Assembly: GCF_004342625.1 (NCBI RefSeq)
Contig: NZ_SMAH01000011.1
Location: forward strand, 1-64,000
Direction: 5' to 3'
Source: Tepidimonas ignava
Lineage (GTDB): Bacteria; Pseudomonadota; Gammaproteobacteria; Burkholderiales; Burkholderiaceae_C
Length of the DNA stretch: 64,000 nucleotides
The notes beneath the pieces are model-generated. The model ran no database searches and was not told the origin of the DNA. It saw only the letters and a list, made by a program, of their open reading frames with translations. Positions 1 to 64,000 of this stretch are shown here, piece after piece; position 1 is the stretch's first letter, and each line of letters begins with the position of its first letter. Both the position numbers and the translations under genes were made by a program.

Positions 1-105
1 CGGCGCATCAGACCATCAAATCTGGGGGAAATTGTACTCGCAAACAGACAATAACACAAGAAAAATCATGCTGTTATGAATATTTCAGGGGCGACTAGCT
101 ACTTG
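1..105 (+). promoter_or_regulatory. Probable CRISPR leader
   Basis: This AT-richer stretch lies directly before the first perfect repeat. Its low GC contrasts with the roughly 70% GC chromosome, as is usual for leaders. Repeats 1-4 next to it are intact while later repeats decay, which is the normal polarity of a leader-proximal end. No gene fits here. It may be truncated by the window edge, and no promoter box is assigned with confidence. Confidence 0.55.
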
Positions 106-694
106 GCCCGAAACACTTCCCCGATATCGAGGGGATTAAGACTCTCGAACTGATTCAATGTGCCCGCTGTGGCGGGCCCGAAACACTTCCCCGATATCGA
201 GGGGATTAAGACTGGGCTGGTACGGGCTGGTGCCCTTAGGCTGGGCGTCCGAAACACTTCCCCGATATCGAGGGGATTAAGACCGCTCAGGTATCGCCGC
301 CACGCGCTGCAAGAACGTCCGAAACACTTCCCCGATATCGAGGGGATTAAGACATGGCCGAGGGGTGCAGGGTGTACACGCCCGGGGCCCGAAACACTTC
401 CCCGATATTGAGGGGATTAAGGCCGGTGGACATTGCCCAAGGCGTGGGATTTGTCCGTCCGAAACACTTCCACGATATCGAGGGGATTAAGACAGCGGTT
501 TGGCGTAGGGAAGTTGTTGTGCTCGTCGTCCGAAACACTTCCCCGCTATCGATGGGATTAAGACCCACTCGTAATACCCCGTCTGGGGGCATGTGTCCGA
601 AACACCTCCTCGATATCGAGGGGATTAAGACCGGTGGACATTTCCCACGGCGTGGGATTTGTCCGCCCGAAACGCTTCCGCAATATCGTGAGGA

Positions 695-796
695 TTAAGA
701 CGCGACTTCTTTGTTGATGTCAATCGGTTCTTTGGCGTTGGCCAGGTACGCCGGCAGGTTGTCGCTGGACTCGAACGGAACAACGGTCATGCTCAT
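695..796 (-). pseudogene. Truncated small ORF, N-terminal 33 residues, phage-like
   Basis: On the minus strand an ATG at 796 opens a frame of 33 codons (begins MSMTVVPFESS, ends INKEVAS). Its last residue and TAA stop lie inside CRISPR repeat 9. It starts 17 bp after the stop of the 814-1077 gene, so it looks like the next gene of the same operon, cut off by the repeat junction. The motif NLPAYLANA resembles the start of small phage proteins I have seen, but that is memory and not a search. An alternative start is the ATG at 790. A functional product is unlikely. Confidence 0.5.
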
Positions 797-813
797 GTTG
801 GTTCTTCGGGTTT

Positions 814-1077
814 TCACTTGATGGATTGGTTCACACGATCTTGCAGCTCGTGCACGAAGGTCTGCAACAGCGCGGCGCCCAAACCGCGCTGACGACCCAT
901 TTCAATGAGGGAATCGGCCAGAGCCTCAACAAGCTCTTGGTCGTCGATGGTCGGCCACCGCTCCGTCGATGATGTCATGGTGACGAAGAAGTCCGTGAAC
1001 TCTTTGCGCAGTATCTTGCGCACAAGCGCCTGACGGCGGACCGATAACTCACGCAGCATTTTGTCTTTGTACGTCAC
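814..1077 (-). CDS. Small hypothetical protein, phage-like, inside the CRISPR insert
   Basis: This encodes 87 residues from a GTG start preceded by an AAAGGAG ribosome binding site at good spacing. That site overlaps the stop region of the upstream gene 1080-1358, only 2 bp away, so translation is coupled. The protein is charged, starts MTYKDKMLREL, is probably helical, and has no signal peptide or membrane segment. I recognise no family. Coupled start, tight packing and lower GC argue that it is a genuine gene from a phage or plasmid operon rather than a chance frame. It runs opposite to crRNA transcription, so an array transcript would be antisense to it. Confidence 0.55.
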   Translation of the reverse strand: MTYKDKMLRELSVRRQALVRKILRKEFTDFFVTMTSSTERWPTIDDQELVEALADSLIEMGRQRGLGAALLQTFVHELQDRVNQSIK

Positions 1078-1079
1078 GT

Positions 1080-1358
1080 TTAGCTCCTTTTGATGTTGAC
1101 GACGCGCTCTTCGCGCCAGCTGATGCCCGGGGGTAAGTCATTATGCTCATTACGCCACGCCTGAACAACCGTCTTGTTGGCCCGGCGCTTCAGTATAGAC
1201 CACTCACCAGGGCGCTGAACCCAGCCCAGGAACGCATACCTGTCCGCCACGGTCGTGCTGTTGCAACGCAAAATGTAGTGGGTGTCTGCGCTGTTGCGGA
1301 TAGACGCTACGCCAAGCTCGGTCATGAACTTGAGCAGGTAGTTTTGTATCCGCGTCAT
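1080..1358 (-). CDS. Small hypothetical protein, phage-like, first gene of the CRISPR insert
   Basis: This encodes 92 residues starting MTRIQNYLLKF. The ATG lies only 6 bp from CRISPR repeat 10, so any natural promoter and ribosome binding site upstream have been replaced by repeat sequence. The frame has a stop within the repeat when traced backward. The protein has no signal peptide, and its C-terminal part is basic and tryptophan-rich (WREERVVNIKRS). No family is recognised. Its stop codon overlaps the ribosome binding site of 814-1077. It may be unexpressed here unless a promoter exists in the array on the minus strand. Confidence 0.5.
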   Translation of the reverse strand: MTRIQNYLLKFMTELGVASIRNSADTHYILRCNSTTVADRYAFLGWVQRPGEWSILKRRANKTVVQAWRNEHNDLPPGISWREERVVNIKRS

Positions 1359-1470
1359 GGCGTCGTCCGAAACACTTCCCCGATATCGAGGGGATTAAGA
1401 CCAACCTTTCTTATTGACTGGTTTATTCCGCGCGCCCGAAACACTTCCCCGATATCGAGGGGATCAGGAC

Positions 1471-1840
1471 TTTAGGGGCGAGTAGGCCTCGGATAGGTCT
1501 GAACAACGTCCTCAATCGGGGACACTGTGAATCGTCATGAGGTCGCTGAGCCTGGTCGTGGCTGGATTGGGGCGCTCGATCAGGGGCACGCGCGGGCAAT
1601 GGTGCCCGGGAGAGCGGGACCTGGTGGTGCCGTGGGCGCGCCTGGGCGCTGTGATGGGCTGCTGTGTGTCAACCCATAGCGCCATGGCAGGGCGGCTGCC
1701 CCTTGCCAAGGAGGTGATGCTGCGCATGCACCTGGTCGGTTTGAGCGCATGCTTGAGGATGTATCAGCGCACGCACACGAGCGGATAGGACGCGTGCCCG
1801 GCGGCGCGTTGGCATCGACCCCCGGGCCGCTCGGCCCTAG
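1471..1840. other. Gene-poor stretch between CRISPR array and tRNA-Asn
   Basis: No convincing gene is visible. The open frames here (for example 1512-1727 minus and 1537-1788 plus) have no ribosome binding site, no recognisable family and the biased composition of chance frames in GC-rich DNA. No further repeat copy, inverted repeat or insertion-sequence end was seen. It may be decayed accessory DNA. Confidence 0.5.
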
Positions 1841-1871
1841 AAAAACAAAAAGCCCACCGAGAAAGTGGGCT
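1841..1871 (-). terminator. Intrinsic terminator after tRNA-Asn
   Basis: On the minus strand AGCCCAC and GTGGGCT form a 7-bp stem around a 7-nt loop, followed by TTTTTGTTTTT. It lies 17 bp past the tRNA 3' end and would stop tRNA transcription before the accessory region. Confidence 0.85.
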
Positions 1872-1887
1872 GCAGGCTTTCATAGCT

Positions 1888-1963
1888 TGGCTCCCCGACC
1901 TGGGCTCGAACCAGGGACCTACGGATTAACAGTCCGGCGCTCTACCGACTGAGCTATCGGGGA
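1888..1963 (-). tRNA. tRNA-Asn (anticodon GTT)
   Basis: This is a 76-nt minus-strand tRNA with encoded CCA. The anticodon loop contains GTT between five-base arms, the T loop reads GGTTCGAGCC, and the acceptor stem is TCCCCGA/TCGGGGA. A TATAAT -10 box lies about 15 nt upstream at 1978-1983. It borders the accessory CRISPR region on its 3' side, the side where islands usually insert, but no att duplication was seen. Confidence 0.97.
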
Positions 1964-1977
1964 TCGGCGTGGCGCGC

Positions 1978-1983
1978 ATTATA
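1978..1983 (-). promoter_or_regulatory. -10 box of tRNA-Asn promoter
   Basis: TATAAT on the minus strand lies about 15 nt before the mature tRNA 5' end, the usual distance for a stable-RNA promoter. Confidence 0.6.
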
Positions 1984-2134
1984 GCTTACGGCGCCCGTCG
2001 CGGCCGTCGGGCGGCTGTGCGTGGGGCGTGCGTCACGCGCTGGACAATGTCCGCATGGACCTGGCCGTGTGGGCGGCGACAATGGGGTGTTGGGCGTGCG
2101 GCAACCACGGTGCACGCCCACAGGAGGACGCACG

Positions 2135-3331
2135 ATGGACTTGCGGTTTTCCGCCGAGGAGTTGGCCTTCCGTGATGAGGTGCGCGCCTTTTTGCGTGAG
2201 CACCTGCCGCCGGCGCTGGCCACCAAGGTACGCGAGGGTTTGCGCCTGTCGCGCGACGACATGGCGCGGTGGCACGCCATCCTGGCCGCGCGCGGCTGGT
2301 TGGCCAGCCACTGGCCACGCGAGTGGGGTGGTCCGGGCTGGGGGCCGGTGCAGCGCTTCATCTTTGAAAACGAATGTGCGCTGGCCGGCGCGCCACGCAT
2401 CGTGCCGTTTGGCGTCAACATGCTGGGGCCGGTGCTGATCAAGTACGGCACTGAGGCGCAAAAGCGCCATTGGCTGCCGCGCATCCTGGACGGCAGCGAT
2501 TGGTGGTGTCAGGGTTACTCGGAGCCCGGCGCGGGGTCGGACCTGGCCTCGCTGCGCACCAGCGCCGTGCGCCATGGCGACCACTACATCGTCAACGGGC
2601 AAAAAACGTGGACGACACTGGGGCACTACGCCAACCGCATGTTCGCGTTGGTGCGCACCGACCGCACCGCCAAGCCGCAGGAGGGTATCAGCTTTTTGCT
2701 GATCGACCTGGACAGCCCCGGCGTCGAGGTGCGGCCGATCATCACGTTGGACGGCGAGCACGAGGTCAACGAGGTCTTCCTCAACGACGTGCGCGTGCCG
2801 GCCGACCGGCTGGTTGGCCAGGAAAACCAGGGTTGGACCATCGCCAAATACCTGCTCACCTACGAGCGCACCAACATCGCGGGCGTGGGGTTTTCGGTGG
2901 CGGGGCTGGAGCGGCTCAAGGTGATGGCCCAGCGCGTGCAGTACGGTGGGCGGCCGCTGATCGACGACCCGCTGTTTGCGGCGCGGCTGGCGCGCATCGA
3001 GATCGAGCTGGAAAACCTCAAGACCACCAACCTGCGCGTGCTGGCCAGCGTGGCGGGCGGCGGCGCGCCGGGGCCGCAGAGCTCGCTGCTCAAGATTCTG
3101 GGCACCCAGATTCGGCAGGAGATTTTGAGCCTGACGCGCCGCGCCATGGGGCCGTACGCGTTGCCCTGGATCGAGGAGGCGCTGACGCTGGAAGGGATGG
3201 ACCAAGCGGTGGGGCCGGCCGGCGCGGCCAGCGCCGCCGTGCAGTACTTCAACCACCGCAAGCTGTCGATTTTTGGTGGCTCCAACGAGATCCAGCGAAA
3301 CATCGTCGCCAAGACGGTGCTGGGCTTGTGA
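2135..3331 (+). CDS. Acyl-CoA dehydrogenase, large-subunit type
   Basis: This 398-residue FAD flavoprotein of the acyl-CoA dehydrogenase family would introduce the alpha-beta double bond into an acyl-CoA thioester. The start at 2135 follows AGGAGG; upstream in-frame starts lack it. The N-terminal domain (RFSAEELAFRDEVRAFL), the mid beta-domain QGYSEPGAGSDL and the C-terminal FGGSNEIQRNI match the family. In medium-chain enzymes the last motif is YEGT and its Glu is the base; here that position is Gly, so the base must come from elsewhere or from the partner. The second dehydrogenase starts 19 bp downstream, an arrangement like PimC/PimD or mycobacterial FadE heteromers. The substrate is unknown. 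Confidence 0.85.
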   Translation: MDLRFSAEELAFRDEVRAFLREHLPPALATKVREGLRLSRDDMARWHAILAARGWLASHWPREWGGPGWGPVQRFIFENECALAGAPRIVPFGVNMLGPVLIKYGTEAQKRHWLPRILDGSDWWCQGYSEPGAGSDLASLRTSAVRHGDHYIVNGQKTWTTLGHYANRMFALVRTDRTAKPQEGISFLLIDLDSPGVEVRPIITLDGEHEVNEVFLNDVRVPADRLVGQENQGWTIAKYLLTYERTNIAGVGFSVAGLERLKVMAQRVQYGGRPLIDDPLFAARLARIEIELENLKTTNLRVLASVAGGGAPGPQSSLLKILGTQIRQEILSLTRRAMGPYALPWIEEALTLEGMDQAVGPAGAASAAVQYFNHRKLSIFGGSNEIQRNIVAKTVLGL

Positions 3332-3350
3332 CGCACTGGAGGGCGCAGCC

Positions 3351-4502
3351 ATGGACTTCAACCTGACCGACGACCAGCGCATGCTGGCCGAGACGCTGGG
3401 CCGCTACCTGGCGCAGCGCTACCCCATCGAACGCCGTCACGCGGCCGCGGCCAGCGCGCTGGGCTACGACCCCGATGTGTGGCAAGGGCTGGTGGAGCTG
3501 GGCGCGGTGGCGGCGTTGTTGCCCGAGGCCGCCGGCGGGCTGGGTGGCGGCGGCTTTGACATCATGACCGTGTTCGAACAAGCCGGGCGGGCGCTGGTGC
3601 AAGAGCCCTTGCTGGGGGCGCTGTTGGTGGGGCAAGCGCTGGCGCGTGCCGATGAGCCTGAGCGGTGGCAGGGCCACTGGCAGCGCATGCACGAAGGCGC
3701 GGTGGTGGCGCTGGCGCACGCCGAACCCGACGCCCACCACGCACGCTGGAGCGTGGCCACGGTGGCGCAGCACGACCCCGCAGGCTGGGTGCTGGATGGG
3801 CACAAGGCCGTCGTGCCCTTTGGTGCCCAAGCCCAAGGGTGGCTGGTCAGTGCGCGCGTCGGGGGTGGTGTGCACGAGCGCGACGGCATTGCGCTGTTCT
3901 GGGTGCCGCGCAGTGCGCCCGGTGTGCAACGGCGCGACTACCGCCGCATCGACGGTGGCCGCGCCGCCGAGCTGGTGTTGCGCACCGTGCAGCTGGACGC
4001 GCACGCGCTCGTCGTCGGGCCGGCACGGGGCGCGGAGGTGTTGGACGCGGTGCTGGATGCGGGTGCCTTGGCGCTCAGCGCCGAAGCGCTGGGGGCGATG
4101 GAGGTGGCGTTCGAGCACACCCGGCAATACCTGCAGACCCGCCAGCAATTCGGTCGCCCGATTGGCAGCTTTCAGGCCCTGCAGCACCGCATGGTGGACT
4201 TGTGGATGGGGCTGGAGCAGACCCGCTCGGCCGTCATCAACGCCGCCGCGGCGTGGGACGGTGACGATCCGATCCAGCGCGCGTGGGCCTGTGCAGCGGC
4301 CAAGGCCAGTGTTGGGCGCCATGGCACCCACCTGGCCGAGGAAGCCATCCAGCTCCATGGTGGCATGGGCATGACGTGGGAGCTGCCGCTGGCGCACTAC
4401 GCCAAGCGGCTGGTCATGATCGACCACGAGCTGGGCGACGAAGACCACCACCTGCAGCGCTGCATCGAGCTGATGCGCCAGCGCGCGGCAGCGTCTGCCT
4501 GA
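3351..4502 (+). CDS. Acyl-CoA dehydrogenase, small-subunit type
   Basis: This 383-residue acyl-CoA dehydrogenase homologue starts MDFNLTDDQRMLAE. It is cotranscribed with the preceding one (19-bp gap; GGAGGG before the ATG). It has the family C-terminal part (QFGRPIGSFQALQHRMVD, then LHGGMGMTWE) but its final segment lacks a clear YEGT motif. Paired dehydrogenases of about 400 and 380 residues usually form mixed tetramers acting on dicarboxylic, branched or ring-derived acyl-CoAs, so a heteromeric enzyme is inferred. A bidirectional terminator follows and separates the pair from groL. Confidence 0.82.
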   Translation: MDFNLTDDQRMLAETLGRYLAQRYPIERRHAAAASALGYDPDVWQGLVELGAVAALLPEAAGGLGGGGFDIMTVFEQAGRALVQEPLLGALLVGQALARADEPERWQGHWQRMHEGAVVALAHAEPDAHHARWSVATVAQHDPAGWVLDGHKAVVPFGAQAQGWLVSARVGGGVHERDGIALFWVPRSAPGVQRRDYRRIDGGRAAELVLRTVQLDAHALVVGPARGAEVLDAVLDAGALALSAEALGAMEVAFEHTRQYLQTRQQFGRPIGSFQALQHRMVDLWMGLEQTRSAVINAAAAWDGDDPIQRAWACAAAKASVGRHGTHLAEEAIQLHGGMGMTWELPLAHYAKRLVMIDHELGDEDHHLQRCIELMRQRAAASA

Positions 4503-4525
4503 CGGCCCCCCGCGGCCGCCAACAA

Positions 4526-4549
4526 AAAACCCGCCTTGCGGCGGGTTTT
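4526..4549. terminator. Bidirectional terminator between the dehydrogenase pair and groL
   Basis: AAAACCCGCC and GGCGGGTTTT form a perfect 10-bp hairpin around TTGC, with A and T tracts on both sides. It serves the + strand dehydrogenase operon and the convergent minus-strand groESL operon. Confidence 0.9.
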
Positions 4550-4584
4550 GGCTGTCATGGACCAGGTGTTGGGCCGTTGGCCGA

Positions 4585-6252
<1,668 letters not shown>

Positions 6253-6285
6253 TTACGGATGGGATGGGACGCTGCTGACGCGCGA

Positions 6286-6576
6286 TCACTTCTCGATCAC
6301 GGCGAACAGGTCGTCTTCCTTCATGACCAGCAGCTCTTCGCCGTCGACCTTGACGGTTTGGCCGCTGTACTTGCCAAACAGCACGCGGTCGCCGACCTTG
6401 ACGCTCAGCGGCTTGGTCTCGCCCTTGTCGTTGGTCTTGCCGGGGCCGACGGCGATCACTTCGCCTTGGTCAGGCTTCTCGGCCGCGTTGTCCGGGATCA
6501 CGATGCCCGAGGCGGTCTTGGTTTCGTTTTCCAGACGCTTGACGATCACGCGATCAGCGAGAGGACGAAGCTTCAT
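6286..6576 (-). CDS. groS: Co-chaperonin GroES (Cpn10)
   Basis: This 96-residue co-chaperonin caps the GroEL ring. The start is [12 protein letters not shown] at 6576, with AGGAGA just upstream; the open frame extends further but family length fits this start. The mobile loop region ([18 protein letters not shown]) is intact. First gene of groESL, with promoter and CIRCE about 100 bp upstream. Confidence 0.99.
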
Positions 6577-6669
6577 GAGATCTCCTGTCGTTTCGGACGA
6601 GATAAAAAAGGAAGCGGGGACAACCCCCACGCGGTGAGCGCTGTGCTGCCCGGGTCTGGGACCTTGTTG

Positions 6670-6724
6670 TTAGCACTCACCGGTTGCGAGTGCTAATCAT
6701 AAGGCCTGTTCAGCGGGTTTTCAA
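6670..6724 (-). promoter_or_regulatory. groESL sigma-70 promoter with CIRCE operator
   Basis: On the minus strand TTGAAA (6719-6724) and TATGAT (6696-6701) are separated by exactly 17 bp. The start region coincides with a perfect CIRCE inverted repeat, TTAGCACTC-N9-GAGTGCTAA, at 6670-6696. CIRCE is the binding site of the HrcA repressor, so groESL should be heat-inducible through HrcA release. hrcA itself is not in the window. Confidence 0.93.
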
Positions 6725-6764
6725 GGGGGTGTATGCGTCCAGCGCCGTTGGCCCGTGGGGGCGG

Positions 6765-7091
6765 TCATGCGCCGCGGGGCTGGGTGGACGCCGCCACCCA
6801 CTCGGCGTAGGCGGCGCTGGCTTCGATCGGGGTGGACCAGATGGCCGGCAGTTCGTAGGGGTGGTGCGCCGCGATGAAGTCGCGCACCTGCGGCCACGCC
6901 TCGGCGCGGCACTTGGCCAGCAGGCGCCACTCGGCGTCGCGCTGCAACGCACCCTGCCAGGTGTAGACGCTGCGGATGGCGTGCAGTTGCACGCACGCCG
7001 CCAAGCCCTCCCGCACCAAGGCCTCGGCCAGCTTGTGGGCGCCGGCCTCGTCGGGCAGGGTCGTGAAGACGGCGATCAACGCGGGAGCCAT
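6765..7091 (-). CDS. cutA: CutA1 divalent-cation tolerance protein
   Basis: This small trimeric PII-like protein of 108 residues contains family landmarks: FTTLPDEAGAHKLAEALV, GLAACVQL, the YTWQG segment and the HPYELPAI motif. CutA proteins are linked to copper tolerance, though the mechanism is unsettled. The ATG at 7091 is preferred. The in-frame TTG at 7103 sits at the terminator of the upstream tRNA. It lies between groES and tRNA-Met with no obvious operon partner. Confidence 0.93.
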   Translation of the reverse strand: MAPALIAVFTTLPDEAGAHKLAEALVREGLAACVQLHAIRSVYTWQGALQRDAEWRLLAKCRAEAWPQVRDFIAAHHPYELPAIWSTPIEASAAYAEWVAASTQPRGA

Positions 7092-7104
7092 GGCGCAAGC
7101 CAAA

Positions 7105-7129
7105 AAACAAAACCCGCCAAGGCGGCGGG
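7105..7129 (-). terminator. Intrinsic terminator after tRNA-Met
   Basis: On the minus strand CCCGCC/GGCGGG form a GC-rich stem, followed by TTTTGTTTTTT. It lies 12 bp past the tRNA 3' end and just before cutA, so cutA needs read-through or its own promoter. Confidence 0.8.
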
Positions 7130-7141
7130 CTTGATGTTGGA

Positions 7142-7218
<77 letters not shown>

Positions 7219-7233
7219 GCCGTTGAAGCCTGC

Positions 7234-7239
7234 AGTATA
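7234..7239 (-). promoter_or_regulatory. -10 box of tRNA-Met promoter
   Basis: TATACT on the minus strand lies about 15 nt before the tRNA 5' end. Confidence 0.5.
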
Positions 7240-7263
7240 CCAAAAACCGGTGTGGCGCCCGCC

Positions 7264-8049
7264 TCAGCGCCCCTGGAACTGTGGGGCGCGCTTTTCGAGG
7301 AACGCGGCCATACCTTCTTTTTGGTCGGCGGTGGCGAACATGGCGTGGAACATGCGCCGCTCAAACTGCAGGCCCTCCGACAGCGGGGCTTCGAAGGCGC
7401 GGTTGAGGGCTTCTTTGGCCGCCAGCACGGCCAGGCGGGGCAGGGCGGCGATGGCCCGTGCGGTGGCCAGCGCTTCGTCCATCAGCTTGTCCGCGGGCAC
7501 GACGCGGCTGACCAAGCCGGCGCGCTCGGCTTCGGCGGCGTCCATCATGCGGCCCGTCAGCACCAGGTCCATGGCTTTGGCCTTGCCCACCGCGCGTGGC
7601 AGACGCTGCGTGCCGCCCGCGCCGGGGATGACGCCGATTTTGACTTCGGGCTGGCCGAACTTGGCGCTGTCGGCGGCGATGATGATGTCGCACATCATGG
7701 CCACTTCGCAGCCGCCGCCCAGGGCGTAACCCGCCACGGCCGCGATGACGGGCTTGCGCACGTGGCGCAGCGCCTCCCAGTTGCGGGTGATGTATTCGGT
7801 GCGGTACACGTCGGCGAAGGTGTACTGCGCCATGGCGGCGATGTCGGCGCCGGCGGCAAAGGCCTTGTCGCTGCCGGTGAGCACGATGCAGGCGATGGCG
7901 TCGTCGGCGTCGAAGGCGCGCAGCGCAGCGCCGAGCTCGTCCATCAGCGTGTCGTTGAGCGCGTTGAGCTGCTTGGGGCGGTTGAGCTGGATGATGCCCA
8001 CCGGGCCATCGGTGCGGGTCAGCAGGGTGGTGTAGGTCGTCTCGCTCAT
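7264..8049 (-). CDS. Enoyl-CoA hydratase (crotonase family)
   Basis: This 261-residue crotonase would hydrate trans-2-enoyl-CoA to 3-hydroxyacyl-CoA in beta-oxidation or phenylacetate degradation. The CoA-binding and oxyanion segments [11 protein letters not shown] and [16 protein letters not shown] are present. Both catalytic glutamates of rat crotonase are represented (CE in GGGCEVAMM and [13 protein letters not shown]). It is divergent from a second crotonase. The PaaF-type hydratase is a possible identity because of that neighbour, but a general EchA role fits equally. Confidence 0.9.
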
Positions 8050-8181
8050 GCAAGTCCTCCCGGGGCAGGGTTGACGCCGTGACTATATACGCTGCGGCTG
8101 CCGGCCGCGGGGCGGTTACGATTCGGTTACGGTGCCCGCGGGCGCCCCACGTTGGACGATTTTTCCGAGGAGACCCATGCG

Positions 8182-8991
8182 ATGAACACGTTCACCCCCG
8201 CAAGCGATGAAATCCTGTTCGAGCGTCGGGGCGCGGTGGCGTTGGTGACGCTCAACCGCCCGCAGGCGCTCAACAGCTTCACGCTCAGCATGCACCGCGC
8301 GTTGCAGCAGGCGTTGGCCGAGGTGGAGCGCGACGCGTCGGTGCGCGCGCTGGTGCTGACCGGGGCGGGGCGTGGGTTTTGCGCGGGGTTGGATTTGTCG
8401 GTGCTGGATTTTTCGCCGGGGCCGGACCGGCTGCAGCGCATCAGCCCCGGGCCGGTGTTGGACGAGGGCTTCAACCCCACGGCCAAGGCGCTGATGAACC
8501 TGCGCGTGCCCACGGTGGCGGCGGTCAACGGGGTGGCGGCCGGGGCCGGCGTGTCGTTGGCGTTGACGTGCGACCTGGCGATTGCGGCCCCGACGGCCAG
8601 TTTTGTGCAGGCGTTCAGCAAGATTGGGCTGATTCCGGACGCGGGCGGCAGTTGGCTGACGGTGGAGCGGCTGGGGCTGGCGCGCGCGATGGGCATGGCG
8701 ATGCTGGGCGACAAGCTGGGGGCCGACCAGGCCAAGGCGTGGGGCCTGATTTGGGACGTGGCCGACGACCCGCTGGCCGCGGCGCTGGCGCTGGCCGAGC
8801 GCCTGGCCGCCATGCCCACGCGTGCGCTGGTGGCCACGCGGCACCTGTTGCGTGGGGCGCTGCAGCGCTCGTTCGAGGCGCAGCTGGACGCCGAGCGCGA
8901 GCTGCAAACGGCGCTGGGCCGCACGCACGACTACGCCGAGGGCGTGACGGCGTTTTTGGAAAAGCGCGCGCCGCAGTTTCGCGGGCAGTGA
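8182..8991 (+). CDS. paaG: PaaG-like enoyl-CoA hydratase/isomerase
   Basis: This 269-residue crotonase closely resembles PaaG, the isomerase that converts ring-1,2-epoxyphenylacetyl-CoA to oxepin-CoA. Diagnostic segments are GRGFCAGLDLS, VNGVAAGAGVSLAL (Ala-Gly instead of the catalytic Glu of true hydratases) and the aspartate region KIGLIPDAGGSWLT. The start at 8182 has GAGGAG upstream; an out-of-frame ATG at 8177 gives a two-codon frame. No other paa genes are in the window, so it may act in general fatty or aromatic acid catabolism. Confidence 0.8.
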   Translation: MNTFTPASDEILFERRGAVALVTLNRPQALNSFTLSMHRALQQALAEVERDASVRALVLTGAGRGFCAGLDLSVLDFSPGPDRLQRISPGPVLDEGFNPTAKALMNLRVPTVAAVNGVAAGAGVSLALTCDLAIAAPTASFVQAFSKIGLIPDAGGSWLTVERLGLARAMGMAMLGDKLGADQAKAWGLIWDVADDPLAAALALAERLAAMPTRALVATRHLLRGALQRSFEAQLDAERELQTALGRTHDYAEGVTAFLEKRAPQFRGQ

Positions 8992-9009
8992 GCGTGGGCG
9001 GCCGCCGCG

Positions 9010-10800
9010 TCAGGCCGGCGGCAGCAGCTTGACGGTGTGCGCCGGCGCGGGCCAGTGCAGCGCGCAGCGCAGCACGCGCCCGTCGCGCGCCACCCAGGCC
9101 AGCAACGGCTCATCCGTGCCCAAGCCGCGCGCGTGCAGGGCGACGTCATCCAGCCTGTGCACGCGCCACACGTGCTGGCTGCGTTGCACAGCCAGCCATT
9201 CGTCGCCAGCCGCCAGGCCGGCCGCTTCGGCCGCGCTGCCGCGCAGCACGTTGCGCAGGCGCAGCGCGCCGCCCGATTCGTCCACCCGCACGCCCAGACG
9301 CTGCGCCAACGGGGCGGGCTCTTCGACCCAACGGATGCCGTGGCGCTGCAGCAACGGCTGCAGGGGCAGCTCGGCGGTGCTGTGCACCCAGGCGTCGAGT
9401 TCGGCGTCGAAGCTGCGCCGCGCCAGGCGCCGCAGCACGGCGCGCAGGTCGGCCTCGCGCATCGGGCCGCCGCCGCAGCGCTGCCACAGCGCGCGCATCA
9501 CGTCGTCCAGCGTGGTGTGGCCCTCGGCACGCAGCGTCAGGTCCAGGCACAACGCCACCAACGCCCCCTTGGTGTAGTAGCTGACGGTGGCGTTGGGGGT
9601 GTTTTCCTGCACGCGGTAGTACTTGGTCCAGGCGTCAAAGCTGGCCTGGGCCACCGTTTGCACGAGCCGTCCCGGGGTGCTCAGCACCTGGTTGATGGTG
9701 CGCGCCAGCAGCTCCAGGTGCGTGGCCTGGTCGATGAGCCCGGCGCGCAGCACCAGCAGGTCGTCGTAGTAGCTGGTGAAGCCCTCGAAGAACCACAGCA
9801 GTTCGGTGTGGTTTTCGCGGTCGTAGTCGTAGCGGGCGAATTCGCGTGGGCGCAGCCGCTTGACGTTCCAGGTGTGGAAATATTCGTGGCTGATGAGGCC
9901 CAGCAGCGTTGTGTAGCCATCGCCCGCCTTGAGCGGCACGGGGGCGTCGTCGGGCGCATGTGTGCCGGGCAGCGGCGCCAGCGGCAGGTCGGTGCGCGCA
10001 CACACCAGCGCCGTGCTGTGGCGGTGTTCCAGCCCACCATAGCCGTCGCGCGTGGCGTGCAGCATGAACAGGTAACGGTCGAAGGGGGGCCGACCGTGCG
10101 GGCCGTGCCACAGGGCCATGGCGGCTTCGCAGAGGCGGGCGGTGTCGGTCAGCAGCCGCGCGCCATCGAAGCCCGCCGGCGCCCCGCTGACGACGAAGCG
10201 GTGCGGCACGCCACGCACGTCGAAGTCGCCGCACCAAAAGGTGCCGAGCTCGAACGGGTGGTCGGCCAGTTCGTCGTAATCGGCCGCCAGGTACGTGCCC
10301 ATGCCCGCATCGTCGGGCCAGCGCCAGCCGCGGCGGCGCGTGCGCGGGGCGTCGGCGCGCGGCAGGGCCGTGGCCACGCGCCAGTGCCGGGTGGCGTCGT
10401 TGGCCACCAGCGTGAGCGCGTGCGGCCCTTGTTCGCGCCCGTGCACGCGCAGGCACAGGCTTGTGGGGTTGAAAAAGCCGCGCGTGCTGTCCAGCCACGC
10501 GGTGCGCACCGAGGTGTCGAAGGCGTACACCTCGTAGCGCAGCACCACCGTGTGGGCCGTGCCGCAGGCGACTTCCCAGGTGTTTTTGTTGAGCGCGCGC
10601 ACGGGCACGGGCACGCCGTCGGCTTCGGCCTGCAGCCGCTGCAGGTGCTGGGCGAATTCGCGCACCAGGTAGCTGCCCGGGATCCACACCGGCAGGCTGA
10701 CGCGTTGGCGTGGCGCCGGGCGCTCGACCGTGAGGGTGACGCGCCACAGGTGGGCGTGCAGGTCGGCCGCCTCGACGCGGTAGTGCACCGGCGCGCTCAT
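9010..10800 (-). CDS. M61 glycyl-aminopeptidase-like protease with PDZ domain
   Basis: This 596-residue metalloprotease of family M61 has an N-terminal beta domain and the zinc motif HEYFHTWNVKRLRP. The third ligand Glu lies downstream in WFFEGFTSYYDD, and a C-terminal PDZ domain sits near residues 490-570 (VLRGSAAEAAGLAAGDEW). Family members have glycine-directed aminopeptidase activity. No signal peptide is seen, so it is probably cytoplasmic. Its ATG overlaps the dsbC stop (ATGA), so the two are translationally coupled. The open frame extends upstream but that part is shadow of dsbC. Confidence 0.92.
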   Translation of the reverse strand: MSAPVHYRVEAADLHAHLWRVTLTVERPAPRQRVSLPVWIPGSYLVREFAQHLQRLQAEADGVPVPVRALNKNTWEVACGTAHTVVLRYEVYAFDTSVRTAWLDSTRGFFNPTSLCLRVHGREQGPHALTLVANDATRHWRVATALPRADAPRTRRRGWRWPDDAGMGTYLAADYDELADHPFELGTFWCGDFDVRGVPHRFVVSGAPAGFDGARLLTDTARLCEAAMALWHGPHGRPPFDRYLFMLHATRDGYGGLEHRHSTALVCARTDLPLAPLPGTHAPDDAPVPLKAGDGYTTLLGLISHEYFHTWNVKRLRPREFARYDYDRENHTELLWFFEGFTSYYDDLLVLRAGLIDQATHLELLARTINQVLSTPGRLVQTVAQASFDAWTKYYRVQENTPNATVSYYTKGALVALCLDLTLRAEGHTTLDDVMRALWQRCGGGPMREADLRAVLRRLARRSFDAELDAWVHSTAELPLQPLLQRHGIRWVEEPAPLAQRLGVRVDESGGALRLRNVLRGSAAEAAGLAAGDEWLAVQRSQHVWRVHRLDDVALHARGLGTDEPLLAWVARDGRVLRCALHWPAPAHTVKLLPPA

Positions 10801-11543
10801 TGGCCCGCGGCGCCGGCCTGGGCCAGCAGGGGTTCGAGGCGGTCGAGCCCAATGGCGCCGGGGATGCGTTGCCCGTTGGCCAGGATCGTGGTGGGGGTGC
10901 CGCTGATGCGGTACTTCTGACCGAAGGCAAGGTTGCGCTCCAGCGCCGAGGTGTCGCAACTGGCGCTGGACTTGGGCTCGGGTGGGGTCACGCCACGCTG
11001 CATCCAGTCGTTCCAGACCTTGCTGCGGTCGGCCGCGCACCAAATGGCGCGCGCCTTCGCTTCGGAGTCTTTGCCCAGCACCGGGTACAGGAAGGTGTAC
11101 ACGGTCACGTTGTCGAGCTTGGCCAAGTCACGCTCGAAGCGTTTGCAAAAGCCGCAGTTGGGGTCGGCAAACACGGCCAACTTGCGCTGTCCATTGCCCC
11201 GCACGGTGGTGAAGGCGTCTTTGAGCGGCAGGGCGTCGAAGGCGATGGCGGTCAGCTTGTCGAGGCGTTCCTCCGTCAGGTTGACGCGCGCCTTGGTGTC
11301 GATGAGCATGCCCTGGATGAGAAAGTCGCCCTTGGCGTCGGTGTAGAGGATGTCGGTGCCCAGCCGCACCTCGAACAGTCCCGGCATGGGTGTGGGGCGC
11401 ACTTCGTCGATGCGGGGTAGGCTGGGCAGCCGCTCGGCCAGGTTTTTGCGGATGACGGCTTCGTTGGCCCAGGCGGCGTGCATCGCCAGCCCCAGGGTAG
11501 TGACCAACGCAGCGGCGCGCCAGGCGGTGGCGAAAGGTGGCAT
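10797..11543 (-). CDS. dsbC: Thiol:disulfide interchange protein DsbC
   Basis: This 248-residue periplasmic disulfide isomerase has a signal peptide (MPPFATAWRAA to AMHAAWA), a DsbC/G dimerisation domain, then a thioredoxin fold with active site CGFC and the cis-Pro segment GTPTTI. It repairs mispaired disulfides and is kept reduced by DsbD. A second disulfide-like pair (IWCAAD and ASCDTS) is present. The ATG at 11543 is chosen because it begins the signal peptide directly. It precedes and overlaps the M61 protease gene. Confidence 0.93.
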   Translation of the reverse strand: MPPFATAWRAAALVTTLGLAMHAAWANEAVIRKNLAERLPSLPRIDEVRPTPMPGLFEVRLGTDILYTDAKGDFLIQGMLIDTKARVNLTEERLDKLTAIAFDALPLKDAFTTVRGNGQRKLAVFADPNCGFCKRFERDLAKLDNVTVYTFLYPVLGKDSEAKARAIWCAADRSKVWNDWMQRGVTPPEPKSSASCDTSALERNLAFGQKYRISGTPTTILANGQRIPGAIGLDRLEPLLAQAGAAGQ

Positions 11544-11595
11544 GAACGTGTCGTGTTTCAAAGGTGGATGGGCACGGGGGCGCAGGCACGGCATG

Positions 11596-12750
11596 TTAGC
11601 CCGCCAACGGCTGCCCCGCGGCTTGTTGGATCAGCCAACGCTTGAGGGGTTCCAGCCGGTCCACGGCCCGCATACCCCAACGGCGCAGCGCAGCGGCGCC
11701 AGCGTCCGGGCGGGCAAAGAGGCCGTGCAGCGTGTCGGTGGTGGCCAGCATCGCGGCCACGGGCGCGGCGCGCGCGCGCTCATAGCGGCGCAGCAGGCGC
11801 AGGTCGCCCAGCGGACGCCAGTACTCGCGTTCGCGCAGCACGCGGGCCAGTTCCGCGACGTCGCCCAACCCCACGTTGAGCCCCTGACCTGCCAGCGGAT
11901 GCATGGCATGGGCGGCGTCGCCTGCCAGCGCCAGACCGGGGCGCACCCAAGGGCGCGCCAGTGAGCGCTGCAGCGGCCAGCCGGCGGGCTGGCCGACCAG
12001 CGTCATCGTGCCCAGCGCGTGCGCGCACGCCTGTTGCACCGCCTGCGCCAGCGCGTCGGCGCTCAGCGCCAGCAGGTGCGCCGCGCGCGCGTGCGGCACC
12101 GACCACACCATCGCCACTTGCTGGCCTTCGGTGCCGTCCAGCGGCAACAGGGCCAGGATCTCGTCGCCGCGAAACCACTGCCGCGCCACCGTGCCGTGGG
12201 GGCGTTCGCAGCGCAGCCGTGCGGCGATGGCGGTGTGGGGGTAGGGGACGGTGTCGTAGGCGATGCCCTCGGCCGCCCGGGTGGCGCTGTGGCGCCCTTC
12301 GCACACGATGGTCAGCGCCGCGCGCGGGCGGGGGTCGGTGGTGGCGTCGAGGCGCTGCACGCCATGTTGGTAGTGCAGCGCCTGGTGCAGCCGCTGCTCC
12401 AGCGCCGGCACATCGACGATCCAGCCAAGCGCCTCGTCGGGCTGCGTGGCGTCGAAGCGCAGCGCGGCATGCTCGGGCGCCGCCCCTCTGTCGGCGGCCG
12501 GATCGGCGTCGGCCACCCACATGGTGCGCACCGGGGTGGCCAGCCGCTCGTCGTCGGGCCACGCCCGCACGCTGTGCAGCAGCGCCCGCGAGGCGGCGTT
12601 GAGCGCGTACGCCCGTATGTCGGGCGCGGCGTCGGGGCGGGCGGGGCGCTCCACCAACGCCACGCGCAGCCGCTCGCGCGCCAACAGCAGCGCCAGCGTG
12701 CGGCCAACGATGCCGCCGCCCAGGATGGCGACGTCGAAATGGGTGTTCAT
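11596..12750 (-). CDS. UbiH/UbiF-family FAD monooxygenase (ubiquinone biosynthesis)
   Basis: This 384-residue class A flavin monooxygenase has an N-terminal FAD motif (ILGGGIVGRTLALLLARE) and the signature GDAAHAMHPLAGQGLNVGLGD near residue 290, typical of the UbiH/COQ6 family that hydroxylates the ubiquinone ring. The start at 12750 gives the Rossmann motif at the usual distance. It lies 52 bp upstream of dsbC on the same strand, and the three genes may form one transcript. Which ring position it acts on cannot be told from sequence alone. Confidence 0.88.
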   Translation of the reverse strand: MNTHFDVAILGGGIVGRTLALLLARERLRVALVERPARPDAAPDIRAYALNAASRALLHSVRAWPDDERLATPVRTMWVADADPAADRGAAPEHAALRFDATQPDEALGWIVDVPALEQRLHQALHYQHGVQRLDATTDPRPRAALTIVCEGRHSATRAAEGIAYDTVPYPHTAIAARLRCERPHGTVARQWFRGDEILALLPLDGTEGQQVAMVWSVPHARAAHLLALSADALAQAVQQACAHALGTMTLVGQPAGWPLQRSLARPWVRPGLALAGDAAHAMHPLAGQGLNVGLGDVAELARVLREREYWRPLGDLRLLRRYERARAAPVAAMLATTDTLHGLFARPDAGAAALRRWGMRAVDRLEPLKRWLIQQAAGQPLAG

Positions 12751-12806
12751 GGGGCGATGCCGGGGTGGGTGGGGATGGTCACGCCTGGGCTTGCACGTTG
12801 CGCGCG

Positions 12807-13481
12807 TCACCACGCCTTGGGCTCAAAGCCGGGCTGGTTGCGCACCACCACGTCGTCGTCGGCCTGCACCAGCACGTACAGCCCCTGCCGCTCGGCGTAG
12901 CGCACGACCTCGTCCGGCGCGCCCATGGCCGCCACCGCCCCGTGCAGCACCTTGTCGGCGTGTTCGGTGAAGCACGCCCTGAAGCGCTGCAGCCGCTCGA
13001 TGTGCTCGTCCACATCATCGCTGCTCAGGCGGCTTTTGCACTCCACCGCGATGGCGTGCTCACCGTTGATGACCAAGAGGTCGATTTCCATCACCGCCTG
13101 GCCGCTGTCGTCCCGGGCCACCGCGTTGGGGTAGACCCGGTGCACGGGGATGCCCTGCTGCTGAAACAGCCGCACCACGGCGGGCATGACCATGTCCTGC
13201 ACAAACATCCCCAGGCGGTTGCCCAACTGCCCGAGCTGGCGCTCCAACTGCTTGAGCCGCTGGTCGATGCGGCGGTCGGTTTCCTGCAGCCGACGGTCGG
13301 TCTCTTGCATCCGACGCTCAGTCTCCCGCCCCGACTCGCGCAGCTCGCGGATGAGTCGGTCGGTCTCCTGCAACCGACGGTCCGTTTCTTGCATCCGACG
13401 GTCGGTTTCCTTGCTTTGCTGGGCAAGCTCAGCGATCATGCGCTTCAAGTCGTCCCAGCTGATGTCGTCGCGTGCGCCCAT
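12807..13481 (-). CDS. Coiled-coil protein with PD-(D/E)xK nuclease-like core (DUF3782-like)
   Basis: This 224-residue protein has a long heptad coiled coil at residues 24-85 made of near-identical ETDRRMQ/ETDRRLQ units, encoded by 21-bp DNA repeats. A C-terminal alpha/beta domain follows, in which D134 and the ECK at 147-149 match the PD-(D/E)xK nuclease signature (MEIDLLVINGEHAIAVECK). Such proteins are common in cyanobacteria and some thermophiles; their function is unknown. The ATG at 13481 is chosen; an upstream ATG at 13517 is possible. It is divergent from the MOSC gene. Confidence 0.75.
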   Translation of the reverse strand: MGARDDISWDDLKRMIAELAQQSKETDRRMQETDRRLQETDRLIRELRESGRETERRMQETDRRLQETDRRIDQRLKQLERQLGQLGNRLGMFVQDMVMPAVVRLFQQQGIPVHRVYPNAVARDDSGQAVMEIDLLVINGEHAIAVECKSRLSSDDVDEHIERLQRFRACFTEHADKVLHGAVAAMGAPDEVVRYAERQGLYVLVQADDDVVVRNQPGFEPKAW

Positions 13482-13569
13482 GGCGGTCTCGAGAGGGGGG
13501 TGTGTGCTGACGCCCATTCTACGCCCGACGGTGTAGGCGCGGCCCGGTGTTCGGGGCACAATCGTGGTC

Positions 13570-14472
13570 ATGACGACGTCCGAGCCACTGCCGTTGACGC
13601 TGGAGGAGATCTGGATTTACCCCGTCAAGTCGTGCGCCGGGATACGGCTGCACAGCGTGGAGCTGCTGCCCGAAGGGCTGGAGTGGGACCGCACCTGGAT
13701 GGTGGTGGACGCGCGCGGCGAGTTCGTGTCGCAGCGGGAGTTGCCGCGCATGGCGCTGATCCAGCCACGGCTGCGCATGGGGCAGTTGGAGCTGCGCGCG
13801 CCGGGCATGTTGACGCTGCATCTGGCGCTGGAAGCGGCCGAGGCGCCGTGCCGCGTGCGGGTGTGGGACGACGAGCTGCCCGCCTACGACATGGGCGACG
13901 TGGCGGCGCAGTGGTTCACCGACTTTTTGGGGCCCGATTGTCCGCCGGGGATGGGACCGCTGCGGTTGGTGCGCTTCGACCCCGAGGTGCGGCGTCTGTC
14001 GCCGCTGGCGTGGACGGGTGGCGTCGAAGCCCCGACCACCTTCAGCGACGGCTACGCGCTGCTGGTGCTCAGCCGCGCGGCGCTGGACGGCCTCAACGCC
14101 CGCCTGCAGGCGCTGGGGCAGCCGCCGGTGGATGCGCGCCGGCTGCGCCCCAACCTGGTGCTGGGCGGTGTGGGCCCGCACGCCGAGGACGGTTTGCGGG
14201 CGCTGACGCTGAAGGCCGACGGTGCGCCGCCCGACGCCCCAACGGTGCAGCTGGAGCTGGTCAAGCCGTGCGCGCGCTGCACCATCCCGGACGTCGACCC
14301 CCAGCAGGGTGTGCGCGACGATCGGGTCAGCCCGGTGCTGCGCACCTACCGGGCCGATGAGCGGCTCAAGGGGGCGATCACCTTTGGCATGAACGCCATC
14401 GTGCGCGGTGGCGCTGGCCAGATGCTGCACGAGGGCATGGGCGGCTGGGGCAGCACACAGGCCACGTGGTAG
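13570..14472 (+). CDS. MOSC-domain protein (YcbX-like, molybdenum cofactor binding)
   Basis: This 300-residue protein has an N-terminal MOSC_N beta-barrel (IWIYPVKSCAGI) and a C-terminal MOSC domain with the conserved Cys motif VKPCARCTIPDVDP, where the molybdenum cofactor is held. Homologues (YcbX, mARC) reduce N-hydroxylated compounds. It lacks the C-terminal 2Fe-2S ferredoxin extension of E. coli YcbX, so electrons must come from a separate protein. The ATG at 13570 is used; a GTG lies two codons upstream. A CACAAT -10-like box lies just before it. Confidence 0.88.
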   Translation: MTTSEPLPLTLEEIWIYPVKSCAGIRLHSVELLPEGLEWDRTWMVVDARGEFVSQRELPRMALIQPRLRMGQLELRAPGMLTLHLALEAAEAPCRVRVWDDELPAYDMGDVAAQWFTDFLGPDCPPGMGPLRLVRFDPEVRRLSPLAWTGGVEAPTTFSDGYALLVLSRAALDGLNARLQALGQPPVDARRLRPNLVLGGVGPHAEDGLRALTLKADGAPPDAPTVQLELVKPCARCTIPDVDPQQGVRDDRVSPVLRTYRADERLKGAITFGMNAIVRGGAGQMLHEGMGGWGSTQATW

Positions 14473-14508
14473 CATCGTTGGCTTTTGGCGAGCAGGGGAT
14501 CGATCGAC

Positions 14509-15606
14509 ATGAGCCTCAAGTGCGGCATCGTGGGCCTGCCCAACGTGGGCAAGTCCACGCTTTTCAACGCCCTGACCAAGGCCGGCATCGCGGCCGAGAA
14601 CTACCCTTTTTGCACCATTGAGCCCAACGTGGGCGTGGTGGAGGTGCCCGACGCGCGGCTGCAGCAGTTGGCGGCCATCGTCAAGCCGCAGCGCGTGGTG
14701 CCGGCCATCGTCGAATTCGTTGACATCGCCGGGCTGGTGGCCGGCGCCAGTCAGGGCGAGGGGCTGGGCAACCAGTTCCTGGCCCACATCCGCGAAACCG
14801 ACGCCATCATCAACGTGGTGCGCTGCTTCGACGACCCCAACATCGTGCACGTGGCGGGCCGGGTCGACCCGATCGCCGACATCGAGGTGATCCAGACCGA
14901 GCTGTGCTTGGCCGACCTGGGCACGGTGGACAAGGCGTTGCAGCGCTATCAAAAAGCCGCCAAGAGCGGCAACGACAAGGAAGCCGCCAAGATGGTGGCG
15001 CTGCTGAGCAAGGTGCGCGCGGTGCTGGATGAGGGCCGGCCGGTGCGTGTGCTGGAACTGACCGACGAGGAGCGCGCGCTGCTCAAGCCGCTGTGCCTGA
15101 TCACGGCCAAGCCGGCGATGTTCGTGGGCAACGTGGCCGAAGACGGCATGGGCGACGACAACCCGCACCTGCGCCGGTTGCGCGAGTACGCCGCCAGCCA
15201 AGGCGCGCCGGTGGTGACCATCTGCGCCAAGCTCGAAGCCGAGCTGGCCGACATGGACGAGGCCGACCGGGCCGAATTTTTGCGCGAGCTGGGTTTGGCC
15301 GAGCCGGGCCTCAACCGCCTGATCCGCGCCGCGTACGAGCTGTTGGGGCTGCACACCTACTTCACCGCCGGCGAAAAGGAGGTGCGCGCCTGGACCATCC
15401 GCAAGGGCGCCACGGCGCCGCAGGCCGCCGGGGTCATCCACAGCGACTTCGAGCGCGGCTTCATCCGCGCCCAGACCATCGCGTTCGACGATTTCATCCG
15501 CTACGGCGGTGAGCAAGGGGCCAAAGAGGCCGGGCGCATGCGCGCCGAAGGCAAAGACTACGTCGTGCACGATGGCGACGTGATGAATTTCCTGTTCAAC
15601 GTTTGA
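14509..15606 (+). CDS. ychF: Redox-regulated ATPase YchF
   Basis: This 365-residue Obg-family P-loop ATPase has G1 motif GLPNVGKST, the switch region [12 protein letters not shown], a coiled-coil insert and a C-terminal TGS domain ([23 protein letters not shown]). YchF associates with ribosomes and negatively affects the oxidative stress response. Length is standard. Start MSLKCGIVG at 14509 is the family start; the upstream ATG at 14485 is less likely. Confidence 0.97.
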
Positions 15607-15631
15607 ACCGTTCCAGCCAGGGAGGGCGGCG

Positions 15632-17511
<1,880 letters not shown>

Positions 17512-17545
17512 GCCGCCCGGTGCCCACCGCCCGCGGCGCGGGTTG

Positions 17546-17959
17546 TTAGCGCAGGCCCGCGCCCGGCGCGTCGAAGCTGCGCTGAATCAGCTCGATCTTG
17601 TAGCCGTCGGGGTCGGTGACGAAGGCGATCACGGTCGTGCCGCCTTTGACCGGACCGGGCTCGCGCGTGATGGTGCCGCCTGCGGCGCGGATGCGCTCGC
17701 ACGCCGCGTACACGTCCGGCACCCCAATGGCGATGTGGCCGTACGCGGTGCCCATCTCGTACGACTCCACACCCCAGTTGTAGGTCAGCTCGATTTCGGC
17801 TTGCCCGGGGTTGCCGCCGTCGTAGCCCAAAAACGCCAGCGAATACTTGTACTCCGGGTTGTCCGAGGTGCGCAGCAACTGCATGCCCAACACCCGGGTG
17901 TAAAAGTCGATCGAGCGCTGCAGGTTGCCCACCCGCAGCATCGTGTGCAGGATACGCAT
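17546..17959 (-). CDS. gloA: Lactoylglutathione lyase (glyoxalase I)
   Basis: This 137-residue metalloenzyme isomerises the methylglyoxal-glutathione hemithioacetal. The four metal ligands are visible: His5 (MRILHTM), Glu in IELTYNWG, His in YGHIAIGV and Glu in YKIELIQ. Length matches the short bacterial Ni-dependent type. It follows the RNA helicase gene on the minus strand by 24 bp and converges with serS. Confidence 0.97.
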
Positions 17960-17983
17960 CGTCGTCTCGTCCTTACGCCGTGG

Positions 17984-19666
17984 TCAGCGGATGCGGCCAA
18001 AGCTGGTGCGCAGCGGGTCGATGCCGCCGCCCCCCTTGGGCCGGTTGTTCTTGCGGCGCCCGCCGCGCTCGCCCAGCGCATCGATGCCGGTGCGCAAGGG
18101 GTCGGGCTGGCGCGCGGGCGGCGGCGTGTTGGGCTTGCGCGGTTTGGCCTGGGACGGCGCGGCCGCATTGGGGCGCTGCGGCTGGCCCGCCGCGCCCTGC
18201 GCCGGTGCGCCACCGCCCTTGTTTTTGTTGCGGCGGCGCCGGTTGCGGTTGCGCCGCCCCTCGGGGTCGATGCGCACGCGCTGCGCGTCGCTGTCGCCGG
18301 ACGCCTCGGAGCCGCCGCTGGCGGGCGGCGTGTCGGTTGGCGTGTCGTCGTCGCTGGTCGCGGCGGGGCCCGGCCCGCCGGCACGACGGGCGCGCAGGCG
18401 CTCTTGCAGCTCGCGCCGCGCCGCCTTGGCGGCAGCGGCCATGACCTCACGGCTGGGCGGCTTGCCCGCGCCGCCCCACAGCACCTGGCGGCCCATCGCG
18501 ATCGGCTCGGCCTTCTCATCCGGCGGGGGCATGAATTCGGGCAGCGCTTGCACCTCGATGGGTTGGCCGATGAACTGCTCGATGGCCATCATCCAGCCTT
18601 CCTCGTCGAGGCTGACGAAGCTGAGCGCCTCGCCGGTGGAGCCGGCGCGGCCCGTGCGGCCGATGCGGTGCACGTAGTCCTCCGGCACGTTGGGGATGTC
18701 GTAGTTGATGACGTGCGGCAGCTCTTCGATGTCGATGCCGCGCGCGGCGATGTCGGTGGCCACCAGCACGCGCAACTGACCGGCCTTAAAGCCCTCGAGC
18801 GCCTGCGTGCGCGCGGTCTGGCTCTTGTTGCCGTGCAGCGCCATGGCGCTGATGCCCTGCTCGTTGAGGAACTGCGCCACGCGGTTGGCCCCGAACTTGG
18901 TGCGCGTGAACACCAGCACCTGGTTCCAGCCGTGGGTGTCCAGCAGGTGCTTGAGCAGCGCCATCTTTCGGTCGCGGCCCACGGGGTAGATGACCTGACG
19001 CACGCGCTGCGCGGTGGTGTTGGCGGGCGTGACCTGAATCAGCTTGGGGTCGCGCAGCAGCCCTTGCGCCAGCGCCTTGATCTCATCGCTGAACGTGGCC
19101 GAAAACAGCAGGCTTTGCTTGTGCTGGGGCAGCAGCGCCAGCACCTTGCGCACGTCGTGGATGAAGCCCATGTCCAGCATGCGGTCGGCCTCGTCCAGCA
19201 CCAGGATCTCGACCTTGGACAGGTCCAGGTGCCCCTGGTCCACCAGGTCCAGCAGCCGCCCAGGGGTGGCCACGAGGATGTCGGTGCCCTTGGCCAACTT
19301 TTCGATTTGGGGGTTGAGGCCGACGCCGCCAAAGACGACGACGCTGCGCAGCTTGAGGTGCTTGCCGTAGGCCTTGATTGACTCGCCGATTTGGGCCGCC
19401 AGCTCGCGCGTGGGGGTCAGGATGAGCGCGCGCACCGGGCGAAACTGGCCACGTTTGGGTGGTTCGCCCTGGGTGGCCAGGCGCTGCAGCAACGGCAGCG
19501 TGAAGGCGGCGGTTTTGCCGGTGCCGGTTTGGGCGCCGGCCAGCACATCGTGGCCGGCCAGCACGGCGGGGATGGCCTCGGCCTGGATCGGGGTGGGCTC
19601 GGTGTAGCCCTGCTCGCGCACGGCCTCGACCAAGGCCGGCAGCAGTTGAAGTTCTTCGAATGTCAT
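17984..19666 (-). CDS. rhlE: DEAD-box RNA helicase RhlE
   Basis: This 560-residue RNA helicase contains the Q motif ([12 protein letters not shown]), Walker [11 protein letters not shown], the DEAD box ([13 protein letters not shown]), SAT, and helicase C motifs ([10 protein letters not shown]). It has a C-terminal basic, Pro/Arg/Asn-rich tail of about 170 residues with [15 protein letters not shown], as in RhlE proteins with RNA-binding tails. Start MTFEELQL at 19666 is chosen by family; MGARTG at 19684 is possible. The long open frame upstream is a shadow. It is divergent from ettA. Confidence 0.92.
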
Positions 19667-20018
19667 ACCAGTGCGAGCGCCCATGCCGGGGCGCGCGGCA
19701 TCGAACCTTGACCGCGGTGTGGTCGCAGCCTCGGCAGTGAGGACGACCGGCACGTCCAATGCGTGCGGTTGGCGCGGTTCAGTCGGGGGTCGATGAAGTG
19801 AAAAACAAGGCGGCGGGGGACGGCGGCTGACCAAAGCCAGTGTTGGCAGCGTGCGCACGGGGCACCCGAACGCCAGGGCGTTGTTGCCCGCCGGTCCGTG
19901 ACTGATGCGAACCGACTGCACGCGATTGTCGCATAACTGGGATAATTGGCGCCAACCCCGGGGCCTGCCCGGGCCATTTTTTTCGTGTATCCGTTGTTTT
20001 TGTGAAGGTGACCCTGCG
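19667..20018. other. Divergent intergenic region rhlE-ettA
   Basis: This 352-bp region separates the divergent rhlE and ettA starts. It holds a GATAAT -10-like box and a GC hairpin with a T7 tract near ettA, listed separately. No gene with a ribosome binding site was seen. Confidence 0.6.
19941..19983 (+). promoter_or_regulatory. ettA promoter -10 and 5' hairpin with U-tract
   Basis: GATAAT at 19941-19946 could be a -10 box, with transcription starting near 19953. CCCGGG (19957-19962) and CCCGGG (19968-19973) form a 6-bp stem around a 5-nt loop, followed by CCA and seven Ts. That is a terminator-like structure at the very 5' end of the ettA transcript, 36 bp before its ATG. It could be an attenuator, a stabilising hairpin, or chance. 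No clear -35 was found. Confidence 0.35.
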
Positions 20019-21683
20019 ATGGCCCAGTATGTGTTCACGATGAACCGTGTCTCCAAGACCGTGCCGCCCAAGCGGCAGATCTTGAAGGACATTTCGTTGA
20101 GCTTCTTCCCTGGGGCCAAGATCGGCGTGTTGGGGCTCAACGGCGCGGGCAAGTCCACGCTGCTCAAGATCATGGCCGGCGTGGACAAGGACTTCGAGGG
20201 CGAGGCCTACCCGATGCCGGGCATCAAGATTGGCTACCTGCCGCAGGAGCCGCAGTTGGACCCCGACAAGACCGTGCGTGAGACGGTGGAAGAGGGCATC
20301 GGCGGCGCGCTGGCGGCCAAAAAGCGCCTGGAGGAGGTGTACGCCGCCTACGCCGAGCCCGACGCGGACTTTGACGCGCTGGCGGCCGAACAAGCCGAGC
20401 TGGAGGCGATCATCGCCGCCGCCGGCAGCGAAAACACCGACCTGCAGCTGGAGTTGGCCGCCGACGCGCTCAACCTGCCGCCGTGGGATGCGGTGATCCG
20501 CAACCTCTCCGGTGGCGAAAAGCGCCGCGTGGCGCTGTGTCGGTTGCTGCTGTCCAAACCCGACATGCTGCTGCTGGACGAGCCCACCAACCACCTGGAC
20601 GCCGAAAGCGTGCACTGGCTGGAGCAGTTTTTGCAGCGCTTTCCCGGCACCGTGGTGGCCATCACGCACGACCGCTACTTCCTCGACAACGCCGCCGAGT
20701 GGATCCTGGAATTGGACCGTGGCATGGGCATCCCGTACAAGGGCAACTACTCGCAGTGGCTGGAGCAAAAGGAGCGCCGCCTGGAGCAGGAGCAAAAAGC
20801 CGAGGACGCGCGCCGCAAGGCCATGAAGGAGGAGCTCAAGTGGGTGCGCGCCAACGCCAAGGGCCGCCAAGCCAAGAGCAAGGCGCGCCTGCAGCGCTTC
20901 GAGGAGCTGAGTGACTACGAATACCAAAAGCGCAACGAGACCAACGAGATCTTCATCCCCGTGGCCGAGCGGCTGGGCTCGCAGGTCATTGAGCTGCGCA
21001 ACGTCAGCAAGGCGTTCGGCAACCGGCTGCTGATCGACAACCTGTCGTTCAACGTGCCCGCCGGCGCCATCGTGGGCATCATCGGCCCCAACGGCGCGGG
21101 CAAGTCCACGCTGTTTCGCATGATCCAAGGCGTGGAGCGCCCCGACAGCGGCGAGATCATCATCGGCCAGACGGTCAAGCTGGCCTTCGTGGACCAAAGC
21201 CGCGACTGCTTGGACCCCAACAAGACCGTGTGGGAGGAGGTCTCGGGCGGTCTGGACAACATCACCGTGGGCAAGTTCGTCATGCCCAGCCGCGCCTACT
21301 TGGGCCGCTTCAACTTCAAGGGCAACGACCAGCAAAAGCGCGTTGGCGACCTCTCCGGCGGCGAGCGCGGCCGGCTGCACCTGGCCAAGACGCTGGCCAA
21401 AGGCGGCAACGTGCTGCTGCTGGACGAGCCCTCCAACGACCTCGACGTCGAAACCCTGCGTGCGTTGGAAGAGGCGCTGCTGGAGTTCGCCGGCACGGCG
21501 CTGGTGATCAGCCACGACCGCTGGTTCCTCGACCGCATCTGCACGCACATCCTGGCCTACGAGGGCGACAGCCAGTGGTACTTCTACGACGGCAACTTCA
21601 CCGAGTACGAGGCCGACAAGGTGCGTCGCTTGGGCGAGGAGGGCGCGCGGCCCAAGCGCGTGCGCTTCAAGTCGCTGACCTGA
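20019..21683 (+). CDS. ettA: Energy-dependent translational throttle protein EttA (ABC-F)
   Basis: This 554-residue soluble ABC-F ATPase binds the ribosomal E site and gates elongation by the ATP/ADP ratio. Two nucleotide-binding domains are visible: GLNGAGKST with LSGGEKRR, and GPNGAGKST with LSGGERGR. The arm subdomain is in the first, and the linker (residues about 245-325) is rich in K/R/E. It has no membrane segments. The start [13 protein letters not shown] at 20019 is the family start; GAAGG lies upstream. Confidence 0.96.
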
Positions 21684-21741
21684 CACCGCCGCCGGTGGCG
21701 GCGGCGCGCGGACGTTGGCGAGCGCGGCGATTTCGGTGAAA

Positions 21742-22446
21742 ATGGCGACAATGAAACGCCAAGTGACCGAAATCGACATCGACAGCCACGACCAGCCCTA
21801 CTACACCACGCTGGAGGTGGCGCGCCTGCTCGGCATGGCCGTGCGCTCGGTGCAACTGATGGTGGACCGCGGCGACCTGGAGGCGTGGAAAACCCCCGGC
21901 GGGCATCGCCGCATCACCGCCGAATCGCTGCGCGCCTGGTTGCAACGCAGCCGCGCCAGCGTCGGCGCGGGCCGCGCGGCGGCGCGGCGGCGCGCCGGGC
22001 GGCCGTCGCGCCCCCCCTGCGTGCTGTTGATCGAAGATTCGTCGCACTTTCAGCAGCTGGTGCGGTTGCTGATGCGGCAGCATTTTCCGCAGGTGCAACT
22101 GCAAGTCGCCGACGACGGCATTTCGGGCCTGGTGTCGTTTGGTCAGCTCAACCCCGACGTGCTGATCGTGGACATCCTGCTGCCCGGCATCGACGGCGCG
22201 TCGATGATCATGGGCTTGCGCCACCACGCGTTGGTGGGGGACAGCAAGCTGATCGTGCTGACCTCGCTGGACGAAGCGCAACGCGCCGACTACGCGCACG
22301 CGCTGCACGGCCTGACCGTGGTGCACAAGCCCAACCTGGTGCGCGAGCTGCCCGGCCTGATCGAGCGGGCGCTGGGTGCGCGCCTCAACCCACCCAGCGC
22401 GCCAGCCAATCCCCCGGCAGCAGCCACAGCAGCGCCGCTGTCATGA
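21742..22446 (+). CDS. N-terminal MerR-type HTH fused to a receiver domain
   Basis: This protein of about 234 residues has an N-terminal excisionase/MerR-like helix-turn-helix (YYTTLEVARLLGMAVRSVQL, then KTPGGHRRI). A basic Ala/Arg linker and a CheY-like receiver follow, with acidic pair ED in LLIEDSSHF, phospho-acceptor Asp in DVLIVDILLPGIDG, Thr in IVLTSLDE and Lys in VVHKPN. Domain order is reversed compared with standard response regulators. No kinase lies nearby. The start may be 21742 or 21751. Its last 62 bp overlap the convergent yqaA-like gene. Confidence 0.82.
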   Translation: MATMKRQVTEIDIDSHDQPYYTTLEVARLLGMAVRSVQLMVDRGDLEAWKTPGGHRRITAESLRAWLQRSRASVGAGRAAARRRAGRPSRPPCVLLIEDSSHFQQLVRLLMRQHFPQVQLQVADDGISGLVSFGQLNPDVLIVDILLPGIDGASMIMGLRHHALVGDSKLIVLTSLDEAQRADYAHALHGLTVVHKPNLVRELPGLIERALGARLNPPSAPANPPAAATAAPLS

Positions 22447-22879
22447 GCGTGTAGCGCGCGAACTTGCCGATCGCCATGTAGGCCACGCACGGCCAAAACG
22501 GAAACCGCAGCCAGCCCGCCACCGCGCACAGCGGGTCGCCCACCGCGGGCAGCCAGCTCAGCAAACAGGCTTTGGGGCCGAAACGCTCCAACCAGTCCAG
22601 TGCGCGCAGGTGCGTTGGCGAGCCGCGTGCACGGTCGATCGCCGTGTGCGCCCCGTAGCCCATGGCCCAACTGATGGCGCCGCCCACCGTGTTGCCCGCC
22701 GTGGCCACCAGCACCGCGGGCCAAAACAGCTCCGGGTTGAGCTTGACCAAGCCAAACACCGCCGGCTCCGAGCCCATCGGCAGCAGCGTGGCCGACACCA
22801 GCGCCACCACGAACACCGTGGGCAAGCCCACTTCGGGCAGGCTCAGCGTGTGCAGCAGGGGAGCGATCCAGGCATCCAT
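22385..22879 (-). CDS. YqaA-family (VTT/SNARE-associated) membrane protein
   Basis: This 164-residue inner-membrane protein of the DedA-related YqaA family has several hydrophobic segments and the conserved motif WLPAVGDPLCAVAGWLRFP. The exact role of this subfamily is unknown; relatives affect membrane homeostasis and lipid flipping. The start MDAWIAPLL at 22879 is preferred over upstream starts lying in the dusB promoter. The 3' end overlaps the HTH-receiver gene tail-to-tail. Confidence 0.8.
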   Translation of the reverse strand: MDAWIAPLLHTLSLPEVGLPTVFVVALVSATLLPMGSEPAVFGLVKLNPELFWPAVLVATAGNTVGGAISWAMGYGAHTAIDRARGSPTHLRALDWLERFGPKACLLSWLPAVGDPLCAVAGWLRFPFWPCVAYMAIGKFARYTLMTAALLWLLPGDWLARWVG

Positions 22880-22945
22880 GGGGCGGCGGCGGGTCAACGA
22901 CGGCCGGCAGTATAGGGCGGCGGCTGGACAGGGTGGGCCGCACGC

Positions 22946-22951
22946 TACAAT
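22946..22951 (+). promoter_or_regulatory. -10 box of dusB-fis promoter
   Basis: TACAAT lies 23 bp before the dusB ATG, between the divergent yqaA-like and dusB genes. Confidence 0.45.
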
Positions 22952-22973
22952 GCCCATTTTTTCAGCAACCACG

Positions 22974-24002
22974 ATGAGCGCTGGCTTGACCCTGGGGCCT
23001 TACACGCTGCCCAACCGTTGGTTCGTCGCCCCCATGGCCGGGGTGACCGACCGGCCCTTTCGGCGCTTGTGCAAGCGGCTGGGGGCGGGCTACGCGGTCA
23101 GCGAAATGATCACCGCGCGCCCGGAGCTGCGCGACAGCCTCAAGACCGCGCGCCGGGCCAACCACGCGGGCGAGCCCGGGCCCATTGCGGTGCAGATCGC
23201 CGGCACCGACCCCGAGATGATGGCCGACGCGGCGCGCTACAACATCGACCGCGGCGCGCAAATCATCGACATCAACATGGGCTGCCCGGCCAAGAAGGTG
23301 TGCAACAAGTGGGCCGGCTCCGCCCTGATGCAGGATGAAGCGCTGGCCGTCGCCATCATCGAGGCGGTGGTGGCGGCGTGCGAGCCGCACGGCGTGCCGG
23401 TGACGTTGAAGATGCGCACCGGGTGGTGCGCGCAGGCCAAAAACGCCCCGCGGCTGGCGCGCCTGGCCGAGCAGGCCGGCGTGCGCATGCTCACCATCCA
23501 CGGCCGCACGCGCGAGCAAGGCTACAGCGGTCAGGCCGAGCACGCCACCACCGCCCTCATCAAAACGCTGGTGCGCATCCCCGTCGTGGCCAACGGCGAC
23601 ATCGACAGTCCCGAGGCCGCGGACGCGGTGCTGCGCGCCACCGGGGCCGACGCGGTGATGATCGGCCGGGCGGCGCAGGGGCGGCCGTGGCTGTTTGCCG
23701 AAATCGACCACAAGCTGCGCACGGGCCGGCCCATGCCGGCGCCCACGCCGGCCCAACTGCGCGCGTGGCTCACCGAGCACCTGCTGGACCACTACAACCT
23801 GTACGGCGAGCACACCGGCGTGCGCAGCGCGCGCAAGCACCTGCTGTGGTACCTGCGCGCGCTGGGCGGCGCGCCCGCGGCGCAGCAGCGCCTGCGCGAA
23901 GCGGTCGTGCAGGCCACCCGGCCCGAGCAGCAGTTGCAGGCCTTGCACGCGTTTTTGGACACCCTGCAAGACCCGCCCGCAGCGCTGCCGCTGGCCGCTT
24001 GA
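22974..24002 (+). CDS. dusB: tRNA-dihydrouridine synthase B
   Basis: This 342-residue FMN enzyme reduces uridine in the tRNA D loop. It has the FMN barrel start [19 protein letters not shown], the active-site Cys in [19 protein letters not shown], the phosphate-binding segments VVANGDI and [16 protein letters not shown], and a C-terminal helical tRNA-binding domain. Adjacent fis 21 bp downstream confirms the conserved dusB-fis operon. ATG at 22974 follows the TACAAT box. Confidence 0.97.
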
Positions 24003-24023
24003 AGCCACCACCCACACCCGACG

Positions 24024-24275
24024 ATGGACACCCCACCCAGCCTGCCCGACTGCGTGCGCGCCAACCTGGCGGCCTACTTCGACACCCTGGGCGACACCGA
24101 GCCGGCCAACCTGCACGACATGCTGGTGCGCGCGGTGGAGCAGCCCCTGCTGCAAGAGGTGATGGCGCGCACGCGCGGCAACCAGTCGCGCGCCGCGCAG
24201 TGGCTGGGGCTGAACCGCAACACGTTGCGCAAAAAGCTGCAGCAGCACGGCCTGCTGTCCAGCGGCCGCCCCTGA
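24024..24275 (+). CDS. fis: DNA-binding protein Fis
   Basis: This 83-residue nucleoid protein and growth-phase regulator has a C-terminal helix-turn-helix ([19 protein letters not shown], then RKKL) nearly identical to the Fis/NtrC class. It is shorter at the N-terminus than E. coli Fis (98), as is common in Burkholderiales. It is the second gene of dusB-fis. purH follows 53 bp later and may be read from the same transcript. Confidence 0.95.
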
Positions 24276-24328
24276 GGCCAGCGCCCGACCCACCGATTTC
24301 CCCAACCTTGTCCCGAGGACCCGAGACC

Positions 24329-25915
24329 ATGCGAGCGTTGATTTCCGTTTCCGACAAAACCGGCGTGCTGGCGCTGGCGCAGGGGCTGCACGCGCTGGGC
24401 GTGCAACTGATCTCCACCGGTGGCACCGCGCGCCTGCTGGCCGACGCCGGCCTGCCCGTCACCGAGGTGGCCGAGGTGACCGGCTTTCCGGAAATGCTCG
24501 ACGGCCGTGTCAAGACGTTGCACCCCAAGGTGCACGGCGGTCTGTTGGCGCGGCGCGATGTGCCGGCGCACATGCAGGCGCTGGCCGACCATGGCATCGC
24601 ACCGATCGACCTGCTGGTGGTCAACCTGTACCCGTTCGAGGCCACCGTGGCCCAGCCCGGCTGCACGCTGGCCGACGCCATTGAGAACATCGACATCGGC
24701 GGTCCGGCCATGGTGCGCTCGGCGGCGAAAAACTGGCGCGACGTCGCCGTGTTGACCGATCCCGAGCAGTACCCCTTGGTGCTGGCCGAGCTGCGCGACG
24801 CCGGCCGTGTCAGCGACGCCACGCGGTTGCGGCTGGCGGTGGCGGCGTTCAACCGCATCGCGCAGTACGACGCCGCCATCAGCCAGTACCTGTCGGCGCT
24901 GGATCTGACCGCCGGTGCGCCGGCGGCCGACGCCGTGCCCGCGCGGCACACCTTCCCGGCGCAGTTCAACGCGTGCTGGACCAAGGTGCAAGACCTGCGC
25001 TACGGCGAAAACCCGCACCAGCAGGCGGCTTTTTACCGCGACCCGGACGCGCCCGAGGGCTCGCTGGCCAGCGCGCAGCAGTTGCAAGGCAAGGAGCTGT
25101 CGTACAACAACATCGCCGACGCCGACGCGGCGTGGGAGTGCGTCAAGGGGTTCGAAGCCCCGGCGTGCGTCATCATCAAACACGCCAACCCCTGCGGCGT
25201 GGCCGTGGGTGCGAGCCCCCTGGAGGCGTACCGCAAGGCGTTCCAGACCGACCCCACCAGCGCCTTTGGCGGCATCATCGCCTTCAACCGCACGCTGGAC
25301 GGGCAGGCCGCCCAGGCGGTGGCGCAACAGTTCGTCGAGGTGCTGATCGCGCCCGACTTCACGCCCGAGGCCTTGGCCGTGTTCAAAGCCAAAACCAACG
25401 TGCGGCTGCTGCGCATCGCGTTGCCGGCCGACGTGGCCGCCACCCGCAACCGGCTGCACCTGCAGCGCGTCGGTGGCGGGGTGTTGGTGCAAACGGCCGA
25501 TCACCACGTGCTGCGCGCGCAAGACCTCAAGGTCGTCACGCGCCGCCAGCCCACCGCGCAAGAGCTGCAAGACCTGCTGTTCGCCTGGAGCGTGGCGCAG
25601 TACGTCAAGAGCAACGCCATTGTCTTTTGCAAAGACGGCATGACCATGGGCGTGGGCGCGGGCCAGATGAGCCGGCTCGACTCGGCGCGCATCGCCAGCA
25701 TCAAGGCGCAGGCGGCGGGCCTGAGCCTGCAGGGCACGGCGGTGGCCAGCGACGCCTTCTTCCCGTTCCGCGACGGGCTTGATGTAGTGGTGGACGCTGG
25801 CGCGACCTGCGTCATCCAGCCGGGCGGCTCGGTGCGCGACGCCGAGGTCATCGCCGCCGCGGACGAGCGCGGCGTGGCGATGGTGTTCACCGGCGTGCGC
25901 CACTTCCGTCATTGA
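24329..25915 (+). CDS. purH: Bifunctional AICAR transformylase / IMP cyclohydrolase
   Basis: This 528-residue enzyme carries out the last two steps of purine synthesis. The N-terminal MGS-like cyclohydrolase domain has [10 protein letters not shown] and STGGTARLL. The C-terminal transformylase has the Lys-His catalytic pair in [13 protein letters not shown] and the RYGENPHQ motif. Length is standard. It ends 61 bp before tRNA-Arg. Confidence 0.98.
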
Positions 25916-25951
25916 CGGGGGCCGTGGTGCGAAGCGCCGCGTTTTTGCGTG

Positions 25952-25957
25952 TATAAT
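25952..25957 (+). promoter_or_regulatory. -10 box of tRNA-Arg promoter
   Basis: TATAAT lies 19 bp upstream of the mature tRNA end. A -35 box is not clear. Confidence 0.55.
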
Positions 25958-25976
25958 GCGGGCTTCCGACAACAAC

Positions 25977-26053
25977 GCGGCTGTAGCTCAGTTGGATAGA
26001 GTACTTGGCTACGAACCAAGGGGTCGTGGGTTCGAATCCTGCCAGCCGCGCCA
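25977..26053 (+). tRNA. tRNA-Arg (anticodon ACG)
   Basis: This 77-nt tRNA has encoded CCA, acceptor GCGGCTG/CAGCCGC, anticodon loop CTACGAA with ACG, and T loop GGTTCGAATC. An adenosine-to-inosine change at A34 by TadA is expected. A TATAAT box is upstream and a strong terminator follows. Confidence 0.97.
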
Positions 26054-26061
26054 TACACCCA

Positions 26062-26089
26062 AGGCCAGTCCCAGCGACTGGCCTTTTTT
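26062..26089 (+). terminator. Intrinsic terminator after tRNA-Arg
   Basis: AGGCCAGT and ACTGGCCT form a perfect 8-bp stem with a 7-nt loop followed by TTTTT. The transporter genes beginning at 26104 therefore need a promoter not obvious in the 15-bp gap, or read-through. Confidence 0.92.
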
Positions 26090-26103
26090 ATGCGCCGTGG
26101 CCC

Positions 26104-26886
26104 ATGGCTGCACCCGCTGACATCGTCGTCCATGACCTGACCGCAGGCTACGAGCGCCACCCGGCGGTGCACCACGTCAGCCTGCGCTGGCCGGCCGGTG
26201 CGCTGGCCGCGGTGGTGGGGCCCAACGGGGCGGGCAAGTCCACGCTGCTCAAGTGCGTGGCGGGCCGGCTGCGGCCCATGCACGGCCGCATCCACGGCGT
26301 GGCGCCGGCGCAGGTGGCGTACCTGCCGCAGCTCAGCGAGGTTGACCGCAGCTTTCCGATCACGGTGGCCGAGCTTGTCGCCATGGGCCTGTGGCACGAG
26401 CTGGGGCCGTGGCGGCGGCCCGACGCCGGCCAGCGCGCGCGCGTGGCCCATGCGCTGGCCGAGGTGGGGCTGCACGGCTTCGAGCGGCGCACGCTGGACA
26501 CCCTCTCGGGCGGCCAGTTCCAGCGGGCGCTGTTTGCCCGCCTGATGCTGCAAGACGCCCCGGTGGTGCTGCTGGACGAGCCGTTCACGGGGGTCGATGC
26601 GCGCACGCTGCAAGAGCTGCTGTGTGTGCTGCACCGCTGGCACGAGCAGGGCCGCACGGTGATCGCGGTGTTGCACGACCTGGAGCTGGTGCGCGCAGCC
26701 TTCCCCCTGGCCACGTTGCTGGCGCGCGAGCTGGTGGCGCACGGCCCCACGGCTGCGGTGCTGACCGAGGCCAACCTGCTGCGTGCGCGCCAGTTGCAAG
26801 AGGCCTTTGACGACACCGCCGAGGTGTGCGACCTGCCCGACCCCGGGGCCGCGCCCCACGCAGCGGAGGCCGGCCATGGGCATTGA
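26104..26886 (+). CDS. Metal ABC transporter ATP-binding protein (ZnuC/MntB type)
   Basis: This 260-residue ATPase energises uptake of zinc, manganese or iron. It has Walker [10 protein letters not shown], signature LSGGQFQRALFARL, Walker B VVLLDEPFTGVD and switch His (VLHDLELV). The C-terminal tail ends GHGH. The start at 26104 is just after the tRNA terminator. The permease start overlaps its end by 11 bp. No periplasmic binding protein is nearby, so it must be encoded elsewhere. Confidence 0.88.
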   Translation: MAAPADIVVHDLTAGYERHPAVHHVSLRWPAGALAAVVGPNGAGKSTLLKCVAGRLRPMHGRIHGVAPAQVAYLPQLSEVDRSFPITVAELVAMGLWHELGPWRRPDAGQRARVAHALAEVGLHGFERRTLDTLSGGQFQRALFARLMLQDAPVVLLDEPFTGVDARTLQELLCVLHRWHEQGRTVIAVLHDLELVRAAFPLATLLARELVAHGPTAAVLTEANLLRARQLQEAFDDTAEVCDLPDPGAAPHAAEAGHGH

Positions 26887-27760
26887 GGCGTGGTGGACGG
26901 CGCTGCTGGCCAGCACGGGGCTGGAGTTCGACTTCATGCGCCGGGCGGCGATCGGCTGCGCGTTGCTGGCGCTGGGCGCGGCCCCGGTGGGGGTGCTGCT
27001 GATGCTGCGCCGCATGAGCCTGATGGGCGACGCCATGTCGCACGCCATCTTGCCCGGCGCGGCGCTGGGCTACCTGGCGGCCGGCCTGTCGCTGCCCGCC
27101 ATGACGCTGGGTGGCGTGGTGGGCGGTTTGGTGGTGGCGCTGGCCGCGGGGGCGGTGGCGCGCCACACGGTGCTGCGTGAAGACGCCGCCCTGGCCGCGT
27201 TGTACCTGGTGTCGTTGGCGCTGGGGGTGCTGATCATCTCGGTGCGCGGCACCCAGGTCGATCTGCTGCACGTCCTGTTCGGCTCGGTGCTGGCGCTGGA
27301 CGACGGGGTGGTGGCGCTGCTGGCGGGCGTGTCGGCCGTGACCGTGGGCGGGCTGGCGCTGCTGTGGCGTCCGCTGGTGATGGAGTGCGTCGACCCGGCG
27401 TTTCTGCGCGGCGTCAGCCCCTGGGGCGCGTGGGCGCACCAAGGGTTTTTGGCGTTGGTGGTGATCAACCTGGTGGCGGCGTTTCATGCCCTGGGCACGC
27501 TGATGGCGGTGGGCATGATGGTGTTGCCGGCGGCCAGCGCCCGGCTGTGGGCGCGGCGCTGGCAGCCGATGCTGCTGTGGGCCGTGGCCACCGCCGCGGT
27601 TGGGGGCTGGATGGGGCTGTGGTGGTCGTACCGGATGGAGTGGCCCACCAGCCCGACCATCGTGCTGTTGCTGGGGGCGTGGTACGCGCTGTCGCTGCTG
27701 GTGGCGCCGCACGGTTGGTGGCGGCAGCAGCATGTCCCCCACCGCCACCTGCGTGGCTGA
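26876..27760 (+). CDS. Metal ABC transporter permease (ZnuB/MntC type)
   Basis: This 294-residue membrane permease of the ABC-3 family has about 8 hydrophobic segments and the conserved MSLMGDAMSHAILPG and EDAALAALYLVSLALG regions. It partners the overlapping ATPase gene. Metal specificity (Zn or Mn) cannot be read from the permease alone, and no Zur or MntR box was recognised upstream. Confidence 0.88.
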   Translation: MGIEAWWTALLASTGLEFDFMRRAAIGCALLALGAAPVGVLLMLRRMSLMGDAMSHAILPGAALGYLAAGLSLPAMTLGGVVGGLVVALAAGAVARHTVLREDAALAALYLVSLALGVLIISVRGTQVDLLHVLFGSVLALDDGVVALLAGVSAVTVGGLALLWRPLVMECVDPAFLRGVSPWGAWAHQGFLALVVINLVAAFHALGTLMAVGMMVLPAASARLWARRWQPMLLWAVATAAVGGWMGLWWSYRMEWPTSPTIVLLLGAWYALSLLVAPHGWWRQQHVPHRHLRG

Positions 27761-27781
27761 AGGCGGCTAAGCTTACGCCCC

Positions 27782-29107
27782 ATGCAAGCTTGGCGCGCTT
27801 CCCTGCTGTGGTTCGACCCGCACGCTGACGGTCCTCAGGCCCACTTCGAACACGATGGTTTGCTGGTGACCGCACCGGACGCGGCCGGGGTGCAGCGGGT
27901 GCTGGCCGTGGGTGCGTACGCCGCGGTGCGTGCGGCGCACCCCACCGTGCCGGTGCGTGACCACCGGGGCTGGCTGCTGGCGCCGGGGTTCATCGACCTG
28001 CACGTGCACTACCCGCAAACCGACATCATCGGCGCGCCGGCCGAGGGGTTGTTGCCCTGGCTGCAACGCTACACCTTCCCGCAGGAAGCGCGCCTGGCTG
28101 ACCCCGACCACGCCCACGCGGTGGCCCGCTTCTTTTTGGACGAGATGGCGCGCCACGGCGTGACCACGGCACTGACCTGGGCCACCTCGCACCCGGCGTC
28201 GGTCGAAGCGCTGCTGAGCCAGGCCCAGGCCCGCGGTCTGCGCTGGATCACCGGCAAGGTGCTGCAAGACCGCCACAGCCCCGACGGCGTGCGCGACGAC
28301 ACCGAAACCAGCTTGCGCGACACCGAGACGCTGCTGCAGCGCTGGCACGGGCGCGGGCGGCTGGGCTACGCCATCACGCCGCGCTTTGCCCCCAGTTGCA
28401 GCGACGCGCAACTGCGCGGCGCGGGCGAGTTGGCCGCCCGCTACCCCGACGTGTGGATTCAGTCGCACGTGGCCGAACAGGTCGACGAGGTGCGCTGGGT
28501 GCGCGAGCTCTACCCGCACGACCGCAGCTACCTGGCGGTGTACGAGCGCTTTGGCCTGCTGCGCCCGCGCGCCGTTTACGGGCACGGCATCTACCTGGAG
28601 GACGACGATTGGGCGCTGCTGCGCCGCAGCGGCGCGGCCATCGCCGTGGCCCCGACCAGCAACCTGTTTTTGGGCAGTGGCTTTTTCGACTACGCGGCGG
28701 CGCGCGCGGCGGGGATCGTGCTCGGGTTGGCCAGCGATGTGGGGGGCGGCATGAGCTTCAGCCCCCTGGTGACGATGCGCACGGCCTACACGGTGGGGCG
28801 CGCCGCCGTGCGCGGCGATGGCAAGGCCAAGCAAGGGGTGAGCTTGGAGCCGTTGGACCTGTGGTGGCAGCACACCGCCGGGGCGGCGCGTGCGCTGGGC
28901 CTGGCCGGCACGGTCGGCTCGCTGGCCCCCGGCAGCGAAGCCGACTTCGTGCTGCTGGACCCCGCCGCCACGCCGTTGCTGGCGCGCCGCTGCGCGCAGG
29001 CGCAGTCGTTGGCGGAGTGGTTGTTCGCCCTCATCATGCTGGGCGACGACCGCGCCGTGCGCGCCGTGCACGTGGCCGGGGCGGCGCAGCAACACAACTT
29101 GACGTGA
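27782..29107 (+). CDS. guaD: Guanine deaminase
   Basis: This 441-residue amidohydrolase converts guanine to xanthine and ammonia. It has metal ligands HVHYPQTD near residue 77, the active-site region TSHPASVEALL, and H/D ligands downstream in QSHVAEQVDEV, YGHGIYLEDDDW and LGLASDVGGG. Length matches bacterial guanine deaminase. It lies 21 bp after the metal permease, and the enzyme is zinc-dependent, so a functional link is possible but unproven. It also fits with the nucleoside uptake operon at 41-46 kb. Confidence 0.92.
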   Translation: MQAWRASLLWFDPHADGPQAHFEHDGLLVTAPDAAGVQRVLAVGAYAAVRAAHPTVPVRDHRGWLLAPGFIDLHVHYPQTDIIGAPAEGLLPWLQRYTFPQEARLADPDHAHAVARFFLDEMARHGVTTALTWATSHPASVEALLSQAQARGLRWITGKVLQDRHSPDGVRDDTETSLRDTETLLQRWHGRGRLGYAITPRFAPSCSDAQLRGAGELAARYPDVWIQSHVAEQVDEVRWVRELYPHDRSYLAVYERFGLLRPRAVYGHGIYLEDDDWALLRRSGAAIAVAPTSNLFLGSGFFDYAAARAAGIVLGLASDVGGGMSFSPLVTMRTAYTVGRAAVRGDGKAKQGVSLEPLDLWWQHTAGAARALGLAGTVGSLAPGSEADFVLLDPAATPLLARRCAQAQSLAEWLFALIMLGDDRAVRAVHVAGAAQQHNLT

Positions 29108-29151
29108 CCGACACACGGCAGCAGTGCACCGGTGGCACGATGGCGCCCACG

Positions 29152-30603
29152 ATGACGACACCCACCCACCCGATGACCGCGCGCCGGCGCCTGACCTGGC
29201 TGGCGGTGCCGATGCTGGCGCTGGCCGGGTGCGCCAGCGCCCCGCTGGCGCCCGGGCCGGTGCTCAGCGTCGAGACGCCGACCGCGTGGACGGCGCTGGA
29301 CGGCGCCGCACCCGCGCCGCCCGACGGGCCATCGGCGTGGGACGTGGCGCGTTGGTGGGAAGGGTTGGGTGACGCCGCGCTGACCGCCTGGGTGCAGGCG
29401 GCGCTGCAAGCCAACACCGACCTGCGCGCGGCCCAGGCTGCGCTGGCGCAAGCCCGCGCGGTGCGCGAAGCGGCCCAAGCCGCCACCTGGCCCAGCGTCG
29501 ATGCCCGCCTCGGCGCGCGCCAGGCGCGCACCGAGGCGGGCGGTGCCCACGCCGTCAGCGCCGGGCTTGATGCCCAGTGGGAACTGGACCTGTGGGGTCG
29601 ACGCAACGCGGCCGTGCAAGCCAGCGAAGCGGACGAGCGCGCCACGGCGGCGTCGCTGGCCTGGACGCGCGTGTCGCTGGCGGCCGAGGTGGCGGCGGCT
29701 TACTGGGACCTTTGGAGCGCGCAGCAGCGCCTGCAAACCGCCCAGCAGAGCCTGGCCGCGCAAACCGACAGCGTGCAATTGACCCAGTGGCGCGTGCAGG
29801 CCGGCCTGAGCGCGCAGCAAGACCTGGACAGCGCACGCGCGAACCTGGAGCAAACCCGCGCCAGCGTGGCTGCGCTGCAAGCCAGCGCACGCCAAGCGCT
29901 GCACGCGCTCAACCTGCTGGCCGGCCGCCCGGCAGGCGCTGCGCCGTTGGCGCAACCCGCCGAGCGTGCGCCCGAGCCGCCGCCGGCCTGGACCCTGCCG
30001 GTGCCGGCCGACACGCTGCGCCAGCGTCCGGACGTGGCCGCCGCCTGGGCGCGTTGGCAGGCCGCCGCGGCGCGCGTGGCGCAGGCCGACGCGGCCCGGT
30101 TGCCCACGCTGACGTTGACGGGCAGCCTGAGCTGGCAAGCCCCGCGGGTGAGCGAGCTGCTGGACCCCGCTGCACTGACCCGTGCGCTGGTGGCCAGCGT
30201 CGCCGCGCCGCTGTTCGACGCGGGGCAGCGCCAGGCCCAGGTGCGCCAGCAACAGGCGGCGCTGGAGCAAGCCCGCGCGGCGCTGGAAGGCGCGTTGCTG
30301 GCGGCGCTGCGCGACGTCGAAAACGCCCTCGTGGCCATCGCCAGCGACCGTGCCCGCGTGCGGCACCTGCAGGCCGCCGAAGAAGCCGCGGCCGCGGCGC
30401 TGCAGCAGGCCACGCTGCGCCACCGCGCGGGGCTGGCTGACCTGCGCACGCTGTTGGACGCCCAGCGCACGTGGCTGGCCGTGCGCAGCGAGCGCATCGC
30501 CGCCCAGGCGCAGTGGGCCACAGACCACGCGCGCCTGTTCAAAGCCCTGGGTGGGGGCTGGCAGCCCGCCGACACCGACCCGGTGCCCGAACGATCGAGG
30601 TGA
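29152..30603 (+). CDS. Outer-membrane efflux lipoprotein (NodT/TolC family)
   Basis: This protein of about 483 residues is the outer-membrane channel of a tripartite exporter. It has a signal peptide with lipobox LALAGC, so a lipidated Cys near residue 26, followed by two outer-membrane efflux repeats rich in Ala/Gln helices. Candidate starts are 29140, 29152 and 29173; none has a strong ribosome binding site. It heads an operon with the periplasmic adaptor and ABC genes (7-bp gap to the next). Confidence 0.88.
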   Translation: MTTPTHPMTARRRLTWLAVPMLALAGCASAPLAPGPVLSVETPTAWTALDGAAPAPPDGPSAWDVARWWEGLGDAALTAWVQAALQANTDLRAAQAALAQARAVREAAQAATWPSVDARLGARQARTEAGGAHAVSAGLDAQWELDLWGRRNAAVQASEADERATAASLAWTRVSLAAEVAAAYWDLWSAQQRLQTAQQSLAAQTDSVQLTQWRVQAGLSAQQDLDSARANLEQTRASVAALQASARQALHALNLLAGRPAGAAPLAQPAERAPEPPPAWTLPVPADTLRQRPDVAAAWARWQAAAARVAQADAARLPTLTLTGSLSWQAPRVSELLDPAALTRALVASVAAPLFDAGQRQAQVRQQQAALEQARAALEGALLAALRDVENALVAIASDRARVRHLQAAEEAAAAALQQATLRHRAGLADLRTLLDAQRTWLAVRSERIAAQAQWATDHARLFKALGGGWQPADTDPVPERSR

Positions 30604-30610
30604 CCCTGAC

Positions 30611-31921
30611 ATGCCTTGGTGGAAACGAACGACACGCCCCTCCGACGCCGACGTGCAGCGCCTGCTGGGCGACGAACGTCCGCGGCCGCTGTGGCGGCGA
30701 CCCTGGCCTTGGCTCGCGCTGCTGGTGCTGCTGGCCGCAGGCTGGGGCTGGCAGCGCTGGCAGGTGCGCAGCGCCGAGCAGGCCCGCCCGGTGTACGTGA
30801 CCGAGCCCCTCAAGCGCGGTGACCTCGTGCTCAACGTCACGGCCAACGGCACGCTGCAGCCGGTGCGTTCGGTCAACATCGGCAGCGAGCTGTCCGGCAC
30901 CGTGCGCGAGGTGCTGGTCGACGTCAACGACCGCGTGCAGCGGGGGCAGGTGCTGGTGGTGCTGGACACCGCCAAGCTGCAAGACCAGGTCAACAGCGCG
31001 CGTGCGGCGCTGGCGTCGGCGCAGGCGCAGGTGGCGCAGGCCGACGCCACCGCCGCCGAGGCCGAGGCCAACCTGAAGCGCTTGCAAACGCTGGCGCAGC
31101 TCAGCGGCGGCACCACGCCGTCGCCCAGCGAGCTCGAAGCCGCCCAGGCCGCGCTGCAGCGCGCCCGCGCCGCGCAGGAGGTGGCCCGCGCGGCGGTGGA
31201 GCAGGCGCGCGCCACCCTGTCCACCAACGAAACCAACCTGGCCAAAGCGTCCATCCGCTCGCCCATCGACGGTGTGGTGCTGGCGCGCAACGTCGACCCA
31301 GGCAACGCCGTGGCGGCGTCGCTGCAGGCGGTCACGCTGCTGACCATCGCACAGGATCTGCGCCGCCTCAAGCTCGACGTGGCGGTGGACGAAGCCGACG
31401 TCGGCCATGTGCGCGAAGGACAAAGTGCCACGTTCACGGTGAGTGCCTACCCGCGGCGGCGCTACCCGGCGCAGGTCGAGCGTGTCGCCTACGGCGCCAC
31501 CAAGACCGACAACGTCGTCACCTACAGCGCCACCCTGGGCGTGGCCAACGACGACCTGTCGCTGCGGCCGGGCATGACGGCCACCGCCACCATCCGCGCC
31601 GCCGAGCGCAAGGACGTGTGGCTGGTGCCCAACACGGCGCTGCGCTTCGCGCCCAGCGAACCCACGGCCCCCAGCGCCGGTGGTGGGCTGGCCAGCCTGT
31701 TCATGCCCAAGCCGCCCAGCGCCGGGCGCAAAACGGTGCGCGTCGACACCCGCGCCGGCGGGCCGCGCCAGATCTGGGTGCTGCGCGACGGCCAGCCGCA
31801 GGCGCTGCCGGTGACGGTGGGCATCAGCGACGGTCGCATGACCGAAGTCAGCGGCGAGGGGTTGGCCGACGGCCTGCCCGTGATCGTGGAGCAACGCAGC
31901 AACGGGCGCGGCGCGCGATGA
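30611..31921 (+). CDS. MacA-like periplasmic adaptor (membrane fusion protein)
   Basis: This 436-residue adaptor has one N-terminal transmembrane helix (WPWLALLVLLAAGWGW), a lipoyl-like half motif near GSELSGTVREVLVDVNDRV, a long coiled-coil hairpin (residues about 110-210) and beta-barrel domains ending with a C-terminal membrane-proximal domain. It links the ABC transporter to the outer-membrane channel. Its stop overlaps the ATPase start (ATGA). Confidence 0.92.
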   Translation: MPWWKRTTRPSDADVQRLLGDERPRPLWRRPWPWLALLVLLAAGWGWQRWQVRSAEQARPVYVTEPLKRGDLVLNVTANGTLQPVRSVNIGSELSGTVREVLVDVNDRVQRGQVLVVLDTAKLQDQVNSARAALASAQAQVAQADATAAEAEANLKRLQTLAQLSGGTTPSPSELEAAQAALQRARAAQEVARAAVEQARATLSTNETNLAKASIRSPIDGVVLARNVDPGNAVAASLQAVTLLTIAQDLRRLKLDVAVDEADVGHVREGQSATFTVSAYPRRRYPAQVERVAYGATKTDNVVTYSATLGVANDDLSLRPGMTATATIRAAERKDVWLVPNTALRFAPSEPTAPSAGGGLASLFMPKPPSAGRKTVRVDTRAGGPRQIWVLRDGQPQALPVTVGISDGRMTEVSGEGLADGLPVIVEQRSNGRGAR

Positions 31922-32649
31922 GCACCTCGGCATCGGCACCGCTGATCGCCCTGATGGGGGTGCAGCGCACCTACGGCAGTGGGGCGGCGGCGTTTCAGGC
32001 CTTGCGTGGCGTGGACCTGGAGGTCAGGGCGGGGGAGTTCGTCGCCATCATGGGGCCCAGCGGCTCGGGCAAGTCCACGGCGATGAACATCTTGGGTCTG
32101 CTGGACACCCCGAGCGTTGGGGAATACCGCTTCCAGGGCGTGGCGGTGCAGCGCTTGGCGCGCGACGAGCGCGCGCTGCTGCGGCGGCGCTACTTCGGTT
32201 TTGTTTTCCAGGGCTTTCACCTGCTGCCGCGCACCACCGCGCTGGAAAACGTCGAGCTGCCGCTCATTTACCGCGGCGAGCGCGCGCGCACGCGCCACGC
32301 CGCCGCGCGCGCCGCGTTGGCCGAGGTGGGCCTGGCGGGCTGGGAGCACCACACCCCGGCGGAGCTGTCCGGCGGCCAGCAGCAGCGCGTGGCCATCGCG
32401 CGCGCCATCGTCACCCAGCCGCAGGTGCTGCTGGCCGACGAGCCCACCGGCAACCTGGACTCGCAGCGCAGCCACGAGATCATGCAGCTCATCACCCGCC
32501 TCAACCGCGAGCGCGGCATCACCGTGCTGATGGTCACGCACGAAGCCGACATCGCCGCCTACGCGCAGCGTATCGTGCACTTTCGCGACGGCCGCATTGA
32601 GCGCGAGGAGCGGCGCGACACCACGGCGGCGACCAGCCCGGAGGCCTGA
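31918..32649 (+). CDS. MacB-type ABC ATPase subunit
   Basis: This 243-residue ATP-binding protein of the MacB/LolD class has Walker A GPSGSGKST, signature LSGGQQQRVAIARA and Walker B VLLADEPTGNLD. In E. coli MacB the ATPase and membrane domain are one chain; here they are two genes. It overlaps the adaptor gene by 4 bp and precedes the permease by 5 bp. Confidence 0.94.
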   Translation: MSTSASAPLIALMGVQRTYGSGAAAFQALRGVDLEVRAGEFVAIMGPSGSGKSTAMNILGLLDTPSVGEYRFQGVAVQRLARDERALLRRRYFGFVFQGFHLLPRTTALENVELPLIYRGERARTRHAAARAALAEVGLAGWEHHTPAELSGGQQQRVAIARAIVTQPQVLLADEPTGNLDSQRSHEIMQLITRLNRERGITVLMVTHEADIAAYAQRIVHFRDGRIEREERRDTTAATSPEA

Positions 32650-32654
32650 CGACG

Positions 32655-33863
32655 ATGTGGCTCAACACCTTGCTGCTGGCGTTGCGCTCGATCCGGCGCA
32701 ACCTGCTGCGCTCGTTCCTGACGGTGCTGGGCGTGGTCATCGGCGTGGCCGCGGTGGTCACCATGGTCACGGTGGGCAACGGCGCCACACGCGCCATCCA
32801 GGCCCAGATCGCCAGCCTGGGCGTCAACCTGCTGCAAGTGCGCCCCGGGCAGCGCCTCGGGCCGGGCGGCTTTGGCGGTGGCGCGCCGTCGTTCAAGCTG
32901 GCCGACGCCCACGCCATCGCCACCCAGGTGCCCGGGGTGCTTGCGGTGGCGGCCGAAACGCGCTCCAGCGGCGCCGTCGTGGCCAACGGGCGCAACTGGA
33001 GCGCCAGCCTCATCGGCGGCTCGGCGGACTGGATGCTGACCAACAACTGGACCCTGGCCGAGGGCCGGCCCTTCACCGACGACGAGCAGCGCGTTGGCGC
33101 GGCGGTGTGCATCCTGGGCGAGACGGTGCGACGCGAGCTCTTTGGCGCCAGCTCACCGGTGGGCGCCAGTGTGCGCGTGCGCCAGATCCCGTGCGAGGTG
33201 GTGGGCGTCCTGGCCCCCAAGGGCACCGGCGCGTTCGGTCAGGACCAGGACGACGTCGTGCTGATGCCCATCACCACGCTGCACCGGCGCGTGGTGGGCC
33301 ATACGCGCGTGTTCACGCTGCACGTGTCGATGCAGGACGGCGCCGACGCCGATGCCGTCAAAAGCGCCTTGCGTGCGGTGCTGCGCGAACGCCGCAGCCT
33401 GGCCGACGGTGAAGAGGACAACTTCAACATCCTGGACACGGCGCAACTGGCCGACACGATGGCGGGCACCACCCGCATCATGACCATGCTGCTGGGGGCG
33501 GTGGCCGCCGTCAGCCTGGTGGTGGGGGGCATCGGCATCATGAACATCATGCTGGTCAGCGTCACCGAGCGCACGCGCGAAATCGGACTGCGGCTGGCCA
33601 TCGGTGCGCGCGAACGCGAGGTCATGGGCCAGTTCCTCGTCGAAGCGGTGGTGCTGGCCGCCTTTGGCGGTTTGGTGGGGCTGCTGCTGGCGCTGGCCGC
33701 CAGCGTCGGGCTGAGCGTGGCGATGGATGTGCCGTTCGTTTTCGAGCCCGCCATCAACGCCCTGGCGTTCACCGTGGCGGCGCTCATCGGCGTGGCGTTT
33801 GGCTACTTCCCCGCCCGCCGCGCCGCCCGGCTGGACCCCATCGAGGCGCTGCGGCATGAGTGA
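32655..33863 (+). CDS. MacB-type ABC permease subunit
   Basis: This 402-residue permease has an N-terminal helix, a large periplasmic MacB_PCD domain and three C-terminal helices (FtsX-like) with the conserved [18 protein letters not shown] and [17 protein letters not shown]. It uses a mechanotransmission mechanism to push periplasmic substrates through the outer-membrane channel. The substrate (macrolide, peptide, siderophore or toxin) is unknown. It is the last gene of the operon and faces tRNA-Ser. Confidence 0.94.
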
Positions 33864-33868
33864 GACGG

Positions 33869-33956
33869 TGGCGGAAGCGGTGGGATTCGAACCCACGAAC
33901 CCTTGCGGGTTGCCGGTTTTCAAGACCGGTGCCTTCAACCACTCGGCCACACTTCC
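33869..33956 (-). tRNA. tRNA-Ser (anticodon TGA)
   Basis: This 88-nt minus-strand tRNA has encoded CCA, a long variable arm (AACCCGCAAGGGTT), anticodon TGA in CTTGAAA, and acceptor GGAAGTG paired with CGCTTCC. A TACAAT -10 box lies upstream at 33972-33977. It is convergent with the exporter operon, 5 bp from its stop. Confidence 0.97.
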
Positions 33957-33971
33957 GCTGGCGTGGTCGCC

Positions 33972-33977
33972 ATTGTA
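33972..33977 (-). promoter_or_regulatory. -10 box of tRNA-Ser promoter
   Basis: TACAAT on the minus strand lies 15 bp before the tRNA 5' end. Confidence 0.5.
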
Positions 33978-34161
33978 GCGGTGCGGCCGCCGGGTGGCGC
34001 ACGGTCAGGGGCGCCGCTGACCGGGCCGCGCGCGCCGGTTGGGCGGGGCCTGACGCCGGTGTCGGAAAAAGCCTGACAGCGCAAACAGCGCACTGCCGAC
34101 TCCAGCGCCGTGCGGGCTTGCCTACAGTGAAACCGTCGCTGTTCCACTGGAGGAGCCCACC

Positions 34162-34902
34162 ATGCAAGCGCAGACGTCCCACGAACACGCCATCGTGCCG
34201 CGCGCCGGTTGGTACGCCGTGCCGGCGCCCGCGTGGCATGCCGAGCACGATATCGCGATGCGCCGCGAGCGGTTGCCTTTCCGGATCCGCGTGGCGCGCA
34301 GCCAGGCCGATTTACGCCGCGTGGCGCAACTGCGCTACGACGCTTACGCGCGCCACTTGCCGGCCTCGCTGACGCAAGGGCTGCTGCAGGTCGATCCGTT
34401 GGACCTGGCGCCGGGCGTGGCGGTGCTGATGGCCGAATCCCGCGCCGATGGCGAATTGCTGGGCACGCTGCGCATCCAAACCAACGAGCACCGGCCGCTG
34501 GCGTTGCAGCAGTCGTTCGGGCTGCCCGCTTGGATGGCCGACGCACGCTGCGCCGAGGTGACGCGGCTGGCGGTGACGCAGCGCGCCGACAGCCGGTTGG
34601 TCAAGACCGTGATGCTGAAGGCCGCCTACTACTGGTGCGAGCGCGCAGGCGTGCGCTACGTGCTGGTGACGGCGCGCTCGCCGCTGGACCGGCAGTACGC
34701 GCGCCTGATGTTCCGGGATGTCGATCCGGCCAAGGGGTTCGTGCCGCTGGAGCACGTGTTTGGGCTGCCGCACCGCGTGATGTACTGCGACATCGCCACG
34801 GCGCGCTTCGAAGGCGCCGGTCACCCGCTGTACGACTTCTGGTTCAACACCGATCACCCGGACATCGAGCTCGATGCTGGCGACGGCGGCACGGTCGGCT
34901 GA
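34162..34902 (+). CDS. FeeM-like N-acyl amino acid synthase / GNAT-fold acyltransferase
   Basis: This 246-residue protein has an acyltransferase core related to FeeM and autoinducer synthases (FRIRVARSQADLRRVAQLRYDAY, then AEVTRLAVTQRADSRLVKTV). FeeM enzymes join an acyl chain from acyl carrier protein to an amino acid; family members also occur beside exopolysaccharide and PEP-CTERM loci. The start has GGAGGAG upstream. The gene is alone on its strand, and its 3' end overlaps the convergent GGDEF-EAL gene by 49 bp. Acyl donor and acceptor are unknown. Confidence 0.7.
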   Translation: MQAQTSHEHAIVPRAGWYAVPAPAWHAEHDIAMRRERLPFRIRVARSQADLRRVAQLRYDAYARHLPASLTQGLLQVDPLDLAPGVAVLMAESRADGELLGTLRIQTNEHRPLALQQSFGLPAWMADARCAEVTRLAVTQRADSRLVKTVMLKAAYYWCERAGVRYVLVTARSPLDRQYARLMFRDVDPAKGFVPLEHVFGLPHRVMYCDIATARFEGAGHPLYDFWFNTDHPDIELDAGDGGTVG

Positions 34903-37900
34903 CCCAGCACCCAGTCGACTTCGGCCAGCTCGTCGTCGACCGGGCGGGTGTCGAGGTAGACGCGGATGCGCTCATCCGTGATGAAGTCGGCGCCGCTGCG
35001 CGCGCTCAGGATGCGCTGCGGGGGCACGGGGCGCGACAACGCCCAGCCTTGCACGTAGTCCACGCCGATCTCGGCCAGCGTCTCGACGGTGTCGTAGTCC
35101 TCGGCCCACTCGGCGATGGTTTTCATGCCGAGGTTCTGCGCCAGGCTCACGATCGCCTCGACGATGGCCACGTTGGCCGGGTGACGCGTCATGTTGACGA
35201 TGAAGCTGCCGTCGATCTTGAGGATGTCGGCCGGCAGATCCTTGAGGTACGAAAACGACGTGTAGCCGGCGCCAAAGTCGTCCAGCGCCACGCGCGCGCC
35301 ATAGCTGCGCACACGGTCGATGAAGCGCCGCGTGTTGCCGATGTCGTGCAGCGCCACGCTTTCGGTGATTTCCAGGCACAGGCGCGGCGCCACCTGCGCG
35401 TGCTGCTGCAGCAGCGTGTAGACGTCGTGGATGAAGCGCTCGTCGTTGAGCGAGGCGCCGCTGAAGTTGACGCACACAAACTGGCTGGCGGGCAGCTCGT
35501 CGCGGTGTTCGTCCAGCCAGCGCAGGGTGCTGGACAGCACCCAGCGGTCGATGGTGCTCATGCGGCCGGCGTGTTCGGCGGCGCGGATGATGCGCTCGGT
35601 CGGCACGCGGCTGCCATGTTCGTCCGCCATGCGCAGCAGCACTTCGAAGTTGAGCGATTGGTGCGGGTGGCGCAGCGACACCACCGGCTGCATTTCCAGG
35701 AACAGCCCTTCGATCTCGTGGCCATCGGCCAGGCGCTGCACGAGCTGCATCTCCGCTTCGTGTTCCTGGAACACGCGCGCGCCGTGCTCATAGACCACGA
35801 GCCCGGCTGCAGGGTTGCGCTTGGCCTCGCGGCAGGCCCGGTCGGCCGTGGCCAGCACGTCCTTGACGGTGCTGCCGGGGGTGACTTCGATCAGGCCGAT
35901 GGAGCCGCGCACCTGGAACGCGCGGTCGCCAACGCTGTACGGCTCGCTGCCCAGCCGCAGCAGGATGTCGCGGCACACCGTTTCGGCGCGGTGCAGCGCC
36001 GTGTCGAGCATGACGATCAAAAACTCATCGCCGCCGACGCGGCCCAGGTACATGTGCGACGCCAGCGGCGCTTGCACCCGCTCGCACACCTGTTGCAGCA
36101 CGGCGTCCCCGGCCGGGTGACCGTACAGGTCGTTGATGAGCTTGAAGCGGTCCAGGTCCAGGTAAGCCACCGCCAGTGGCTTGCCGCGGCGCAGCCGCTG
36201 CAGGCCGCGGCTCAGGCAGGCTTCGACGCCGCGCCGGTTGAGCACCTTGGTCAGCGGGTCGTGGTCGGCCAGGAACTGCAGATGCTCGTGCGCCCGCACG
36301 CGGTCGGTGATGTCTTGCAGCGTGCCCTCGATGGTGTCGCCCGCACGTGCGGCGCGCACCAAAAAGCGCTGACCGCCACCGTCGGCCCCGGCCAGCCCGG
36401 TTTCGAACTCGACCGTCTGTCCGGGCTCGGCGCCGCCGCTGAGCTTGGTCCAATCCGCCGCCGGAAAAATCGCGTCCCAGCGCTGCCCTTCCAGCTCCAG
36501 CGGGCGTTGCAGCAGCGTGTGCATGGCGGGGTTGGCGCTCAAAAAGCGCCCCTGCGCGTCCAGCGTGAACAGGCCAATCGGAATGAAGTCGAACGTGTGC
36601 TGCAGTTCCGCCTGCAGGGCCAGGCGCTGCTCGTGCTCGAGCCGAAATTGCTCGGCAATGGCCAGCGAGGCCAGCAGGCTGGACGCCAGCGCCGCGGTGA
36701 CGCTGTTGAACGACGCCAGCAACCCCTTGAGCCCCGCCGCAGCCGCGATCACCTCGTACACGCTGGCGGCCAACGCGATGCCCATCGCCGCGGCGTACCA
36801 CATGGCCACCCGGGAGCGTGTGCGCACCAGCATCATCAGCAGCGCGTAGCCCAGCACCAACACCCCCAACCCGGTGGCGCTCCAGATGATGGGCAGGAAC
36901 CAACGGTACGGCAACACCAGCGCTGCCAGCAGCACCGGCACGCAGGCCACCAGCACCCAGCGCACCGGACGCAGCAGGCCCACGCGCACCAGGTCGGCCT
37001 CGAACAGGTAGCGAAACAGCACGACGGTGGCCGTGGAATACAGCGCCAACGTGAGGCGCCGCAGCGGCACCAGCCAATCGGTCGGCACCAGGTAGCCAAG
37101 CCACTGGTAGTCCCAGCCGGCCGACAACGCCGCCATGCGCTGGTTGATGACCAGCCACGCGGCAAAAATCAGGTAGTTGCGTTCGCGGTTGATGAGGCCG
37201 GCCACCAACGTGAACACGGCCAGCATCAACAGCCCGCCATCGAGCCAGCCGGCGTTGCGGTGAAAGCGCCGTTCGGCCTGCTCGACGGCGGCGGCGGGCA
37301 GCGCATGCACGGTCAACCGTCCCGGGCCGGTGAAGCGCGTTTGGCAGACGACGGCCTCGGGCCAGGCGGGCAGCTCCAGCACGAACCCCGCGCGCGAAGG
37401 CCGCAGCGCGCCCGACGCCACCGGGCCGCGCATGCGGTCGACGGCCCCCAACGGCTGCAGCGTGGCGGCGTCCCAGCATTGCATCGAGGTGGCGTGGCGG
37501 GAGGGAAAGTCCAGCACATGACCGGGGCGGTCGCGCAGCTCGGGCGGTGTGTCGATCAACACCCACAGCGGCTGCTCCGACAGCCGGGTGTCGCGTGCCG
37601 GCGCCGGCGGCAGGCCGCGCAGAGCGGGCAGCACACTGGCGGCGTCGCGTGCCTCATCGGCGAACATCGTGCGCAGCGGCAGCGCCGGCGCGCTTTTGCC
37701 ATCGTCCAGGTCCTGCGGCCAGCGCCACACCGCCAGCAGCGTCAGCGCGGCCAGCATCAGCGGCACCGCATACGCCGTCAACGCTTGCAGCGCGCGTTCG
37801 AGCCGCTCCACCGGGGACGGTGCGGCGGCTGGGGTCGCGGCAGGGGCTGGGCTCATGAGGGCGAGTGGCTCCGAAGGTTCGCAGGCTCCCTGAAGCAATG

Positions 37901-37907
37901 CATTCAT
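34854..37907 (-). CDS. Membrane GGDEF-EAL protein with 7TM-like sensor and PAS domain
   Basis: This 1017-residue c-di-GMP protein has one helix at residues 45-62, a periplasmic sensor of about 160 residues, a seven-helix membrane block (about 222-420, 7TMR-DISM-like), PAS (about 435-535), GGDEF with intact motif at 625-629, then EAL. No RxxD inhibitory site is present before GGDEF. In the EAL domain the motif is EVL and the other acidic residues (CLEITES, DDFGAGYTS, LKIDGSF) and the Gln in YVQGW remain, so phosphodiesterase activity is plausible. It converges with the FeeM-like gene. Confidence 0.92.
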   Translation of the reverse strand: MNALLQGACEPSEPLALMSPAPAATPAAAPSPVERLERALQALTAYAVPLMLAALTLLAVWRWPQDLDDGKSAPALPLRTMFADEARDAASVLPALRGLPPAPARDTRLSEQPLWVLIDTPPELRDRPGHVLDFPSRHATSMQCWDAATLQPLGAVDRMRGPVASGALRPSRAGFVLELPAWPEAVVCQTRFTGPGRLTVHALPAAAVEQAERRFHRNAGWLDGGLLMLAVFTLVAGLINRERNYLIFAAWLVINQRMAALSAGWDYQWLGYLVPTDWLVPLRRLTLALYSTATVVLFRYLFEADLVRVGLLRPVRWVLVACVPVLLAALVLPYRWFLPIIWSATGLGVLVLGYALLMMLVRTRSRVAMWYAAAMGIALAASVYEVIAAAAGLKGLLASFNSVTAALASSLLASLAIAEQFRLEHEQRLALQAELQHTFDFIPIGLFTLDAQGRFLSANPAMHTLLQRPLELEGQRWDAIFPAADWTKLSGGAEPGQTVEFETGLAGADGGGQRFLVRAARAGDTIEGTLQDITDRVRAHEHLQFLADHDPLTKVLNRRGVEACLSRGLQRLRRGKPLAVAYLDLDRFKLINDLYGHPAGDAVLQQVCERVQAPLASHMYLGRVGGDEFLIVMLDTALHRAETVCRDILLRLGSEPYSVGDRAFQVRGSIGLIEVTPGSTVKDVLATADRACREAKRNPAAGLVVYEHGARVFQEHEAEMQLVQRLADGHEIEGLFLEMQPVVSLRHPHQSLNFEVLLRMADEHGSRVPTERIIRAAEHAGRMSTIDRWVLSSTLRWLDEHRDELPASQFVCVNFSGASLNDERFIHDVYTLLQQHAQVAPRLCLEITESVALHDIGNTRRFIDRVRSYGARVALDDFGAGYTSFSYLKDLPADILKIDGSFIVNMTRHPANVAIVEAIVSLAQNLGMKTIAEWAEDYDTVETLAEIGVDYVQGWALSRPVPPQRILSARSGADFITDERIRVYLDTRPVDDELAEVDWVLGQPTVPPSPASSSMSG

Positions 37908-37986
37908 CGACTTACGCGATGATGTAAACAGCGATTATGAAGCTGAAGTGACATCGGCGGTGCAACGGTGTGTCAAACTGCGGTTC

Positions 37987-40161
37987 ATGCGCAACACCGA
38001 GGATCTGGCCCACGAGGCGTTGGCGGCGTTCGACCGGCTGATCGCCGAGACGTCCACCCTGCGCCCGCGCGCCGGGCAGCGGGCGATGGCCGAGCGCGTG
38101 GCCACCACACTGGCGCAAGGGACATTGGGCAAGCTGGCCCCGGGCCAAACGCCCGAGCGCCGCATCGCCGTGATCGAGGCTGGCACCGGTGTGGGCAAAT
38201 CGCTGGCGTACCTGACGCCGGCCATCGCGCTGGCGCTGCAGCGCGGCACGCGGGTCGTCGTGTCCACAGCCACCGTGGCGCTGCAAGAACAGCTCGTGCA
38301 CCACGACCTGCCGACGCTGGCCGCGCGCCTGCCATGGGACGTGCGCTGGGCGTTGGCCAAAGGCCGTGGGCGGTATGTCTGCCGGCTCAAGCTCGAGCAG
38401 TGGCTGAGCGACCCTGCGGCCGCCGACGAGGGGCACGACGACGAGCTGCCGCTGCAACCCACCGACGCGGCGTCGCAGCAGGCGCGGCGTGCGTGGCTGC
38501 ACGCGCGCGCCGCCGAGCTGGCGCACGGGCAGTGGGACGGCGAGCTCGACAGCCTGGCGCAACCGCCCGAGCCACGCTGGTGGGCCGCGGTGGCGGCGGA
38601 CGCGGCGTCGTGCAGCGCGCGCCACTGCCCGCAGTACGGGGCGTGCGTGTACTTCGAGCGGCGCAAAGCCCTTGTCGGCGCCCACGTCATCGTCGTCAAC
38701 CACGACCTGCTGCTGGCCACGCTGGGCACGCGCCAGTTGCCCGAACTGGACCAATGCCTGCTGGTGCTGGACGAGGCGCACCACCTGCCGACCACCGCGC
38801 TGGAGCAGTTTGGCTGCCGCACCGGTCTGACGCGGCTGGCCTGGGTGGACCGGTTGGCCAGCCGGGCGCTGCGCGTGGCGCAGGAGGTTGAATGCGACGC
38901 CGTTGCCGACGTGCCCCAGGCCGCTGCGCAGTTGCGCGCGGCGTTGCAGGACGTGGCGCGGCTGTGCGTGCAGGCGTGGGGCGAGCGGTTGCGCGGGGCG
39001 GACGAACCGCTGCGGGTGCGCTTGCCCCATGGCCGTTTGCCTGAAGGGTGGGATGGCCCCCTGGCCCAGGCGGATGCGGCGGCCGGCACGCTGCTGGCGG
39101 CGGTGCGGGCGCTGGGGCAGACGCTGCGCGACGCCATGCGCCAGCAGCCCGACGAGGCGCACCGTCTGGCCGCGCTGTACACCCAGTTGGGCACCCTGGC
39201 GCCGCGGTTGGAGGCGGCCAGCGACACCGTGCGCTGGCTGCTGCACGAGCCTGCGGCGGGGCAGGCGCCGCTGGCCAAATGGTTCACGCTGTACCCGCCC
39301 CATGGCGGCGACGGCACCGTGCGCGTGCTGGCGCACGCCAGCCCCATGTTGCCGGGCGCGCTGCTGCGGACGCGGTTGTGGGGGCAGGTGCGCGCCGCGG
39401 TGCTGACCTCCGCCACGCTCACCAGCGGCGGGCGGTTCGACTTTTACCTCAACGAGGTTGGCCTGGCGGACGAGCCCGACGTCGCCGCCCAGACCGTGGA
39501 CAGCCCGTTTGACCACGCCCGCCAGGGCGAACTGGTGCTGGCGGGGGTGGCGGCCGATCCGCGCGACTTGGCGGCGTACCAGGAGGCGGTGCAACACGCG
39601 CTGCTGCGGGACTTGCCCGCGGTGCGGCGCGGCGCGCTGGTGCTGTTCACGTCGCGCGCGCACCTGCAGCGGGTGGCGGCGGCGCTGCCCCCGACGCTGC
39701 GCGCGCGCACGCTGGTGCAGGGCGAGCGGCCGCGCCCGCAGCTGTTGCGGCAGCACCGCGAGCGCGTCGCGGCGGGCGAGGCTTCCATCATCCTGGGCTT
39801 GCAGTCGTTTGGCGAGGGGCTGGATTTGCCCGGCGACCTGTGCGCCGAGCTGTTCATCACCAAGCTGCCTTTTGCGCCGCCTGACGATCCGGTGGGCGAG
39901 GCGCGCGCCGAATGGTTGCGCGCCAGCGGCCGCGACCCGTTCATCGAACTTGTGGTGCCAGCCACCGCGCTGCGGCTCAAGCAGTGGGTGGGGCGGGCCA
40001 TCCGCACCGAGGCCGACCACGCCCGCATCGTGTGCTACGACCCGCGGCTGAGCGCCACCGGGTACGGTCGGGTCATTTTGAACAGCTTGCCGCCGTTTCG
40101 TCGCTGCCACACGGTGGCGGGCCAGCCGCAGCCCAGCGTGGCGGTCAGCCCCGAGGTGTGA
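37987..40161 (+). CDS. dinG: DinG-family ATP-dependent DNA helicase
   Basis: This 724-residue superfamily 2 XPD-like helicase has Walker A EAGTGVGKSLAYLTPAIA, four Cys for an iron-sulfur cluster (YVCRLK, CSARHCPQYGACVYFERR), DEAH box VLDEAHHLP and C-terminal motif VI (QWVGRAIRTEADHARI). DinG resolves R-loops and other structures during replication. The ATG at 37987 is chosen; a GTG at 37948 is in frame. It is divergent from the GGDEF-EAL gene. Confidence 0.92.
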   Translation: MRNTEDLAHEALAAFDRLIAETSTLRPRAGQRAMAERVATTLAQGTLGKLAPGQTPERRIAVIEAGTGVGKSLAYLTPAIALALQRGTRVVVSTATVALQEQLVHHDLPTLAARLPWDVRWALAKGRGRYVCRLKLEQWLSDPAAADEGHDDELPLQPTDAASQQARRAWLHARAAELAHGQWDGELDSLAQPPEPRWWAAVAADAASCSARHCPQYGACVYFERRKALVGAHVIVVNHDLLLATLGTRQLPELDQCLLVLDEAHHLPTTALEQFGCRTGLTRLAWVDRLASRALRVAQEVECDAVADVPQAAAQLRAALQDVARLCVQAWGERLRGADEPLRVRLPHGRLPEGWDGPLAQADAAAGTLLAAVRALGQTLRDAMRQQPDEAHRLAALYTQLGTLAPRLEAASDTVRWLLHEPAAGQAPLAKWFTLYPPHGGDGTVRVLAHASPMLPGALLRTRLWGQVRAAVLTSATLTSGGRFDFYLNEVGLADEPDVAAQTVDSPFDHARQGELVLAGVAADPRDLAAYQEAVQHALLRDLPAVRRGALVLFTSRAHLQRVAAALPPTLRARTLVQGERPRPQLLRQHRERVAAGEASIILGLQSFGEGLDLPGDLCAELFITKLPFAPPDDPVGEARAEWLRASGRDPFIELVVPATALRLKQWVGRAIRTEADHARIVCYDPRLSATGYGRVILNSLPPFRRCHTVAGQPQPSVAVSPEV

Positions 40162-40163
40162 CG

Positions 40164-41255
40164 ATGGCGGCGGCCGCCCATCCCCCGCCCAAAGGCCGTG
40201 GCAGCGGCCAGCGGCTGGCCCACCGCTACGCCCACGAGGTGCGCGAGCCGTTCGACGACGGCTGGCCCAGCGACGACGACGCGGCCCCGCGGCCACCTCC
40301 ACGCACCGAGCTGCGCTGGGAAGACGCGCGCAGCGCCCTGAGCTACAACGACTCGCCCGACATCGGCTTTGACCGCTCGCTCAACCCTTACCGCGGCTGC
40401 GAGCATGGGTGTGCGTACTGCTACGCGCGCCCCACGCACGCGTACCTGGACCTGTCGCCGGGGCTGGACTTCGAGACCATCATCGTGGCCAAGCGAGGCT
40501 TGGCCGAACGGTTGCGCGCCGAACTGGCGCACCCGCGCTACACGCCGGCGCCGGTGGCCATGGGCAGCGTCACCGACCCGTACCAGCCGGTCGAGCGCGA
40601 GCTGGGCCTGACTCGGGCGTTGTTGCAGGTGTTGCACGAGACGCAGCACCCCTGGGTGCTGGTCACCAAGGGCAGCGGGGTGGAGCGTGACCTGGACCTG
40701 ATCGCGCCGATGGCCGCGCAGGGCTTGTGCGCGGTGTACGTGACGGTGACGACGCTGGACGCGGCGCTGGCGCGGCGGCTGGAGCCGCGCGCGGCGGCCC
40801 CCTGGCGAAGGCTGCGCACCATCCGTGCCCTGGCCGACGCCGGCGTGCCGGTGGGGGTGAGCGTGGCGCCGCAGATCCCGTTTCTCAACGACGACCTGGA
40901 GCAGGTGCTGAGCGCGGCCGCCGAGGCCGGCGCGACGCGTGCCTTTTACACCGTGCTGCGCCTGCCGTGGGAGGTGCGCACCGTGTTTGCCGACTGGTTG
41001 CAGGCGCACTACCCGCAGCGCGCCGCGCGGGTGCTGGCGCGGGTGCGCGAGCTGCACGGTGGGCGCGACTACGACGCCGCGTTTGGCGCCCGCATGGCGG
41101 GGCGTGGCGTGTGGGCCGACCTGCTGCGCCAGCGCTTCGCGCAAGCCTGCCGCCGGTTGGGGCTGCAGCGCGAGCACACGCCGCTGGACGTGACCCGCTT
41201 TCGGCCGCCGGCGCCCGCCCCCGGGCTGCCGCAGCAGCGTTCGCTGTTCGACTGA
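40164..41255 (+). CDS. PA0069/Rv2578c-family radical SAM protein
   Basis: This 363-residue radical SAM enzyme has the cluster motif CEHGCAYCYARPTHAY near residues 77-92, the PYRGCEHG context and SPL-like spacing typical of the PA0069 family. The substrate is not known; relatives of spore photoproduct lyase share this motif type. It starts 2 bp after the dinG stop, so the two are probably cotranscribed and may both act on nucleic acid. The protein has a Pro/Asp-rich N-terminal segment before the core. Confidence 0.85.
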   Translation: MAAAAHPPPKGRGSGQRLAHRYAHEVREPFDDGWPSDDDAAPRPPPRTELRWEDARSALSYNDSPDIGFDRSLNPYRGCEHGCAYCYARPTHAYLDLSPGLDFETIIVAKRGLAERLRAELAHPRYTPAPVAMGSVTDPYQPVERELGLTRALLQVLHETQHPWVLVTKGSGVERDLDLIAPMAAQGLCAVYVTVTTLDAALARRLEPRAAAPWRRLRTIRALADAGVPVGVSVAPQIPFLNDDLEQVLSAAAEAGATRAFYTVLRLPWEVRTVFADWLQAHYPQRAARVLARVRELHGGRDYDAAFGARMAGRGVWADLLRQRFAQACRRLGLQREHTPLDVTRFRPPAPAPGLPQQRSLFD

Positions 41256-41318
41256 TACCCGTTACCATTGCGCACCTCGCGCCGCGGCGCGCTGCCCACC
41301 CCCGAACGATTTGCGACG

Positions 41319-42863
41319 ATGGACGCCATCCCTCGACTCGAGCTGCACGGCATCACCAAGCGCTACCCAGGCGTGCTGGCCAACGACCACGTGTCGCTCA
41401 CCGTGGCGCCAGGCAGCATCCACGCGGTGCTGGGTGAAAACGGCGCGGGCAAGTCCACGCTGATGAAGATCATCTACGGCGTCGTGCAGCCGGACGAAGG
41501 CACGATGCGCTTCGACGGCAACGAGGTGCACCTGAAAAGCCCGCAGCAGGCGCGCGAGCTGGGCATCGGCATGGTGTTTCAGCACTTCAGCCTGTTCGAG
41601 ACGCTGACGGTGGCGCAAAACGTCTGGCTCGGGTTGCGGGCCGACACCTCGCTGCGCGAGGTCAGCGCGGCCATCGAAGCCAAGGCGCGCGAGTTCGGGC
41701 TGGAGGTGGACCCGGCGCGGCCGGTGCACACGCTGTCGGTGGGCGAGCGCCAGCGGGTCGAGATCGTGCGCGCGTTGCTCGCGCAGCCGCGGCTGCTGAT
41801 TTTGGACGAGCCCACCTCGGTGCTGACGCCACAGGCCGTGCAGCGGCTGTTTGGCGTGTTGCGCCAGCTCGCGGCGCAGGGCTGCAGCATTTTGTACATC
41901 AGCCACAAACTGCACGAAATCCGCGCGTTGTGCGACACCTGCACCGTGATGCGCGCCGGGCGGGTCACCGGCACGGTGGACCCGCGCGTGGTGGACAACG
42001 CCGAGCTGTCGCGCTTGATGATCGGCAGCGAGCCGCCGCCGCTGCCGCCGCACCGCCGCCCTGCGGGCGAGGTGGTGCTGGCGTTGCGCGGGCTGTCGCT
42101 CAAGAGCCCGCACGAGTTCGGCACCGACCTGCACGGCGTCGACCTGACGCTGCGCGCGGGTGAGATCGTCGGGGTGGCCGGCGTGTCCGGCAACGGGCAG
42201 CGCGAGCTGCTGGCGGCCCTGTCGGGCGAGGATACGTCGGCGCCGCCGGGCACCGTGTGGCTGGACGGGCGCGACATTGGGCGCGCGCACCCGGGGCAGC
42301 GGCGCCGGCTGGGGCTGCACTTTGTGCCGGAAGAGCGCCTGGGACGCGGCGCCGTGCCGACGCTGGGGCTGGCGCACAACCTGCTGCTGACGCGCTCCGA
42401 AGCGGTGGGGCGGGGCGGCTGGCTGCGCCTGGGCGCGCTGCGGGCGCAAGCCATCGGCATCATCGAGCGCTACGGCGTCAAGACGGCCGGACCGGACGCG
42501 GCGGCGCAGTCGCTCTCCGGCGGCAACCTGCAAAAGTTCATCGTTGGACGCGAAATCGACGCGCAGCCGCGCGTGCTGGTGGTGTCGCAGCCCACCTGGG
42601 GGGTGGACGTCGGGGCGGCGGCGCAGATCCGCGCCGCGCTGGTGGCGCTGCGGGAGGCGGGCTGCGCGGTGCTGGTCGTCAGCGAGGAGCTGGACGAGCT
42701 CTTCGAGCTGTGCGACCGCCTGGTCGTGCTGTGCAAGGGGCATCTGTCGCCCAGCGTGCCGGTGGCCGAGGCGACGGTGGAGCTGATCGGGGAGTGGATG
42801 TCGGGCCTGTGGCCCGGCTCGCCGCTGGCGCACGCCGAGGAGGTGCACCATGCTGCGGCTTGA
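41319..42863 (+). CDS. Nucleoside/purine ABC transporter ATPase (two ABC domains)
   Basis: This 514-residue ATPase has two nucleotide-binding domains: GENGAGKST with LSVGERQRVEI in the first, and a degenerate second P-loop GVSGNGQRE with LSGGNLQKFIVGRE. This matches the sugar-type family used by BMP transporters (YufO/NupA). ATG at 41319 is preferred over upstream in-frame starts. It overlaps the first permease by 14 bp in a four-gene operon ending with the binding protein. Confidence 0.93.
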   Translation: MDAIPRLELHGITKRYPGVLANDHVSLTVAPGSIHAVLGENGAGKSTLMKIIYGVVQPDEGTMRFDGNEVHLKSPQQARELGIGMVFQHFSLFETLTVAQNVWLGLRADTSLREVSAAIEAKAREFGLEVDPARPVHTLSVGERQRVEIVRALLAQPRLLILDEPTSVLTPQAVQRLFGVLRQLAAQGCSILYISHKLHEIRALCDTCTVMRAGRVTGTVDPRVVDNAELSRLMIGSEPPPLPPHRRPAGEVVLALRGLSLKSPHEFGTDLHGVDLTLRAGEIVGVAGVSGNGQRELLAALSGEDTSAPPGTVWLDGRDIGRAHPGQRRRLGLHFVPEERLGRGAVPTLGLAHNLLLTRSEAVGRGGWLRLGALRAQAIGIIERYGVKTAGPDAAAQSLSGGNLQKFIVGREIDAQPRVLVVSQPTWGVDVGAAAQIRAALVALREAGCAVLVVSEELDELFELCDRLVVLCKGHLSPSVPVAEATVELIGEWMSGLWPGSPLAHAEEVHHAAA

Positions 42864-43905
42864 GCGGCGTCCCCAACCGTCGGCGTGGTGGCGCTGGGCG
42901 TCACCGCTGCTGGCGCTGGCGCTGACGGTGGCCATCGGCGTGGTGCTGTTTGCGGTGTTGGGCAAGGATCCGTTGGCGGGGCTGCGGGTGTTTTTCGTCG
43001 AGCCGCTGCGCGACCTGCGCGCGCTCAGCGAACTGCTGCTCAAGGCCACGCCGCTGATGCTGATCGCGCTGGGGTTGGCGATTGGCTTTCGCTCCAACGT
43101 GTGGAACATCGGCGCCGAGGGGCAGTTCGTCATCGGTGCGGTGTGCGCCAGCGGCGTGGCGCTGGCGCTGCAGGGGGCGGCCTGGCCCACCTGGCCGCTG
43201 GTGCTGCTGGCTGGCGCGCTGGGCGGGCTGGCGTGGGCCAGCGTCACCGCGGTGCTGCGCGACCGCTACAACGCCAACGAAATCCTGGTCAGCCTGATGC
43301 TGGTGTACGTGGCGGTGCAGTTGCTCAACTACCTGGTCTATGGCCCGTGGAAAGATCCGCTGGGGTTCAACTTTCCGCAAACGCAGCGCTTCGACGCGAC
43401 GGCGTTGGTGCCACGTCTGCTGCCGGGACTGCGCGTCAACGTGGGGTTGGTGCTGGCGTTGCTGGCCACGGTGGCGGTGTGGCTGTTTTTGTTTCGCACA
43501 CGCGCCGGGTTTGCGCAGCAGGTGGGCGGGCTGGCCCCGCTGGCGGCGCGTTACGCCGGTTTTTCGGCGCGCGCGGCGCTGTGGCTGGCCATGGGGGTGA
43601 CCGGGGCGCTGGCGGGGCTGGCTGGCGCGCTCGAAGTGGCCGGCCCCGTGGGCCAGCTCACGCCCCACGTGCCGGTGGGCTACGGCTTTGCCGCCATCAT
43701 CGTGGCGTTTGTCGGCCGCCTGCACCCGGCCGGCATCACCGGCGCGGCGGTGCTGATGAGCATGTTTTACCTGGGCGGCGAGTTGGCGCAGTCGCGCCTG
43801 GGGCTGCCCAAGTCGATCACCGGGGTGTTTCAGGGGCTGTTGTTGCTGACGCTGCTGGCGTGCGACACCTTGATCACCTACCGACTTCGCTGGTCGAAAG
43901 GTTGA
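42850..43905 (+). CDS. Nucleoside/purine ABC transporter permease 1
   Basis: This 351-residue integral membrane permease of the BPD_transp_2 family has about 9 hydrophobic helices. It begins after a basic stretch (LRLERRPQPSAWWRW) and carries the conserved GFRSNVWNIGAEGQFVIGA. It pairs with the ATPase (14-bp overlap) and the second permease (6-bp gap). Family members import guanosine and other purine nucleosides. Confidence 0.92.
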   Translation: MLRLERRPQPSAWWRWASPLLALALTVAIGVVLFAVLGKDPLAGLRVFFVEPLRDLRALSELLLKATPLMLIALGLAIGFRSNVWNIGAEGQFVIGAVCASGVALALQGAAWPTWPLVLLAGALGGLAWASVTAVLRDRYNANEILVSLMLVYVAVQLLNYLVYGPWKDPLGFNFPQTQRFDATALVPRLLPGLRVNVGLVLALLATVAVWLFLFRTRAGFAQQVGGLAPLAARYAGFSARAALWLAMGVTGALAGLAGALEVAGPVGQLTPHVPVGYGFAAIIVAFVGRLHPAGITGAAVLMSMFYLGGELAQSRLGLPKSITGVFQGLLLLTLLACDTLITYRLRWSKG

Positions 43906-43911
43906 TGCGCG

Positions 43912-44832
43912 ATGGAAGCTTTGGCACTGCTGATCGCCGCCACGCTCAACGCCGGCACGGTGCTGGCGTTGGCGGCGCTGGGGCTGCTGATCAACGAAAA
44001 GGTCGGCGTGGTCAACCTGGGCGCCGAGGGGCTGATGCTGTGCGGCGCACTGGCGGGCTTTGCCACCGTGGTGCACCTGGGCGTGCACCCGTTGGGCTTC
44101 GTGGCCGGCATGGCGGTTGGGGCGGCGTTGTCGCTGCTGCTGGGGTGGCTGGTCATCTACCTCAACACCAACCAGTACGCCACCGGCTTGGCGCTGAGCC
44201 TGCTCGGGGCGGGGCTTTCGGCCTTTGCCGGCCAGCCCTACACCCAGTACAAGCTGCCGGAGCTGGTGCAGCCGCAGGTGCCGTGGCTGGCCGATCTGCC
44301 GCTGCTGGGGCCGGCGCTGTTTCGGCACCACGCGCTGGTGTACGGCGCGGTGGCGTTGGCGCTGGCGCTGATGTGGCTGTTCGACCGCACGCGCACCGGT
44401 TTGGTGCTGCGCGCCGTCGGTGAAAGCCCCGAGTCGGCGCATGCGCTGGGCTACCCGGTGCGCCGCATCCGGCTGGCGGCGGTGGCCGTGGGCGGGGCGC
44501 TGTGCGGGTTGGCGGGCGCGTACGTCTCCACGGTGTACACGCCCTTGTGGGTCGAAGGCATGATCGCTGGCAAGGGCTGGATCGCGCTGGCGTTGACCAC
44601 CTTCGCCACCTGGCGACCGGCACGGGTTTTGCTTGGCGCGTACCTGTTCGGTGGGGTGACGATGCTGCAATTCCACCTGCAAGGCATGGGGGTGCAAATC
44701 CCGAGCCCATTTTTGACCATGCTGCCGTACCTGGCCACGGTGGCGGTGCTGGTGCTGATCTCGCGCAACCCGAGCTGGATCCGCATGCACATGCCGCACG
44801 CGCTGGGCAAACCCTTCCACCCCGGGGGCTGA
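43912..44832 (+). CDS. Nucleoside/purine ABC transporter permease 2
   Basis: This 306-residue membrane permease of the same family contains VGVVNLGAEGLMLCGAL and about eight helices. It forms a heterodimer with the preceding permease. The gene is followed by the binding protein 71 bp later, where a separate -10-like box (GACAAT) may give extra expression of the binding protein. Confidence 0.92.
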   Translation: MEALALLIAATLNAGTVLALAALGLLINEKVGVVNLGAEGLMLCGALAGFATVVHLGVHPLGFVAGMAVGAALSLLLGWLVIYLNTNQYATGLALSLLGAGLSAFAGQPYTQYKLPELVQPQVPWLADLPLLGPALFRHHALVYGAVALALALMWLFDRTRTGLVLRAVGESPESAHALGYPVRRIRLAAVAVGGALCGLAGAYVSTVYTPLWVEGMIAGKGWIALALTTFATWRPARVLLGAYLFGGVTMLQFHLQGMGVQIPSPFLTMLPYLATVAVLVLISRNPSWIRMHMPHALGKPFHPGG

Positions 44833-44903
44833 ACCGGGGGTTGGAGGACAATAGCGGCTTTTCGCACGAAACCACGACGCCGTCCCCGGCAGGAGTTTGA
44901 ACG

Positions 44904-46058
44904 ATGATCGACACGAGCAAGCGCGTTTGGCTCAGGAACACGGCCGCTGCGGCCGCCTTGGGTCTGGTGGGGGCCACCGCACTGGTGGGCTGTGGCAAAA
45001 AGGAAGAGCCCGCGCCGCAGGCGGCGGCACCGGCCGAGGCACCCAAGCCCGAGCCCCTGAAGGCGGCTTGGGTGTACGTGGGGCCGGTGGGTGACGCCGG
45101 CTGGTCGTTTGCGCACGACCTCGGCCGCAAGGCGGTCGAGGCGCACTTTGGTGACAAGGTGCAGACCTCCTTCGTCGAAAGCGTGCCGGAAGGGGCGGAC
45201 GCCGAGCGCGTCATCCGTGATCTGGCGGCGCAGGGCAACAAGATCATCTTTGCCACCTCGTTCGGCTACATGGAGCCGATGCTCAAGGTCGCGCAGGAGT
45301 TTCCGGACGTCAAGTTCGAGCACGCCACCGGCTACAAGACCGCGCCCAACATGCGCATCTACGACGCCAGCTTCTACCAGGACGCGTACATGGCCGGCAT
45401 CATCGCCGCGCACATGACCAAGACCGGCACGCTGGGCTTCGTCGGCTCGTTCCCCATCCCCGAGGTGCTGCGCAACATCAACGCCTACGCGCTGGGGGCC
45501 CAAAGCGTCAAGCCCAACATCAAGCTCAAGGTCGTGTGGGTCAACACCTGGTTCGACCCGCCCAAGGAGACCGAAGCCGCGCAAAGCCTGATCAACCAAG
45601 GGGCGGATGTGCTGCTGCAAAACACCGACTCCACCGCGGTGCTGCAAACCGCCGAGAAAAACGGCAAATACGCCTTTGGCTGGGACAGCGACATGAGCAG
45701 CTTCGGGCCGAAGGCGCACCTGGCTTCAGCCGTCGTCAACTGGGGCCCGTACTACATCCAGGCGGTGCAAGAGGTGCTGGATGGCACATGGCAGACCAAG
45801 CGCACCGTGTGGGGCGTCAAGGAAGGCCTCAACGACCTGATCAAGATCGCCGACGTCGTGCCCGAGGAGGCCAAAAAGAAGGTCGAGGAGGTCAAGGCGG
45901 GCTTGAAGAGCGGCGAGTTCGAAGTCTTCACCGGCCCGATCGTCGACAACACCGGCAAGGAAGTGCTGGCCAAGGGTGTCAAGGCCGATCAAGACTGGAA
46001 GGACAAGGTCAACTTCTTCGTCAAGGGTGTCGAGGGCAAGGTGCCGTCGGCGCAATAA
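44904..46058 (+). CDS. BMP-family nucleoside/purine-binding lipoprotein
   Basis: This 384-residue substrate-binding protein of the basic membrane protein family has a signal peptide starting SKRVWLRN with a hydrophobic core and lipobox LVGC near residue 30, then a K/E/P/A linker. The Peripla_BP core has VGPVGDAGWSFAHDLGR and FGWDSDMSSFGP. The KRVWLR segment resembles a weak Tat motif. Homologues bind purine nucleosides or purines, consistent with guanine deaminase in the same window. Last gene of the uptake operon. Confidence 0.93.
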   Translation: MIDTSKRVWLRNTAAAAALGLVGATALVGCGKKEEPAPQAAAPAEAPKPEPLKAAWVYVGPVGDAGWSFAHDLGRKAVEAHFGDKVQTSFVESVPEGADAERVIRDLAAQGNKIIFATSFGYMEPMLKVAQEFPDVKFEHATGYKTAPNMRIYDASFYQDAYMAGIIAAHMTKTGTLGFVGSFPIPEVLRNINAYALGAQSVKPNIKLKVVWVNTWFDPPKETEAAQSLINQGADVLLQNTDSTAVLQTAEKNGKYAFGWDSDMSSFGPKAHLASAVVNWGPYYIQAVQEVLDGTWQTKRTVWGVKEGLNDLIKIADVVPEEAKKKVEEVKAGLKSGEFEVFTGPIVDNTGKEVLAKGVKADQDWKDKVNFFVKGVEGKVPSAQ

Positions 46059-46141
46059 GGCGGGCACCACGGCGGCGCGGGGTTGAGGCTCCGCACGCGT
46101 GCCGGGCCCGGCCGCGCCGGCGTGGCCCCGCGGGCGCTGCG

Positions 46142-46147
46142 TACAAT
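46142..46147 (+). promoter_or_regulatory. -10 box of dcd promoter
   Basis: TACAAT lies 29 bp before the dcd ATG, following the pattern seen before serS and dusB. Confidence 0.45.
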
Positions 46148-46176
46148 CGCGCCATTGGACGCAGCGCCTTGACACC

Positions 46177-46743
46177 ATGACCATCAAAAGCGACAAGTGG
46201 ATCCGCCGCATGGCGGAGCAGCACGGCATGATCGAGCCGTTCGAGCCGAGCCAGATCCGCGAGGTCGACGGCCGCAAGGTCATCAGCTACGGCACCAGCA
46301 GCTACGGCTACGACATCCGCTGCGCACCCGAATTCAAGGTGTTCACCAACATCCACAGCACCGTGGTGGACCCGAAGAACTTCGACGAGAAGAGCTTCGT
46401 CGATTTTCACGGCGACCACTGCATCATCCCGCCCAACAGCTTCGCGCTGGCGCGCACGGTGGAGTATTTCCGCATCCCGCGCAACGTGCTGACGATTTGT
46501 TTGGGCAAGAGCACCTACGCGCGCTGCGGCATCATCGTCAACGTCACGCCGTTCGAGCCGGAGTGGGAAGGCTACGTGACGCTGGAGTTTTCCAACACCA
46601 CGCCGCTGCCGGCCAAGATCTACGCCGGCGAAGGCTGCGCGCAGGTGCTGTTTTTCGAAAGTGACGAAGTCTGCGAGACCAGCTACCGCGACCGTGGCGG
46701 CAAGTACCAGGGGCAGCGCGGGGTGACGTTGCCGCGCGCCTGA
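46177..46743 (+). CDS. dcd: dCTP deaminase
   Basis: This 188-residue homotrimeric enzyme deaminates dCTP to dUTP as a source of dTMP. It has family motifs SYGYDIRC, the nucleotide-binding GKSTYARCG and the catalytic Glu region [20 protein letters not shown]. Length is standard. Thymidylate synthase, the downstream step, is about 2 kb away on the opposite strand. Confidence 0.98.
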
Positions 46744-46816
46744 GGGCTTTGCGCACCGTGCGGCCGGCGCGTGCCTGGGTGTCAAGCGCACATCTTTGCC
46801 GATCTGGAGGCCGCGT

Positions 46817-47176
46817 GTGCCCACCGTACACGCTTGGCCGCATGCATCAGACGACAACGATCTTGACGTGCTCCGCCTCGTCTCGGGCTCGCAGGGGGTC
46901 GGGGCCCTCGTCCGCCACATAGCCGACAACAACCTCATGGCGCCAACCGTTGTCCGTGAAGGCCCTTTCCGGCTCTTCTTCTTTTCCCGCGAAGAGCCGA
47001 GAATGCACGTCCACGTCGCGCATCCCGACGGCGAGGCCAAGTTCTGGCTCGAGCCTTCGGTTGCCCTCGCGTGTCATGTGGGGCTGACGCCGAAAGAGCT
47101 GTCCGCCGCAGAGGAAATCATCCTCCGCCACCTGCAGGAGATCAAAAATGCCTGGTACCAACACTTTGGCTGCTGA
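46817..47176 (+). CDS. DUF4160 protein, putative toxin-antitoxin partner
   Basis: This 119-residue protein has a C-terminal DUF4160 domain (PTVVREGPFRLFFFSREEPRM, then HVHVAHPDGEAKFWLEP), starting near residue 41. The GTG at 46817 is chosen because GGAGG lies 6 bp upstream. A shorter product from the ATG at 46937 would have no ribosome binding site but would match the family size of about 80. DUF4160 and DUF2442 genes are commonly paired and have been proposed as a toxin-antitoxin module. GC is visibly lower than the neighbours, suggesting transfer. Confidence 0.7.
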   Translation: MPTVHAWPHASDDNDLDVLRLVSGSQGVGALVRHIADNNLMAPTVVREGPFRLFFFSREEPRMHVHVAHPDGEAKFWLEPSVALACHVGLTPKELSAAEEIILRHLQEIKNAWYQHFGC

Positions 47177-47447
47177 GGTCACCCACATTTCCAAGCACGG
47201 GTTCTGGCTACTCGTGGGCGACGAGGAGCTGTTGATCCCGTTTTCCGAGTTTCCCTGGTTCCGGCAGGCGACCGTGGACCAGCTTTGCCATGTTGAACGG
47301 CCTACGGCCGAACACCTTTATTGGCCGCAGCTCGACATCGATCTGTCTGTCGAGTCGATCCGGCATCCCGAGCGCTTCCCGCTGGTGTCGGCCGTCTCGG
47401 CCAACGCTGCGCTCCAGCAGGACGCGCCGCAAGTGGTACGCCCCTGA
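47148..47447 (+). CDS. DUF2442 protein, putative toxin-antitoxin partner
   Basis: This 99-residue DUF2442 protein contains AEVTHISKHGFWLLVGDEEL, FSEFPWFRQATVDQL and the LYWPQLDIDLSVESIRHPERF tail. Its ATG overlaps the end of the DUF4160 gene by 29 bp, showing a coupled pair. DUF2442 proteins are small and possibly DNA- or partner-binding antitoxins; which partner is toxic is not established here. Convergent with the EamA gene, with 166 bp between. Confidence 0.78.
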   Translation: MPGTNTLAAEVTHISKHGFWLLVGDEELLIPFSEFPWFRQATVDQLCHVERPTAEHLYWPQLDIDLSVESIRHPERFPLVSAVSANAALQQDAPQVVRP

Positions 47448-47613
47448 GCGACGACGTTAGCCGTCGAGTTTCAGTAGGTTGTTCCCACCGAGTGGGAAGC
47501 TGAGGTTGGTGGCCGAGCGCCGAGTGGGGCCTGCAGGTGCGGGTGTCGGCCAAGACAGCGGGCAGCCACGCGGTAGGGGCGGCAGCGTCGGGACGCGTGG
47601 CGTGCCCGGGGTG

Positions 47614-48507
47614 TCAGCGCCGCAGCACGGCGCGCCACGCCGCCGGTGGCACCAGCACGGTGGCGATGGCGGCCATCACGCACACCACCGCCACGCCGTC
47701 GGTCCAGCGCGGCCATTCGCCGGCGATGACGGTGGCGCTGGCGGTGCCGATCAGCGGCACCATCATCACGCTCATCGCGCTGGTGGCCGGTGGCAGGTGG
47801 CGCGCCAGCGAAAACCAAATGATCTGCGCAAAGCCGTAGTTGAACAGCACGCCGTAGGCCAGCAAGCCCCACATGCGCGGGCTGAAGCGCCAGCTTGGCC
47901 ACGGCTCAAACACCAGCGCCAGCAGCCACAGCGCGGCGGCGGTCAGCAACATCATCCAGACGGTCAGCGCCTCCACCGGCAGCGTCAGGTGGGCGCGGCG
48001 CATCATCAGCGTGCCGATGGCCCAACTGAGCGCCGCCCCCAGCATCACCGCCACGCCCACGGGGCGGCCCGCCATCGCGGTGAATTCGTCGGCCAGCAGC
48101 AGCGCCACCGCCAACAGCACGGCCAGCGCCGCCACGCTGGAGCGGCGCGTCAGCGGCTGGCCAAAAAACAGCGCGCCCAGCAGCACCGTCCACACCGGCA
48201 TCGTGAAGCCCAGGATCGCCGCGCGCCCCGACGCCAACGCCGCCACGCCAAAAATGGCCAGCGTGTGCCAGCCCAGCATGTTGGGCAGGGCCAGCTTGAC
48301 GATGCTGCGCCACTCGTGCCCCTGCGGGGTCAGCCGCACCCCGCGCAGGCGGTAAAACGCCCACAGCCACAGCGCACCGCCGGTCATCGTCAGCGCACGA
48401 AAATACAGCGGCGTGAGCTCCTGCAGCGACAGCTTCATCACCGGCCAGTTGACGCCCCACATCAAGGTCAGGGCCACCAGCCCCACAGCCTGGGTGCGCG
48501 ACAGCAT
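47614..48507 (-). CDS. EamA/DMT-family drug-metabolite transporter
   Basis: This 297-residue inner-membrane protein has ten predicted helices in two EamA repeats (first with MWGVNWPVMKLSL, second with GAALSWAIGTLMM). Members export amino acids, nucleotide sugars or other metabolites. The substrate is unknown. It starts 12 bp after the thyA stop, so it is likely cotranscribed at the end of the cluster. Confidence 0.9.
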   Translation of the reverse strand: MLSRTQAVGLVALTLMWGVNWPVMKLSLQELTPLYFRALTMTGGALWLWAFYRLRGVRLTPQGHEWRSIVKLALPNMLGWHTLAIFGVAALASGRAAILGFTMPVWTVLLGALFFGQPLTRRSSVAALAVLLAVALLLADEFTAMAGRPVGVAVMLGAALSWAIGTLMMRRAHLTLPVEALTVWMMLLTAAALWLLALVFEPWPSWRFSPRMWGLLAYGVLFNYGFAQIIWFSLARHLPPATSAMSVMMVPLIGTASATVIAGEWPRWTDGVAVVCVMAAIATVLVPPAAWRAVLRR

Positions 48508-48519
48508 GGCGGCCTGCGG

Positions 48520-49332
48520 TCACACCGCCACCGGCGCCTTGATGGCGGGGTGGTGCTGGTAGTCGATGAACTCGAAGTCGTCGAACGTGTAGTCGAACAG
48601 CGTGGGCGGTCGCCGGCGGAGACGCAGCTCCGGGTAGGGGTAGGGCTGGCGCGACAACTGCAGCTGCACCTGCTCGACGTGGTTGTGGTAGATGTGGCAA
48701 TCGCCGCCGGTCCAAATGAAATCGCCCACATCCAAATCGCACTGTTGCGCGACCATGTGCGTCAGCAGCGCGTAGCTGGCGATGTTGAAGGGCACCCCCA
48801 AAAAGACGTCGGCGCTGCGTTGGTACAACTGGCACGACAGGCGCCCGTCGGCCACGTAAAACTGAAACAGCGCGTGGCACGGCGCCAGCGCCATCTTGGG
48901 CAGGTCGGCCACGTTCCAGGCGCTGACGATGATGCGGCGCGAGTCGGGGTTGGTGCGCAGGGTGCGCAGCACCTCGCTGATCTGGTCGATATGGCCACCA
49001 TCGGGCGTGGGCCACGAGCGCCACTGCACGCCGTAGATCGGCCCCAGCTCACCGTCCGGGCCGGCCCATTCGTCCCAGATGGTCACGCCGTGCTGCTGCA
49101 GCCAGCGCACGTTGCTGTCGCCGCGCAAAAACCACAGCAGCTCGTACACGATGGACTTGATGTGCAGCTTTTTGGTCGTGACCAGCGGAAAGCCTTCGCG
49201 CAGGTCGAAGCGCATCTGGTAGCCGAAGACGCTGCGCGTGCCCACGCCGGTACGGTCGGTTTTGGGGGTGCCATGCTCGAACACATGGCGCATGAAGTCC
49301 TCGTACTGACGGCGAACCGGACGTGTGCTCAT
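48520..49332 (-). CDS. thyA: Thymidylate synthase
   Basis: This 270-residue enzyme makes dTMP from dUMP with methylene-tetrahydrofolate. It has the catalytic Cys in [14 protein letters not shown], the dUMP-binding [10 protein letters not shown] and the C-terminal [18 protein letters not shown]. Start [17 protein letters not shown] at 49332 gives family length; the longer upstream frame is discarded. It sits between the FAD oxidase (22 bp upstream) and EamA. Confidence 0.98.
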
Positions 49333-49354
49333 GGGTGCGATTATCGCCGGGCGG

Positions 49355-50842
49355 TCACGGCGCGGTGGGGGCCTGCCCGTCAGCCAGCACACGCCCCGGG
49401 TTGAGCCGGTGGTGCGGGTCCAGCGCCTGCTTGATGGCGCGCATCAGCGCCAGGGCCACCGGGTCCTGGTAGCGCGGCAGCGTCGCGGCTTTCAGGCGCC
49501 CGATGCCGTGTTCGGCGCTGATCGAGCCCCCATGGGCACGCACCAGGTCGTACACCAAGGTGTTGATGGCGGCTTCGTGCGCACGCAAAAAGGCGGCGGC
49601 GTCGGCGCCTTCGGGACACTGCACGTTGAAATGCAAATTGCCGTCGCCCAGGTGGCCGAAGTTGACCAGGCGCGCGCCCGGTGCGTGGCGCTGCAGCTCC
49701 ACTTCGGCTTGCGCGCAAAACGCGGGGATGCGCGACACCGGCAGGCTGATATCATGCTTGATGTTGAGCCCCTCCTCGGCTTGCGCCAGCGGGATGCACT
49801 CGCGGATGTGCCACAGCGTGCGCGCCTGGGCCACGCTGGACGCCACCACGGCGTCCAGGGCGCAACCCTCTTGCAGCGCGTGCGTCAGGCTCGCCTCGAG
49901 CTGGGCGCGGGCGTGGGTTTCGCCCTCAGGGTCGCTGAGCTCCAGCAGCACCGCGTAAGGGGCATCCTGCTCGGTCAGGGGTTGCGGCAGCGCGGGAAAA
50001 TGGCGCCGCACCAGTTGCAGCGCCAGCCGGTTCATCACCTCGAAGCCCGTCAGCCCCGGCCCCAGGTGCCGCTGCGCCACGCCCAGCAGCGCCACCGCCG
50101 CGGCCAGCGAGGGCACGGCGGCCCAGGCGGTGAGCTGGGCTGCGGGCTGCGGCACGAGCTTGAGCACCGCGGCGGTGATGACGCCCAGCGTGCCTTCGCT
50201 GCCGATGAACAGGTGGCGCAGGTCGTAGCCGGTGTTGTCTTTGCGCAAGCCACGCAGGCCGTCCCACACGCGCCCGTCGGCGGTGACGACCTCCAACCCC
50301 AAGCACAGGTCGCGCGCGTTGCCAAAGCGCAGTACCTGCGTGCCGCCGGCGTTGGTGGCCAGCACCCCGCCGACGGTGCAACTGCCTTCGGAGGCCAAGC
50401 TCAACGGCAGCCACAGGCCGGCGTCGGCGGCCGCCTGCTGCGCCGCCTGCAGCACACAGCCGGCCTCCACGGTCAACGTCAGGTTGTCGCGGTCCAGCGC
50501 GCGAATGCGCTGCAGGCGTTGCAGGCTCAGCACCACCTCGGTGCCGCTGGCGTCGGGCACACCGCCCAGCACCAGCCCCGTGTTGCCGCCCTGCGGCACG
50601 ATGGGCGCGCCGTGCGCGGCGCACGCGCGCACGACCGCGGCCACCTGCGCGGTGTCGGCGGGCCGCACCACCGCGCGCGCACGGCCACGGTGACGGCGGC
50701 GCCAATCCTGTTCCCACGCGGTCAGGTCGTGCGTCGCCGTGGTCAGCACATGCTCGGGGCCGACGACCGCACGCAGGGCGTCGAGCACGGCGTCGTCAGG
50801 GGCGGTGACGTTGGGCGCGGACATGGGCGTGTGCATCGTCAT
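49355..50842 (-). CDS. FAD-binding oxidase/dehydrogenase (GlcD / D-2-hydroxyacid type)
   Basis: This 495-residue flavoprotein has an N-terminal PCMH-type FAD-binding domain ([19 protein letters not shown], then [14 protein letters not shown]) and a C-terminal FAD-oxidase domain with [19 protein letters not shown] and [14 protein letters not shown]. This matches glycolate, D-lactate and D-2-hydroxyglutarate dehydrogenases; the exact acid is unknown. The start at 50842 overlaps the DUF2069 stop (ATGA), supporting this start. Confidence 0.9.
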
Positions 50843-51240
50843 GCGGTCGGGGGGTGCGCCGCGCACAGGCGCAGCCGCACGTGGGCGGCGCAGGCGGCGA
50901 ACAACAGCAGCGCCAAGCCGGTCTGGCCCCAGGCCAGCAGCGCCGACAGGCCGGCGTCGTTGCTGCCACGCACCACGCCCTCGGCCACGTAGGGCCACAC
51001 CAGCAGGCTCAGCCAGCGAAACGTGTACAGCCGCCACTTCAGCAGCCCGGCCAGCGGGATGGCCAGCGGCAACACCTTCAGCGCCCACCACGAGCCACCC
51101 GGGCGCAGCGGCGCCAGCCACAGCTCCCACGCCAGGCCCAGCACGATCAGGCCCCCCAACGCCGCCAGCGCCAGGGCACGGGTGCGCGCCACCGCGGGCG
51201 CAGGGGTGGAGGAAACAAGCGGGGCCGACGGAGGTTGCAT
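50839..51240 (-). CDS. DUF2069 membrane protein
   Basis: This 133-residue inner-membrane protein has a Pro/Ala-rich N-terminus and four hydrophobic segments, matching DUF2069 (LRPGGSWWALKVLPL, then WRLYTFRWLSLLVWPY). Function is unknown. It is the first gene of a minus-strand cluster with the FAD oxidase, thyA and EamA. It starts only 19 bp from the divergent yihY-like gene. Confidence 0.82.
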   Translation of the reverse strand: MQPPSAPLVSSTPAPAVARTRALALAALGGLIVLGLAWELWLAPLRPGGSWWALKVLPLAIPLAGLLKWRLYTFRWLSLLVWPYVAEGVVRGSNDAGLSALLAWGQTGLALLLFAACAAHVRLRLCAAHPPTA

Positions 51241-51259
51241 TGGCTGGCATGATAGCGGG

Positions 51260-52498
51260 ATGCACGACGACACTTCCCGGTGGACGGTGACCAGCGCCGG
51301 CGCGTTGGCTCGGCGGTTGCGGACGTTTCCGTGGCGCACCACGTGGCAAACGCTGCGCGAGCGCTTCGCGGGCGACCGGCTGGCGGTGGCGGCGGGCAGC
51401 CTGACGTTCACCACCACCATCTCGCTGGTGCCGCTGCTGACGGTGGCGCTGGCGGTGTTTGCGCTGTTTCCGGCCTTTGGGCAGATGGAGCAGCGTGTGC
51501 AACGCTGGATGGTCGAAGCCTTGGTGCCCGACCACCTGGCGCGGCAGGTGGCGCAGTACCTGTGGCAGTTTTCCAGCAAGGCGGCGCAAATCGGGCTTGG
51601 CGGTGCGTTGGCGTTGCTGGTGACGGCGCTGGCGCTGGTGCTGACGATCGACCGCCAGCTCAACGACATCTGGCGCGTGCGCCGGTTGCGGCCGCTGGCG
51701 CAGCGGGTGCTGATGTACTGGGCGGTGCTGACGTTGGCGCCGCTGATGCTGGCGGTGGTGCTCAGCGCCAGCTCCTACGCGCTGTCGGTGTCGCGCGGCT
51801 GGCTGCCGGTGGCGCACCAGGGCGTCAAGTGGCTGCTGGGCGCGGCGGGCTTTGCCGCCGTCGTGGCGGGTATAACCGCGCTGTACCGCTTCGTGCCCAA
51901 CGCGCAGGTGCACACGCGCCACGCGCTGGTGGGCGGGGTGTTCGTGGCGGTGGCGTTCGAGCTGGCGCAAAGCCTGCTGGCGTGGTACCTGCGGGCGGTG
52001 CCCACTTACTCGGTGGTCTACGGGGCGTTCGCCACGGTGCCGATCTTGCTCGTGTGGCTGTACCTGGTGTGGCTGATCGTGTTGCTGGGGGCGGTCATCG
52101 TGGCCTACCTGCCCTCGCTGCTGGCCGGCGTGGCGCGGCGCGGCAACACACCCGGCTGGCCGATGCAGTTGGCGCTGGAGCTGTTGGCGGAGCTGCACGC
52201 CAGCCGCCAGCCGCCGCAGCCGGGGTTGACCGTGCTGGCGCTGGCGCGCCGGCTGCGGGTCGATCCGATGCAGCTGCAGGAGCCCCTGCAGGCGTTGCAA
52301 ACGCTGGGCTGGGTGGGGCGGCTGAGCGACGCCGACGGCCGCTGGGTGCTGCTGGTCGACCTGGGCCAGCGTCCGCTGGCCGAGCTGGCGCAGGTGCTGT
52401 GGCTGCCGCGCGAAGCCAGCACCGAACCGCTGTGGCGCGCGCTGCCGCTGGAGACGACGGCGGTGGCGCAGGTGCTGCCGTCGCGTCCGGCATCCTGA
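51260..52498 (+). CDS. YihY/BrkB-family inner-membrane protein
   Basis: This 412-residue protein has six hydrophobic helices in residues 45-285 with the family regions TFTTTISLVPLLTVAL, DRQLNDIWRV and TYSVVYGAFATVPILLVWLY. A soluble C-terminal winged-helix-like region of about 110 residues follows. Often labelled 'ribonuclease BN' by old annotation, but the family is not a nuclease; lipid-related transport has been proposed. The ATG at 51260 is followed closely by a divergent start upstream. Confidence 0.9.
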   Translation: MHDDTSRWTVTSAGALARRLRTFPWRTTWQTLRERFAGDRLAVAAGSLTFTTTISLVPLLTVALAVFALFPAFGQMEQRVQRWMVEALVPDHLARQVAQYLWQFSSKAAQIGLGGALALLVTALALVLTIDRQLNDIWRVRRLRPLAQRVLMYWAVLTLAPLMLAVVLSASSYALSVSRGWLPVAHQGVKWLLGAAGFAAVVAGITALYRFVPNAQVHTRHALVGGVFVAVAFELAQSLLAWYLRAVPTYSVVYGAFATVPILLVWLYLVWLIVLLGAVIVAYLPSLLAGVARRGNTPGWPMQLALELLAELHASRQPPQPGLTVLALARRLRVDPMQLQEPLQALQTLGWVGRLSDADGRWVLLVDLGQRPLAELAQVLWLPREASTEPLWRALPLETTAVAQVLPSRPAS

Positions 52499-52543
52499 AC
52501 CCCAATCGGCAGGCCAGCGCCTCGGCGCTGCCCAGGCGGCCCA

Positions 52544-55500
52544 TCAACGCGGCATGCGCCGCACCGGCGCCAGCGCATCGAGCGGCTGCGGCGCGCCCAC
52601 GTGGTAGCCCTGCGCAAAGTCCACCCCCAGCTCGCGCACGCGCTGCAGGATCGCTTCGGACGACACGTACTCGGCGATGGTGCGCAGCCCCATCACGTGA
52701 CCGATGGCGTTGATGGCCTGCACCATCGCCAGGTCGATGGGGTCGGACTCGATGTCCTTGACGAAGCTGCCGTCGATCTTCAGAAAGTCGACCGGCAGGT
52801 TTTTCAGGTAGGCAAACGAGGACAGCCCGCTGCCGAAGTCGTCCAACGCGAACCGGCAGCCCATGCGCCGGGCCTCGCTGATGAAGTTCGCCACCGTGGA
52901 CAGGCTGGCCATCGCGGCGGTCTCGGTGATTTCGAAGCACAGCGTGCCAGGCGGCAACTGCAGCGTCTGCAACAGGGCTTGCAGGTCCTGACGGAAGCGC
53001 TCGTCCGACAGCGAGGCACCCGACAGGTTGATCGCGTACATGCCCTCCAGCCGGCCCTGCTGGCGCAGCCGGTCGCCCAACCAGGCCAGTGTGTTGCGCA
53101 CCACCCACTGGTCGATGCGGGGCATCAGGCCGTAGCGCTCCGCCGCGGGCAAAAAGGCGCCGGGCTGAATCAGCTTGCCATCCTCTTCCAGCCGCACCAG
53201 GATTTCGACGTGCGGCTGGCCGTCGCCATCGTGCAGCGGCAGGATCGGTTGGGCGAACAGGCGCAGCCGGTCCTCGTCCAGCGCCGCCTGCAGCCGCGCC
53301 ACCCACTGCATCTGGCCCTGACGCTCCAGCAGCTCGCGGTCGTCGGGCTGGTAGACGTGGATGCGGTTGCGGCCGGCCTCCTTGGCGGCGTAGCAGGCAG
53401 CGTCGGCGGCGGCCAGCAGCGGGCCCGGCTCGCGCTCCAGCGGCCCGATCGGCACCAGGCCGATCGATACCCCAATGGCAAACGAGCGCTCGCCCCACGC
53501 GAAGCGAAAGTCGGCGATCGCCTCGCGGATGCGCTGCACCACGGGCAGCGCGTGGTCGGCGTCGCAGCCCTGCAGGATCAGGCCGAACTCGTCACCGCCC
53601 AGGCGCGCCAGCGTGTCGGCGCTGCGCAGGTGGCTGCGGATGAGCTGCGTGACCTGGCGCAGCAGCTCGTCGCCGGCCACGTGGCCGCAGGTGTCGTTGA
53701 CGATCTTGAACTGGTCCAGGTCCAGGTAGCACAGCACGTGCTGGGTCGGCTCCGGCCGCGCCAGCAACTCGGACAGGCGGCGTTCGAACTCGCGCCGGTT
53801 GGGCACGCCCGTCAGCGCGTCGTGGGTGGCCTGGTGGCTGAGCTCGCGCGCCAGGTTCAGCGTCACCGTCACGTCGTGGAACACCAGCACCGCGCCGAGC
53901 AAAAACCCCTCGCGGCTGCGAATCGGCGCGGCGGTGTCGATGACGGGGATGCGCTCGCCGTCGCGGCGCAACAGCAGGGCGTGCTCGCGCCGCGCGGCCG
54001 GGTTCTTGCCCTGCAGCACTTCGCGCACCGGGTTGGGCAGTGGCTCGCCCTGGGTTTCGTCCACCAGACGGTACACGGTCGTGATGGGCTGGCCGCGCGC
54101 CTGGTGGGCCGGCCAGCCGGTCAGGCGGGCAGCCACCGGGTTGACGTACTGCACCAACCCCGCTTCGTCGGTGGTGATGACCCCGTCGCCGATGGACGCC
54201 AGCGTGACCTGCGCCAGGTCGCGTTCGCGTTGGAGCTGCAGCTCGACGTGCTTGCGGTCCGAGATGTCGCGCAACACCGCCGAGTACAGCGTGCGGTCGT
54301 CCTGGTGAAAGTCGTCGATCGACAGCTCGTAAAAGGTGCGCGCGCCGCCGCGCGCCATGCGCAGCTCCAGCGTCGTGCCCGGGCGCGTCAGCCGTTCCAG
54401 CGGCGGCGGCTGCGCATGCCCCGCGCGGCGCAGCACCTCGGGCAGGGGGCGGCCCAGCACCTCGTGCGCGGGCACGCCCAACAGCTGTTCGGCGCCCGGG
54501 TTGAGGCTCAGCAGCGTGCCGTCCGGCTCGAAGGTCAGCAGCCCGTCGCGCATCTCGCGCACCAGCGCCAGCGTGCGCTGGGTGACGGCCTGCAGCGCGG
54601 CGATCACGCGGTTGTAGGCGCGGGCGATCTGGCCGACCTCGGTGAAATCCTCCTCGGGCACCCGCCGGCTCAGGTCCCCGCTGCGGCGCTGCTGTTCCAT
54701 CGCGTCGAGCAGTTCGATCAGCTCGGTGCGCGCGCCGTGCTCGGCCACGTTCAGCCCGCCGTGTTCCTCCTCGGGCGTGACGCGCAGGTCACGGTCGCGC
54801 ACCAGCCACAGGAACACCGCGGTGGCCAGCGCGCACCACAGGCCGCAGACCACGATGCCCAGCAACTGCACACCCACCTGCGCGGGGCGCGCAAGCCCCG
54901 TGCCCAGCGCCACCGGGTCACCCAGCAGCCCCACCACCAGCGTGCCCCAGGCGCCGGCGGCCAGGTGCGCCGGGATGGCGCCCACCGCGTCATCGATGCG
55001 CCGACGCAGCAGCCATTCGTTGGCGGCGGCCATGGCCAGCGCCCCCACCGCCCCGACCAGCAGGGATGTGGGCGCCGACAGCGCGTGCGCGCCGGCGGTG
55101 ACGGCCACCAGCCCGGCGATCAAGCCGTTGATCAGGTACATCACCTCGAAGTAGCCGTGCAGCCAGCGCCCCACCAGCAGCCCGGCCACCGCTCCAGCGG
55201 CGGCGGCCAGCGTGGTGTGCAGCAGCACGCCGGGCACGCGCGCGTCAAACGCCAGCGTGCTGCCGCCGTTGAAGCCAAGCCAGCCGAAAAACAACAGCAG
55301 CGCTCCCAGCATCGCCAGCGGCAGGTTGCCGGCCGGGATGACGGGGGGTGGCCCTTCGGCGGGGAAGCGACCGCTGCGCGGCCCCAGGCGCAGCACGACC
55401 CACAGCGCCACCCAACCCCCCACGCTGTGCACCACGGTGGAGCCGGCAAAGTCCACGAACCCCAGCTCGGCCAGCCAGCCGCGCGCGTCCGGCACCCAGG

Positions 55501-55927
55501 CACCACCCCAGGCCCAGTGGCCAAACACCGGGTACACCAGCAGCGACACCCACGCCGACAGCGCCAGGTAGGCCCCGAAACGCATGCGCTCGGCCACGGC
55601 GCCTGACACGATGGTGGCCGCGGTGGCGCAAAACATGATTTGAAATAGCGCGAAGCCCAGCAGGCGCGGCTCGTCAGGCAACTGCGCGGCGATGCCGAAC
55701 AGCCCGGCACCGATCCAGCCTGCCACGCTGGGCCCGAACATCAGCCCAAAACCCACGGCCCAATACAGCAGTGCCGCCACCGCAAAGTCCGACAGGTTCT
55801 TGGCGGCGACGTTGATCGAGTTTTTGGTCCGCGTCAGGCCCGACTCAAGGCAAAGAAAGCCGGCCTGCATCACAAACACCAGGCCGGCGCACAGCAACAC
55901 CCACAGCAGATCGACGACGGCTGACAT
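52544..55927 (-). CDS. Ammonium transporter fused to PAS-PAS-GGDEF-EAL (c-di-GMP sensor)
   Basis: This 1127-residue fusion has an Amt/Rh channel domain at about 1-385 with both pore histidines: His167 (STVVHSVGG) and His321 (AIPAHLAAG), matching AmtB His168 and His318. A helical HAMP-like linker (about 400-450), two PAS domains (about 455-560 and 570-690) and GGDEF with intact motif at 777-781 and an inhibitory RSAD site follow. The EAL domain begins near 880, with EIL plus CFEITETAA, DDFGSGLSS and FAQGY. Both cyclase and phosphodiesterase activities are plausible. The ATG at 55927 follows GGAGGGGA. A sigma-54 promoter and NtrC site lie upstream. Amt fusions to cyclases or kinases are known elsewhere. 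Confidence 0.95.
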   Translation of the reverse strand: MSAVVDLLWVLLCAGLVFVMQAGFLCLESGLTRTKNSINVAAKNLSDFAVAALLYWAVGFGLMFGPSVAGWIGAGLFGIAAQLPDEPRLLGFALFQIMFCATAATIVSGAVAERMRFGAYLALSAWVSLLVYPVFGHWAWGGAWVPDARGWLAELGFVDFAGSTVVHSVGGWVALWVVLRLGPRSGRFPAEGPPPVIPAGNLPLAMLGALLLFFGWLGFNGGSTLAFDARVPGVLLHTTLAAAAGAVAGLLVGRWLHGYFEVMYLINGLIAGLVAVTAGAHALSAPTSLLVGAVGALAMAAANEWLLRRRIDDAVGAIPAHLAAGAWGTLVVGLLGDPVALGTGLARPAQVGVQLLGIVVCGLWCALATAVFLWLVRDRDLRVTPEEEHGGLNVAEHGARTELIELLDAMEQQRRSGDLSRRVPEEDFTEVGQIARAYNRVIAALQAVTQRTLALVREMRDGLLTFEPDGTLLSLNPGAEQLLGVPAHEVLGRPLPEVLRRAGHAQPPPLERLTRPGTTLELRMARGGARTFYELSIDDFHQDDRTLYSAVLRDISDRKHVELQLQRERDLAQVTLASIGDGVITTDEAGLVQYVNPVAARLTGWPAHQARGQPITTVYRLVDETQGEPLPNPVREVLQGKNPAARREHALLLRRDGERIPVIDTAAPIRSREGFLLGAVLVFHDVTVTLNLARELSHQATHDALTGVPNRREFERRLSELLARPEPTQHVLCYLDLDQFKIVNDTCGHVAGDELLRQVTQLIRSHLRSADTLARLGGDEFGLILQGCDADHALPVVQRIREAIADFRFAWGERSFAIGVSIGLVPIGPLEREPGPLLAAADAACYAAKEAGRNRIHVYQPDDRELLERQGQMQWVARLQAALDEDRLRLFAQPILPLHDGDGQPHVEILVRLEEDGKLIQPGAFLPAAERYGLMPRIDQWVVRNTLAWLGDRLRQQGRLEGMYAINLSGASLSDERFRQDLQALLQTLQLPPGTLCFEITETAAMASLSTVANFISEARRMGCRFALDDFGSGLSSFAYLKNLPVDFLKIDGSFVKDIESDPIDLAMVQAINAIGHVMGLRTIAEYVSSEAILQRVRELGVDFAQGYHVGAPQPLDALAPVRRMPR

Positions 55928-55975
55928 CGGTGTCCCCTCCAACGGGGGTGCCGCGCACCCCGACGGGGGGATGTG

Positions 55976-55991
55976 AGCAAAAGACGTGCCG
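55976..55991 (-). promoter_or_regulatory. Sigma-54 promoter of the Amt-GGDEF-EAL gene
   Basis: On the minus strand CGGCACGTCTTTTGCT matches the sigma-54 consensus TGGCACG-N4-TTGCW with one mismatch at the first base. The invariant GG and GC are separated by exactly 10 bp. Transcription would start near 55964, about 37 bp before the ATG. Confidence 0.88.
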
Positions 55992-56067
55992 GGCTCTGTG
56001 CAGGCGACGTGAGCGCCCGGGACGCCATCGTGGCGGCGGCTTGGCAGGCCGCTGCCGCGTGCGCGTC

Positions 56068-56096
56068 GCCCGATGCACCATGATGGTGCATCGGGC
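56068..56096. promoter_or_regulatory. NtrC-type enhancer palindrome
   Basis: A perfect 29-nt inverted repeat with 13-bp arms around TGA contains TGCACC-N5-GGTGCA, the NtrC consensus, at 56074-56090. Its centre lies about 118 bp upstream of the predicted sigma-54 start, the usual enhancer distance. No T-run follows, so it is not a terminator for the upstream P450 gene. Confidence 0.85.
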
Positions 56097-56107
56097 GGTG
56101 GGCGTGT

Positions 56108-57412
56108 TCAACCTTCGGTGACGAACGGTGCGCGCACAAAGCCCCGAAACCGCGCCCGCCCGCCCCGCACCGGTGGCGCGCTGAGCGCGTAGCGCGGAAA
56201 GCGCGCCAAAAAGCGCCCGATGGCGATGCGGCCCTCCAGCCGCGCCAGGCTCAGGCCCGCGCACTGGTGCACGCCAAAGCCAAACGCCAGGTGCCGGTTG
56301 TCGCTGCGCGTCAGGTCCAGGCGCTCGGGGTCGGCGAACACCGCCGGGTCGCGGTTGGCCGCGCCAATGCACAGCGTGACCAGGGCACCCTCGGGCAGGG
56401 GCACACCCCCCACCACGGCCGCGCGCAGCGCACGGCGGTTGCCGAGCTGGTTGCTCGATTCAAAGCGCAAAAACTCATCCACCGCGGCGGCGAGGACGGC
56501 CTCGTGTTGTTCGGGTCGGTCGCGTGTTGCGTGCAGCCGTTGCAGCAGCCGCGCCTTCTCCTGGGGCCACTCGTGCAGGCACACCAGGGCGTTGCCGATC
56601 AGGTTGGTCGTGGTCTCATGGCCAGCGTTGAGCAGGAAGATGCAGTTGTGCAGCAGTTCGGTCTCGCTCAGGCGTTGGCCATCGGCTTCGCCCTGGATCA
56701 GGCGCGTGAGCACGTCGCGCTGGGGGTCCAGCGGGTGGCGGCGGCGGTCGGCCACGAGCGCGCGCAGGTACTCCAGCATCTCCCGCACCGCACGTTCGCC
56801 CGCCTGCCGTTGCACGGGGGTCAGCACCGGCTCCAGGGCCCCCAGAATCGCCAACGACCAGCCGCGCAGCGGGCCGCGCTCGTCGTGCGGCACGGCCAGC
56901 AGGTTGCCGATGATCTCGACCGGGATGGCCGCCGCGTAGTCCTCGATCAGGTCGCCCTGGCCGCGGGCTTCGATTGCATCAAGCAGCCGGTCCACCAGCG
57001 CCACCAGGCCCGGCTCCACGTCGGCGATGGCGCGGCGCGTGAGCGCCCCCATGATGAGTTTGCGCACCCGGGTGTGCAGCGGCGGATCGTTGAACACCAG
57101 GCTCGTCGTGTGGTGCTCGTACAGCGGCGAGTCGGTGCCGTACTTGGGCGCGAACTCGACGTGCTTGTCCGAGCTGAAGGTGGCGGCGTCGCGGTACACG
57201 GCCACCAGGTCGGCGTGCCGAGTCAGGAACCAGCTGCCATCGGGCATCGCCCGCACCGGCTCGCGCTCGCGCAGGGCGGCGTACACCGGGTAGGGGTTGG
57301 CCAGAAAGTCGGGTGGCAGCGCGTGCAGGTCGAACGTGCTGGCGATCGCGGCGGCGCGCTCGGGCGTCATCGGCGGCGTGATGGCCTCGGGCGGCACGGT
57401 GGGGGTGACCAT
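56108..57412 (-). CDS. Cytochrome P450
   Basis: This 434-residue soluble bacterial P450 has the I-helix oxygen motif NAGHETTTN, ExxR in EFLRFESSNQ, and the heme Cys loop FGFGVHQCAGLSLAR. The class fits bacterial CYP enzymes that use separate ferredoxin and reductase partners; none is adjacent. The substrate is unknown. The alpha/beta hydrolase gene lies 22 bp upstream on the same strand, so the two may work together on a xenobiotic or lipid. Its end is 12 bp from the NtrC palindrome. Confidence 0.95.
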   Translation of the reverse strand: MVTPTVPPEAITPPMTPERAAAIASTFDLHALPPDFLANPYPVYAALREREPVRAMPDGSWFLTRHADLVAVYRDAATFSSDKHVEFAPKYGTDSPLYEHHTTSLVFNDPPLHTRVRKLIMGALTRRAIADVEPGLVALVDRLLDAIEARGQGDLIEDYAAAIPVEIIGNLLAVPHDERGPLRGWSLAILGALEPVLTPVQRQAGERAVREMLEYLRALVADRRRHPLDPQRDVLTRLIQGEADGQRLSETELLHNCIFLLNAGHETTTNLIGNALVCLHEWPQEKARLLQRLHATRDRPEQHEAVLAAAVDEFLRFESSNQLGNRRALRAAVVGGVPLPEGALVTLCIGAANRDPAVFADPERLDLTRSDNRHLAFGFGVHQCAGLSLARLEGRIAIGRFLARFPRYALSAPPVRGGRARFRGFVRAPFVTEG

Positions 57413-57434
57413 GGCGGTGCAGCAGCGCGTCCCG

Positions 57435-58268
57435 TCAAACCACGCCCACGGGTTGGCGCAGCCAGCCGTGCAGCGCGTCCAGCACGGCGTCGGGGGCCTC
57501 GGTCATCAGCGCGTGGCCGGCGGGCACACGCACCACCTGCACCGCCACCCCCGCGCCGCGGGCGGCGTCAATGAGCGGCTGCGCGGCTTTGGGCGGGGTC
57601 ATCTGGTCGCGCGTGCCCAGCACGAACAGCACCGGGCAGCGCACCCGGCGCGCGGCTTGCTCGCCGCCCTGGTAGCCGTCACAGGCGGCAAAGCCGCGGT
57701 GAAAGACGTTGACCGCCCGGTTGCTGGCCAGCACGCGGCGCATCAGCGCGCGCGAGCCGCCGTACAGCCAGGTGCCTGGCCCCAGCGCCGACGGCGGCGG
57801 CGCCAGCGTCGAGTGGCTGTACACATTGACCATGTCGATGGCCTTCAGCGGCGCGTTGAGCGACGCTTCCAGCAACGCCGGCGACACCCGCATCGGGTAC
57901 GCCGTGCCCACCAACGCCAGTTGCGACACGCGCTCGGGCGCGTCGGCCGCCGTCTGCAGCGCGATCAGCGAGCCCCAGCTGTGCCCCACCAGCGCGGCGC
58001 GCGCCACGCCCAGCGCGTCCAGCAGGCCGACGACCGCGTGCGCCGCCGCTTCGACGCTGGCCGGCGCCTCGCCGCCGCTGCGGCCGTGGCCGGGCAGGTC
58101 GATGGCCAGCACGTTGAAGCCGTGGTGCGCCAGGTAGCGGCTTTGCAGGATCCACACGCTGTGGTCGTTGAGCACGCCGTGGATCATCACCACGGTGGGC
58201 TGGGTGGGGTCAAACGCCTTGCCGCCGGTGTAGGCGTACAGCGGGGTGCCGTGCACGTCGATCATCAT
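57435..58268 (-). CDS. Alpha/beta-fold hydrolase
   Basis: This 277-residue serine hydrolase has HGVLNDHSVWILQ (oxyanion region), nucleophile elbow GHSWGSL, acid region VLGTRDQM and catalytic His in PAGHALMTEAP. The substrate is unknown; esterase, epoxide hydrolase or lactonase roles are possible. MM start at 58268 with GGGAGAG upstream. It lies 17 bp after metY and before the P450, forming a minus-strand gene string. Confidence 0.88.
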   Translation of the reverse strand: MMIDVHGTPLYAYTGGKAFDPTQPTVVMIHGVLNDHSVWILQSRYLAHHGFNVLAIDLPGHGRSGGEAPASVEAAAHAVVGLLDALGVARAALVGHSWGSLIALQTAADAPERVSQLALVGTAYPMRVSPALLEASLNAPLKAIDMVNVYSHSTLAPPPSALGPGTWLYGGSRALMRRVLASNRAVNVFHRGFAACDGYQGGEQAARRVRCPVLFVLGTRDQMTPPKAAQPLIDAARGAGVAVQVVRVPAGHALMTEAPDAVLDALHGWLRQPVGVV

Positions 58269-58285
58269 GGTGCGCTCTCCCAGCG

Positions 58286-59602
58286 TCAGGCGGCTTTTTC
58301 GGCGGCCTTGAAGGCACGCTTGAGGTCGTCGATCAGGTCGTCCGGGTCTTCCAGGCCGATCGACAGGCGGATCGTGCCTGGTCCGATGCCGGCGGCGGCC
58401 AGCGCCTCGTCGCTCATGCGGAAGTGCGTCGTGCTGGCCGGGTGGATGACCAGGCTGCGGCAGTCGCCCACGTTGGCCAGGTGGCTGAAGAGCTTGAGCG
58501 CTTCGATGAAGGCACGCCCCTGCGCGCGGCTGCCCTTGAGGTCGAAGCTGAACACGCTGCCGGCGCCGCGCGGCAACAGCCGCTGTGCCAGCGCGTGGCT
58601 CGGGTGCTCGGGCAGCAGCGGGTGGCCCACGCGCGCCACCATCGGGTGCGCGGCCAAAAAAGCCACCACCTTTTCGGTGTTGGCCATGTGCCGTGCCATG
58701 CGCAGCGGCAGCGTCTCGATGCCTTGCAGGATCAGCCACGCGGTGTGGGGACTCATGCACGCGCCAAAGTCGCGCAGGCCCTCGCGTCGCGCGCGCAGGG
58801 TGAACGCACCCACCGTAGACTCTTCGGTGAACACCATGCCGTGAAAGCCCTCGTACGGCTCGGCCAGCTCGGCGTAGCGGCCGTCGCGCGCGTGCGCGGC
58901 CTGCCAGTCGAAGCTGCCGCCATCGACCAGCACGCCGCCGATGACGGTGCCATGGCCGCTGAGGAACTTGGTGGCCGAGTGGACCACCAGATCCGCGCCC
59001 AGCGCCAGCGGTTGGATCAGCCACGGGGTGGTCAGCGTCGAGTCCACCAGCAGCGGCACGCCAGCCGCGTGGGCGATGTCGGCCACCGCCGGGATGTCCA
59101 GCACATCGAGCCCCGGGTTGCCCACCGTCTCGCCAAACAGCAGCCGCGTGTTGGGGCGGATGGCGGCGCGCCAGCCGTCCAGATCGCCGGGGCGCACGAA
59201 CGTGGTTTCGATGCCAAAGCGCGGCAGCGTGTAGTGCAGCAGGTTGTGGCTGCCACCGTACAGCGCGCTGGAGGCGACGATGTGGCCGCCGCTGCCCATC
59301 AACGTGGCGATGGCCAAGTGCAGGGCGGCCTGGCCGCTGGCGGTGCTGATGGCGGCGATGCCACCTTCCAGCGCCGCCACGCGCTGCTCCAGCACGGCGT
59401 TGGTGGGGTTGCTGATGCGGCTGTAGACGTGACCGGCGCGCTCCAGGTTGAACAGCGCCGCAGCGTGGTCGGCCGACTCGAAGACGAACGACGTCGTCAG
59501 GTGGATCGGTACGGCGCGGGCGCCGGTGGCGGGGTCGGGGGCGGCGGCGGCGCCGGCGTGCAGCGCCAGGGTGTCGAAGCCGGGGTCGGCGTAACCAGGC
59601 AT
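58286..59602 (-). CDS. metY: O-acetylhomoserine sulfhydrylase
   Basis: This 438-residue PLP enzyme of the Cys/Met metabolism family joins sulfide to O-acetylhomoserine to make homocysteine. It has the substrate-proximal YSRISNPTN, the PLP-binding Lys in VVHSATKFLSGHG, and the family region PLLVDSTLTTPWLIQP. Length is typical of MetY rather than MetB. It is divergent from the CBS gene. No riboswitch-like leader was found in the 80-bp gap. Confidence 0.94.
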   Translation of the reverse strand: MPGYADPGFDTLALHAGAAAAPDPATGARAVPIHLTTSFVFESADHAAALFNLERAGHVYSRISNPTNAVLEQRVAALEGGIAAISTASGQAALHLAIATLMGSGGHIVASSALYGGSHNLLHYTLPRFGIETTFVRPGDLDGWRAAIRPNTRLLFGETVGNPGLDVLDIPAVADIAHAAGVPLLVDSTLTTPWLIQPLALGADLVVHSATKFLSGHGTVIGGVLVDGGSFDWQAAHARDGRYAELAEPYEGFHGMVFTEESTVGAFTLRARREGLRDFGACMSPHTAWLILQGIETLPLRMARHMANTEKVVAFLAAHPMVARVGHPLLPEHPSHALAQRLLPRGAGSVFSFDLKGSRAQGRAFIEALKLFSHLANVGDCRSLVIHPASTTHFRMSDEALAAAGIGPGTIRLSIGLEDPDDLIDDLKRAFKAAEKAA

Positions 59603-59682
59603 GGTGTCTCCTCGCGTTGTGGTCTATATTAGCTGCACGGCGGCCGCAGTGGCCGCGCCCACGAGACAACAGGAGCCCCACG

Positions 59683-60195
59683 ATGAAAGTCCGCGAAATC
59701 CTGCGCGTCAAAGGCGGCACGCTTTACACCGTGTCGCCCGACGAAAAACTGGGCCGCGCCGTGGAGACGATGGCGCAATTCGACATTGGTTCGCTGGCGG
59801 TGATGGAGCACGGCCAACTGGTGGGCATGCTGACGTTCCGTGAGGTCATCGACACCATCGCGCGCAACGGCGGCACCGTGGGCGACGTGACCGTGCGCAG
59901 CATCATGGACGACCACCCGATGACGTGCACGCCCGAAACCGAGCTCGACCAGGTGCGCCCGATGATGCTGGAGCGCCACACGCGCTACATGCCGGTGATG
60001 GACGGCGGCATGCTGATGGGGGTGATCAGCTTTTACGACGTGGCCAAAGCCGTGGTGGAGATGCAAAGCTTCGAGAACAAAATGCTCAAGGCTTACATCC
60101 GCGACTGGCCGGAAGATGACGACGCCACCACCGGCGCAGGGGCCGGGCCCGACGGCGGCGCGCCGGCCGCGCAGGGCGGGGCGGCGGCGCACTGA
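59683..60195 (+). CDS. CBS-domain protein
   Basis: This 170-residue protein consists of two tandem CBS domains (about residues 1-60 and 70-130) with the nucleotide-binding segments IGSLAVMEHGQLVGMLTFRE and RYMPVMDGGMLMGVISFYD. It likely binds adenosine ligands or acts as a stress regulator. An acidic and Gly/Ala-rich tail follows. Start MKVREIL at 59683 has AGGAG upstream. It precedes the Na/phosphate cotransporter by 9 bp. Confidence 0.9.
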   Translation: MKVREILRVKGGTLYTVSPDEKLGRAVETMAQFDIGSLAVMEHGQLVGMLTFREVIDTIARNGGTVGDVTVRSIMDDHPMTCTPETELDQVRPMMLERHTRYMPVMDGGMLMGVISFYDVAKAVVEMQSFENKMLKAYIRDWPEDDDATTGAGAGPDGGAPAAQGGAAAH

Positions 60196-60204
60196 CCACG
60201 CGCC

Positions 60205-61878
60205 GTGGCCGAAGGCATCGGGCCAGCGCTGGCCGCCCTGGCGGGCGGGTTGGGCCTGTTCCTGCTGGGCATGGAGCTCATGACGGACGGGCTGCGCCTG
60301 GCCGCCGGTGCGGCGCTGCAGCGCATCTTGCGGGCCTCCACGGCCACGCGCGTGCGCGCGCTCGCCGCCGGTGTGCTGGTGACGGCGGTGGTGCAGTCGT
60401 CCAGCGCCGTCACGGTGGCCACGATCGGGTTCGTCAACGCCGGCCTGCTGACGCTGGGTGGGGCGCTGTGGGTGTTGTTCGGCGCCAACGTCGGCACCAC
60501 GATGACGGGCTGGCTGGTGTCGTTGCTGGGGTTCGGGTTCAAGATCGATGCGCTGGCGTTGCCGCTGGTGGGCGCAGGCGTGGCCTTGCGGCTCACCGGC
60601 GCGGGCAGCCGGCGCGCGGCGCTGGGCACGGCGCTGGCCGGCTTCGGCCTGCTGTTGTTGGGCATCGAGATGCTCAAGCACGCGTTCGATGGCGTGGCCA
60701 GCGCCGTCACGTTGCCCGCCGGTGTCGGGTGGACCGCCGTGCTGGCCCAACTGGCCGTGGGCTTGGCGCTGACGGTGTTGATGCAAAGCTCCAGCGCGTC
60801 GCTGACGGTGGTGCTCAGTGCCACCCAGGCCGGGCTCATCACCGCCCAAGGGGCCGCGGCGGCCGTCATAGGGGCCAACATCGGCACCACCGTCACCGCG
60901 GTGCTGGCGGTGCTGGGCGCCACCGCCAACGCCAAGCGTGCGGCGCTGGCGCACGTGGCGTTCAACGTCATCACCGGTGTGGTGGCGCTGGTGTTGCTGC
61001 CGTGGCTGGTGCAGGCCCTGCTGCAGGCCAAGCAGGCGTTGGGCTGGCCGCCGCTGCCGGCGCTGACGGTGGCGATGTTCCACACCATCTTCAACGTGCT
61101 GGGGGTGCTGCTGATGTGGCCACTGGCGCCGGCGCTCACACGCTGGTTGCAGGCGCGCTTTCGGACGGCGGAGGAAGACGAGGCGCGTCCGCGCCACCTG
61201 GACCCCACCGTGCTGGCGGTGCCCGCGCTGGCGCTGGACGCGTTGCGGCACGAGTTGCAGCGCCTGCAAGGCTTGGCGGTGACGGCGTTGCGCACCGTGT
61301 TGGAGCTGCCCACGCTGCACCCTGCATCGGTCGCTGGGCCAGCGCCGGACGTGGCGGCGGTGCAGCAGCGTTTGGGTGCGGCGCGCGGTGCCGCGCGTGG
61401 GCTGCAGCATGCGATCGCTGACTTCGTCGTGCGCTTGCAGCGCGCCGAGCTGGAACGCGCCAGCGCCGAGCGCCTGCCGGATCTGCTGCGTGTGGCGCGT
61501 TACGCCGACGTCGCCGTCGAGCAGGCCGACGAGGCCGCCGAGGCGTTGGCGCCGTGGTCGCAGCCCGTGCCCGGGCTGCCCTTGCTGGAGCTGAGCGCGT
61601 TTGGTCAGCGTGCCCGGGCGCTGCTGGCGCTGCTGGGCACGGGCGCCGCCGACGATGTCACCGCGCTGGAAGCGGCGCTGACCGAAGCCGAAGACGCCTA
61701 CGCGGTGCTGAAAGCGGCGCTGTTGCGCTCGGGAGCGCAGGGGCTGCTGGCGCTGGACGCGATGGACGCGTGGCTGCGCGCCGCCAGCGCGTTGCGCCGC
61801 GGCCTGCAGCAAATCACCAAAGCGGCGCGTTTGTCCCGGGCCACCGAAGCAGGCGCAGGCGGCGGCGCTGCGGGATAA
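60205..61878 (+). CDS. Na+/phosphate cotransporter family protein with PhoU-like tail
   Basis: This 557-residue membrane protein has a GTG start at 60205. Two inverted transport repeats carry [17 protein letters not shown] and [17 protein letters not shown], the hallmark of the Na/Pi-cotransporter family (YjbB/NptA). The C-terminal 200 residues form a helical PhoU-like domain. It probably moves phosphate or a similar anion. It overlaps the region before aroC by one base (TAATG). Confidence 0.9.
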
Positions 61879-61886
61879 TGCCGCGC

Positions 61887-62999
61887 ATGAGCGGCAACAC
61901 CCTGGGCACCCTGTTTCGCGTCACCAACTTTGGCGAATCGCACGGGCCGGCCATCGGCTGCGTGATCGACGGCTGCCCGCCCGGACTGGCGCTGTCCGAG
62001 GCCGACATCCAGCCGGAGCTGGACCGTCGCCGCCCGGGCAGCAGCCGATTCGTTACCCAGCGGCAAGAAGCCGACCAGGTGCAGATTCTCAGCGGCGTGT
62101 ACCAGGGGCGCACCACCGGCGCGCCCATCGCGCTGCTGATCGCCAACACCGACCAGCGTAGCAAGGACTACGCCGACATCGCGCAAACGTTCCGGCCCGG
62201 ACACGCCGACTACACCTACTGGCACAAGTACGGCATCCGTGACCCGCGCGGCGGTGGCCGCTCCTCGGCCCGGCTGACCGCCCCCACCGTGGCGGCCGGG
62301 GCCGTGGCGCGCAAGTGGCTGCGCGAGCGCTACGGCACCGTGGTGCGTGGCTGCCTGTTGCAAATCGGCACGGTGGCGGTGCCGTTCGAGGGTTGGCAGC
62401 ATGTGGACGCCAACCCCTTTTTCGCCCCCACGGCGGATGTGTCCGCGCTGGAGGCGTACCTGGGCGAGATCCGCAAAGCCGGCGACTCGGTCGGGGCCAA
62501 GCTGCGTGTCGTCGCCGAGGGCGTGCCGGTGGGGCTGGGCGAGCCGATCTACGACCGTCTGGACGCTGACATCGCGCACGCGATGATGGGCCTCAACGCC
62601 GTCAAGGGGGTCGAAATTGGCGATGGCTTTGCCTGCGTCACCCAGCGTGGCAGCGAGCATGGCGACGCCATCACGCCGCAGGGGTTCGCCTCCAACCACG
62701 CGGGGGGCATCCTCGGGGGCATCAGCACCGGGCAGGCGATCGTCGTGACGTTGGCCATCAAGCCCACCAGCTCCATCCTGGTGCCGCGGCCGTCCATCGA
62801 CACCGCGGGGACACCGACGGAGGTCATCACCAAGGGCCGCCACGACCCCTGCGTCGGCATACGGGCCGTGCCCATCGTCGAGGCGCTGCTGGCGCTGGTG
62901 CTGATGGACCACGCCTTGCGCCACCGCGCGCAATGCGGTGACGTGCGGGTCAGCCCTGGGCCGGTGGCGGCGCAGGCCCCGCTGCAACCGGCGGCATGA
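61887..62999 (+). CDS. aroC: Chorismate synthase
   Basis: This 370-residue FMN-dependent enzyme performs the last step of the shikimate pathway. All three family signatures are present: [18 protein letters not shown] near the start, [20 protein letters not shown], and [16 protein letters not shown] near the C-terminus. Start MSGNTLGT at 61887 gives family length. Its stop overlaps the ATG of the following MFS gene. Confidence 0.98.
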
Positions 63000-64000
63000 A
63001 CGCAGCGGCCGCCCCGCGGCTGTGGCCGTACGCGGCGCTGTCGGCCGGGTATTTCGCGCACATCGGTTTTTTCAATCCGTACCTGCCGCTGTGGTTGCAG
63101 CAGCTCGGCTACGGCGTGTGGGCCATCGGGCTGTTGACCGCGCTGCAGTCGGCCACGCGGGTGTTTGCGCCCTGGCTGTGGGCCAGCCTGAGCGACCGCC
63201 ACGGCGACCCGTTGCGCTGGCTGCGCTGGTGCGCCAGCGCCGCGCTGCTGCTGACGCTGGGGCTGTGGTGGCAACCGTGGCCCGGCTGGCTGCCTGTGGT
63301 GTTGCTGCTGCTGTTCACGCACACCAGCGGCATGATGCCGCTGTCCGAGGCGGCGTTGGCCCACGCGGTCAGCCAACACGGGGGGTTCGACGCGGCGCGC
63401 TACGGCCGCATCCGGCTGTGGGGCTCGCTCGGGTTTTTGGTCACCGTGCTGCTGGCGGGGTACGTGTTCGAGCGCACGGGCATGGGCAGCTTTCCGCTGT
63501 GGGCCAGCGCCACGCTGGCGCTGGTGCTGCTGGCGGTGTGGCGCTTGCCACCGCTGGCGCCGCGGCACCTGGACGCGGCGCAGGAGTGGGCGGCCCCGGC
63601 GCTGCGGCAGGTGTTGCGCCGGCCCTCGGTGCGGTGGTTTTTCGGGGCGCTGTACGGGCACGTGCTGGCCCACGTCCTTATTTACATCTTTTTTTCGCTG
63701 TACCTGGACGGGCTGGGCTACGGCAAAGGCACCATCGGCGCGCTGTGGGCGGTGGCCGTGGTGGTGGAAATCGGCTGGTTTTTCACCCAGGGTCGCTGGC
63801 TGCCGCGCTTCAGCGACGGGCAGTGGCTGCTGGTGGCCGCGCTGCTGACCGCGCTGCGCATGGCGGCCACGGCGTGGGGCGCGCACGAACTCGCGTGGCT
63901 GGTGGCCGCGCAGGTGGTGCATGCCATCACCTTTGCCGCCCATCACACGGTGTGCATCGGCTGGATCAACCGCCACTTTCCGGGCGCGCTGCGCGCCCGC
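62996..64000 (+). CDS. MFS transporter (MFS_1-like/HcaT family), partial
   Basis: The ATG at 62996 overlaps the aroC stop (ATGA), so translation is coupled. The frame runs open to the window edge for 335 codons. It begins [18 protein letters not shown] and has repeated hydrophobic helices with [17 protein letters not shown] and [15 protein letters not shown], which resemble the HcaT/MFS_1-like group of sugar or aromatic acid permeases. The C-terminus is beyond the window, so the substrate and length are unknown. Confidence 0.85.

Follow-up and report, generated by a model that had tools for sequence, protein, structure and literature searches.

Passages of PMC9048733, PMC7677007, PMC13034035, PMC8616872 and PMC10284694 describe a strict length ruler for spacers, and type III spacers of about 36 bp. 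The passage concerned in PMC9048733 gives tested type III spacers a roughly normal length distribution around 36 bp, and the corresponding part of PMC10284694 stresses the single-nucleotide precision of the Cas1-Cas2 ruler. One published spacer miner discards anything longer than 50 nt, according to a section of PMC7677007, and with a ceiling of this kind spacer-mining scripts can overlook giant intervals. Among the titles and abstract beginnings searched, a scope that leaves most subscription papers outside, there is no report of a natural phage-derived spacer of hundreds of bases. Casposons carry terminal inverted repeats and their own cas1, and phages are known to carry mini-arrays.

The window, which is the whole 64-kb stretch analysed, forms the first 64 kb of contig C11 in a 2.7-Mb draft genome of 32 contigs. 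It starts within a CRISPR array that contains, near its trailer end, one interval of a very different size. The features of the array and of this interval are as follows.

1 to 95, + strand: end of an insertion sequence that splits one spacer; the facing end lies at the start of contig C12 (L046 74-101)
106 to 701, + strand: nine CRISPR repeats and eight ordinary spacers (30-34 nt), with the 37-nt unit GYCCGAAACACTTCCCCGATATCGAGGGGATTAAGAC
665 to 701, + strand: repeat 9, leader-side flank of the giant interval, 37 nt, with 5 substitutions in the 35-nt core
702 to 1364, + strand: giant spacer, one contiguous 663-bp stretch of phage DNA with a full repeat on either side
702 to 796, - strand: start of phage gene C, about 29 codons, cut by repeat 9 (327 aa in the phage contig L003)
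814 to 1077, - strand: phage gene B, complete, 87 aa, homologue of a 94-aa protein (L003:6281-6565)
1080 to 1364, - strand: fragment of phage gene A, whose frame (94 codons and a stop) stays open up to the edge of the interval
1365 to 1401, + strand: repeat 10, trailer-side flank of the giant interval, 37 nt, consensus sequence
1402 to 1470, + strand: last ordinary spacer (32 nt) and last repeat, the trailer end of the array

With the repeat taken in its 37-nt form, the interval is bounded by the end of repeat 9 at 701 and the start of repeat 10 at 1365, in agreement with the initial annotation, whose estimate of about twenty times the normal spacer length also holds (663 bp against 30-37 nt). 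The ordinary complete spacers (n=64, 55 on C12 and 9 on C11) span 30-37 nt, with a mean of 33.5 and an s.d. of 1.3. The interval thus lies outside the length set by the integrase ruler, and it is therefore named an oversized, spacer-like insertion, not an ordinary spacer. A full repeat stands on each side, with no repeat sequence lost. The lower GC noted earlier is real, 0.56 in the interval against 0.70 in the window; ordinary spacers are also low in GC (0.58 on C12, 0.61 on C11), so the low GC fits a phage origin and is not peculiar to the giant interval. Apart from one 30-nt match, its own assembly holds no other copy of the interval, and the 99 other genomes (relatives) searched hold none apart from matches of 26-39 nt. 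The stretches concerned (978-1007, 844-882 and 865-890, matched in C10 and in three relatives) are taken as chance similarities or conserved motifs.

The array is divided over two contigs. On C12, the first ~4.4 kb consist of 56 repeats and the leader, followed by the cas genes. The insertion-sequence end at the start of the window occurs at 14 places in the genome, at least ten of them at contig ends; this multi-copy element explains many contig ends of the genome. Eight such ends, that of C11 among them, are alike as far as one and the same GAC, beyond which they differ. Both flanks of the split spacer, read outward, start with TAGCTA, a probable 6-bp duplication. Removal of one TAGCTA copy restores, when the two sides are joined by eye, a 33-nt spacer and the GC that opens the repeat, and for this reason C12 and C11 very probably adjoin. 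The array joined in this way would very probably comprise 67 repeats and 66 spacer positions, one of them giant. Since the leader and the cas genes lie on the C12 side, crRNA reading runs along the + strand in the window. The giant interval is now next to last, and the trailer end is where an old entry would sit.

Repeats 5-9 each depart from the 35-nt core at 1 to 5 positions, and the last repeat has two substitutions, near its 3' end. The predicted hairpin of repeat 9 is weaker than that of repeat 10 (-3.4 vs -9.4 kcal/mol). The spacers at 424-456 and 632-664 are 94% identical over 33 nt and have similar flanking repeats, which would reflect either several captures from related phages or a duplication within the array long ago. 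A search with the 27-nt core, in which as many as 3 mismatches were allowed, finds the array repeat in none of the ten other genomes of the genus. The nearest relative, G009, retains, at 94% identity, part of the flank that follows the array.

The interval is collinear with the IMG/VR contig L003. In blastn, positions 704-758 align with L003 6667-6613 (79%) and positions 829-1362 with L003 6538-5997 at 66% identity; the 70 nt between the two blocks are covered by the global alignment alone. This collinearity extends homology to within 2 nt of both repeats and, together with 18 phage relatives of gene A, marks the interval as foreign. The fragment of gene A covers the C-terminal ~94 residues of a 139-aa L003 protein (L003 5860-6279), and its ORF (1080-1358) has 12 IMG/VR relatives, the best at 60% identity. 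In all 18 phage relatives of gene A examined, the open frame continues for 33-70 residues upstream of the column at which the interval starts, so this end of the interval falls mid-gene. The 92-aa gene that had been read here as a whole gene is therefore not one, its ATG being an internal position of the longer phage protein. The next gene in L003 is the homologue of gene B and shares 45 of its 87 residues; the 327-aa gene that follows agrees, at its start, with 16 of the 29 codons kept from gene C. Reading frames are intact, and in each gene it is the third codon positions that differ most often from L003 (positions 1/2/3: A 27/22/49, B 33/25/43, C 10/8/13).

The neighbouring L003 genes match DNA polymerase, exonuclease, endonuclease and helicase, and weakly primase/helicase families. 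Gene A itself matches PHROG 13900, named 'minor head protein', and one phage record, Xanthomonas phage Xp15; the PHROG name is doubtful because replication genes surround gene A in L003, and it may be wrong. As judged by alignment and gene content, the interval is contiguous phage early (replication) DNA with one gene cut at each end. The coupled small genes first proposed are real to this extent: they lie on the minus strand and form a stretch of a phage replication operon, but that stretch is cut at both ends. Their orientation opposite to crRNA reading was described correctly, with genes on the - strand and crRNA on the + strand, which gives the polarity required of a type III guide. The similarity to L003 is moderate, and the donor phage itself was not found. 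No match to the interval is returned by blastn against the phage and plasmid collections. For gene B, tblastn gives no phage match and the window's own copy finds no viral relative; its L003 homologue finds L003's own contig alone. A pattern search for gene A in genome contigs was fitted by 24 stretches, none of them a relative.

The cas genes on C12 are those of a type III-B system, with Cas10b/Cmr2, Cmr3, Cmr4, Cmr6 and Cas6; Cmr1 and Cmr5 are not among the proteins identified. The locus contains two cas1 and two cas2 genes (L046 4123-6545). The best PADLOC match of the second Cas1 is PDLC01185, 'Cas1, diverged variant, second in the loci' (E 1.6e-12), and a diverged Cas1 beside a canonical Cas1 makes this a dual-Cas1 adaptation module. 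Against general Cas1 models the second Cas1 scores only weakly, and it shows no catalytic motif. When 22 diverged and 21 canonical Cas1 proteins are aligned, the Glu column is a gap in 22 of 22 diverged sequences, which also lack conservation in the His and Asp columns, the alignment being loose there; these three columns are taken here to hold the Cas1 catalytic residues. The same locus encodes two ancillary effectors, a Card1-like nuclease and a 914-aa CARF-adenosine deaminase (L046 6623-7789 and 9012-11753).

A second case is found in G107, a genome of another genus with a related dual-Cas1 system. Its CRISPR array contains a 1,413-bp interval (L125:16097-17509) flanked by repeats with 0 mismatches, and one frame is open over all 471 codons. 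This frame matches an InPase domain and DarB-like polyvalent proteins of phages; tblastn finds 464 phage records, each covering less than 80% of its length. The interval has no further copy in G107 and is absent from G151, a member of that genus. The phage frame runs opposite to crRNA reading in both giant intervals, which at n=2 is weak evidence.

The second case comes from a survey of arrays near related adaptation modules. Of 399 genomes of the order, 5 have PDLC01185, as do 18 of 369 genomes of the class; the genome of the window is counted in both, giving 22 genomes. From the 21 others, 28 stretches were taken, and canonical Cas1 is present in the stretches of all 22. With the alignment of 21 canonical Cas1 proteins, at least 571 relatives were found in named genomes, and the 80 best entered the survey. 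A diverged Cas1 occurs in 70 of these 80 loci in a strict two-profile comparison, and in 97 of 109 loci in a looser count that treats pieces of one genome apart. Removal of duplicates (L163, L203) and of a non-CRISPR 27-nt repeat family (L130, L163) from 57 arrays leaves a study set of 53 arrays with 1,363 intervals, or 1,373 with the 10 from C11. Nine of the 53 arrays have no diverged Cas1 in the same stretch; for L125 and L138 it lies in the neighbouring stretch. The controls are 60 Cas1 loci of the same class, hand-picked mostly from the top of the list (88 of 229 genomes matching) with known dual-Cas1 loci left out. They contain 41 arrays with 1,246 intervals, and none of the 60 has a diverged Cas1 in the strict test. 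Repeats like those of the study set occur in at least two control arrays (L308, L309). The array detector needs at least 4 repeats and is blind to intervals longer than about 6 kb at an array end, and the surveyed stretches are 10-20 kb long, so arrays are often cut.

Phage-derived giant intervals number 2 among the 1,373 study intervals and 0 among the 1,246 control intervals. Both belong to dual-Cas1 genomes, that of the window and G107; the counts are too few to separate the two sets, and dual-Cas1 systems are therefore not shown to be special. Other long intervals of the study set were not counted as phage giants. Transposases identify insertion sequences in L151, where the element splits a repeat, in L185 (1,316 bp), in L188 and twice in L231, and L185 also contains runs of N of 124 and 172 bp. 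Intervals at trailer ends or beside degenerate repeats were set aside in L140 (517 bp), L174 (2,153 bp), L182 (874 and 227 bp) and L185 (350 bp), one of which may be a third giant case. The L174 interval (13388-15540), 2.1 kb from the last repeat to a truncated repeat, carries GNAT-like and HEPN/nucleotidyltransferase-like frames (by eye). In L182 (Nitrospirales, 12481-13618), 874 bp with an SNase gene that matches phage nuclease families and a further 227 bp lie between degenerate repeats at the trailer end, and may be an older giant spacer. The long control intervals inspected consist of a transposase (L280), runs of N (L263), cas genes that separate two arrays (L252, by eye), frames resembling Cas1 and reverse transcriptase that precede a degenerate repeat (L309, by eye), and missed or duplicated repeat pieces (L256, L273). 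A 9.6-kb control interval in L255 ends at a repeat with four mismatches, probably a spurious distant repeat. None of the long control intervals inspected is a phage fragment between full repeats.

The interval is probably an oversized spacer, produced when Cas1-Cas2 integrated an untrimmed prespacer and joined it at both repeat ends. Of the origins put forward in the initial annotation, oversized capture fits best: a phage fragment cut mid-gene, full repeats on both sides and a second, independent case in G107. Recombination with a mini-array carried by a phage, also put forward there, has in its favour the general fact that such mini-arrays exist, and it is very improbable here. The 20-nt repeat core has 0 exact matches in viral_contigs and the 35-nt repeat has no match in the phage and plasmid collections, both ends of the interval fall mid-gene so that the junctions lie inside phage coding sequence, and the other spacers of the array match the 12 phage loci of gene A relatives over 11-20 nt only. 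An insertion sequence or other transposon that entered an ordinary spacer or repeat is hardly credible either. Mobile elements are common in such arrays, with five transposase-bearing intervals in the survey and one in the controls, and one insertion sequence sits in this very array; the giant interval, in contrast, has no transposase family among its three frames, no exact 12-nt inverted ends in its outer 200 nt, and neither a split-spacer remnant nor a split repeat, its flanking repeats being whole. A chimera, in which the assembler joined a phage read or contig into the array, would suit a draft of 32 contigs with an array divided at an insertion sequence. It is nevertheless quite improbable: L003 resembles the repeat in register at only 4 of 12 positions at each junction, the interval has no second copy in the assembly and both junctions fall exactly at repeat ends, the five substitutions that set repeat 9 apart from the other repeats show that the junction is not a generic repeat collapse, and another genome presents a second case.

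Illegitimate or microhomology-driven recombination is the least remote of these alternatives, although still unlikely. A phage fragment would then have been placed between the repeats with Cas1-Cas2 not making both joints, for example when a half-integrated or broken array was repaired with phage DNA. Near one junction, the end of the repeat matches L003 at 10 of 12 positions, a level reached by 0.2% of random 40-nt L003 stretches, and this leaves room for such an event. The five substitutions that separate repeats 9 and 10 point the same way, and they also count against oversized capture, after which the two repeats are expected to be identical at birth (core substitutions 5 vs 0). The match, however, is displaced from the register by 6 nt and has no counterpart at the other end, two separate illegitimate joints would be needed exactly at the outer edges of full repeats, and G107 has the same layout with perfect repeats. 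Further points weigh against oversized capture: the precision described for the ruler (PMC10284694) and the 36-bp centre of tested type III spacers (PMC9048733), the small number of such cases (two in all), the moderate similarity to L003, and a physical continuity that is read from the assembly.

With the other origins set aside, joining at both ends of one repeat, with duplication of that repeat, remains. In this oversized capture, infection by a phage related to L003 would have supplied a long, untrimmed DNA fragment to the type III-B Cas1-Cas2. The two 3' ends of the fragment would have been joined to the two ends of the repeat that was then leader-proximal, both joints presumably being made by Cas1-Cas2, and gap filling would have duplicated the repeat as in ordinary acquisition, leaving 663 bp instead of ~33 bp between the copies. 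The ruler may have been escaped through one long (looped) prespacer end, or through two integrase complexes acting on the two ends. A pre-crRNA across the giant interval would be antisense to phage mRNA, and a 3'-trimmed crRNA from its first ~35 nt could guide the Cmr complex, provided that the part of the array beyond the insertion sequence is transcribed at all.

A broader idea, possible but rather improbable, is that in a type III-B branch with an active Cas1 and a degenerate second Cas1 the integrase acts like a transposase on unmeasured DNA, occasionally lodging phage fragments of 0.6-1.4 kb between repeats in crRNA polarity; two Cas2 proteins are evident in the system of this genome. If this were true, the array would store long antisense stretches, possibly with more than one crRNA from each. 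The two natural intervals, from different genera and ~20x and ~40x too long, are substrates with which to ask whether, and by which ends, the ruler is bypassed. They suggest that an integrase that measures its entries tightly can occasionally store a far larger piece.

Compared with known systems, the giant interval shares with insertion sequences in CRISPR arrays the presence of a long foreign interval inside the array. Those elements split a repeat (L151) or a spacer (this genome), whereas the giant interval splits neither and has no transposase. With the casposase it would share the joining of both ends of a long DNA by a Cas1-type integrase, with duplication of the target; the terminal inverted repeats and own cas1 of casposons are both missing from it. 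It also resembles ordinary type III acquisition, in which foreign phage DNA also lies between full repeats, the repeat is duplicated, and cas1 and cas2 stand by the leader. The difference is one of length, 663 bp here and 1,413 bp in G107 against 30-37.
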